DNA from: Gammaproteobacteria bacterium HGW-Gammaproteobacteria-3
Lineage (GTDB): Bacteria; Pseudomonadota; Gammaproteobacteria; Methylococcales; Methylomonadaceae
NCBI GenBank assembly: GCA_002843155.1
Contig: PGZD01000022.1
Location: forward strand, 1-39,307
DNA length: 39,307 nt
Direction of reading: 5' to 3'
Shown piece after piece: positions 1 to 39,307 of this stretch. Under the pieces are notes generated by a model. It did not search any database. It was not told where the DNA came from and worked only from the letters and a program-made list of their open reading frames with translations. The translations under genes and the position numbers were made by a program. Position 1 is the first letter of the stretch. Each line of letters begins with the position of its first letter.

Positions 1-99
1 ATCAACCATTTCGGCGAATCCGCCCCGGCCGGACAATTGTTCAAAGAGTTTGGCTTCACGGTTGAAAATGTCATTAAGCATGTAGAAGCTGTACTTTAA
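1..99 (+). CDS. tkt: Transketolase, C-terminal end (partial)
   Basis: The window opens inside a reading frame of 32 codons that ends in TAA at 97-99. The residues ([19 protein letters not shown], then [12 protein letters not shown]) match the C-terminal end of bacterial transketolases, which carry FGxSAPAxxLxxxFGFTxxNV. Transketolase is a cytosolic thiamine-diphosphate enzyme that moves two-carbon units between sugar phosphates in the pentose-phosphate and ribulose-monophosphate pathways. Transaldolase and fructose-bisphosphate aldolase follow on the same strand, which supports the call. Only the tail is visible, so catalytic residues cannot be checked. Confidence 0.9.
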
Positions 100-115
100 T
101 ATTTCATTTAGCATG

Positions 116-166
116 GAGACCCTTTATACTTGAAAACTGCCAATCAGCACCCGCCCATAGGGTCTC
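116..166. repeat. Inverted repeat between tkt and the next gene
   Basis: GAGACCCT at 116-123 is the exact reverse complement of AGGGTCTC at 159-166, enclosing 35 bases. It sits 17 bases after the transketolase stop. There is no T-run after the right arm, so this is not a typical intrinsic terminator. It may be an RNA processing hairpin or an operator. Confidence 0.35.
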
Positions 167-198
167 TAACCGCTTTGAACCATACATAGGGGAACAAT

Positions 199-870
199 GT
201 GAAAAAAAATAATTTTTTAAGAAGTACATTAGCTATTTTTTTGTTATCCAGTCCATTAGCAGACGCGGAACCAAAATATCCGGCCGCTGACTTCAAGCCC
301 ACAGTGCAATATCAGGATTCTGAGTATATCGCCAAAAGCAAAAGCCCATCCGCAAGTAGCAAACAAAGCCAGCCAACCGCACCGGACTCGCAATATCCAG
401 CGGCGGCCTTCGAGCCTAAAGTGTTGTTTAGCGATAGTGATTATAAACATAGCACGCCCAAAGTCACTGCGCCCAAATCTTCCAGCACTTCTGTAGACCT
501 AAGTGCAAGTGCTGGGGAAGCAGCCGTTGCCACTACCGGAAAGAAACCGGAATCCAATTCCAGTCTTCTCATTGCTCTGGTTGTTTTGGCTTTGGTGGGA
601 TTTGCTTTTTTCAGGAAAAAAAGCGGCACAAAATCACCTGCGGCCAAACAGTATCCCGCTTTCACGCCGGATACCAGCGGATTAACCGGTGTCAGTAAAT
701 ATCTTCAAAACAAAGAAGGCCCCATTCCTACCGGCGTCGCAAAATATTTAGACAAACAGGTTGCTACAGTCAAGGAAAAAGCAGCGGCTACCGGTGTTGC
801 AAAATATCTGGAAAAGAAAGTCGTTGAATCTGAAACCGGCGTTTCCAAATATCTGCGCAGCAAAAGCTAA
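199..870 (+). CDS. Secreted or membrane-anchored protein with TGVxKYL repeats
   Basis: I do not recognise a named family. The GTG start at 199 is preceded by AGGGGA at 188-193; the ATG at 197 is in another frame and closes at once. The 223-residue product has a signal peptide (about residues 1-23, ending ADA-EP). Two related blocks begin YPAADFKP (27-43) and YPAAAFEP (66-82), each followed by an acidic DSxY, with a shorter echo QYPAFTPD at 151. A Ser/Thr/Ala-rich linker leads to one strong membrane helix (about 121-138) with a positive stop FRKK. The tail holds four copies of TGV(S/A)KYL at 163, 178, 198 and 213. The topology suggests an N-terminal part outside the membrane and a repeat tail in the cytoplasm. 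It lies between tkt and tal, so a link to those enzymes is possible but unproven. Confidence 0.75.
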   Translation: MKKNNFLRSTLAIFLLSSPLADAEPKYPAADFKPTVQYQDSEYIAKSKSPSASSKQSQPTAPDSQYPAAAFEPKVLFSDSDYKHSTPKVTAPKSSSTSVDLSASAGEAAVATTGKKPESNSSLLIALVVLALVGFAFFRKKSGTKSPAAKQYPAFTPDTSGLTGVSKYLQNKEGPIPTGVAKYLDKQVATVKEKAAATGVAKYLEKKVVESETGVSKYLRSKS

Positions 871-1296
871 TACATCTTTAAGTATTCCCGTTATTAACTC
901 CTTTCCTATGTTAAGGAGCTAATAATGGGATATAGAAGATATAAATAGCTCGTATTGAGTGATACCTCTGAATAAAAAAGTAAACACCGTTTGCTTTCCC
1001 GATGATTTACGCCTCTACTCCATCGGCTTGCGTATAGTTTCTTTCCTTCCTTCCTCTGTCGAGTTACAATTTTTGCCCCAAAAAAGGCAAAAGCAACCAA
1101 AACGAAACGACTGACGAGAACACCCGACTGGAACTTAGCGAATGCGAACAAGTCATATTTGAGGTTGACTTCAATAAAAGCCACGAATTTCGGCCATTGC
1201 CGGTTTTATTCATAAAGCATAGTTTGAGTTATCACTACTGAACTGTTCAATGGCTTGAAAGATTTTTAATTAATAATACACTAAAGGTACATTATC
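871..1296. other. Intergenic region with one hairpin and no gene seen
   Basis: These 426 bases hold a long hairpin (886-930) and then sequence with no convincing gene. A 92-codon open frame on the minus strand (906-1184) has no recognisable domain, no clear ribosome site and unusual composition. I could not place a convincing sigma-70 promoter for the transaldolase, although the AT-rich stretch at 1261-1280 is a candidate area. AAAGG at 1283-1287 is the transaldolase ribosome-binding site. Confidence 0.5.
886..930 (+). terminator. Long hairpin after the TGVxKYL gene
   Basis: The arms are 886-903 and 913-930, an 18-base stem with one G-T wobble and one mismatch around a 9-base loop, 15 bases after the stop codon. 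The stem is long enough to end transcription or protect an mRNA end. A clear T-run is missing (TATAGAAGAT follows), so intrinsic termination is uncertain. Confidence 0.4.
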
Positions 1297-2283
1297 ATGG
1301 CTAAAAATTTACTGGAACAACTGCGCGCGATAACTGTTGTGGTGGCCGACACCGGCGACCTTCAGGCTATCGAAACTTTCAAACCGCGTGATGCAACAAC
1401 CAATCCTTCGTTGATTACCGCAGCGGCACAGATGCCCCAATATCAAGCAATCGTTGACGATACTCTCAAAGGAGCCAGAGCCACTTTAGGTAAAGATGCC
1501 GCTGCCGCTGATGTGGTTACTCTCGCATTCGACCGTTTGGCGGTATCTTTTGGCCTTAAAATTCTTCAGCTCATTGAAGGCCGGGTTTCAACCGAAGTTG
1601 ACGCACGCCTCTCTTACGACACCGAGGCAACCATCGCCAAAGGCCGTGAATTGATCGCCCAGTACGAAGCGGCAGGCGTTTCCAAAGAACGGGTATTGAT
1701 CAAGATAGCCTCAACCTGGGAAGGCATCAAAGCGGCTGAAGTTCTGGAAAAAGAAGGCATCCATTGCAATCTTACTTTATTGTTCGGCTTGCACCAGGCC
1801 ATTGCTTGTGCCGAAGCCGGAATTACTCTGATCTCGCCTTTTGTCGGACGTATCCTTGATTGGTATAAAAAAGATACCGGCCGCGATTCTTACGCACCGG
1901 CGGAAGACCCCGGCGTACTGTCGGTGACTGAAGTGTATAACTACTACAAAAAATTCGGCTATAAAACCGAAGTCATGGGCGCAAGCTTCCGTAACATTGG
2001 CGAGATCACCGAATTGGCGGGATGCGATCTGCTGACCATATCACCGGCGCTTTTGGGTGAACTGCAATCAACAGAAGCTGAATTGCCACGCAAATTGGAT
2101 CCAGCCAAAGCGGCTGCGGCAAGCATCGAAAAAATCAATATCGATAAAGCCACTTTTGATAAGTTACACGCCGAAAACCGCATGGCGACCGATAAACTGA
2201 AAGAAGGCATCGATGGTTTTGCCAAGGCGCTGGAAGCACTCGAAACCCTCCTGGCTGAACGCCTGTCCAGCCTGGAAGCATAA
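1297..2283 (+). CDS. tal: Transaldolase
   Basis: Transaldolase (328 residues; E. coli TalB has 317) transfers a dihydroxyacetone unit between sugar phosphates in the non-oxidative pentose-phosphate and ribulose-monophosphate regeneration routes. The sequence shows the TalA/TalB-type signature ATTNPSLI at 33-40 and the Schiff-base lysine in [11 protein letters not shown] (Lys136, equivalent to TalB Lys132). It also has the conserved [12 protein letters not shown] and GASFRN segments. The start is supported by AAAGG at 1283-1287. It stands between a transketolase end and a class II aldolase, which fits sugar-phosphate rearrangement in a C1-assimilating organism. The C-terminal tail after residue 317 is slightly longer than in E. 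coli. Confidence 0.97.
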
Positions 2284-2293
2284 ACGCGCACCA

Positions 2294-2327
2294 GAGCAGA
2301 GGACTCATCTGTACTCTGCTCGGCTTT
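2294..2327 (+). terminator. Possible weak terminator after tal
   Basis: GAGCAGAG (2294-2301) pairs with CTCTGCTC (2314-2321) across a 12-base loop, followed by GGCTTTT. It lies 10 bases after the tal stop. The short T-run suggests partial termination or attenuation before fba. Confidence 0.4.
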
Positions 2328-2397
2328 TAAATCCCGATTCATTGTTGGTTGTCCTTATGTTGAGGGCAACCCAAGACTCCTTAATAGGACTCAACAC

Positions 2398-3477
2398 ATG
2401 TCACAAAAAATTTTAGATGTGGTCAAACCCGGTGTCGTAACCGGAGAAGACGTTCAAAAAATCTTCGCCATTTGTAAAAAAAATAGATTTGCCTTGCCTG
2501 CGGTCAACGTCATCAGCACGGATGTCATCAATTCAGTTTTGGAAGCCGCAGCAAAAGTAAAATCACCTGTCGTTATCCAGATGTCAAACGGCGGTGCTGC
2601 CTTTTTTGCAGGCAAAGGACTGAAATTGGAAGGTCAGCAATGCTCTATTTTGGGAGCCATTTCAGGCGCTCTGCATGTTCATAATATTGCCGAACATTAT
2701 GGCGTTCCTGTCATCCTGCATACCGATCATGCGGCAAAAAAATTATTGCCCTGGATTGACGGCTTGCTTGATGCCGGTGAAAAACATTTCGCCGAAACCG
2801 GAAAACCCTTATTCAGTTCGCATATGCTTGACTTATCCGAAGAAAGTCTCGAAGAAAACATTGAAACCTGCGCCAAATATTTAACGCGCATGGCCAAAAT
2901 GGGTATGACGCTGGAAATTGAATTAGGCGTTACCGGGGGCGAAGAAGACGGCGTTGATAATAGCGATATGGATCATTCCTTGCTATACACACAACCGGAA
3001 GATGTGGCTTACGCTTATGAAAAGCTTAATCAGGTTAGCCCTAACTTTACTATCGCGGCCTCGTTCGGTAACGTCCACGGCGTCTATAAACCGGGCAACG
3101 TCAAATTGACGCCCAAAATATTGTACAACTCGCAAAAATTTGTTTCGGAAAAATACGGCTTGCCGGAAAATTCTTTAAACTTTGTTTTCCATGGCGGTTC
3201 AGGTTCAACGGCGGAAGAGATCAAAGAGTCGATCAGCTACGGCGTGGTAAAAATGAATATCGACACCGATACGCAATGGGCTACTTGGGCCGGTGTAATG
3301 AACTTCTACAAAGAAAACGAAGGTTATTTACAAGGCCAGATAGGCAATCCCGATGGCGACGACAAACCCAACAAAAAATACTATGACCCACGAGTTTGGC
3401 AACGTGCGGGTCAGGTCAGTATGGTGACCCGTTTAGAGCAAGCTTTTCAGGAATTAAACGCAGTCAATACACTGTAG
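2398..3477 (+). CDS. fba: Fructose-bisphosphate aldolase, class II
   Basis: Zinc-dependent aldolase of 359 residues, the same length as E. coli FbaA. It reversibly splits fructose-1,6-bisphosphate into dihydroxyacetone phosphate and glyceraldehyde-3-phosphate. The catalytic and zinc-binding HTDH is at 108-111. Further metal or phosphate-binding segments are NVHGVYKPG and FVFHGGSGS, followed by NIDTDTQWA. The protein begins SQKILDVVKPGVVTG, typical of the FbaA-type subgroup, so the start is sound. With tkt and tal upstream it completes a sugar-phosphate set used by methanotrophs that fix formaldehyde through the ribulose-monophosphate cycle with glycolytic cleavage. A strong terminator follows at 3495. 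Confidence 0.97.
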   Translation: MSQKILDVVKPGVVTGEDVQKIFAICKKNRFALPAVNVISTDVINSVLEAAAKVKSPVVIQMSNGGAAFFAGKGLKLEGQQCSILGAISGALHVHNIAEHYGVPVILHTDHAAKKLLPWIDGLLDAGEKHFAETGKPLFSSHMLDLSEESLEENIETCAKYLTRMAKMGMTLEIELGVTGGEEDGVDNSDMDHSLLYTQPEDVAYAYEKLNQVSPNFTIAASFGNVHGVYKPGNVKLTPKILYNSQKFVSEKYGLPENSLNFVFHGGSGSTAEEIKESISYGVVKMNIDTDTQWATWAGVMNFYKENEGYLQGQIGNPDGDDKPNKKYYDPRVWQRAGQVSMVTRLEQAFQELNAVNTL

Positions 3478-3494
3478 CCAAATTCAGCTCCGTA

Positions 3495-3524
3495 AAGCCG
3501 ATGCACTAGTTGCATCGGCTTTTT
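3495..3524 (+). terminator. Intrinsic terminator of fba
   Basis: AAGCCGATGCA (3495-3505) and TGCATCGGCTT (3511-3521) form a perfect 11-base stem with a 5-base loop, followed by a T-run to 3524. It lies 17 bases after the fba stop and closes the tkt-tal-fba block. Confidence 0.9.
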
Positions 3525-3755
3525 AGTTGTCAACGCTACTCCCGGCTCGCAATAAAACCAGTACACCACGTTTGAATTATCGCACTACCCCGCTCATTAC
3601 TTCCAAAATACACCCTCTCCAGTTTATTTCGTGATCGCTGCTATTGCAGTAGTATAGTGAACCCAAAAATTTATTGTTTCCGAGTGTGTTAAATTCCGGC
3701 AATTGCGCCTATGCTTTAGCACAGCTTCAGAGATTTAAATTCAAGGATACCGGTA

Positions 3756-6050
3756 ATGCAGAAAAAATCACTTGTTTCCCGCCTGGCGTTGATGACAACC
3801 GACCACCCGTGGTGGATCCTGTTTTTGGTTTTAATCGCCTTGGCCCTTGCCTCGGCAGGCATTGCCAAACTGGGTTTTAAAAGTGATTACAGGGTTTTTT
3901 TTAGCCCAGAAAATCCGCAATTGCAAGCTTTTAATTCAATCCAGGACACTTATAACAAAAGCGATAATGTACTGTTCGTTATTGAACCTGAGGCGGGTGA
4001 TGTATTTGACCCCTCTGTCTTACAGGCTATTGTGGAGCTTACCAAAAAATCGTGGCAAATAGCTTTTGCGAGCCGCGTGGATTCCATTACAAATTTTCAG
4101 CACACAAAAGCTGAAGGCGATGATTTGATGGTTGCCGATCTGGTGACCGAGCCTGCTGCATTGACTGAGGCGCAAATTCAGGCTCTAAAAACGATAGCCT
4201 TGAATGAACCGTTGCTGGTCAATCGTCTCAGTTCAAAAACGGGGCATGTCGCAGGCGTCAATGTTACTGTGCAATTGCCCGATAAAAGCCCTTGGGAAGC
4301 GATGGAAGTGGCGGCAAACGCCAGACAAATCGCAGCGGAAATCGAAGCGCGTTACCCTCATGTGAAGCTTCATTTAACAGGGGCGGTCATGATGAACAAC
4401 GCTTTTATCGAATCCCCTTTCCACGACAACACGACGCTGGTTCCGATTATGACAGCGCTCGTTATCGCAGTGCTCTGGTTCAGCCTGCACTCGATTACCG
4501 CTACATTTTGCGTTATTTTAATTATTGTTTTTTCAATCAGTGCTGCACTCGGTCTGTTTGCCTGGCAAGGCTCGGTGTTATCGCAGGCCTCAGCGCCCGC
4601 GCCTATCATCATTTTAACCATGACCGTTGCCGACTGCGTGCATTTTCTGGTGAAAATGCTGCATAACATGCGCATGTCCTATGAAAAAAAAACAGCTATC
4701 CAGGAAAGTTTAAAAACAAATTTTCAACCCATGTTGCTGACCAGCGTAACCACGGCAATCGGCTTTCTCAGCTTGAATTTCAGTGATGCACCGCCCTATA
4801 GGGATCTGGGCAATATCGTGGCGATGGGCGTGGTGATTGCCTTTTTTCTGACCGTGACTTTTTTACCGGCGTTGACTTGCGTGTTACCCATTCGCGTGAA
4901 TTTGAAAGGTGACTTGAATAATGTCTATATGAAACATCTGGCTGCTTTCGTTATTCGCAGACGCAAGCCTCTGCTTCTGGTTAACGGTCTGGCGGCCATT
5001 GTTTTTACTTGCCTGACGCCGCTGAACGAGTTGAACGACGAACTGGTCAAATATTTTGATGAAACGGTTGATTTCAGGCAGGCGACAGATTTTTTAAACG
5101 ACAACATGAGCGGTATGTACACCGTGGAATTTGCCATCCACAGCGGTGACGCAGGCGGCATCAACGAGCCTGGTTTTTTGCGCAAAATCGATCAAATGGC
5201 CCAGTGGTTGAGGCAGCAACCTGAAACCGTGCATGTCAACACCATCAGCGATACTTTTAAAAGACTGAATAAGAACATGCACGGGGACGATGACGCCTGG
5301 TATAAACTGCCTGAGCAAAGAGATCTGGCCGCGCAATATTTACTGCTGTATGAAATGTCATTGCCTTATGGCCTGGATCTGAACGATCAGGTCAACATCG
5401 ACAAATCGGCGACCCGGGTCATTGCTACACTGCATAATCTCAGTTCCATTCAGATGCTGGCGCTGGAAGAGCGGATAATCGGCTGGCTTAAAACCAATTT
5501 ACCCGAGTTAAAAATCGAAATGGCCAGTCCGGGCTTGATGTTTTCGCACATTGGCAAACGTAATATCGGCAGTTTGTTACTCGGTACCCTGCTGGCTTTA
5601 GTCTTTATTTCATTGATATTGGTGGCGGCCTTTCGCTCCTGGCGGCTGGGGCTGATCAGCCTGATACCCAATCTGGTACCGGCGGGCGTGTCTTTTGGCT
5701 TATGGGGATTGATCGATGGCCAGATCAATCTGGGCGTATCCATTGTGGCCGGCATGACCTTGGGTATAGTGGTGGATGACACTGTGCATTTCATCAGCAA
5801 ATATCGCCAGGCCAAAATAGTCAAAAGCCTTAATAATCAGGATGCCATACGCTATGCTTTTTCTACCGTGGGCGTTGCCATGTGGATCACTTCGGCGGTT
5901 TTGATCGCCGGCTTTTTAGTATTGAATTTTTCCCATTTTACCGTGAATTCGGAAATGGGATTATTGACCGCCATTACCATTTCTGTCGCCTTGTTCATGG
6001 ATTTATTGTTTTTACCGCCTTTACTGTTGTGGCTCGATAAAAAGGATTGA
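3756..6050 (+). CDS. MMPL/RND-superfamily membrane transporter
   Basis: A 764-residue polytopic inner-membrane protein of the RND/MMPL exporter type. It has one N-terminal helix (about 20-38), a large periplasmic loop starting GFKSDYRVFF, a bundle of helices (about 215-385), a second helix and loop, and a second bundle (about 600-760). Acidic residues in the middle of paired helices (TVADCVHF and VVDDTVHF) match the proton-relay positions of this superfamily. The ribosome site AAGGA is at 3743-3747. Relatives export lipids or hopanoids, or are of unknown substrate; no adaptor or outer-membrane partner is next to it, so the substrate cannot be given. It converges on polA with only 36 bases between. 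Confidence 0.85.
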   Translation: MQKKSLVSRLALMTTDHPWWILFLVLIALALASAGIAKLGFKSDYRVFFSPENPQLQAFNSIQDTYNKSDNVLFVIEPEAGDVFDPSVLQAIVELTKKSWQIAFASRVDSITNFQHTKAEGDDLMVADLVTEPAALTEAQIQALKTIALNEPLLVNRLSSKTGHVAGVNVTVQLPDKSPWEAMEVAANARQIAAEIEARYPHVKLHLTGAVMMNNAFIESPFHDNTTLVPIMTALVIAVLWFSLHSITATFCVILIIVFSISAALGLFAWQGSVLSQASAPAPIIILTMTVADCVHFLVKMLHNMRMSYEKKTAIQESLKTNFQPMLLTSVTTAIGFLSLNFSDAPPYRDLGNIVAMGVVIAFFLTVTFLPALTCVLPIRVNLKGDLNNVYMKHLAAFVIRRRKPLLLVNGLAAIVFTCLTPLNELNDELVKYFDETVDFRQATDFLNDNMSGMYTVEFAIHSGDAGGINEPGFLRKIDQMAQWLRQQPETVHVNTISDTFKRLNKNMHGDDDAWYKLPEQRDLAAQYLLLYEMSLPYGLDLNDQVNIDKSATRVIATLHNLSSIQMLALEERIIGWLKTNLPELKIEMASPGLMFSHIGKRNIGSLLLGTLLALVFISLILVAAFRSWRLGLISLIPNLVPAGVSFGLWGLIDGQINLGVSIVAGMTLGIVVDDTVHFISKYRQAKIVKSLNNQDAIRYAFSTVGVAMWITSAVLIAGFLVLNFSHFTVNSEMGLLTAITISVALFMDLLFLPPLLLWLDKKD

Positions 6051-6086
6051 GGCGTCGTCCGCCTTAAAATGGCGGCATCGCGCGTA

Positions 6087-8807
6087 TCAATGCGCTTCAT
6101 CCCAATTGTCGCCGACGCCGATATCGACGATCAGCGGCACATCGAGACGGGCCGCCGAGCACATCAGGGTTCTTATTTTTTCTATACTGGCGGGAATGGC
6201 CGCTTGCGTGATTTCGAATACCAGTTCGTCATGTACCTGCATGATCATTTTGGCGCCGGGCTGCTCGCTTTGCAGCCAGTCATCGCAGGCAATCATGGCG
6301 CGTTTGATGATGTCCGCCGCCGTACCTTGCATGGGCGCGTTTATCGCCGTGCGCTCGGCATATTGCCTGCGGGCGGCGTTGCGGGCGGTAATTTCGGGTA
6401 AATACAGTCGGCGACCAAACAAGGTTTCGACATAACCTTGCTGTTTGGCCTTTTTCCTGATGCTGTCCATGTATTGCTTGACGCCGGGATAGCGGGCAAA
6501 ATACAAATCGATGTAAGCTTGCGCCTGATTGCGCGCCAGACCGAGCTGCTGCGCCAGACCAAAAGCCGACATGCCGTAAATCAGGCCGAAATTGATGGCC
6601 TTGGCCGAACGCCTTAACTCTGTGGTAACCTGTTCCGGCGCGACGCCGAAAACTTCCGAAGCAGTCGCGCTGTGAATATCGCGGCCTTCCGAAAAAGCCG
6701 CTTTAAGGCCTTCATCACCCGATAAATGCGCCATGATGCGCAATTCGATCTGAGAATAATCGGCGGCAACCAGTTGACAGCCTTCGGGTGCGATAAAGGC
6801 CTGCCTTATTTTACGGCCTTCGGCGCTGCGGATGGGGATGTTCTGCAAATTGGGGTCGGATGAAGACAGCCTGCCGGTGGCGGCGACGGCCTGATGATAG
6901 GACGTATGCACCCGCCCGCTTGTCGCATTGACTTGCTGAGGCAGCTTGTCGGTATAAGTCGATTTCAGTTTGCTCATACCCCGGTAATCGAGAATGAGCT
7001 TGGGCAACGGATAATCCAGCGCCAGTTCCGCCAGCACCGATTCGGCCGTCGAAGGTTGGCCGGTAGGCGTAAGTTTCAGTACCGGCAAATGCAGTTGATC
7101 GTAAATAATCGTTTGTATCTGCTTAGGGGAACCCAGGTTGAAAGTTTGCCCGGCCAGATCGTTTGCCTGTTGTTCGATGGCGCATATGTGACTGGCCAGC
7201 TCCATGCTTTGCAGGGACAACATGGCGGTATCGATCAGCACGCCGTTCCTTTCAATTCTCGACAGCACGCTGATCAGAGGCACTTCGATCTCGCGGTACA
7301 AGGTTTCCAGTGCCGGTTGACGGTGCAACCGGTCGAACAGGACCTGATGCAATTTCAGGGTTATATCGGCGTCTTCGGCGGCATAAGGTGCGGCTTGTTC
7401 CAGCGCGACTTCCTGAAACGGAATTTGCTTGGCGCCTTTACCTGCGACATCTTCATAGTGGATGGTCTCGACGCCGAGGTATTCTTTGGCCATATCGTCC
7501 ATATTATGCCGGGTCGCGGTGCTGTTCAGGACATAGGATTCGAGCATGGTGTCGTGGGCGATGCCGCGCAGTTCGATGCCGTGGTTGGCCAGGACGTTGG
7601 CGTCGTATTTAAGGTTTTGGCCGAGCTTGGCAGGCGCCGGATTTTCCAGCAATGGCCGCATTTTTTCAAGCACTGTGGTTCTATCGAGCTGTTTGGGCGC
7701 ATCGGGATAATCATGCGCCAGCGGCACATAAGCGGCATGACCCGCTTCCACGGCAAAGGAAATGCCGACGATTTGCGCCTGTGTGTAGTCCAGCGCACTG
7801 GTTTCGGTGTCGAATGCAAACAATTCGGCCTGGTTCAGTTTGGCAAACCAACGCTCGAAATCTACCTCGGTCAATAGGGTTTCATATTGGGGCGCGGCAG
7901 TGTTATTTTTAACCGGCGGCGGTTTTTGTGCGGAGGATGATTCCTGTGTATTTTCCAGCATTTTGAGCCAGGAAGAAAAGCCCAGGTCGGCTAGTAATGT
8001 TTTCAATTCAGCCAAGGCAATCGGCTGACGCTTCAAATCTTCAATGGTATAAGGCAGGATAAGATCGCATTTTATTGTTGTGAGTTGTTTTGATAACGGC
8101 AACTGATCCAGACTGTCTCTGAGATAATCGCCAACTTTGCCTTTGATCTGATCGGCCGAGGCGATCAGATTTTCCAAAGTTTGATAATCCATCAGCCATT
8201 TCGCTGCGGTTTTAGGCCCAACTTTGGGGACGCCGGGGATATTATCGACTCTGTCGCCCATCAACGCCAGGTAGTCGATGATTTGTTCGGGTTTGACGCC
8301 GAATTTGTCGATCACGCCTTGAATATCGGTGCAGGTGTTAGACATTGTGTTTTCCAGGGTAATGCGCTCGGTGACCAGTTGCGCCATGTCTTTGTCGCCG
8401 GTGGATATGATTACGTCAAAACCTTGCTGTTCCGCTTGTTTGGCCAAAGCCCCGATGACATCGTCGGCTTCGACATCGGCTTGCATGAGTAGGGGCAAGC
8501 CCATGACTTTGATGAGCTGATGCAAAGGCTCGATCTGTACGCGCAAGTCGTCCGGCATCGGCGGACGATGGGCTTTGTATTGATCGTACAAAGTATGGCG
8601 AAAGTTTTTGCCCGGCGCATCGAAAATCACGCTGATGTAATCGGTCGGATGATCGGCGATGAGTTTACGCAGCATGTTGGCCACGCCGTAAATGGCATTG
8701 GTCGGCATACCGGAAGGGCTGGTCAGCGGCGGTACGGCATGATAGGCGCGAAATAAAAAAGACGAGCCGTCAATCAGCACCAGATATTTTTGTTTGTTTT
8801 CAGACAT
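6087..8807 (-). CDS. polA: DNA polymerase I
   Basis: A full-length 906-residue DNA polymerase I for Okazaki-fragment maturation and excision repair. The 5'-3' exonuclease domain runs from about residue 6 (LVLIDGSSFLFRAYHA) to about 290. The 3'-5' proofreading domain appears intact: FDTET (Asp333, Glu335), NLKYD (Asp402) and YAAED (Tyr475, Asp479). The polymerase motifs are A (ADYSQIELR, Asp683), B (RRSAKAINFGLIYG, about 732-745) and C (VHDE, Asp860 and Glu861). The gene stands alone, with 104 bases to the next gene downstream of its start. It is an ordinary housekeeping gene with no sign of transfer. Confidence 0.98.
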   Translation of the reverse strand: MSENKQKYLVLIDGSSFLFRAYHAVPPLTSPSGMPTNAIYGVANMLRKLIADHPTDYISVIFDAPGKNFRHTLYDQYKAHRPPMPDDLRVQIEPLHQLIKVMGLPLLMQADVEADDVIGALAKQAEQQGFDVIISTGDKDMAQLVTERITLENTMSNTCTDIQGVIDKFGVKPEQIIDYLALMGDRVDNIPGVPKVGPKTAAKWLMDYQTLENLIASADQIKGKVGDYLRDSLDQLPLSKQLTTIKCDLILPYTIEDLKRQPIALAELKTLLADLGFSSWLKMLENTQESSSAQKPPPVKNNTAAPQYETLLTEVDFERWFAKLNQAELFAFDTETSALDYTQAQIVGISFAVEAGHAAYVPLAHDYPDAPKQLDRTTVLEKMRPLLENPAPAKLGQNLKYDANVLANHGIELRGIAHDTMLESYVLNSTATRHNMDDMAKEYLGVETIHYEDVAGKGAKQIPFQEVALEQAAPYAAEDADITLKLHQVLFDRLHRQPALETLYREIEVPLISVLSRIERNGVLIDTAMLSLQSMELASHICAIEQQANDLAGQTFNLGSPKQIQTIIYDQLHLPVLKLTPTGQPSTAESVLAELALDYPLPKLILDYRGMSKLKSTYTDKLPQQVNATSGRVHTSYHQAVAATGRLSSSDPNLQNIPIRSAEGRKIRQAFIAPEGCQLVAADYSQIELRIMAHLSGDEGLKAAFSEGRDIHSATASEVFGVAPEQVTTELRRSAKAINFGLIYGMSAFGLAQQLGLARNQAQAYIDLYFARYPGVKQYMDSIRKKAKQQGYVETLFGRRLYLPEITARNAARRQYAERTAINAPMQGTAADIIKRAMIACDDWLQSEQPGAKMIMQVHDELVFEITQAAIPASIEKIRTLMCSAARLDVPLIVDIGVGDNWDEAH

Positions 8808-8911
8808 AGTGTCTCAATCGAAAATGAAGATTCTTGCTATCAAAAGGTAAGACTGGGATGTACTAAGTATATCAACGACTTAACTCAGAAAAATTCGTCT
8901 GAAAACGCGCA

Positions 8912-9862
8912 TTAATGCAGCTCTCCAGTAAACCAGGCCACCGTTTTTTCGATCTCTGATTCCATTGAAAAAGGCGGCTTCCATCCTAAAAGATCGCCAG
9001 CCTTTTGGCTATCGACGGTCAAGGAACCGCACAAACGCTCCACCTCTAGCCGTCTGCCGCATAACATCCCCATTACATACAAGCCTTGTGTCGGCACTGC
9101 CGGCAAGCGAGGTTTACGCTTCATGGCCTTAGCCATTATTCTTATCAAATCGGGCGTGGCAAGGGCGCTTTCATCGGCCACCAGAAATACTTCACCTGAG
9201 GCTTCAGGGTGATCGATACAGACTTTTATGAAATCGCACAAATTATCCAAACCTATCATGCTGCGCGCATTTTCGACCTTGGCAAAAGGCAGCGGAAACC
9301 CCGAGTGCACCCAGCGCAACAGCCGCAAAAAATTCCCCTTCACGCCCGGCCCATAAACCAGGGGTGGCCGAACAATAACTATTTCCAGGCCGGTATCGGC
9401 GCTGATTGTCGTCAACGCCTGCTCCGCCTCCCATTTAGAAAGTGCGTAAGCATCCTGCGGCTTGGGCTTGTCATCATCCGAATAGGCTTTATCGGATTGC
9501 TCCCCATTCACCTTTATGGTGCTCAGGTAAATAAAGCGCCTGACACCTTGAGCCGCGCATTGCCGTGCCAGATTTTCGGTAGCCATCCTGTTGACTTGCC
9601 GGAACGCGGACAAGGCATCGGGCGCTGTTTCTTTCAGCACATGCACACGCGCCGCCAGATGAATGACCACATCCACACCATGCAACGCTTGCCTCCACTG
9701 CGTCCCGACATCAATGTCGCCTACTGCAAAGCAGGGTAGATGTTGCGAATGAGCCGTGTTGCTGCGTACCGAGCCTACCACATCGAAACCACTGACCAGC
9801 AAATGCCGAGATAAGGCTTCACCCACAAAACCATTAACGCCGGTTATCAATATTCGAGTCAT
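8912..9862 (-). CDS. NAD-dependent sugar epimerase/reductase (extended SDR family)
   Basis: A 316-residue extended short-chain dehydrogenase. It has the nucleotide-binding GVNGFVG at residues 8-14, the active-site serine/threonine in YLSTIKVNG (114-115) and the catalytic YALSK (Tyr139, Lys143). The VRPPLVYGPG motif and the C-terminal region resemble UDP-sugar 4-epimerase or 4-ketoreductase proteins of the WbpV type used in O-antigen or exopolysaccharide synthesis. The partner usual for WbpV, a WecA-like glycosyltransferase, is not adjacent, so the exact sugar is unknown. The ATG at 9862 places the Rossmann motif at the very N-terminus, which supports the start. Confidence 0.85.
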   Translation of the reverse strand: MTRILITGVNGFVGEALSRHLLVSGFDVVGSVRSNTAHSQHLPCFAVGDIDVGTQWRQALHGVDVVIHLAARVHVLKETAPDALSAFRQVNRMATENLARQCAAQGVRRFIYLSTIKVNGEQSDKAYSDDDKPKPQDAYALSKWEAEQALTTISADTGLEIVIVRPPLVYGPGVKGNFLRLLRWVHSGFPLPFAKVENARSMIGLDNLCDFIKVCIDHPEASGEVFLVADESALATPDLIRIMAKAMKRKPRLPAVPTQGLYVMGMLCGRRLEVERLCGSLTVDSQKAGDLLGWKPPFSMESEIEKTVAWFTGELH

Positions 9863-10169
9863 TTCTTGTTCCTGATGCTTTTAGCAAGCCCAATGACAGA
9901 TCGATCCTGTAAAAATTTTATTATACTCCGCCTGATCATGTTTGGGGTGAAGCTATTCTGGTCGATACAAGCAAAAAGGTAAGCATTAATCGGGCAGGCA
10001 AAAAACGCTGACCTCCCTGCCGGACTAATTTATAATAGAGCTGTAGCCCGATGAATCGTCCTTGCCTAGCACCTTAATTCCATAGATCATTGGCTATAAT
10101 TCAAAATATAGCTGATTCAGGTGCAAGGCTTACCCACGCACTCAACAACATCGGCGGACAGGTAACAAT
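9863..10169. other. Divergent intergenic region holding repeat copy A
   Basis: A 307-base space between two divergently oriented genes. It contains palindromic element copy A (10057-10126). I see no coding sequence in it. An AT-rich stretch near 9915-9925 (TTTTATTATAC) is a possible promoter area for the minus-strand epimerase. Confidence 0.5.
10057..10126 (+). repeat. Palindromic repeat family, copy A (degenerate)
   Basis: The outer arms GCACCT (10069-10074) and AGGTGC (10119-10124) enclose a spacer and an inner hairpin, GCTATA (10093-10098) and TATAGC (10107-10112), with loop ATTCAAAA. It shares outer arms, spacer (CCATAGATCATT) and inner loop with copies near 14.1 and 14.8 kb. The arms are more decayed here than in the other two. 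Confidence 0.75.
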
Positions 10170-10544
10170 ATGCCATTAGTACAAGAAGATATAGACCTGG
10201 TTCAGCATTTGATCAAACAAGCCATGGCCGATGTGCCTGAAGTTCGTAATGTCAATGTGCGTTATGAGCTGGATTTGCGCGAGCGTACCATTCGTGTTGA
10301 AGAAGAACTCAAACATCAGCGCGAACTTATGCTTGAAGGCTTCAAACAGATGGACAAGCGCTTTGAGCAGGTGGACAAACGCTTTGAACAGATTCAAATT
10401 GATATGGATAAGCGTTTTGAGCAGATGCGTGTGGAAATGAATCAGCGTTTTGAAGGAATGGTGCGCAGACTTGACCGGTTTATGTTTTGGTCGCTTGGTC
10501 TTACAGTTTCCAGTGCCATATTTGTGGTCACTTATTTAAAATAA
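10170..10544 (+). CDS. Small coiled-coil protein with C-terminal membrane anchor
   Basis: A 124-residue protein of unknown function. The middle (about 35-105) is a charged helix with near-repeats of (M/V)DKRFEQ and (M)NQRFEGM, strongly predicting a coiled coil. The last 20 residues (FWSLGLTVSSAIFVVTYLK) form one membrane helix with the terminus just beyond. This makes a tail-anchored rod. Similar short DKRFE-repeat proteins are common in bacteria without an assigned role. A weak AGG ribosome site is at 10159-10161. Repeat copy A lies directly upstream. It faces trmB convergently, so it is a single-gene unit. Confidence 0.7.
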   Translation: MPLVQEDIDLVQHLIKQAMADVPEVRNVNVRYELDLRERTIRVEEELKHQRELMLEGFKQMDKRFEQVDKRFEQIQIDMDKRFEQMRVEMNQRFEGMVRRLDRFMFWSLGLTVSSAIFVVTYLK

Positions 10545-10606
10545 ACCCTCTCTTCCTTGTCATTAGAGCCATTAAAATGACAAAAAAATTTTTCGTTAAA
10601 GATATT

Positions 10607-11320
10607 TCACTCATGCTGCAAGCGCGTGCCTTGAACTTTGGTAACGATCAAATCCCAGATGCCATGACCCAACCGTACGCCTCTGTTTTCGAACTTGGTC
10701 AGCGGACGGTAGCTTGGGCGTGCGCAAAAATCACCAGTGGCGCTGACATTCACCAAACCTTCGGTTGCCGATACTACCTGCAACATTTGTTCAGCGTAAT
10801 GCTGCCAATCCGTGGCTGCGTGAAAATAACCGCCATTCTTTAATTTTCGTGTCACCAACGCTACAAATTCGACCTGGACAATGCGTCTTTTATGATGCCG
10901 TTTTTTAGGCCAGGGATCGGGAAAAAACAAATGCACCCCCGCCAGACTGTTATCGGCAATGCTTCGCTCCAGGATTTCCAGTGCGTCGTGACAATAAATT
11001 CTGACATTGGTCAGGCCTCGACGCTCCAGCTCCAGTATAAGATGGCCGACGCCGGGACGATGGACTTCAATGCCGATATAATTCAGCTTGGGATTGGCCT
11101 CGGCCATTTGCGCCAGACTGTCGCCATTGCCAAAGCCAATTTCGACAATCGTTGGCGCGATGCGGCCAAATACTTCGCTGAATTCATAATCTGTTTGCGC
11201 ATCCAGGCAATAATCACCCCAATGTTTTTCCAGCGCCTGTTGTTGGCCGGGTGTTACCCTGCCCTGACGGCGAATGAAGCTGCGGATTTTTCGGGTCTGG
11301 CTGGCTTCGGAAAAAGTCAT
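10607..11320 (-). CDS. trmB: tRNA (guanine-N7)-methyltransferase
   Basis: TrmB makes m7G46 in the tRNA variable loop using S-adenosylmethionine. The SAM-binding motif is VEIGFGNGDS, and the family signature FFPDPWPKKRHHKRR is intact. The frame is open upstream to 11452, but the family normally begins just before KIRSFIRRQGR. I therefore choose the ATG at 11320, giving 237 residues (E. coli TrmB has 239) and removing a 92-base overlap with the ThiS-ThiG gene. It is 40 bases behind that gene and probably in the same transcript. Confidence 0.95.
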   Translation of the reverse strand: MTFSEASQTRKIRSFIRRQGRVTPGQQQALEKHWGDYCLDAQTDYEFSEVFGRIAPTIVEIGFGNGDSLAQMAEANPKLNYIGIEVHRPGVGHLILELERRGLTNVRIYCHDALEILERSIADNSLAGVHLFFPDPWPKKRHHKRRIVQVEFVALVTRKLKNGGYFHAATDWQHYAEQMLQVVSATEGLVNVSATGDFCARPSYRPLTKFENRGVRLGHGIWDLIVTKVQGTRLQHE

Positions 11321-11360
11321 TGGCGGCTTGGTGTCACAGTTGGACAACCTATTGTTATAC

Positions 11361-12338
11361 TCACAAAAACAAACCGTCGATGGGTGATGACGCCGAAGCA
11401 AAGCGTTTTCGGGGCATACGCCCGGCCAAAAAGGCCGCGCGGCCCGCTTCAATGCCTTGTTTCATCGCCCGGGCCATAAGCACCGGGTTTTTCGCCTCGG
11501 CTATCGCGGTATTCATCAAAACACCCGCACAACCGAGCTCCATGGCAATGGCGGCGTCGGATGCAGTACCGACACCGGCATCCACCAGAATCGGCACTTT
11601 GGCGTTTTCAACAATGGTCAGTATATTGTAGGGATTGCGTATGCCAAGCCCGGAACCTATGGGCGCCGCCAGCGGCATGACCGCGATACAGCCGATTTCT
11701 TCCAGGCGTTTGGCGGCTATGGGGTCGTCATTGGTGTAAACCATGACATCAAAACCTTCTTTGACCAGTAATTCGGCCGCGATATAGGTTTCCGCTACGT
11801 CCGGAAACAAAGTTTTCCGGTCGGCCAGCACTTCCAGCTTGACCAGTTTATGGCCGCCCAGCAATTCTCTCGCCAGACGGCAGGTTCTGATGGCGTCATC
11901 GGCGCTGAAACAGCCGGCGGTATTGGGCAAAATAGTATATTTATCGGGTGGGATAACATCCAGTAAATTAGGCTCGTCAGGATTTTGGCCGATATTGGTG
12001 CGCCGGATGGCGACGGTGACGATTTCGGCGCCGCTGGCCTCGATGGCCCGCCGGGTTTCTTCCATATCCTTATATTTACCGGTGCCCACCAGGAGTCTTG
12101 AGTGGTAGACCTTGCCTGCAAGTGTAAAACCATCGTCCTGGCCGCCGCCGATGGCATGAACGATTTCCAGGCGGTCGCCTTCTTTTAGTGTCTGCAAGGA
12201 GTGGCGATCGATCGGAAGAATTTCCTTGTTCCATTCCACGGCGATGCGTTTATCGGCCAGGCCCAATAGGGCTGTGACCTGTGCAACCGTAATGTGCTCG
12301 GGAAAATTACGGGATTCACCATTTACATAAATATTCAC
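11361..12338 (-). CDS. thiSG: ThiS-ThiG fusion: sulfur carrier plus thiazole synthase
   Basis: A 325-residue fusion for making the thiazole half of thiamine. Residues 1-66 are a ThiS-type ubiquitin-like sulfur carrier ([10 protein letters not shown] to VHAIGGG). From about residue 70 the protein is a complete ThiG with the GTGKY motif (85-89), PNTAGC and the Schiff-base lysine in VKLEV (Lys167). In free ThiS the C-terminal Gly-Gly is thiocarboxylated; here GGG (64-66) is inside the chain, so sulfur loading needs cleavage or another mechanism. The start is GTG at 12338, 2 bases after the DAHP synthase stop, with GGAG upstream inside that gene, suggesting translational coupling. Such bifunctional proteins are known in other bacteria. 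A JAMM protease gene lies two genes upstream. Confidence 0.95.
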
Positions 12339-12340
12339 GT

Positions 12341-13423
12341 TTAAGCTCCGGCTCGATTCTCAAGCGCCCTGCGTGTCGTTACCGCAGCCGCCATGTCGTT
12401 TAATAATTGCACCGTATCATTCCAGCCCAAACAGGCATCGGTTATACTTTGGCCGTAAACCAGCGGCGTGCCTTCGACAATATCCTGACGACCGGCTTTG
12501 AGATGGCTTTCTATCATAACGCCGATAATTCTTTTATCTCCGCCAGCAATTTGTCCGCCCACGTCCTCGCCCACCAGCATTTGCCGCTGATACTGTTTCA
12601 AACAGTTGGCGTGACTGAAATCAATCATGATATTAGGCCGCAGATGGGCTTGCTCCAATCCTTCCGCTACCTGTTCGACATTGACGGCATCATAATTGGG
12701 TTGACCGTTGCCGCCGCGCAGAATGATATGCGCATCTTCATTGCCTTGGGTCGAAAAAATGGCTGAGTGGCCTTGTTTGGTCACTGACAGGAAATGATGC
12801 GGACTCATGGCCGCGCCGATGGCGTCGATGGCAATTTTAATCGAGCCATCGGTGGCGTTCTTAAAGCCGACGGCGCACGACAAGCCCGACGCCAATTCAC
12901 GATGTACCTGGCTTTCAGTGGTGCGCGCCCCGATTGCGCCCCAGGCAATGAGATCGGAAACATACTGTGGCGTAATCAAATCCAGATATTCCGTTGCCGC
13001 AGGCATACCCAGATTGTTGAGATCCAGCAATAATTCCCGGGCAATGCGCAAACCTTTATTGATGTCGAAGCTGGCGTCGAGATCAGGATCGTTAATCAGA
13101 CCCTTCCAGCCGACTGTGGTTCTGGGTTTTTCAAAATAAACCCGCATTATGATCAGCAAATCATTTTTTAATTCGTCTTTAACGGCTTTCAGGCGTTCGC
13201 CGTATTCCAAAGCGGCTTTGGGATCATGAATCGAACAAGGGCCAACCACGACCAGCAAGCGATCATCCTCCCCGGTTAAAATTCGATGTATATCCGCACG
13301 GCTTTTGAGTACCGTGTCAGCCGCTCGCTCTGAAACAGGCCATTCATCATGAATCGCGACAGGCGCAATGACTTCTTTGATTGCACTGATGCGCAAATCA
13401 TCAGTGTTGTATTTGCTTTGCAT
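12341..13423 (-). CDS. aroG: 3-deoxy-7-phosphoheptulonate (DAHP) synthase, class I
   Basis: Catalyses the first step of aromatic amino-acid synthesis, joining phosphoenolpyruvate and erythrose-4-phosphate. At 360 residues it is close to E. coli AroG (350). Key segments are GPCSIHDP (61-68, metal-binding Cys63), [14 protein letters not shown] (96-109), [16 protein letters not shown] (161-176) and the metal-binding IDFSHAN. It belongs to the AroF/AroG/AroH type; which aromatic amino acid inhibits it cannot be decided by eye, so the symbol is by similarity. Erythrose-4-phosphate comes from the transketolase/transaldolase reactions encoded at the left of the window. It is probably transcribed with thiSG, being 2 bases apart. 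Confidence 0.95.
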
Positions 13424-13536
13424 GGGTCTTTACCAGGCCGTTTTTTATCCGGCGTTATTTTAAATCGGTTATTTTAACCGGTTTTGCCCCTGTTTTGTTA
13501 GTTTTCCAGCACCGCGAGAATAGTCTAAAAATGCGT

Positions 13537-13950
13537 TCAACCCAGGCTCAAAGTAATTTCTTGCGCTTTTTGATCGGCGATACGATAACCGCGCATTTCC
13601 AGCACGCCTTTAGTGTTCAGGGAAATAATCAGCGTCAAAGCTTGCGGATAGGCCGCCAGAGCCAGATCGGTCGGGGAAGGAATGGCGGGCGCGCCCGGAT
13701 GGGAATGGTAAATGGCAAACAACCGTTCACCGCGTTCGCGCATTTGGGAAAAAGCGGTGATTTGTTCCTGTGGATCGAGTTGAAAACGGTTTTCAGGCCG
13801 CTCGGCGCAATTGCTGACCGGATAGCAATGGCAAGGCTCGCCGTCAAGGCTGCCAATCAGTCCGCAGATTTCCAGATGAGGCGACAATTGGGCAAAATGT
13901 AACAGTTGATTGGTTATTTTGCGGGGGATTTGAATAGCAGTTGCAAGCAT
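13537..13950 (-). CDS. JAMM/MPN (Mov34/PAD-1) family metalloprotease
   Basis: A 137-residue single-domain zinc peptidase. The full JAMM signature is present: Glu27 in LEICGLIG, HSHP with His82 and His84, then Ser92 and Asp95 in PSPTD (H-x-H-x7-S-x2-D). Bacterial JAMM enzymes of this size act on ubiquitin-like sulfur carriers: Mec removes cysteine from CysO, and QbsD trims residues after the Gly-Gly of a ThiS-like carrier. It lies on the same strand upstream of DAHP synthase and the ThiS-ThiG fusion, with a 113-base gap before DAHP synthase. Processing of that fusion is an attractive but untested role. The ATG at 13950 is the only sensible start. Confidence 0.88.
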   Translation of the reverse strand: MLATAIQIPRKITNQLLHFAQLSPHLEICGLIGSLDGEPCHCYPVSNCAERPENRFQLDPQEQITAFSQMRERGERLFAIYHSHPGAPAIPSPTDLALAAYPQALTLIISLNTKGVLEMRGYRIADQKAQEITLSLG

Positions 13951-14342
13951 GATCGTTAAAATTTATAAAGTACAAGTGTTAAATTTAGCCGTAATGACCG
14001 CCCTTGTCCATTGTTACACTTTTCGCACTTCAAATTTCGGCAACGCTTTAAGGAGGCGCCGGTTGTGTGGCAAAGGCTTTGTCAGCATGGATGTGGCACA
14101 GAGCCTACATCAACGTCTTCACCCAGCACCTAAATTTCATAGATCCCTGGCCATGATTCAAATTCATGGCTAATTTAGGTGCTGGGTTCACGGCGTCCTT
14201 TGACGGACACCCCGGTGCCGAATTTTAATCTACCATGGGTATACATCCACTTAGATTTTAAAGGTTAAACCAATTAAGCCATTATTCAGGTAATTGTAGT
14301 AAGCTGTAGTCTTTAAATCACTCACCACAAGAGGATATTCGC
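13951..14342. other. Repeat-bearing intergenic region
   Basis: A 392-base gap between the minus-strand JAMM gene and the plus-strand secreted protein. It contains palindromic element copy B (14114-14187), itself inside a larger imperfect inverted repeat with arms TTCGGCA (14036-14042) and TGCCGAA (14216-14222). A 74-codon open frame across it has no protein-like features. The ribosome site AGAGGA (14330-14335) belongs to the next gene. Confidence 0.5.
14114..14187 (+). repeat. Palindromic repeat family, copy B
   Basis: ACCCAGCACCTAAATT (14121-14136) is the exact reverse complement of AATTTAGGTGCTGGGT (14172-14187). Inside is a second perfect hairpin, GCCATGA (14150-14156) and TCATGGC (14164-14170), with a TTCAAAT loop. 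The spacer CATAGATCC lies on the left of the inner hairpin, as in copy A. The 5' flank CGTCTT (14114-14119) is also shared with copy C, read in reverse. Confidence 0.9.
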
Positions 14343-14744
14343 ATGAAATACAACTCTATCGTGTGCAGCTCGCTTCTGTTTATCTCGGCCTCGGTTGCTG
14401 CCGAACCCAGTTTGCTTGAAAGCGCGGCCCAACAAGCGGCAAAAGATGCCGTTACCACTGCCGCACCTGACGCCGTCAAGGGTGTAAATGCGGCAAACCA
14501 GGCTCTGGAAAGCGCCAAAGCGTTAAAAGGGGGCACGGCCAATGCTCCGGCTGCCGTCCAGGAGCAGGCGACACAGCAATTAAAAGCCGTAGCCCAGCAA
14601 GAGATTGAAAATGCCGTACCGGCAGACGTCAAACAACAAGCCGAAGCACTGAAAAGCACTACGGAAACGGCGAATCAACTGAAAGGTCAGTTACAAAATT
14701 TCTCCAATCCTACCGGCTCAGCTACTGAAGCGGTTAAGGAATAA
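14343..14744 (+). CDS. Small secreted Ala-rich protein, unknown function
   Basis: A 133-residue protein I cannot assign to a family. Residues 1-20 form a signal peptide (cut near SVAA-EP). The mature part is rich in Ala, Gln, Glu and Lys with no Cys, and reads as continuous amphipathic helix (repeated AAQQAAK, AANQALESAK, QQAEALKS). This suggests a periplasmic helical or coiled-coil protein. The start ATG has AGAGGA at 14330-14335 with a 7-base spacing. The gene lies between copies B and C of the palindromic element, which are in opposite orientation. It has no partner genes on the same strand. Confidence 0.7.
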   Translation: MKYNSIVCSSLLFISASVAAEPSLLESAAQQAAKDAVTTAAPDAVKGVNAANQALESAKALKGGTANAPAAVQEQATQQLKAVAQQEIENAVPADVKQQAEALKSTTETANQLKGQLQNFSNPTGSATEAVKE

Positions 14745-14784
14745 GCATGAAATAACTTGGGCAACTGATGCTAAGATTTTTGCT

Positions 14785-14855
14785 CAGCACCTAAATTAGC
14801 TATGATTCAAAAGCATAGCTAATGACCTGTGGAATTTAGGTGCTGGGTAAAGACG
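14785..14855 (-). repeat. Palindromic repeat family, copy C (inverted)
   Basis: CAGCACCTAAATT (14785-14797) is the exact reverse complement of AATTTAGGTGCTG (14833-14845). The inner hairpin is AGCTATG (14798-14804) and CATAGCT (14814-14820). The spacer AATGACCTGTGG lies on the right and, reverse-complemented, matches 10 of 12 bases of the copy A spacer. The flank AAGACG (14850-14855) is the complement of the copy B flank. The copy is therefore inverted relative to A and B. Confidence 0.88.
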
Positions 14856-14910
14856 GGCAAAAAGACAAGTCAGTTGCTCAAGTTGTGAAATGCACATTCC
14901 TAAAGACTTA

Positions 14911-15025
14911 GGAGCCTGTCGGACTTAATCGGCAACACATTGATTCGACTGAAGTTTTTAATTTTTGCGTTTTACTCGAATTCCAATAAAATCAATGTCT
15001 TATAGCTTTAAGTCCGACAGACTCC
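14911..15025. mobile_element. MITE-like element with terminal inverted repeats
   Basis: GGAGCCTGTCGGACTTAA (14911-14928) and TTAAGTCCGACAGACTCC (15008-15025) are inverted repeats of 18 bases with one mismatch. They enclose 79 AT-rich bases with no coding capacity. Size and structure fit a miniature inverted-repeat transposable element moved by a transposase elsewhere. I see no clear target-site duplication. Confidence 0.7.
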
Positions 15026-15116
15026 CAGGCTAAACACAAAGCCCCTGAAAAATCGCTGGATTTATTGCGCTGATCTTTCCTTGTCCCGGACTTTTGCCTC
15101 CGGGCAAAGTTGTCCG

Positions 15117-18100
15117 TTACCTGGCCAAATCCGCCTCGAATACCGCCAGGGGCACAGGTTTTCCGAACCGATAGCCTTGAAAAATACCGCAGCCGTGCTC
15201 CGTGAGATAATCAAACTGTTCTTTTGTTTCAACGCCTTCGGCGACGACAGCGAGATCCAACGTTTGCCCGAGTGACAACAGGGTACGCACAATCGCGGCA
15301 TTTTGAGTATTGGCGGATAAATCGTGAATAAAGGAACGGTCTATTTTTATCTCCTTTAAAGGCAATTGCTGCAAATAAGCCAACGACGAATAACCGGTGC
15401 CGAAATCGTCCATCGAGAAACTGACGCCCAACGCACTAATCTCGCGCATGAGCGACATCACTTCCTGAACGTTGTGCAAGATCAGGCTTTCGGTAATTTC
15501 CAGTTTCAGCCGCGCCGGATTAACGCCGGTTTTGCGCAGTGCGGCACGTACCTGATCGACAATATCCAGACGATAAAATTGTTTGGCGCTGACATTGATC
15601 GATAATGTCAGCGCTCGTGTTTCCGGCTTGTCCGCCCAATGGGCCAGTGTCCGGCAACCTTGCAGCAACAGCCAGTAACCTATCTGATGGATCAATTCAC
15701 CCTCTTCGGCGAGGGGGATAAAATCCGTGGGCGCAACAAAGCCGCGCTCGGGATGCAGCCAGCGCAGCAATAATTCGGCGCCGACCGCTTGTCCCGTGGC
15801 ATCGACCTGGATTTGATAATACGGATGGAGCTGCTGATTTTTCAAGGCCAGACGCAAATCCAATGCCAGCGCGACCCGTTGTTGCAACGCCCGTTGCAGC
15901 GCCGGGTCGTAGGCGCGGATGGTATCGCGCCCCGCGTGTTTGGCTTGATACATGGCCATGTCGGCGGCTTTGAGCAATTCATCGGCGCCGACCGTATGTC
16001 CTTGAAACAGGATAAAACCAATACTCGCACTGACATAATAGGTGATACTTCGTCCGACGCCTTGTTGTACCAGTTTGAGCCGATACGGCCTGGCCAGGGC
16101 AGCCTGGATTTTTTCGGCAACCGCTTGCGCCTCTATCGCGGCCGCTGCCTGGTTGGACTCAAGCGCTTCCAGCATCACGACAAATTCATCGCCGCCCAAG
16201 CGCGCCACGGTATCGGTTTCGCGCACGCAATGTTGCAGGCGCTGTGCGACTTCTATCAATAATTGGTCGCCCCAGTCATGCCCCTGAGTATCGTTGAGCG
16301 CTTTGAAATGATCGAGATCGAGGAACATTATCGCGCCGTTATGCCTGCTGCGCTGGCTGGCTGCCAGTGCCGTTGCCAATCGTTCAAGCAATAAACGCCG
16401 ATTGGGCAAGGCCGTCAAAGGGTCATAAAACGCCAGTTGCCGAATCCGTTCTTCCGCCTCCTTGCGCTGGGTAATGTCGGAAAAAATACCGACATAATTA
16501 CTTATATCGTTGTTTTGATTGCGAATCACGCTCATAGTCAACCACTCGGGATAAACTTCGCCGTTTTTACGCCGGTTCCAGATTTCGCCTTGCCAATGTC
16601 CTTGCTGTAAAAGCGCCTGCCACATTTGCTGGTAAAAAGCGCCGCTCTGGCGGCCCGATTTGAGCAACGAAGGCTTTTGCCCTATCGCTTCCTCGGCACT
16701 GTAGCCGGTCAAACGCGTAAACGCGCGGTTGACGCGCAAAATAATGTTGTCGGCATCGGTCACCATAATGCCTTCTTCGGTGTCAAAAGCAATGGCGGCT
16801 ATTTTAAGCGCCTCTTCGGTCTGTTTTTTCGCCGAAATATCGGAAAAAACGGCGATATAGTGCATAACAATGCCTTGGTCATTGACATCCCGGGTAATGC
16901 TGACCCAAGCGGGATAATGCTCGCCATGGTTGCGTCGGCATTTGATTTCGCCTTGCCAGAGACCTTGGGCTTTGATCATTTTCCATGCCGGGCGATAGCG
17001 CAACAGGTGTTCCTGTGCCACTAAAATATCGGCCCGGCAACCGAGCACCTGCCCTTCTGTAAAACCCGTGATACGGTTGAAACCCCGGTTTACCGAAACG
17101 ATGGTAAAATCGGCATTGGTGATAACGACGCCTTCCTGGCTGTTATCGAATACGCACGCATCCAGCCGGATTTTTTCTTCGGCGATTTTTTGTCGGCGCA
17201 GCAAATCGAAATTATCCAGCGCGAATGAAATATCATTGGCCAGGCCGTGCATCAATGAAATCAATTCCTGGTGAAAGTATTTTTCTTCACCTGAATAGAT
17301 GACGATAGTGCCGATCACTTGACCGTTGCGCGCCAACGGAAAAGCTCCCGCCGATTTAATCTTTTCGGCCTGGGCTGCCTCATGCCAGGCTTTTGATACC
17401 TGATTATTGGAAAAGTCATGAAAAATAACCGGTCGGACTTCCCGCACCGCTCGGCCTATAGGCCCTTGGCCTTCCTCCAGGTCGGCTTTTATAGACACCT
17501 TGATCCGGCTTAAATAGGCCGAAGGCTCTGGACTCATCGCCACCGGGCGAACCCAGCCATCGGCATCGGTCATGCCTATCCAGACCAGCTTTAAAGCCAG
17601 ACGTTTTGCTACAATCCGACAGATTTTCCGCAACAGTGCTTGTTCGTCCTCGATGCGCACCATGGCTTCGGCGCATTGCGTCCAGGCCGCATACACATCG
17701 GTAATCAATTTACGCTGTTGTTCGGTATCGGTCAGGGCATGGAGCATTTTATTGAAATCAGCGGCCAATGCCGCCGCCTCGTCAGCGCCCTTGACCGACA
17801 CCTGGACATCACGCTGGCCGCTTGCGACCTGATGCGTTGCCCGTACCAGCCTGTTCAGGTTTCGGGTCAGGCGCCGCGCCAGCACCACCGCCGCCAGCAA
17901 TGAAAAAACCGCGCCGATTGCCGAGGACAGCAAACCGGTCAGAAACAACGATTGTAAATTGGCGCGCGCCGCAGTGCGGGTCAGGCCAATACGCGCCCAA
18001 CCTACTTGCCGTTGTCCGGTAACGATAGGTTCGGCAACATCGATCTGGTGGGCATCGGCTATGATAATTTGTGTTTCAGCAGGAGCCGCCAGCAGTTTCA

Positions 18101-18476
18101 GGCTGCGCGGATCGACCACATAACGGCCTATTTCCCGGTCACGGGTCGAAGCTAAAACCTCCCCGCGCAATGACAACACATAAGCCCGCTTCAGGTCGGG
18201 GGTGGCGTCGAATCCCTGCAAAACTTCCTGTAACCCGACAACATCGTTGGCCAGTACCCACGAACTGCTGCTGTTCGCCAGGGCATGCGCCAACGCCGTC
18301 GCTTGTTTAATGGCGGAACGGTCTAAAAAATCCCGTTGCTGCAGCAACAAAAACCCGCTGAACAGCACGAGTAGACCGATGGTCATCGTGCTGAAGACAA
18401 ATATTAATTGTCGCCGCAAGGAACGTTGCCAAAAGCCGGAAGCGGCCGCTATGAGGCGTGACAATCCCGTCAACAT
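15117..18476 (-). CDS. Membrane GAF-PAS-PAS-GGDEF-EAL cyclic-di-GMP sensor
   Basis: A 1119-residue inner-membrane signalling protein. Two helices (about 24-45 and 178-200) flank a periplasmic sensor of about 130 residues. Then come HAMP (about 200-250), GAF (about 265-420), two PAS domains (about 437-548 and 560-670), GGDEF (about 680-855) and EAL (about 860-1115). GGDEF is intact at 761-765 with the inhibitory RxxD site at 752-755, so it can probably make cyclic-di-GMP. The EAL signature reads ELL (901-903), but LEITES, DDFGTGYSS, KIDRSF and AEGVET are present, so phosphodiesterase activity remains possible. The start is 5 bases after the stop of the PhnD-like binding protein, implying that this protein supplies the periplasmic signal. 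Confidence 0.93.
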   Translation of the reverse strand: MLTGLSRLIAAASGFWQRSLRRQLIFVFSTMTIGLLVLFSGFLLLQQRDFLDRSAIKQATALAHALANSSSSWVLANDVVGLQEVLQGFDATPDLKRAYVLSLRGEVLASTRDREIGRYVVDPRSLKLLAAPAETQIIIADAHQIDVAEPIVTGQRQVGWARIGLTRTAARANLQSLFLTGLLSSAIGAVFSLLAAVVLARRLTRNLNRLVRATHQVASGQRDVQVSVKGADEAAALAADFNKMLHALTDTEQQRKLITDVYAAWTQCAEAMVRIEDEQALLRKICRIVAKRLALKLVWIGMTDADGWVRPVAMSPEPSAYLSRIKVSIKADLEEGQGPIGRAVREVRPVIFHDFSNNQVSKAWHEAAQAEKIKSAGAFPLARNGQVIGTIVIYSGEEKYFHQELISLMHGLANDISFALDNFDLLRRQKIAEEKIRLDACVFDNSQEGVVITNADFTIVSVNRGFNRITGFTEGQVLGCRADILVAQEHLLRYRPAWKMIKAQGLWQGEIKCRRNHGEHYPAWVSITRDVNDQGIVMHYIAVFSDISAKKQTEEALKIAAIAFDTEEGIMVTDADNIILRVNRAFTRLTGYSAEEAIGQKPSLLKSGRQSGAFYQQMWQALLQQGHWQGEIWNRRKNGEVYPEWLTMSVIRNQNNDISNYVGIFSDITQRKEAEERIRQLAFYDPLTALPNRRLLLERLATALAASQRSRHNGAIMFLDLDHFKALNDTQGHDWGDQLLIEVAQRLQHCVRETDTVARLGGDEFVVMLEALESNQAAAAIEAQAVAEKIQAALARPYRLKLVQQGVGRSITYYVSASIGFILFQGHTVGADELLKAADMAMYQAKHAGRDTIRAYDPALQRALQQRVALALDLRLALKNQQLHPYYQIQVDATGQAVGAELLLRWLHPERGFVAPTDFIPLAEEGELIHQIGYWLLLQGCRTLAHWADKPETRALTLSINVSAKQFYRLDIVDQVRAALRKTGVNPARLKLEITESLILHNVQEVMSLMREISALGVSFSMDDFGTGYSSLAYLQQLPLKEIKIDRSFIHDLSANTQNAAIVRTLLSLGQTLDLAVVAEGVETKEQFDYLTEHGCGIFQGYRFGKPVPLAVFEADLAR

Positions 18477-18481
18477 AGCGC

Positions 18482-19522
18482 CTAACGTTCCAAAGGACGC
18501 ACGGCGGCAGTGAATTTATCCAGAAAAACCTGCACCGGCGCATAGGTTGCGCATGTGGCGGGCTCAAAAGCGCTGACCGGAACCCGCGCGAGCAGGACCT
18601 GACCGACAGGCGTTTGCTTCAGGGAAAACAAAACCGCCATGACACGGTCATGTATGGCCTGGGGAATATCCTTGCGTACAACCCAGCCGTTATTCGGCAG
18701 GGTTCCGGTTTGCCATTTGATCATCAATTGCGCCGCAAGATCCGGGTGCTCATCGCCAAAAGTCCGCCAGGGCACGGGCCAGGTGGCTCCGGCCGCCACA
18801 TCGCCGAGCAGGACATGCATGATCGACGATTCCTGGGAGCCGACATAACGGTTTTCTATGTCGTGGTTAATATCGAGACCGTGTGTGTGCAGGTAATACT
18901 GCGGCATCATGGTTCCGGCCAGCGCGGTCGGAGCCGGATAAGCCACCGCATGGCCTTTGAGGTCGGCCACCGTCTGGATGGGGCTGTCGCGGCGCAGTAA
19001 AATAATGCCGCGAAAAGCATCATCATCGGCCATTTTGCCGAAAACATGATAACCGTGCTGTAACGAGCGAAGTGTTTGATAGGGATTGGGCATGGCGAAA
19101 TCGAAATGGCCGGCGTCCAGTTTTTTCTCGAATTGAGCATAATTGCGCGAAGCTTCCAATTTGAAATGGGCTTCGGCAATGCTGGCGTCGATATAATCGA
19201 CAATAGGTCCGTACACTTCGAACAAGCGCTTCGGGTTATGCAGCGGATGAATGCCGACAATATAGACAGGGAGAGCATCGTCGGCTACTTTGGCGAATTC
19301 CGGCTCATAATTTTCCGCCTGCCGACAACCTGCGAGCCAAGGTGTCACCAGTAAGTTTTGCCATGCCTGCAATAGCCTGTGCTTGATTGTCAATCCGTGA
19401 GCCGAAGATTTTTCTGCGGCGGTTGTGGTGGTGGTGGACGTTGCCGCTATTACCTTTGACGTGGCCGGTTGAAAAAAAAGCCCGAGGCTGATGACAAATA
19501 CAGTAAAAAAACGATTTAACAC
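18482..19522 (-). CDS. PhnD-like periplasmic phosphate/phosphonate-type binding protein
   Basis: About 346 residues. The region from VYIVGIHPLHNPKRLF to the C-terminus matches the PhnD/PtxB-type binding fold (DFAMPNPYQTLR, AYPAPTALAGTMMPQYYL, VGSQESSIMHVLLGDVAAGAT). The frame is open to a TTG at 19537, but GGAAAG followed by GTG at 19522 gives a cleaner signal peptide (MLNRFFTVFVISLGLFF). An internal LAGC about 66 residues in looks like a lipobox and could mark a different start. No permease or ATPase gene is nearby. It is coupled to the GGDEF/EAL sensor, so a sensory rather than transport role is likely. The ligand is unknown. Confidence 0.85.
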   Translation of the reverse strand: MLNRFFTVFVISLGLFFQPATSKVIAATSTTTTTAAEKSSAHGLTIKHRLLQAWQNLLVTPWLAGCRQAENYEPEFAKVADDALPVYIVGIHPLHNPKRLFEVYGPIVDYIDASIAEAHFKLEASRNYAQFEKKLDAGHFDFAMPNPYQTLRSLQHGYHVFGKMADDDAFRGIILLRRDSPIQTVADLKGHAVAYPAPTALAGTMMPQYYLHTHGLDINHDIENRYVGSQESSIMHVLLGDVAAGATWPVPWRTFGDEHPDLAAQLMIKWQTGTLPNNGWVVRKDIPQAIHDRVMAVLFSLKQTPVGQVLLARVPVSAFEPATCATYAPVQVFLDKFTAAVRPLER

Positions 19523-19673
19523 TAAGACACTTTCCAATTACAAAACGGGCGCACAATATAGAAAAAACGGGTTTTGGCAAATGCAACGACTGCTTTTGAG
19601 CCAAGACCGGCGCTTTGGGGGCGGGCTGTTTATCCTAGGAACTCCGGTCTGCCTGGTTTTTTAAATCACCTTG

Positions 19674-20780
19674 TCAGACTTTTGGCATTTGCCGCAGTTT
19701 TTCAACCACTTTGTCGCCGAATTCCACCGTGCTGATCATCGTCACGCCGCTACCGGGTCTGGATAAATCGGCGGTGGAATAACCATCGGCAAAGACACCT
19801 TGCATCGCCGCCCAGACATTTTTGGCTTCCCTCTCCATGTCGAAACTGTTTTCCAGCATCATCGCCACCGAGCCTATCATCGAATAAGGATTGGCGATGT
19901 TTTTGCCGGCGATATCCGGCGCCGAACCGTGCGAAGGCTCGTAGTAGGCTACGTCGGGGCCGATACAGGCCGAAGGCATCAAGCCCAACGAACCTAAAAT
20001 GCCGCCGCCCTGATCGCTCAGGATATCGCCGAACATGTTTTCCATTACCATCACATCAAACTGCGTCGGTTTCAGGCACAGGGCCGTGGCTGCGGCATCG
20101 ACCAGGAAATTCACCACTTCGACATCAGGGTATTCCAGAGCCACTTCCTCCATTACTTCGTTCCACAACACGCTGGATTTGAGCACATTACTTTTATGGA
20201 TGTTGTGCAGCAATTTCCGGCGCTTGCGGGCCAGTTTGAAGGCTTCGTGCATAATGCGGCGAATTTGCTCCTCATCGTATTCGAGCGTTTCGCGGACATA
20301 ACGCAAACCTTTGTCGTTGACGCCCATTTCCTTGTCGCCGAAATACAGGCCGCCGACCAATTCACGGACGATGACCAGATCGATGCCTTCGCCGATAATT
20401 TCAGGCTTCAGTGGTGAAAAATGCGCCAGGGATTTGGGCAGCGATACCGGGCGGAAATTGGCGTAGGTATTGTAACGGCGGCGCATCGGCAACAGGGCGC
20501 CGCGCTCGGGTTGCTTGTCGATCGGAATCTGTTTGGATTGTTCGTGGCTCAAGCCGATGGGGCCTTTCAGAATGGCGTCAGCCTGATCGCAAATGTCCTG
20601 TGTCGCTTGCGGAAAAGCATCACCGGTTTCAAAGTAGGCGCAGGCGCCGAACAATGCGGGCGCCAGTTCAAATTTGACCGCGTTGCGCTCTTCGATGACT
20701 TTTAAAACCTTGATGGCTTCTTGGGTAATTTCAGGGCCGATACCGTCGCCGGCCAATACCGCGATTTTATAATGCTTCAT
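19674..20780 (-). CDS. leuB: LeuB-family (3-isopropylmalate/3-methylmalate) dehydrogenase
   Basis: A 368-residue beta-decarboxylating dehydrogenase that oxidises and decarboxylates malate derivatives with NAD. It has GDGIGPEI (11-18), RELVGGLYFG with Tyr146, the catalytic lysine near 196, Asp228, the metal-binding Asp252 and Asp256, and the NAD-binding HGSAPDIAGKNIANP. It is divergent from standard LeuB: the usual GAVGGPKW segment is replaced by LKGPIGLSHEQSK, and the region before RP is unusual. It follows citramalate synthase by 76 bases on the same strand. It may thus serve the citramalate route to 2-oxobutyrate (3-methylmalate as substrate) besides or instead of leucine synthesis. The symbol is by family. 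Confidence 0.88.
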   Translation of the reverse strand: MKHYKIAVLAGDGIGPEITQEAIKVLKVIEERNAVKFELAPALFGACAYFETGDAFPQATQDICDQADAILKGPIGLSHEQSKQIPIDKQPERGALLPMRRRYNTYANFRPVSLPKSLAHFSPLKPEIIGEGIDLVIVRELVGGLYFGDKEMGVNDKGLRYVRETLEYDEEQIRRIMHEAFKLARKRRKLLHNIHKSNVLKSSVLWNEVMEEVALEYPDVEVVNFLVDAAATALCLKPTQFDVMVMENMFGDILSDQGGGILGSLGLMPSACIGPDVAYYEPSHGSAPDIAGKNIANPYSMIGSVAMMLENSFDMEREAKNVWAAMQGVFADGYSTADLSRPGSGVTMISTVEFGDKVVEKLRQMPKV

Positions 20781-20856
20781 TTTTCTGCTTGTTTTTAAGT
20801 TAAGTTGGAAATAGTTAAAAGGCTTGTCGGGCCGTCATGATCAAGGCGCCGCCCCG

Positions 20857-22395
20857 CTACGCAGAGCCCATTTCATGCAATTGGCTATTGATGAGTTTGA
20901 GCGTGGCTAAAATCCCGGCAAACACTTGGTTGACGTGGACACCGCGCGTCTTGCGCAAACCATTGCCGCAATCCCAGGTAATCACACATTCAGTCAAGGC
21001 GTTGGTGTGGCCGCCTTTGGGGATACGGATTTCAAAATCGGCCAGCGCGGGCAGGCGGTAGTCGTATTTGTCGAGCACTTTGCTAATGGCATCGATAAAG
21101 GCATCGAAGCCGCCGTTGCCGGCGCCGGTGGCCTGGTGTTTGTCGCCTTTGATAGCGACGCGCAAGCTGACGGTGGATTGCAGGTTCAGGCCGCTGTTGA
21201 TGGCGCAGGCCAGTAATTTGATATGCTGATAAGTCTTGCTTTCCAGGACATCGGCGATGATGAACGGCAAATCATCGGTGGTGATGGTCTGTTTGGAGTC
21301 GCCGAGACTGACAATGCGCGCCAGGACTTTTTTCTGATCCTCTTCGGAAAGCTCAACTTCAAGCAATTCCAGGTTTTTTTTCAGCGACGCTTTACCGCTC
21401 ATTTTACCCAATGCGTAGCTGCGGGTGCGTGAAAAACGTTCCGGTCCCAGCCGGGTTTTATACAGGCCGCCTTTTTGGTCGCCATCGGCATGGATACCGG
21501 CGGTTTGGGTAAAGACATCGGCGCCGACGATAGGCGCATTGTCGGCAATGCGTTTGCCGGAGAAATTTTCCACCATGGCGCTGATGCGCGCCAAATGACT
21601 TTCGTCAATGGCTAATGTCATTGCCATTTTATCACGCAAAACCACCGCCACTTCAGCCAGCGAGGCATTACCGGCGCGCTCGCCCAGACAATTGATGGTG
21701 CAGTGCACGGCACCGGCGCCAGCCTGTACGGCGGCCATGACATTGGCCGTGGCCAGGCCGTAATCATTGTGCGGATGAAAATCGAATGACAGCTGGGGAT
21801 AGCGTTGGCACATGGCGCCGATGCTTGAGGACACGTCATCCGGCGCCATCACGCCCAGGGTATCGGGCAGCATGAAATGGCTCACCCCGCTGTGTTGCAG
21901 ACGTGCCATCAAGCCATGGACGTAATCGGGGCTGTCTTGGTAGCCGTTCGACCAATCTTCCAGGTAAACATTGACCTGCAAGCCTTGTTCTTGAGCATAG
22001 GCGATGGTTTGCAGGACATCGGCGCTGTGCTGCCGCAGAGTCTTGCCGAGCTGTTCGCGGCAATGCTTTTCGCTGCCTTTGATCAGGAGGTTGATCACCT
22101 GGCCGCCGGTAGCTTTGATCCAGTCGACACTGCGGGTATGATCGACAAAGCCTAGCACTTCGACGCGCCCGGCAAAACCTTCTTGCCGCGCCCAGGCATT
22201 GATCTGGCTGACCGCTTCTTTTTCGCCTTCCGAAACCCGCGCCGAAGCCACTTCAATACGGTCAACGCGTAAAGACTGCAACAAAGCCTTGGCGATACTG
22301 ACTTTTTCCATTGGCGTGAAGGCGACGCCCTGGGTCTGTTCACCATCGCGCAAGGTAGTATCCATCAACTGAACGTGTCTTGAAGGTGTGGACAT
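20857..22395 (-). CDS. cimA: (R)-citramalate synthase, Leptospira type
   Basis: Condenses pyruvate and acetyl-CoA to citramalate, the first step of threonine-independent isoleucine synthesis. The protein (512 residues from the ATG at 22395; the frame extends to a TTG at 22404) belongs to the LeuA/CimA family: DTTLRDGEQ near the N-terminus, HPHNDYGLA for metal binding, GERAGNASL, and a LeuA-type regulatory C-terminal domain (about 385-510). The segments VDRIEVASARVS, NVYLEDWSNG, FTQTAGIHADGD and RSYALGKMSGKAS agree closely with the characterised Leptospira enzyme as I remember it, rather than with LeuA. Isoleucine feedback through the C-terminal domain is likely. A LeuB relative follows in the same operon. 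Confidence 0.9.
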   Translation of the reverse strand: MSTPSRHVQLMDTTLRDGEQTQGVAFTPMEKVSIAKALLQSLRVDRIEVASARVSEGEKEAVSQINAWARQEGFAGRVEVLGFVDHTRSVDWIKATGGQVINLLIKGSEKHCREQLGKTLRQHSADVLQTIAYAQEQGLQVNVYLEDWSNGYQDSPDYVHGLMARLQHSGVSHFMLPDTLGVMAPDDVSSSIGAMCQRYPQLSFDFHPHNDYGLATANVMAAVQAGAGAVHCTINCLGERAGNASLAEVAVVLRDKMAMTLAIDESHLARISAMVENFSGKRIADNAPIVGADVFTQTAGIHADGDQKGGLYKTRLGPERFSRTRSYALGKMSGKASLKKNLELLEVELSEEDQKKVLARIVSLGDSKQTITTDDLPFIIADVLESKTYQHIKLLACAINSGLNLQSTVSLRVAIKGDKHQATGAGNGGFDAFIDAISKVLDKYDYRLPALADFEIRIPKGGHTNALTECVITWDCGNGLRKTRGVHVNQVFAGILATLKLINSQLHEMGSA

Positions 22396-22442
22396 GCTTG
22401 TCAACTGTGTTGTGGCCGACTAAAAAAGATATATTCTATAAC

Positions 22443-25343
22443 TTAATTCAGGTTTTGTCTTTTTGTCCGTGGCGGCCAGGCCAATGAAAAATCCTCCCGA
22501 TCCAGAGTCAGATTGGGATTATAAGCCGGGTCATGCAGCAAACTCTCACCCCAGCGGGTTTTCATATAGTCGATTTCCCGAGCAAAACGCGCCTGTTTTT
22601 CCGGGGTATCTTCATATCCGCGCGTCGCCGATTCATAATGATACATCTGGGCATACGGCGTCCAGACGTTCCAGTAACCCTGCTCGCGTATTCGTAGACA
22701 CAGATCGACATCGTTGAAAGCGACGCTCAGATGCGTCTCGTCAAAACCGCCCACTTCGGTATACACCGACTTTCTCAGCACCATGCAGGCGGCGGTTACA
22801 GCCGACAAATTCTGGGTCAGCAACAAGCGGCCGCAAAACCCCGGATTACCTTTAGGGAAATGTTTATGCGAATGCCCAGCCACACCGCCCAAGCCGACAA
22901 TGACGCCGCCATGCTGCAAAGTATCGTTGGGATACCATAATTTAGCGCCGACCGCGCCCACGTCGGGCCTTAATGCCAATGCGGCCATCTCCGTCAGCCA
23001 ATCCGGATTTATCACTTCCAGGTCATTATTCAGCAACGCAAGCAATTCCCCTCGCGCCGTGCTGACCGCCCGATTGTTTAAGGCGGCGTAATTAAAAGGG
23101 CTGTCATCCCGGATCACGGTGATCTTTTCATGCCCTTGCAAGCGTTGCAAATAACGCAAGGTCACAATATCATCGCTGCCATTGTCAATGATAATAATTT
23201 CATACTGCGGATAATCCGTTTTCTCTAAAATACTTTCCACGCAGCGTTTCAATAAAGTGAAGCCGTTGCGCGTCGGCATCACTATGCTGACCAGGGGCGG
23301 TTTATCCGGTAACGCATAGCGCACCCGTAATGCTCCCGGCAAACACTCATGCGCCAATACCTCGGCACAAGCCCCGCGCCGGGACAAAGCCGCCTGCATC
23401 ACGGCCTGCATCGCGTTTTGCGCATAAGGCTTTTCATGTATGCCATTGGCGGTGCTGCCTGCCGCCGCCCGCCAGTGATACAAAATGTGCGGAATATGCA
23501 CAATTTGCCCGGCATCGATTTGCTCGACATAGCGCAGCGCCAGATCATAATCCTGGGCGCCATCGTAGTCGCTGCGAAAACCGCCGAGGTTTCTGACCAA
23601 TCCGGTTTTATAAACGCCCAGATGACAGACAAAATTATGCGACAACAATAAGTCCGGGTTCCAGTCCGGTTTAAAATAAGGCGCGTAACGTTCGCCATTA
23701 TTATCCAATTTGTCCTCATCGGAATAAATCAGGCACACTTCGGGTTTCTGCCTGATAACCTGCGCGATCCGGTACAAAGCATCGGACGCCAGCACATCAT
23801 CATGATCCAGCAAGGCCACATAATCGGCTTCGACCAGATTGAGGGCGCTGTTTGAGGCTGCGGAAATATGGCCGTTGCAATCCCTGAACACTGTTTTGAT
23901 GCGGGCGTCGCGCTGGCCGTAGCGTTGCAGAACCGCTTTGATATGAGGGGCATCCGAACAATCATCGGCAATGCACAGTTCCCAATACGGGTAAACCTGT
24001 GCCAATACCGAGTCGATAGCCGCCTCCAACAGCACTTTCGGCGTGTTATAGACAGGCATCAGCACGGCAATTTTCGGCCATTGCGTCTGCCCGGCAATAT
24101 CGGCCTTGATTGAATCTACAATTTTTTCCGATAAGGTATCGTAACGCTTGACCCACTCGGCATAATTGTTGAATTCCTCGAATTCATCGGGCTTGCGTCG
24201 CCCGGGCCTCGTAAAACGACGCTTCAGCCAACGCATAGCCCGGAACAAAAACTTGCCATGAATCCGGTCCAATACCGCTTGCAATTGATCCTTTTGTATC
24301 CGTAAATGCTGATATTGATGTTGCAGCCGTGCATGGTTTTCTTCCATCTCAACCGTTTTCATCAGGCGCTCGTCCATTGCGTCGGAATCGGCAATCAATG
24401 CGTTATATTTTGCCGCCAACTCATCGATATGCTGTTGCCGGTTATTGTTATGGACGGTCAGTTCATCGATCTTGTCCTGCAATTGCCCGGTATGTTTCTT
24501 TAATTGACTTATATGCGTTTCCAGATGTCCGGTATGATCCTGGGCCAACATCAATTGACGCTCCAAATTGACAATTTTTTCCTGTTTTTGGCCGTAAGTC
24601 GCCAGTGAGGATGCCATCGGTTTAGGTGTCAGCGTCGGCACCCGATGCTTCAACACATCGGCATGGGCCGGAAGGGCTTCGACAACAAACTGATACGCCA
24701 GTGCGTCATCCTTATGAAAGCGCTCAAGCACCTGCGCAGATGCCTCCAGACCCATCGTGGCCAAATGCTCGGCGATGGCTTCATCGGCCATATCATGAAT
24801 CGTGTAGTCAATGTCATAACAGGCAAACCCTGCGTCCATCAGCATATTGATCAGACTGTCACGAGTATAAAAATGCAAATGGGTTTCATCCAGTAACCCC
24901 AAGGTTTCATAATCGAAATGTCCCTGTAGCAATTCCAGCCGAATCGAAGCATGCGCGACATTCGGTACCGAAGCCAGTAAGCGCCCATTCGGCGCCAGAT
25001 AAGGTTTCAGTTTCACCAATACTTGAGCTGGATGCTTCAAATGCTCCAGGACATCGGCACACAAAAGCACATCGAATTTTCTATCCGCCAAGGCAGCGCT
25101 TAGATCCTCGTTATCCAGATCGGCGACCAGCACTTGTTCGCAAAACGCCCTGGCCCGCTCAGCGGCTTCGGGGTCGATCTCGACACCCACCACGCGGCAG
25201 TTTTTTTGCCGCGTTAAAATTTCCGACAAATAGCCAGTGGCGCAACCTAGCTCCAGAACCCGCGAGCCGGGTGCGATTCGCGCCAGCAATTGGGCGTGGG
25301 AGCTGTTGGTTTCTTCCGTGTTAATTGCAAAATCGTATTTCAT
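22443..25343 (-). CDS. SAM methyltransferase fused to two family-2 glycosyltransferase domains
   Basis: A 966-residue multidomain enzyme for surface glycans. Residues 1-225 are a class I SAM methyltransferase (ELGCATGYLS at 31-40, ADVLEHL at 96-102, VPNVAH). Residues about 245-360 form a charged coiled coil. The first GT-A domain (about 424-680) has VLMPVYNTP, DHDD (513-516) and YSDED. The second (about 683-925) has SIVMPTRNG and NNDLEV (772-777). Two GT2 modules suggest a chain-extending or alternating transferase; the methyltransferase may cap or modify the chain. The enzyme has no membrane helices. No other glycan genes are adjacent. The ATG at 25343 places the methyltransferase at the normal distance. 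The acceptor is unknown. Confidence 0.9.
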   Translation of the reverse strand: MKYDFAINTEETNSSHAQLLARIAPGSRVLELGCATGYLSEILTRQKNCRVVGVEIDPEAAERARAFCEQVLVADLDNEDLSAALADRKFDVLLCADVLEHLKHPAQVLVKLKPYLAPNGRLLASVPNVAHASIRLELLQGHFDYETLGLLDETHLHFYTRDSLINMLMDAGFACYDIDYTIHDMADEAIAEHLATMGLEASAQVLERFHKDDALAYQFVVEALPAHADVLKHRVPTLTPKPMASSLATYGQKQEKIVNLERQLMLAQDHTGHLETHISQLKKHTGQLQDKIDELTVHNNNRQQHIDELAAKYNALIADSDAMDERLMKTVEMEENHARLQHQYQHLRIQKDQLQAVLDRIHGKFLFRAMRWLKRRFTRPGRRKPDEFEEFNNYAEWVKRYDTLSEKIVDSIKADIAGQTQWPKIAVLMPVYNTPKVLLEAAIDSVLAQVYPYWELCIADDCSDAPHIKAVLQRYGQRDARIKTVFRDCNGHISAASNSALNLVEADYVALLDHDDVLASDALYRIAQVIRQKPEVCLIYSDEDKLDNNGERYAPYFKPDWNPDLLLSHNFVCHLGVYKTGLVRNLGGFRSDYDGAQDYDLALRYVEQIDAGQIVHIPHILYHWRAAAGSTANGIHEKPYAQNAMQAVMQAALSRRGACAEVLAHECLPGALRVRYALPDKPPLVSIVMPTRNGFTLLKRCVESILEKTDYPQYEIIIIDNGSDDIVTLRYLQRLQGHEKITVIRDDSPFNYAALNNRAVSTARGELLALLNNDLEVINPDWLTEMAALALRPDVGAVGAKLWYPNDTLQHGGVIVGLGGVAGHSHKHFPKGNPGFCGRLLLTQNLSAVTAACMVLRKSVYTEVGGFDETHLSVAFNDVDLCLRIREQGYWNVWTPYAQMYHYESATRGYEDTPEKQARFAREIDYMKTRWGESLLHDPAYNPNLTLDREDFSLAWPPRTKRQNLN

Positions 25344-25439
25344 ACGCAGTAAATATAAGGAGCACTTCGGTAATAAAATAATTGCACGGTATTATACACC
25401 ACTTCCCATAAGGGCCGGATTGATCACGAGGCAGACTTA

Positions 25440-25607
25440 GGTTCTGTTGACGTTTCATCGCAGCCATAAAAGAACCGAGGCAAACGACAGCATCCCCCTG
25501 TAATGGATGGCTTTTTTCTCATAACGGGTGGCGACCCTGCGGTAGTGCTTGAGCTTACCGAACAGGCACTCGACCACATGCCGCTCCTTATAATGCCACC
25601 TAAATCC
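25440..25607 (-). pseudogene. IS5-family transposase, C-terminal remnant
   Basis: On the minus strand, codons from 25592 down to TGA at 25455-25457 read YKERHVVECLFGKLK, then HYRRVATRYEKKA and LSFASVLLWLR. This is the C-terminal end of IS5-group DDE transposases, which carry YKxRxxxExxFxxLKxxRRxATRYxK. The first two thirds of the gene are absent. The sequence beginning GGTTCTGTTGACGTTT at 25440 is probably the right inverted end. No left end was found, so the copy cannot move. Confidence 0.85.
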
Positions 25608-25685
25608 TGCAAACAGGCACTGGAAAAACCATAATAAACCATATAAATCAATGATATAATAATTTTTACAAAGTAATTCCAGGTC

Positions 25686-25952
25686 ATGATTTTAATGAAC
25701 GCACACACCTCACGCCAACCTCAAAAAAAACCTGCCCGCCAACCAACCGGAAAAGTTCATCTGTCAGCAACCCTCAATCATCGGTTGCGCGCACGCATCT
25801 GGCGTAAAGCGCAACGCGCCGGTGTCAGTCGTATCAGCCTGCTGCCGACCCAGTGGGTGGATGTGGACTCCACCGTCGATTCGGTCTGCGATCGCCAGGA
25901 AGGTGCGGCTAAAGGTTATAACCCGAAGAAAAAAGGCGCACTCTCCAGATAA
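25686..25952 (+). pseudogene. IS1380-family transposase, truncated fragment
   Basis: An 88-codon frame whose second half reads WVDVDSTVDSV, then RQEGAAKGYNPKKKGALS. This is the first catalytic-aspartate region of IS1380-type transposases (DxDSTV ... QEGAxKGYNPKK). A complete enzyme continues YHPLLAF and several hundred residues more; here it breaks off after GALS and joins the end of a PepSY-type gene on the other strand. The N-terminal part is also much shorter than in intact copies. It is a dead remnant. Confidence 0.8.
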
Positions 25953-26290
25953 GCGCCGGTTAAACACAGAAAAACCAGCACCAGCGCCAGAATATCAATC
26001 CATATCCATTTCAAATGGCTCCCGAAAAGCGCTTTGCCGGTATGCAGGTCGTGGATCAGTTTTTCCAGGTTGTAAGGCCTGGCGGGCAACTCTTTCAGCA
26101 ATGTGGCTATGTCGCTGTTCACTTGCCAATGCTGTCCTTGGTCTGAACTCATCATAACACCGGCATCTTTATCCACAATCCGCCATCGATCATCGCTCAG
26201 AATCTGCAAACCATGGATATCGCCTGTGTGTATTTGCCGCCAACTGTGATCCGGTTGCCGCCACCATAATCCACCTTTTCCGGCAATCAA
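25916..26290 (-). pseudogene. PepSY-associated membrane protein, truncated by the IS remnant
   Basis: The minus-strand frame contains LEKLIHDLHTGKALFG followed by a membrane helix (WIDILALVLVFLCLTGAYL), the typical C-terminal helix of PepSY-associated membrane proteins. In intact relatives LTGxYL is followed by WW or a basic tail. Here it runs into ESAPFFFGL, which is the IS1380 remnant read backwards, so the 3' end has been replaced near 25948. Upstream the frame is open to a TAA at about 26379, with no ATG; the best start is a TTG at 26290. It may still make a short protein, but I treat it as a broken gene. Confidence 0.65.
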
Positions 26291-26493
26291 AATACCGGAA
26301 TCCGCTAAAAGTTCAGGAATGACGTGAAGTGCGTTGGCGATGCTCGGTAAAAAAAGGTAACGCTGATTGATAACCTTTTACTGAGTCCCCCTTGCAATGC
26401 CATGCTGGATACGGATGTTTGAATAATTCCAGACAAAACGACGGTAATTTTATATCATAGAAAACCCTTAATTCACCCAACAGGCTTCTTTAC

Positions 26494-26973
26494 ATGCAAG
26501 TTACTGACAATACCGCTGTTACCATTCATTATACGCTCACGAATGCGGCGGGCGAGACACTGGACAGCTCGATCGGCGGCGAGGCGCTGGTTTATTTACA
26601 CGGCCAGGGCAATATCATTCCCGGCCTGGAAAAAGCACTGGTCGGCAAAGCTTCCGGCGACAAGCTGAATGTGTCAGTGGCGCCGACCGACGCTTATGGC
26701 GAATACAGCGACGAAAAAATTCAAGCCATTCCGCTGAAAATGTTCGAAGACGTCGATAGCGTGGAAGTCGGTATGCAATTTCATGCCGATATGGGTACAG
26801 GCTCGGATATCGTAACTGTGATCAAAATTGAAGGTGACAAAGTCACCATCGATGCCAATCATCCCTTGGCCGGCGAAGCGCTGAATTTCAATGTGGAAAT
26901 CGTTGACGTCAGAGCCGCCACCGAAGATGAGCTGGCGCACGGTCACGTTCATGGCGCAGGCTGCCATCATTAG
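26494..26973 (+). CDS. slyD: FKBP-type peptidyl-prolyl isomerase, SlyD-like
   Basis: A 159-residue cytosolic folding helper that isomerises proline bonds. The FKBP half shows AVTIHYTLTNAAGETLDSS and the LVYLHGQGNIIPGLEKAL segment (32-50). An insert-in-flap domain lies at about 70-125, and FKBP sequence resumes with GEALNFNVEIVDVR. The short tail has five His and one Cys in the last eleven residues (149-159), a reduced form of the metal-binding tail of E. coli SlyD that delivers nickel to hydrogenases. No hydrogenase or nickel genes are nearby. The ribosome site before the ATG is weak. Confidence 0.92.
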   Translation: MQVTDNTAVTIHYTLTNAAGETLDSSIGGEALVYLHGQGNIIPGLEKALVGKASGDKLNVSVAPTDAYGEYSDEKIQAIPLKMFEDVDSVEVGMQFHADMGTGSDIVTVIKIEGDKVTIDANHPLAGEALNFNVEIVDVRAATEDELAHGHVHGAGCHH

Positions 26974-27074
26974 CCGGTGTTTTGACTGAGTTTTAATAGT
27001 CTCCATGGTAAAAACAACTCATTCTGTCATTACCATGAAGGACATGAAGATAATGAAGCAAAGCGGATGCCGCA

Positions 27075-27806
27075 CTATCTTTGTAATTTGTCCGAAAGCC
27101 CACCGATAAAATCTTTTTTTATCAGCACCAGAAAACACGCGGTGGTCAGTCCGGACGAGGCGAACAGCATACACATCACCATGATTTGATAGCGCGCGGC
27201 GATAAACGGGGAAATGCCGGATAAAATCTGCCCGGTCATCATGCCGGGCAGCGCCACCAGCCCCACCGCGAACAGTGAATTGACGATGGGAATCAGCGCG
27301 GCATGGAACGCAATGGTGCGCGCTTGGTCATAACGCCGGTTTCTTGAGATTTCCGATTCCAGCCGCTCGGCCGCAAGGCTCATGCTGTTCATGGCATTGG
27401 CAAAAATCATACCGCCCAGCGGAATCAGATAACGCGGCTCATACCAGGGTTCAAGCTCGATGACGAAGGCACTGATAATAAACAGCGTACTGCCGCTACC
27501 CAGGGCCATGGCCAAAAAGGCTTTTGTATAAAGTTGTCGGCGATTAGTTTTGATAGAACCCAGGGCAATCCAGCTTGCAATCACAATCATCAGGGCTAAT
27601 ATCGAGACGACCAGTCCGGCTGAGCGCGAAGCAAACAGCGTGCTTAAAAAAAAGCCTACCAGCAAAAGTTGCGCAAGCATTCGAATCAAGGCATAAATGG
27701 CGTTATAAGCATCCAGCCGCCATTTGAAAAGAATGCCGATGACCAACAGCACTGGAATAAACGCCAGAGCAAGGCGGGTCAGCGGTAGGGTTGCAATAGC
27801 GTTCAT
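27075..27806 (-). CDS. fetB: UPF0014/FetB-type ABC permease
   Basis: About 243 residues with about seven membrane helices, matching the UPF0014 (YbbM/FetB) family. E. coli FetB is the membrane part of an iron exporter with the ATPase FetA. Recognisable parts are LIPLGGMIFANAMNSMSLAAERL and ALPGMMTGQILSGISP. The frame is open to 27884, but the ATG at 27806 matches the family start and avoids overlapping the divergent TraB gene at 27824. No ATPase partner gene lies beside it, which is unusual. The substrate is therefore uncertain. Confidence 0.85.
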   Translation of the reverse strand: MNAIATLPLTRLALAFIPVLLVIGILFKWRLDAYNAIYALIRMLAQLLLVGFFLSTLFASRSAGLVVSILALMIVIASWIALGSIKTNRRQLYTKAFLAMALGSGSTLFIISAFVIELEPWYEPRYLIPLGGMIFANAMNSMSLAAERLESEISRNRRYDQARTIAFHAALIPIVNSLFAVGLVALPGMMTGQILSGISPFIAARYQIMVMCMLFASSGLTTACFLVLIKKDFIGGLSDKLQR

Positions 27807-27823
27807 TATTTCAAGGGGACAAT

Positions 27824-28675
27824 ATGCGTCATCTGATTTTACTCTGTTTGTTGATACCGGGAAGTATCTACGCCGAAACTTCATTATGGCGCGTCAGCGA
27901 CAACCACAGCGAGCTGTTTATCGGCGGCACCGTGCATGTGCTGGGCTCTGGCGATTACCCGCTGCCGCCCGAGTTCGGGCAAGCCTATCAACAGGCCGAC
28001 ACCCTGGTGCTGGAAACCGACCTGAGCGCAATGGCAGCGCCTGAGGGACAACTACAATTACTACAGCGCCTGCTGTATAGCGATGGCCGCACCTTGAAAA
28101 CCGTGCTTGACGAGCCAACTTATCAAGCACTGTCGCAGTATAGTGCAAAAGCGGGCTTAGCCATCGAATCATTGCTTTTGTTCAAGCCCCCCATGGTGGT
28201 CATCACCTTGACCCTGCTGGAATTGCAAAAACTGGGTCTGAACGAATCCGGCGTCGATCAGTTTTTCAGCCAGCGGGCACAGGCCGACAGTAAACCGCTG
28301 GCAGGTCTTGAAACGCCGGAACAACAACTGGATACCCTCGAACGCATGGGACAAGGCCATGAAAATGAACTGATTCTGTCCACAATTAAGGATATGCAGA
28401 ACCTGCCCTCGATCATGCACGAATTGAAAGCCGCTTGGCGCAAAGGCGATATGAAGGCGCTGGAAAACATCGGCATTACACCCATGCAAACCGAGTACCC
28501 GGTGTTGTATCAGGACTTACTGGTCAGGCGCAACCAGTCCTGGCTGCCTGAAATCATGGCCATGCTGCTAAGTCCCGAGCGCGAGCTTATTTTGGTGGGC
28601 GCGTTGCATCTGGCAGGAACTGACGGCGTGCTGGAACAATTACGCCGGCGCGGTTATACGGTCGAAAAATACTGA
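27824..28675 (+). CDS. TraB/GumN family protein
   Basis: A 283-residue exported protein with a signal peptide (about 1-17). It carries both conserved family motifs: GGTVHVLG near the N-terminus (His38) and VGALHLAG followed by GVLEQLRRRGYTVE near the C-terminus. The family is thought to have a metalloprotease-like fold related to the erythromycin-esterase/TIKI group; its role in bacteria is poorly known. The ribosome site AGGGGA is at 27814-27819. It is divergent from fetB with only 17 bases between start codons and is followed by lnt after 47 bases, so it is probably cotranscribed with lnt. Confidence 0.9.
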   Translation: MRHLILLCLLIPGSIYAETSLWRVSDNHSELFIGGTVHVLGSGDYPLPPEFGQAYQQADTLVLETDLSAMAAPEGQLQLLQRLLYSDGRTLKTVLDEPTYQALSQYSAKAGLAIESLLLFKPPMVVITLTLLELQKLGLNESGVDQFFSQRAQADSKPLAGLETPEQQLDTLERMGQGHENELILSTIKDMQNLPSIMHELKAAWRKGDMKALENIGITPMQTEYPVLYQDLLVRRNQSWLPEIMAMLLSPERELILVGALHLAGTDGVLEQLRRRGYTVEKY

Positions 28676-28722
28676 ACATCGCGCCTAATCACTTAACCCA
28701 TCGGACAAACCAGAGAAACCCC

Positions 28723-30285
28723 ATGACAGCATTGCCGAGCAAACAAAAATCGCCCTGGCTGTTGCCCGTATTGTCGGGTATTTTCATCGGTACCAGCTAT
28801 ATCCCTTTCCCACCCTGGGCGGCGCTGTTCTGCTTTGTGCCTTTATGGCTGTTCTGGGAACGGCAAAGCAGACTTGGCCCGGTACTGCTGAGCGGATTTT
28901 TAACCACTTTTGTTTACACTTTGATCGGTTTTAACTGGGTGACTTATACCCTGCATGAGTTCGCCCAGGTCAATTGGTTTGTCGCCGCTATCGGCATGGT
29001 GCTGTTTGCCTTGTTCGGGCACCTTTTCGTGCCGGTTGCGGGGCTGTTGTGGTTTTTCGGGCGAAAACTGGGCCGGTGGCCGCAAGAGCTGTCTTTTGCC
29101 GCCATGGCGGTTTTGACGGCCTTGTGCGAATTGAGTCTGCCCATGCTGTTTAAATGGAACTTCGGCTATTCCTGGTATGGCGCCAATATGCCGCTGTACC
29201 AGTGGGCTGAAATTATCGGTTTCAGCGGCCTGAGCATGCTCACTATTTTATTGAACTGGCCGCTGTTGCTGGCCTGGCGCAAACGCCGCGCGCGTTCCGG
29301 CAAACTGATTCCGGCAAGCGTTGCCGTCGTGTTTCTGGGTTTGAATCTGGGCGGTATGGCGCTAAAAAACCGTCTCCCCAAACCGGATGATGCGTTCAAT
29401 ACCCTGCTGGTTCAGGCCAATATCGGCAATATCGAAAAACAAGCACTGGAGCACGGCCGGGGCTTTCAGGGTGAAATTCTACACAAATACGAGGCCGCAA
29501 CGGATCTGGGCTTATCAAGCCATGCGGATCGGAGCGTCGATTTCGTCCTGTGGTCCGAAACCGCGTTTCCGGCCTTGTTAGGCGGCGCTTACAACGACGC
29601 TTATTACGCCCGGACACTTAAGACCTTTCTGCGCGCACGCAACACGGCGTTATTGACCGGCGCCTATGCCAAGGACGAGGACGGGCGCATCACCAACTCC
29701 CTGTTCGCAGTGGATAAAAACGGTAGCGTCACGGAGCCGCATTACAGCAAAACTCTGTTGCTGGCGCTGGGCGAATACATACCTTTCGAACAAACGTTTC
29801 CCTGGCTGCGTACCTTGCTGCCGATGGTCGGCAATTTCGGCGTTGGCCCAGGACCTACGGTATTGCTGAAATTCAATGGTTATAAAATAGGCCCGCAAAT
29901 TTGTTACGAAAGCCTTTTTCCTGAATTTTCCATCGCTCTCGCCGACCTGGGTGCGCAATTCATTGTCAATGTGACCAACGATTCCTGGTACGGAACCTGG
30001 CAGGAACCCTACCAGCACATGTACATGACGCTGGCCCGGGGCGTCGAATTGCGGCGTCCGGTGGTGCGCGTCACCAATACCGGCATTTCCACGGTGGCGC
30101 TGGCATCCGGCGAAGTCCTGCAACAATCGCCGATGAACCAGACCTGGGCGGGATTTTATAACGTGCCGTTCCGCCAGCAACCGAGCCCCACGTTTTATCA
30201 ACAAAATTTTCTTCTGATGCCGACCTTATTGTGGCTTGCCTTGCTCGGGGTACTGGTCTCGGGCTTTTTTTTCAGGCGACGATAA
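28723..30285 (+). CDS. lnt: Apolipoprotein N-acyltransferase
   Basis: A 520-residue inner-membrane enzyme that adds the third acyl chain to the N-terminal cysteine of lipoproteins. The N-terminal half has six or more membrane helices. The periplasmic nitrilase-like domain (about 225-490) carries the catalytic triad: Glu279 in WSETAFP, Lys343 in HYSKTLL and Cys394 in QICYESLFPE. A last helix near the C-terminus ends in FFFRRR. The NFGYSWYG motif is typical of Lnt. Outer-membrane lipoprotein sorting in Gram-negative bacteria needs this step. A bidirectional hairpin follows at 30325. Confidence 0.97.
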   Translation: MTALPSKQKSPWLLPVLSGIFIGTSYIPFPPWAALFCFVPLWLFWERQSRLGPVLLSGFLTTFVYTLIGFNWVTYTLHEFAQVNWFVAAIGMVLFALFGHLFVPVAGLLWFFGRKLGRWPQELSFAAMAVLTALCELSLPMLFKWNFGYSWYGANMPLYQWAEIIGFSGLSMLTILLNWPLLLAWRKRRARSGKLIPASVAVVFLGLNLGGMALKNRLPKPDDAFNTLLVQANIGNIEKQALEHGRGFQGEILHKYEAATDLGLSSHADRSVDFVLWSETAFPALLGGAYNDAYYARTLKTFLRARNTALLTGAYAKDEDGRITNSLFAVDKNGSVTEPHYSKTLLLALGEYIPFEQTFPWLRTLLPMVGNFGVGPGPTVLLKFNGYKIGPQICYESLFPEFSIALADLGAQFIVNVTNDSWYGTWQEPYQHMYMTLARGVELRRPVVRVTNTGISTVALASGEVLQQSPMNQTWAGFYNVPFRQQPSPTFYQQNFLLMPTLLWLALLGVLVSGFFFRRR

Positions 30286-30324
30286 ATATACTTCGCGGAA
30301 ACGGGCGGGATTTGTTATATCAAA

Positions 30325-30346
30325 AAAGGGAGCCGACGCTCCCTTT
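30325..30346 (-). terminator. Terminator between lnt and fabI
   Basis: AAAGGGAGC (30325-30333) and GCTCCCTTT (30338-30346) make a perfect 9-base stem with a CGAC loop. On the minus strand the stem is followed by a run of six T, which makes it a strong terminator for fabI, 22 bases after its stop. On the plus strand the T-run is only three, so it also ends lnt less efficiently. Confidence 0.85.
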
Positions 30347-30368
30347 ATCATTGATCATCGATTGACGG

Positions 30369-31151
30369 TCAATCAGCGGCAAGACCTGCGATATTGTAGC
30401 CGCAATCGACATAAGTTATTTCGCCGGTTATGCCGGAAGCGAGATCCGAGCACAAAAAGGCTGCGGCATTACCGACTTCCTCGATGGTGACATTTTTCTT
30501 TAAGGGCGAAGTGTCGGCGGCCTTGTTCAGCATGGCTTTGAAATTATTGATGCCGGATGCGGCCAGTGTCCGAATCGGGCCGGCCGAAATGGCGTTGACC
30601 CGAATACCTTCCGCGCCCAGGGCCACCGCCATATAGCGCACGTTGGCTTCAAGACTGGCCTTGGCGACGCCCATAACATTGTAATTGGGAATTGCCCGCT
30701 GCGCGCCCAGATAGCTCAAGGTCAGCAGGGCGCCGCTGCGTCCGGCCATCAGGCTCCGGCCGGCTTTAGCCAGGGCGGTAAAGCTGTAGGAACTGATGTC
30801 ATGGGCGATTTGAAAGTTTTCCCGGGTGGTGGCATTGACATAATCGCCATCGAGCGCATCACGGGGTGCATAGGCAACGGAATGGACGATGCAGTCCAAG
30901 CCGTCCCAATGCTGAGCCAGTTTGTCAAACACGGTGTTGATATGCTCATCGCTGCTGACATCACATTCAAGCGTGATGCCGGAACCGCATTGTTCCGCCA
31001 TTTCTTCGACGCGGCTTTGCAGCTTTTCATTCTGAAAGGTAAAAGCCAGTTCGGCGCCTTCGCGGTGCATGGCTTTGGCGATGCCCCAGGCAATGGAACG
31101 GTTACTGGCCAAGCCGACAATCAAGACGCGTTTGCCTTGCATAAAACCCAT
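30369..31151 (-). CDS. fabI: Enoyl-[acyl-carrier-protein] reductase FabI
   Basis: NADH-dependent reductase of the last step of each fatty-acid elongation cycle; 260 residues, about the length of E. coli FabI (262). The cofactor site [16 protein letters not shown], the catalytic Tyr147, Tyr157 and Lys164 ([18 protein letters not shown]) and [13 protein letters not shown] are all present. The ribosome site AGGAGA lies 6 bases before the ATG. Residue 93 is Ala where E. coli has Gly93, a position known for triclosan and diazaborine resistance changes; Ala occurs naturally in some FabI proteins. The gene is divergent from the peptide-transporter operon, with 46 bases between start codons. Confidence 0.97.
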
Positions 31152-31197
31152 GTTATCTCTCCTGAAGGTTTATTGTTACAATAACTCCTAAGTATCT

Positions 31198-33420
31198 ATG
31201 AGCCTTAAATTGATGTCCAGTAATTTGTCAGCAAACAGATTTGTCCGCAGGCCTGTCTTGAGCCTGCTGTTGATGATTGCTTTTGTGCTTAGCGCCTGCG
31301 ACACGACTCAATTAAATAACCCTTATGACCCTGCGACAAGCGGTCTGTCGATTTTATATTCCTCGTTTTCGGAACGGCCCAAGCATCTGGACCCGGCTAT
31401 TGCTTACAGCGCCAATGAATATACTTTCATCGGGCAGATTTATGAACCGCCGTTGCAATATCATTACCTTAAAAGACCTTATCAATTGATGCCGTTGACG
31501 GCTACGGCTTTGCCGAAAGTCAGCTATCTCGATGCGCAAGACAAACCCTTGCCGACTAATAGCGAAGATTACAAAATCGCTTTTACCGAATATTTGCTGG
31601 AGATTAAGCCCGGCATCCGCTATCAACCGCATCCGGCCCTGGCGAAAAATGCGGCGGGCGAGTTTTTATATCATCATTTGACGTCAGCCCAGCTCGCTGG
31701 CGTTGGCGTGCTGGGCGACTTTGACAAGACCGGTAGCCGCGAGCTGACCGCCGACGATTATGTCTATCAGATAAAACGCCTGGCCTCTCCTGAAGTACAA
31801 TCGCCGATTGCCGAATTGATGAAACATTATATCGTCGGGTTTGAGGACTTTTACCGACAAGCGGCAAGCTTGTCATTAGAGCAGATCAAGGCGGCGCCCA
31901 TGACGGGCGTCACTTTACTGGACCGATACCGTTACAAAATAACCATCAAAGGCAAATATCCGCAGTTTATTTTTTGGCTGGCGATGCCTTTTTTTGCGCC
32001 CATGCCGTGGGAAGCCGATGTTTTTTACCATCAGCCGGGGTTAAAAGAGCACAATATTACTCTGGATTGGTATCCCATTGGCACAGGGCCTTATACCTTG
32101 CAGGAAAACAACCCGAACCTGCGCATGGTGATGGTCAAAAATCCGAATTTCCATTTTGAAGCCTATCCCTCCGAAGGCGAACCGGACGATGCCGGGCAAG
32201 GCTTGCTAAGCGATGCGGGCAAACCTTTGCCTTTTATCGATAAAGTGGTTTTTACCCTGGAAAAGGAAACGATTCCTTACTGGAACAAATTTTTGCAAGG
32301 CTATTATGATGCCTCGGGCATTGCCTCGGACAGCTTCGATCAGGCCATTCAGTTTTCCGGTGCGGATGAAGTGGGCTTGACCGCTTCGATGCAGGAAAAA
32401 GGCATCCGACTGCAAAAGGCGGTGACCACATCTGTTTTCTACGTCGGCTTCAATATGCTGGACGCCACGGTAGGCCGTGGGGAAAAAGCCAGAAAATTGC
32501 GGCAAGCCATTGCCATCGCCTTAGACTATGAAGAGTTTATTTCCATTTTTATGAATGGCCGTGGCATTCCGGCCCAAGGTGTATTACCACCCGGCATTTT
32601 TGGTTTTATCGAAGGCAAACCGGGCATCAACCCCTATGTTTATGATTGGCGAAACGGCCACCCTGAACGCAAAGCCATCAGCGAAGCGCGACAATTAATG
32701 AAAGCGGCGGGTTATCCTGGAGGCGTCGATCCGAAAACCGGACAAGCACTCATTTTATATTTCGATACCACGTCGGTCAGTATCGATGACCGCCCGCGAA
32801 TGAACTGGTTTCGCAAACAATTTGCCAAGCTCGGCATCAAACTGGTGATACGCGGCACCGATTACAACCGGTTTCAACAAAAAATGCGCGCGGGTAATGC
32901 ACAGATTTTCATGTGGGGCTGGAATGCCGATTACCCGGATCCTGAAAATTTCTTCTTCCTGCTCTATGGGCCAAATGCCAAGGTAGCTTTCGGCGGTGAA
33001 AACGCCGGTAATTATCAAAACCCCCGGTTCGACCGTTTGTTTCGGCAAATGCGCGGCATGACCAACAGCGACCGGCGCTTAGAGATCATTCAGCAGCTAC
33101 AGCAGATAGTCCGCCACGATGCGCCGTGGGTTTTCGGCTTATACCCGGAAGATTTTTTGTTGTTTCATAGCTGGTATAAAAACCTGACGCCCAATTTAAT
33201 GGCCAACAATCGCCTGAAATATGCCCGCATCGATAATCAAGAGCGGATGCAAAAAAGGCGGCAATGGAACCGGCCGGTGCTCTGGCCTTTGGCTTTCGGG
33301 TTTTTGCTGTTATTGATTCTGATCATGCCGGCCGTGATCGCCTATCGCCGCCGTTCAAGATTTACCGTGCAACGGCTGCAAAAACAGGACGGCGCGGAGT
33401 CTGTGAGGATACGAAAATGA
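31198..33420 (+). CDS. Peptide ABC transporter substrate-binding protein (family 5)
   Basis: A 740-residue binding protein of the OppA/DppA/YejA class. It has a lipoprotein signal with LSAC (Cys34), then the family-5 fold (LDPAIAYSANEYTFIGQIYEPPL, WYPIGTGPYTL, WGWNADYPDPENFF). It is larger than E. coli YejA (604). Unusually, the C-terminus also has a strong membrane helix (about 693-712, WPLAFGFLLLLILIMPAVIAY) followed by a basic tail, so the protein may be anchored at both ends. No good ribosome site precedes the ATG at 31198; the ATG at 31213 is an alternative. The stop overlaps the first permease start (ATGA at 33417), showing an operon. Confidence 0.92.
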   Translation: MSLKLMSSNLSANRFVRRPVLSLLLMIAFVLSACDTTQLNNPYDPATSGLSILYSSFSERPKHLDPAIAYSANEYTFIGQIYEPPLQYHYLKRPYQLMPLTATALPKVSYLDAQDKPLPTNSEDYKIAFTEYLLEIKPGIRYQPHPALAKNAAGEFLYHHLTSAQLAGVGVLGDFDKTGSRELTADDYVYQIKRLASPEVQSPIAELMKHYIVGFEDFYRQAASLSLEQIKAAPMTGVTLLDRYRYKITIKGKYPQFIFWLAMPFFAPMPWEADVFYHQPGLKEHNITLDWYPIGTGPYTLQENNPNLRMVMVKNPNFHFEAYPSEGEPDDAGQGLLSDAGKPLPFIDKVVFTLEKETIPYWNKFLQGYYDASGIASDSFDQAIQFSGADEVGLTASMQEKGIRLQKAVTTSVFYVGFNMLDATVGRGEKARKLRQAIAIALDYEEFISIFMNGRGIPAQGVLPPGIFGFIEGKPGINPYVYDWRNGHPERKAISEARQLMKAAGYPGGVDPKTGQALILYFDTTSVSIDDRPRMNWFRKQFAKLGIKLVIRGTDYNRFQQKMRAGNAQIFMWGWNADYPDPENFFFLLYGPNAKVAFGGENAGNYQNPRFDRLFRQMRGMTNSDRRLEIIQQLQQIVRHDAPWVFGLYPEDFLLFHSWYKNLTPNLMANNRLKYARIDNQERMQKRRQWNRPVLWPLAFGFLLLLILIMPAVIAYRRRSRFTVQRLQKQDGAESVRIRK

Positions 33421-34394
33421 TTCACTACATTCTGCGGCGTTTTTTATATGCCCTGCCCCTGCTGTTGGGCGTCAATATTTTAACCTTTATGCTGTTTTTT
33501 GTTTTGAACAGCCCCGATGATATGGCGCGTATGCAGTTGGGGCAAAAGCATGTGACCGAACAGGCGGTGGACAACTGGAAACACCAGCGCGGTTATGATC
33601 TGCCGTTATTGTGGAATGCCAAGGCAACAGCGACCGGCAAAATCACCCGGACTATTTTTTATCGGAAATCAGTCGGTCTGTTCTGGTTCGATTTCGGTAT
33701 TTCCGACAGCGGCCGCAATATCGGCAGCGACATCAGACAACGCATGTGGCCAAGCCTTGCCGTGGCTTTACCGACACTGATTCTGGGCCTGTTGGCCAAT
33801 ATTTGCGCAGCCTTGTTAATGGTGCTGTTCCGTAACAGCTATCTGGAAGTCGGCGGGGTTGTTTTGTGCGTTATTTTAATGTCGATATCGTCCTTGTTTT
33901 ATATTATCGGCGGTCAGTTTTTGATCGGCAAGGAGCTGAGGCTGGTGCCCATTTCAGGCTACGATACCGGCCTTGACGCCATCAAGTTTATCGTTTTACC
34001 GGTCGCCATCGGCGTACTCTCCGGCATCGGCTCGGGCGCGCGCTGGTATCGGACGCTGTTTCTGGAAGAAGTCGAAAAAGACTATGTACGCACCGCGCGC
34101 GCCAAAGGCCTGACCGAAGTTCAGGTGCTGTTCCGGCATGTACTTAAAAACGCCATGATTCCGATATTGACCGGCGTGGTCGTGGTGCTGCCTTTGCTGT
34201 TCATGGGCAGTTTGATCATGGAATCGTTTTTCAGTATTCCAGGGCTTGGCAGTTATACCATCGATGCCATCGGCAGCCAGGATTTCGCCATTGTCCGGGC
34301 CATGGTTTTCCTCGGTTCCGTGCTCTACATCGCAGGACTGTTGCTGACCGATATTTCTTATACTCTGGTTGACCCGAGGGTCAGGTTGTCCTGA
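33417..34394 (+). CDS. Peptide ABC transporter permease, OppB/YejB type
   Basis: A 325-residue inner-membrane permease with about six helices. It begins MIHYILRRFLYALPLLLGVN, the usual OppB/DppB start. The ATP-binding-protein contact loop is YVRTARAKGLTEVQVLFRHVLKNA. The end PRVRLS is typical. The frame is open upstream to 33264, but the ATG overlapping the preceding stop is clearly the start. A 1-base overlap (TGATG at 34392) joins it to the next permease. It forms the channel with the following gene. Confidence 0.95.
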   Translation: MIHYILRRFLYALPLLLGVNILTFMLFFVLNSPDDMARMQLGQKHVTEQAVDNWKHQRGYDLPLLWNAKATATGKITRTIFYRKSVGLFWFDFGISDSGRNIGSDIRQRMWPSLAVALPTLILGLLANICAALLMVLFRNSYLEVGGVVLCVILMSISSLFYIIGGQFLIGKELRLVPISGYDTGLDAIKFIVLPVAIGVLSGIGSGARWYRTLFLEEVEKDYVRTARAKGLTEVQVLFRHVLKNAMIPILTGVVVVLPLLFMGSLIMESFFSIPGLGSYTIDAIGSQDFAIVRAMVFLGSVLYIAGLLLTDISYTLVDPRVRLS

Positions 34395-35737
34395 TGATTG
34401 TACTATGGACCGATGCCTTGATCTTTATGCTGCTGATAGCGCTGGCACTGATGATTGGGTATTTGCGCAACAAAGCGCAGATGCTCAGGCCGCTGCGGAA
34501 AATAGGCCAAAACAAGGCGGGTCTGGCGGCATTGACCGTATTGCTGTTTTTTGTGTTGATCGGCTTGCTCGATTCGGTGCATTTCAAGTCACCGGATCAT
34601 CAAACCCGCGAGATCATCAGCCTGCTTGATTATTGGGCGACGCCGATCCGGGAAAGCGGCGAAAAAACCTACTCGGCTCCTTTTGCCGCCCACCTTTACA
34701 GCAAGGAGTTTATGATCGCACCGGACGGCTCCCGGCACTGGGGCACGCCCCGGCTCAAACACGGCGGCGCCCATCTGACAAATCCGGTGCAACAAAAGTT
34801 TGCCGATATAATGACACGCACGGCTCAGGGCTTGGCAAAAGGGGCCGCCCTTTATCTTTTTTTCGGTGTTTTGTTCCGGCTCTGGCGGCGTGGGCGGCAT
34901 AAAGCCTTATTCCCCGGCCCCGCAAGTAAAACAGTGGCCTGGGTGCTATTTGTCATCGTTACGCTCACCTTTGCGGTGATCGAATTATCGGCTCATTACC
35001 ATGTATTAGGCACCGACATGGTGGGCGAAGATGTGTTGTATCAGGCGGTCAAAAGCATCCGTACCGGTCTTGTCATCGGCACGTTGACCACGCTGATTAT
35101 GCTGCCGCTGGCGATAGTCTTCGGCATTCTCGCGGGTTTTTTCGGCGGCTGGATAGATGATGTCATTCAATACAGCTATACCACGCTCAATTCCATCCCC
35201 GGCGTTTTGTTGATTGCGGCTTCTATTTTGATGGTGCAGGTATACATGGCCAATCATCCGGAAGCGTTCACCAGCGTGGTAGTGCGCGCCGACATGCGGC
35301 TGTTGTTTCTATGCATAATTCTGGGCATGACCAGTTGGACCGGCCTGTGCCGGTTACTGCGAGCCGAAACCCTGAAGCTGCGGGAAATGGAATATGTGCT
35401 GGCGGCGCAGACTTTGGGAGTCAGGCAAAGCCGGATATTGTTCCGGCATATTTTGCCCAATGTCATGCACATCGTGATTATTTCGGTGGTACTGGATTTC
35501 AGCTCGCTGGTGCTGGCCGAGGCGGTATTGTCCTATATCAACATCGGTGTCGATCCTGCAACCTATAGCTGGGGCAATATGATCAACGGCGCGCGCCTGG
35601 AAATGGCGCGCGAACCGGTGGTCTGGTGGTCGCTGACTGCGGCCTTTCTGTTCATGCTGACACTGGTGCTGGCCGCCAATATAGTCGCCGATGCCGTCAG
35701 GGACGCATTTGACCCAAGGTTTATGGACAATGCCTGA
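34394..35737 (+). CDS. Peptide ABC transporter permease, OppC/YejE type
   Basis: A 447-residue permease, about 100 residues longer than E. coli YejE (341). An extra N-terminal helix (about 5-22) precedes the usual LRKIGQNKAGLAAL helix. A long periplasmic loop and an additional helix (about 148-165) come before the conserved GTDMVGEDVLYQ region. The C-terminal half is a standard OppC module with the coupling loop EYVLAAQTLGVRQSRILFRHILPN and the end DAFDPRF. Its start overlaps the previous gene by one base and its end overlaps the ATPase gene by eight. Confidence 0.93.
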   Translation: MIVLWTDALIFMLLIALALMIGYLRNKAQMLRPLRKIGQNKAGLAALTVLLFFVLIGLLDSVHFKSPDHQTREIISLLDYWATPIRESGEKTYSAPFAAHLYSKEFMIAPDGSRHWGTPRLKHGGAHLTNPVQQKFADIMTRTAQGLAKGAALYLFFGVLFRLWRRGRHKALFPGPASKTVAWVLFVIVTLTFAVIELSAHYHVLGTDMVGEDVLYQAVKSIRTGLVIGTLTTLIMLPLAIVFGILAGFFGGWIDDVIQYSYTTLNSIPGVLLIAASILMVQVYMANHPEAFTSVVVRADMRLLFLCIILGMTSWTGLCRLLRAETLKLREMEYVLAAQTLGVRQSRILFRHILPNVMHIVIISVVLDFSSLVLAEAVLSYINIGVDPATYSWGNMINGARLEMAREPVVWWSLTAAFLFMLTLVLAANIVADAVRDAFDPRFMDNA

Positions 35738-37346
35738 AGCACTGCTCGCGGTAAAAAATCTGACGATAGCTTTCAATTCGGACGATAACGTCGTCGATGC
35801 GGTCAGTTTCAGTATTTATCCCGGTGAAACTTTCGCGCTGGTGGGCGAATCAGGCTCGGGTAAATCGATAACCGCCCTTTCGGTGCTGCGTCTTTTGCCC
35901 GGCAACGCCCGAATTACCGCAGCGGCCATCGATTTAAACGGCGATAATCTCTTGGCGCGGCCTGAATTCGAATTATGCCGGATTCGCGGTGGACGCATCG
36001 GGCTGATTTTTCAGGATCCGATGTCGTCGTTAAATCCGGTCATGACGATTGGCCGACAGATTGAAGAAGTTTTGGCGACTCATTTTTCCTTGTCCAAAAA
36101 AGCCAGACGGCAACGCGTCCTGGAATTATTGCGGCGCGTGGAAATTCCGGAGCCGGAAAAGCGGCGTAAGGAATACCCGCATCAATTGTCCGGCGGCCAG
36201 CGGCAACGGGTCATGATCGCCATGGCGCTGGCGGGGGAGCCTGATTTGTTGATTGCCGATGAACCGACAACGGCGCTGGATGTGACGATTCAGGCGCAGA
36301 TTCTGGCGTTGCTGAAAACGATTCAACAAAACACCGGCATGGCGCTTTGGCTCATCAGTCATGATTTGGCCCTGGTGTCCACGATAGCGGATCGGGTTGC
36401 GGTGATGCAAAAAGGCAAAATCGTCGAAACCGCAACGAGTACCGCCTTGTTCAAAAATCCGGCGCACCCCTATACCCGCAAACTGCTCGATGCGCTGCCG
36501 GTCATGGCGCATTGCCTGCACCAAAAAGATGAAAGTCCGGCGCGGCCGCTGCTGAAAGTCGAAGATTTTAAAGTGTATTACCCGATCAGAAAAGGCGTGT
36601 TCAAACGCGTGGTCGGCCATGTACGCGCCGTCGATGGCGTCAGTTTTTCCATAGCACAAGGCAAGACACTGGCTTTAGTGGGCGAGTCCGGTTGCGGCAA
36701 AACCACGTTGGGCAAAGCCTTGTTGAACTTGATCCCGGCCCATGCGGGCCGGGTCGAAATGGGCGGTGTCGCGCTCGACAGCCTGTCCGGAGAAGCGCTG
36801 AGGCTTAAACGTGGCGATATCCAGATTGTTTTTCAAGACCCGTTTGCCGCGATGAACCCCAGAATGCTGGTGGCTGAAATTATCGGCGAAGGCATCCGGG
36901 CTTTGCATCCCGCTATCGATTCAACTGAGCGGCAGAAAAAAATTGCGCAGTTGCTCAAGCAAGTAGATTTGCCTGCCGAGTCCGCCCATCGCTACCCGCA
37001 TGAATTTTCCGGCGGCCAGCGGCAGCGGATCTGTATCGCGCGGGCTTTAGCGGTCGAGCCCAAACTGATTGTCTGCGACGAACCGACCAGCGCACTGGAT
37101 GTTTCGGTGCAGGCGCAAATTATCGAATTACTCAAATGCCTGCAACGGGAACAAGGCATCAGCTACCTGTTCATCACCCATGACCTGACGCTGGTCGGTG
37201 CAATAGCCGATAATGTCGCAGTCATGTATCAAGGCAAGATTGTCGAGCAGGGCCTTGCGGCGCAAGTTTTACGGCACCCGGCCCACGCTTATACCCGCGA
37301 GCTGCTGGCGGCGGTACCCCGGTTACTGGTGGGAGACGGCGAGTAG
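35730..37346 (+). CDS. yejF: Fused double ATP-binding protein, DppD-DppF/YejF type
   Basis: A 538-residue protein with two complete ABC ATPase domains, like E. coli YejF (529). Domain 1 has Walker A GESGSGKS (39-46), signature LSGGQRQRV and Walker [13 protein letters not shown]. Domain 2 has Walker A GESGCGKT (about 317-324), signature FSGGQRQRI and [12 protein letters not shown]. The oligopeptide-type C-terminal extension ([15 protein letters not shown]) follows each domain. The frame is open from 35691, but the ATG at 35730 fits the family start. With the binding protein and two permeases it makes a complete YejABEF-like importer for peptides or peptide-like compounds. The symbol is by similarity. 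Confidence 0.95.
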
Positions 37347-37458
37347 CCGTTATTTGATTGGGTTCTTGTATCCTTATTAAAAAACACGGGGGAAACACGC
37401 GTGACGGGCAAAGAATTTTTTCAGCCCGGTTATGTAATTTTACTGATAAGGACAAAGC

Positions 37459-39078
37459 ATGACTGAACCCTTGCTGGTAATCGGCGCCGGAGCCGGTTTA
37501 TTGCTGTTTATAATAATACTGCTGCAATTTTTTGTCCTGGGCAAAATCAAGGCATTGTCGAAAGTAAATGCCGAACAAATCAAAATCGAAGTGGTATCGC
37601 TGCTGGCCCGCAGTGACGATACACTGCAACAAGGCCTGGAGGCTTCGCGTAAAGAATTGCGCGAAGTCAGCTCGGAGAACAGGCGTGAAATCCATGAGCT
37701 GTTCAAAGGTTTTCAGGATACCTTGTTAAGAAGGGTCGTGGAAAACAGCGGCGAGCAGAACCGGCAGTTGGAGTCTTTTAAAAATGCGCTCAATGCCCTG
37801 TCGGAAAATCTGATCAACAATTCCAACGCGTTCAAGCAAAGTGTCGGTGCATCGTTTCAGGCATCGAGTGAAGCCTTGAATAAAAAACAGGATGAATTCA
37901 GGGACAAAACGCTGGAAAAATTCAATGCTTTCGAACAAGGCATACAGCAGGATGCCAAGGAAAATCGCGCGGAACTCAATGCCGCCCTGCATTCTTTCGA
38001 AACAAAATTCCAGGACGGCATAAAAGATTTTAACGAACAACTGAAGTTGAAATTCGCCGATCTGAACAAGCAGCAGCAGGAAGCCAATCAACTGGCTAAA
38101 ACCAGCATCACCGAAATCAGGGAAGCTATCGAAAAACAGCTCAAGGCAATCCGGGAAGACAATAGCCAACAGCTCAATGAGATGCGCAAAACCGTCGATG
38201 AAAAACTGCACGATACTCTGGAAAAACGTTTGGGCGAATCCTTCAAACTGGTGAGCGATCGTTTAGAGCAGGTGCACAAAGGTCTCGGTGAAATGCAGAC
38301 ACTGGCGGTCGGCGTGGGTGATTTGAAAAAAGTGCTGTCCAATGTCAAAACCCGGGGCATCCTGGGCGAATATCAGTTAGGCAACATACTGGAGCAGACC
38401 TTGTCGCCCGATCAATACGAGATCAATGTAGCGACCAAAAAAGGCAGTCAGGCCAATGTCGAATATGCGGTCAAGCTGCCGGGCAAAGCCGATGAAAAAA
38501 CCGTTTGGCTGCCGATCGATTCCAAATTTCCGCTGGAAAGTTATCAAGTCTTGTTGCTTGCTTTAGAAGAAGGCGATGTGGCAAAAATTAAAGCGGCGGA
38601 AAAACAGCTATTGACCGTCGTGGAAAGTTTCGCCAAGGATATCAGCAGTAAATATATCGACCCCCCCAATACCACCGATTTTGCCATCATGTTTCTACCG
38701 GTGGAAAGCCTTTATGCCGAGGTATTGCGCCATCCCGAAGTTTTTGAAAAATTACAACGCAGCTACCGCATAACCGTTACCGGCCCGACCACCTTGTCGG
38801 CATTGCTCAACAGCTTGCACATGGGTTTCAGAACCCTGGCGGTACAAAAACGCAGCAGTGAAGTCTGGAATGTACTGGCGGAAGTGAAAACCGAATTTAT
38901 CAAATACGCGGGGCAACTGGAAAAAGTGCAAAAACATCTGCATACCGCATCGAGCTCACTGGAAAATTTGCAAACCACACGCACCCATGCCATGGAGCGT
39001 AAACTGCGTAGTGTTGAGACATTAACTCTTGACGATGATAGTAGCCCCACCGCTTTGCTGGAAAATCAGCCGGTTTAG
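37459..39078 (+). CDS. rmuC: DNA recombination protein RmuC homologue
   Basis: A 539-residue protein with an N-terminal membrane helix (about 5-28), a long coiled coil (about 50-275) and the RmuC domain (about 285-500). Typical RmuC segments are KTRGILGEYQLGNILEQ, VEYAVKLPG, WLPIDSKFPLESY, and FLPVESLYAEVLRHP with GPTTLSALLNSL. RmuC limits recombination between short inverted repeats in E. coli; the domain relates to restriction-enzyme-like nucleases. AAGGA lies just before the ATG. There is no operon partner: 112 bases separate it from the transporter operon and nothing follows it in the window. Confidence 0.95.
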   Translation: MTEPLLVIGAGAGLLLFIIILLQFFVLGKIKALSKVNAEQIKIEVVSLLARSDDTLQQGLEASRKELREVSSENRREIHELFKGFQDTLLRRVVENSGEQNRQLESFKNALNALSENLINNSNAFKQSVGASFQASSEALNKKQDEFRDKTLEKFNAFEQGIQQDAKENRAELNAALHSFETKFQDGIKDFNEQLKLKFADLNKQQQEANQLAKTSITEIREAIEKQLKAIREDNSQQLNEMRKTVDEKLHDTLEKRLGESFKLVSDRLEQVHKGLGEMQTLAVGVGDLKKVLSNVKTRGILGEYQLGNILEQTLSPDQYEINVATKKGSQANVEYAVKLPGKADEKTVWLPIDSKFPLESYQVLLLALEEGDVAKIKAAEKQLLTVVESFAKDISSKYIDPPNTTDFAIMFLPVESLYAEVLRHPEVFEKLQRSYRITVTGPTTLSALLNSLHMGFRTLAVQKRSSEVWNVLAEVKTEFIKYAGQLEKVQKHLHTASSSLENLQTTRTHAMERKLRSVETLTLDDDSSPTALLENQPV

Positions 39079-39307
39079 AATCGGCGGGTGTTTGTGCTTT
39101 TGAACCGTTCACCCGATAAATCAGGCTCCTACACATTGTGTGTCGCATTCGATCCCGATTTACCGGACGATTTTGCACCGGCACTGATAAACAGATGTTT
39201 TTTAACCCAGCCTTAACCCAACTTCGTCACCTAATAACGAAGTTCCCCGCCATTTCAATCAGTTAAAAATTTTAACTACTGTCGGTTGGCACTACAGATT
39301 TTTTGCT

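Follow-up and report, generated by a model that had tools for sequence, protein, structure and literature searches.

The window analysed here, a stretch of 39,307 nucleotides, opens with the end of a transketolase gene (tkt) and also carries a transaldolase gene (tal). Between the two lies an open reading frame for a protein of 223 amino acids, here called protein A, in which the motif TGVxKYL occurs four times. What is the role of a repeat-bearing membrane protein within a sugar-phosphate gene cluster? A first-pass annotation had viewed the repeats as docking sites for a partner protein, for instance an enzyme of the cluster or a cytoskeletal or envelope protein. The following features were read in the window:

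1-99, forward strand: 3' end of tkt (transketolase), read from the sequence; transketolase is the 5' neighbour in relatives
199-870, forward strand: open reading frame of protein A, GTG start, 223 aa
199-270, forward strand: signal-peptide-like N-terminus, aa 1-24, by sequence reading; helix 3-16 in a low-confidence model
277-327, forward strand: YPA block 1, aa 27-43, conserved by column identity
394-444, forward strand: YPA block 2, aa 66-82, by sequence reading and alignment
556-621, forward strand: predicted membrane helix, aa 120-141, with basic residues at its end, by hydrophobicity; helix 121-141 in the model
652-669, forward strand: third YPAFTP, aa 152, non-conserved, behind the membrane helix on the predicted cytoplasmic side
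685-705, forward strand: motif 1, TGVSKYL, aa 163, by motif search
730-750, forward strand: motif 2, TGVAKYL, aa 178, by motif search
790-810, forward strand: motif 3, TGVAKYL, aa 198, by motif search
835-855, forward strand: motif 4, TGVSKYL, aa 213, by motif search
1297-2283, forward strand: tal, transaldolase, 328 aa (PF00923, E 2.5e-91)
2398-3477, forward strand: fba, class II fructose-bisphosphate aldolase, 359 aa (PF01116, E 6.4e-80)

Protein A is built, in this order, from a signal-peptide-like start, two YPA blocks, a Ser/Ala-rich linker, a membrane helix and the TGVxKYL tail. RKK comes directly after the best hydrophobic 19-mer, which begins at aa 120, so that the tail fits the cytoplasmic side according to the positive-inside rule; the membrane-anchored protein with a cytoplasmic tail that had been proposed at first pass is confirmed at the level of prediction. 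Its three YPA blocks outside the membrane have to be corrected to two, both reading YPAxxFxPxVxYxD (aa 27 and aa 66), as the third is located behind the helix and is not conserved. In 28 aligned sequences block 1 had a mean column identity of 0.72 versus 0.37 in the linker after it, and block 2 was absent or degenerate in several of them. Four motifs are indeed present in the tail, at distances of 15, 20 and 15 aa and thus not quite as evenly spaced as had been described. Among 100,000 shuffles of protein A, 99,995 contained no motif, five contained one and none contained two; four motifs are far beyond chance.

To judge from the sequences, the YPA block constitutes a separate module. Two small secreted-looking proteins carry three YPA blocks and lack the TGV motif, one encoded on contig C43 of the window's own genome (L057:11901-12218, reverse strand) and one at L065:3050-3466 (reverse strand). 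In two further proteins a pair of YPA blocks is accompanied by a hydrophobic stretch and by an acidic tail devoid of TGV motifs (L062:9531-10154 and L063:1004-1648, both on the reverse strand); these acidic-tail proteins derive from G029, a genome of family f6 that keeps hps-phi, and from G032 of family f2, which has no hxlB over cut-off.

The surroundings of A were compared among its relatives. A total of 256 relatives were found, and the best 80 were analysed, a set in which distant members are under-represented and in which all loci belong to Methylococcales by title (Methylovulum, Methylobacter, Crenothrix, Methyloglobulus and others). The gene order is hps-phi-tkt-A-(B)-tal, that is, a ribulose monophosphate (RuMP) operon, in which B stands for a second repeat protein. 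Within these best 80 of 256, tkt was the nearest RuMP gene 5' of A at 76 of 76 loci with an upstream RuMP gene, and tal the nearest one 3' of A at 77 of 77 loci with a downstream RuMP gene; the available sequence held no RuMP gene on the 5' side at four loci and none on the 3' side at three. Gene B was situated between A and tal at 77 of the 80 loci and was not seen in L123, which ends with the contig, L165 and L166. The other RuMP genes recognised at the best 80 of 256 loci were hps (69), phi (70) and fba (57). In a further 40 mapped stretches A had tal as the next gene 3', with B allowed in between, in 26 cases; several of the other 14 had been picked for weak matches. Two of the 26 stretches (L050 and L051) carry the same proteins even though their genomes, G040 and G026, belong to different families, which probably reflects one contaminating contig in one of the assemblies. 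The A-like genes of G034 (L054) and of G007 (L053, where the contig ends) were located in stretches that contained no RuMP gene.

Protein B of the window's own genome (G000) is encoded on another contig:

Contig C76, 242-1516 (G000:C76:242-1516): protein B, 424 aa, 15 motifs by the wider expression

This contig and the contig of the window (C81) start with an identical 99 bases of tkt, which makes it probable that the front of the operon is duplicated and that the assembly was interrupted at this point, with A behind one copy of tkt and B behind the other. The motif pattern has 15 places in this genome, four in A, ten in B and one elsewhere, and its reversed form, used as control, has three; with 14 of 15 places the TGV motif is nearly private to the two proteins. 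B proteins carry between 7 and 17 motifs. In L028, B-hps-phi-tkt occurs in tandem repeats ahead of A, and in L044 hps-phi-tkt-B precedes hps-phi-tkt-A; in both loci B was amplified together with hps-phi-tkt. The N-terminus of several B proteins is hydrophobic, and one of these proteins exceeds the threshold of 1.6 at its start (L044 10348-10752). In the window, the gap that gene B occupies in relatives holds a strong predicted RNA hairpin just 3' of A (874-940; -28.4 kcal/mol for 871-960; z -5.9 against shuffles). The hairpin is absent from the list of terminators and could be a processing or repeat element.

Conservation of the motif was assessed in 329 non-independent pairs of A proteins with 65-95% identity, the motifs being located in one member of each pair. 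Motif residues were identical at 8796 of 9212 positions (95.5%), and 88% of the differing codons were synonymous. The rest of the tail was 68% identical, with 42% of the differing codons synonymous. The motif residues V and Y were identical in 2632 of 2632 comparisons, and in an alignment of 12 B proteins a motif V or Y accounts for 23 of the 27 invariant columns. These patterns point to strong purifying selection on the motif residues and far less on the linkers. The repeats are kept among relatives while the linkers drift. Structure models were of low confidence (B: pLDDT 58.5, pTM 0.21; A: pLDDT 63.2, pTM 0.20) and place the motif 1-3 residues ahead of a helix start in 15 of 15 cases in B and four of four in A; in the A tail, helix 2 of the model runs almost without a break into helix 3. 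This would fit mostly disordered chains resembling beads on a string, with no single folded domain.

The distribution of the motif was compared with that of hxlB (TIGR03127), which is present over cut-off in 33 of 41 genomes of the order. In a tally that combined motif pattern, gene maps and the hxlB search, 30 of these 41 genomes possessed both hxlB and motif genes; in one of the 30 (G004) a protein of the class C described below was the sole motif carrier. Three genomes had hxlB without motif genes of their own (G029, G035 and G040, the recognised motif genes of the last being on the contig shared with G026), one had the motif without hxlB (G007, where the contig breaks off immediately upstream of A) and seven had neither, three of them with one isolated pattern match each. 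Motif proteins are present in 31 or 32 of the 41 genomes by this kind of tally. The DNA pattern counts rest on the matches listed and are to be read against a reversed control that gave 0-3 matches per strand in most genomes, with higher values in G005 (7 and 10) and G010 (14 and 13).

In a sample of 369 genomes of the class, the profile A1 matched six genomes (E <= 1e-5), and hxlB was over cut-off in the same six (Fisher p 3e-13, with related genomes treated as independent). G391, which is free of the motif, came close with an hxlB-like match of 148 bits against a cut-off of 160. In the phylum sample of 398 genomes, hxlB was over cut-off in seven, of which only the window's genome was matched by the profile. 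Four of the other six hxlB loci were examined, G608 and G810 being left out: G800 has tal-hps-phi and no motif, the locus in G720 holds PHI-like genes and no HPS by BLAST, and no RuMP gene was recognised by BLAST at the loci of G503 and G613. In the class and phylum samples the profile matches only genomes with hxlB over cut-off, and many hxlB genomes are free of the motif. A requirement of the motif for any RuMP pathway is ruled out by family f6 (G029, G035) and by G800; since some RuMP bacteria manage without it, the motif is an add-on.

Three of the six profile matches in the class came from a second lineage, family f10, which is probably Methylophagaceae, as its order has only one other family in the collection and NCBI places Methylophagaceae in Nitrosococcales. 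The repeat protein of f10 measures 97-204 aa in the loci read and has a hydrophobic N-terminus, no YPA blocks and 3-7 TGVERYI- or TSVERYI-like motifs. Among 57 genomes of the family, a small TGV gene was present in 45 of the 48 with hxlB (in G459 as a 60-aa frame only) and in none of the nine without hxlB. It is located 272-2506 bases from hxlB in 44 of the 45 genomes and on a separate contig in one. In 22 of 25 drawn loci the repeat ORF was labelled by the expression (L200, L205 and L210 remained unlabelled), and these 22 all had tal as the next gene 3' and, with the exception of L194, hps on the 5' side. The neighbours common to both lineages are hps, phi and tal. A paper on Methylophaga names the RuMP enzymes, and the part of its text available makes no mention of a repeat protein (PMC6548844).

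TGV-like motifs were also seen in a 2035-aa CheA-like hybrid kinase of G199, a genome of f10 (L186:4745-10852, reverse strand), where they lie in a linker at about aa 890-990. Pfam recognises Hpt, HATPase_c, CheW and response regulator domains in this kinase. Profile matches within open frames of 700-2065 aa occurred in 28 of the 57 f10 genomes, only the one in G199 being annotated. A further group of motif carriers, class C, was recognised by motif reading:

L085 6300-7049 and L086 6755-7528, forward strand: class C proteins
L088 5658-6353 and L059 2734-3519, reverse strand: class C proteins

These proteins have 4-5 TGV-like motifs and, at the C-terminus, a Cys/His segment that is conserved (TQCQAxTxxGxQCxxT...CxQHxNDxFKP). 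The stretches examined contained no RuMP operon, and two class C proteins tested had no Pfam match.

Protein A, protein B and their relatives may form a multivalent scaffold that clusters at least one RuMP enzyme and is tethered to the membrane in the case of A, a proposal to which we give roughly even chances. It draws on the operon linkage, the co-occurrence with hxlB, the nearly private motif, the selection on it, its position at helix starts and the amplification of B with hps-phi-tkt. Two hallmarks of scaffold proteins are found here in the form of a repeated short motif under selection within a chain that is disordered according to low-confidence models, together with genetic linkage to the supposed client enzymes. 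A synthetic counterpart lends support, as scaffolding of Mdh, Hps and Phi is reported to raise methanol conversion in the excerpted text of PMC10771841. The motif-free RuMP genomes argue against it, namely f6, G800 and the phylum sample with its single profile match among seven hxlB genomes, and so do the low confidence of the models and the motif carriers outside the operon.

In the proposed mechanism, TGVx(K/R)Y(L/I) would form a short helix with T or S as N-cap and with V, Y and L on one face, and each motif would dock into a pocket of at least one RuMP enzyme. HPS, PHI or TAL are the candidate partners, as their genes are common to both lineages. Conserved columns that differed in all motif-free sequences numbered 5 of 132 in HPS, 3 of 93 in PHI and 50 of 195 in TAL, a comparison that rests on just four motif-free sequences (one for TAL), is without a null model and was given no weight in naming the candidates. 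Through its flexible chain, one B with 7-17 motifs, or several A tails, could cross-link many enzyme oligomers. Located in the inner or an intracytoplasmic membrane, A would fix the enzyme cluster there, and its periplasmic YPA blocks may bind a periplasmic partner. Formaldehyde is a toxic compound, which these bacteria generate on the outer side of the cytoplasmic membrane and fix on its inner side. Methanol dehydrogenase of methanotrophs, which produces it, is a periplasmic enzyme, so that a cluster held at the membrane would catch formaldehyde on entry. The hexulose phosphate synthase of methane oxidisers was reportedly found to be particulate by Quayle's group in the 1960s-70s; if this is right, A would be the obvious candidate for its anchor. 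Reports on a particulate synthase were not found among the open-licence PMC papers listed, nor in the portion of PMC8879981 available.

As far as the available stretches show, the motif occurs outside the operon in class C, in G034 (L054) and in the CheA-like kinase of f10, which suggests either a portable tag or another partner. A more far-reaching version of the scaffold proposal adopts the former: TGVx(K/R)Y(L/I) would serve as a portable code for docking, by which type I methanotrophs assemble a natural RuMP metabolon anchored in the membrane. The membrane-spanning protein A would link the production of formaldehyde in the periplasm to its fixation in the cytoplasm, B would cross-link the enzymes, and the tag would let class C proteins and the f10 kinase dock. 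Taken as a whole, this version is tentative and rather doubtful. The latter option, in which the motifs bind a membrane, envelope or chemosensory partner outside the RuMP pathway and the genes reside in the operon for co-expression only, would account for the kinase and for class C, whose stretches as examined showed no RuMP gene. We regard it as unlikely in view of the tight RuMP linkage in two lineages with different operon layouts and of the seven genomes of the order without A and hxlB, which show at most one isolated pattern match each.

Methylococcales are known for intracytoplasmic membranes, and the helices might instead bind each other or lipid, so that A and B would form a polymer or coat that shapes these membranes, with the RuMP enzymes not being clients. 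The membrane helix of A and the hydrophobic N-terminus of several B proteins are in line with such a coat. It is nevertheless improbable: in the low-confidence models the helices are separate and do not pack, and the repeats are found beside hps and tal in f10, a family of inferred taxonomy which probably does not comprise methane oxidisers with intracytoplasmic membranes. That A and B assist the assembly of a single operon enzyme or regulate it, affecting for instance its oligomerisation or activity, would agree with the same linkage data and is quite improbable, as a stoichiometric regulator needs neither a variable motif number (7-17 in B) nor a membrane anchor.

The docking interpretation of the first-pass annotation, as far as it concerned enzymes of the cluster, is in part supported by these sequence comparisons: the homologues keep their place beside tkt and tal, the repeats are conserved, and both of the outcomes named beforehand as speaking against it, scattered homologues and repeats not conserved among close relatives, failed to appear. 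The alternative cytoskeletal or envelope partner found no support, with nothing seen either way. What the present analysis adds is the identity of the cluster, the RuMP operon, together with a larger repeat protein (B) and the recurrence of the motif in a second lineage.

No known family was matched over cut-off by A and B, though they occur in most sampled genomes of the order. In Pfam, A reached 14.3 bits with DUF1180 (PF06679; cut-off 27.7, E 0.056), B and the f10 protein reached 18.8 and 20.6 bits with ATP_synth_reg (PF14960; curated cut-off 25), and B reached 22.1 bits with U1snRNP70_N (PF12220; cut-off 23, E 2.2e-4). The last near-match is a charged low-complexity stretch, no part of which passes alone. 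PF14960 (DAPIT) is a mitochondrial ATP synthase subunit with a TG-hydrophobic-x-K-Y-like stretch, a helix-cap resemblance at most. The best NCBIfam scores of seven proteins (15.5 of 700, 19.6 of 50 and 19.5 of 141 bits) were all under cut-off, PHROGs gave no match to A and B at E <= 0.001, and no PDB chain matched the A and B profiles over cut-off. Viral relatives of A were not found: none of eight stretches that matched a pattern was confirmed, and PHROGs gave none.

We know of no natural scaffold for the RuMP pathway, and none was indicated by the titles and abstract beginnings of the open-licence PMC papers listed; 'Metabolon' in the accessible part of PMC5802761 is a company name. Of four literal motif strings, only GVAKYL occurs in open-licence PMC papers, in a single unrelated one. 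For Methylococcus capsulatus, a 5,267-bp identical repeat with RuMP genes has been described in a text that, in the part available, leaves A unmentioned (PMC517821), and a CRISPRi study reports, in its accessible portion, that guides targeting the RuMP operons have negative fitness (PMC13108547), which says nothing about A itself.

The proposed scaffold has counterparts in carbon fixation. EPYC1 of algal pyrenoids and CsoS2 of alpha-carboxysomes are multivalent Rubisco linkers, and CsoS2 is encoded beside its enzyme. Like A and B as predicted here, they are disordered chains with repeated short motifs, which serve to gather an enzyme; the likeness is one in the way of working only. A and B differ from them in their motif, in profiles that match no solved chain and in the pathway, RuMP instead of Calvin-Benson; A in addition possesses a membrane helix and a periplasmic portion. 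The synthetic assembly of Mdh, Hps and Phi by SH3-ligand interaction, engineered in E. coli, likewise gathers formaldehyde-producing and formaldehyde-fixing enzymes through short-peptide docking (Price et al. 2016, as excerpted in PMC10771841); a scaffold of A and B would be natural and partly membrane-tethered. If true, a natural scaffold for formaldehyde fixation would explain how the flux stays safe, and it would offer a ready modular docking tag to engineers of methane- or methanol-based production. The metabolon version, if true, would provide a molecular basis for the reportedly particulate hexulose phosphate synthase of methane oxidisers.
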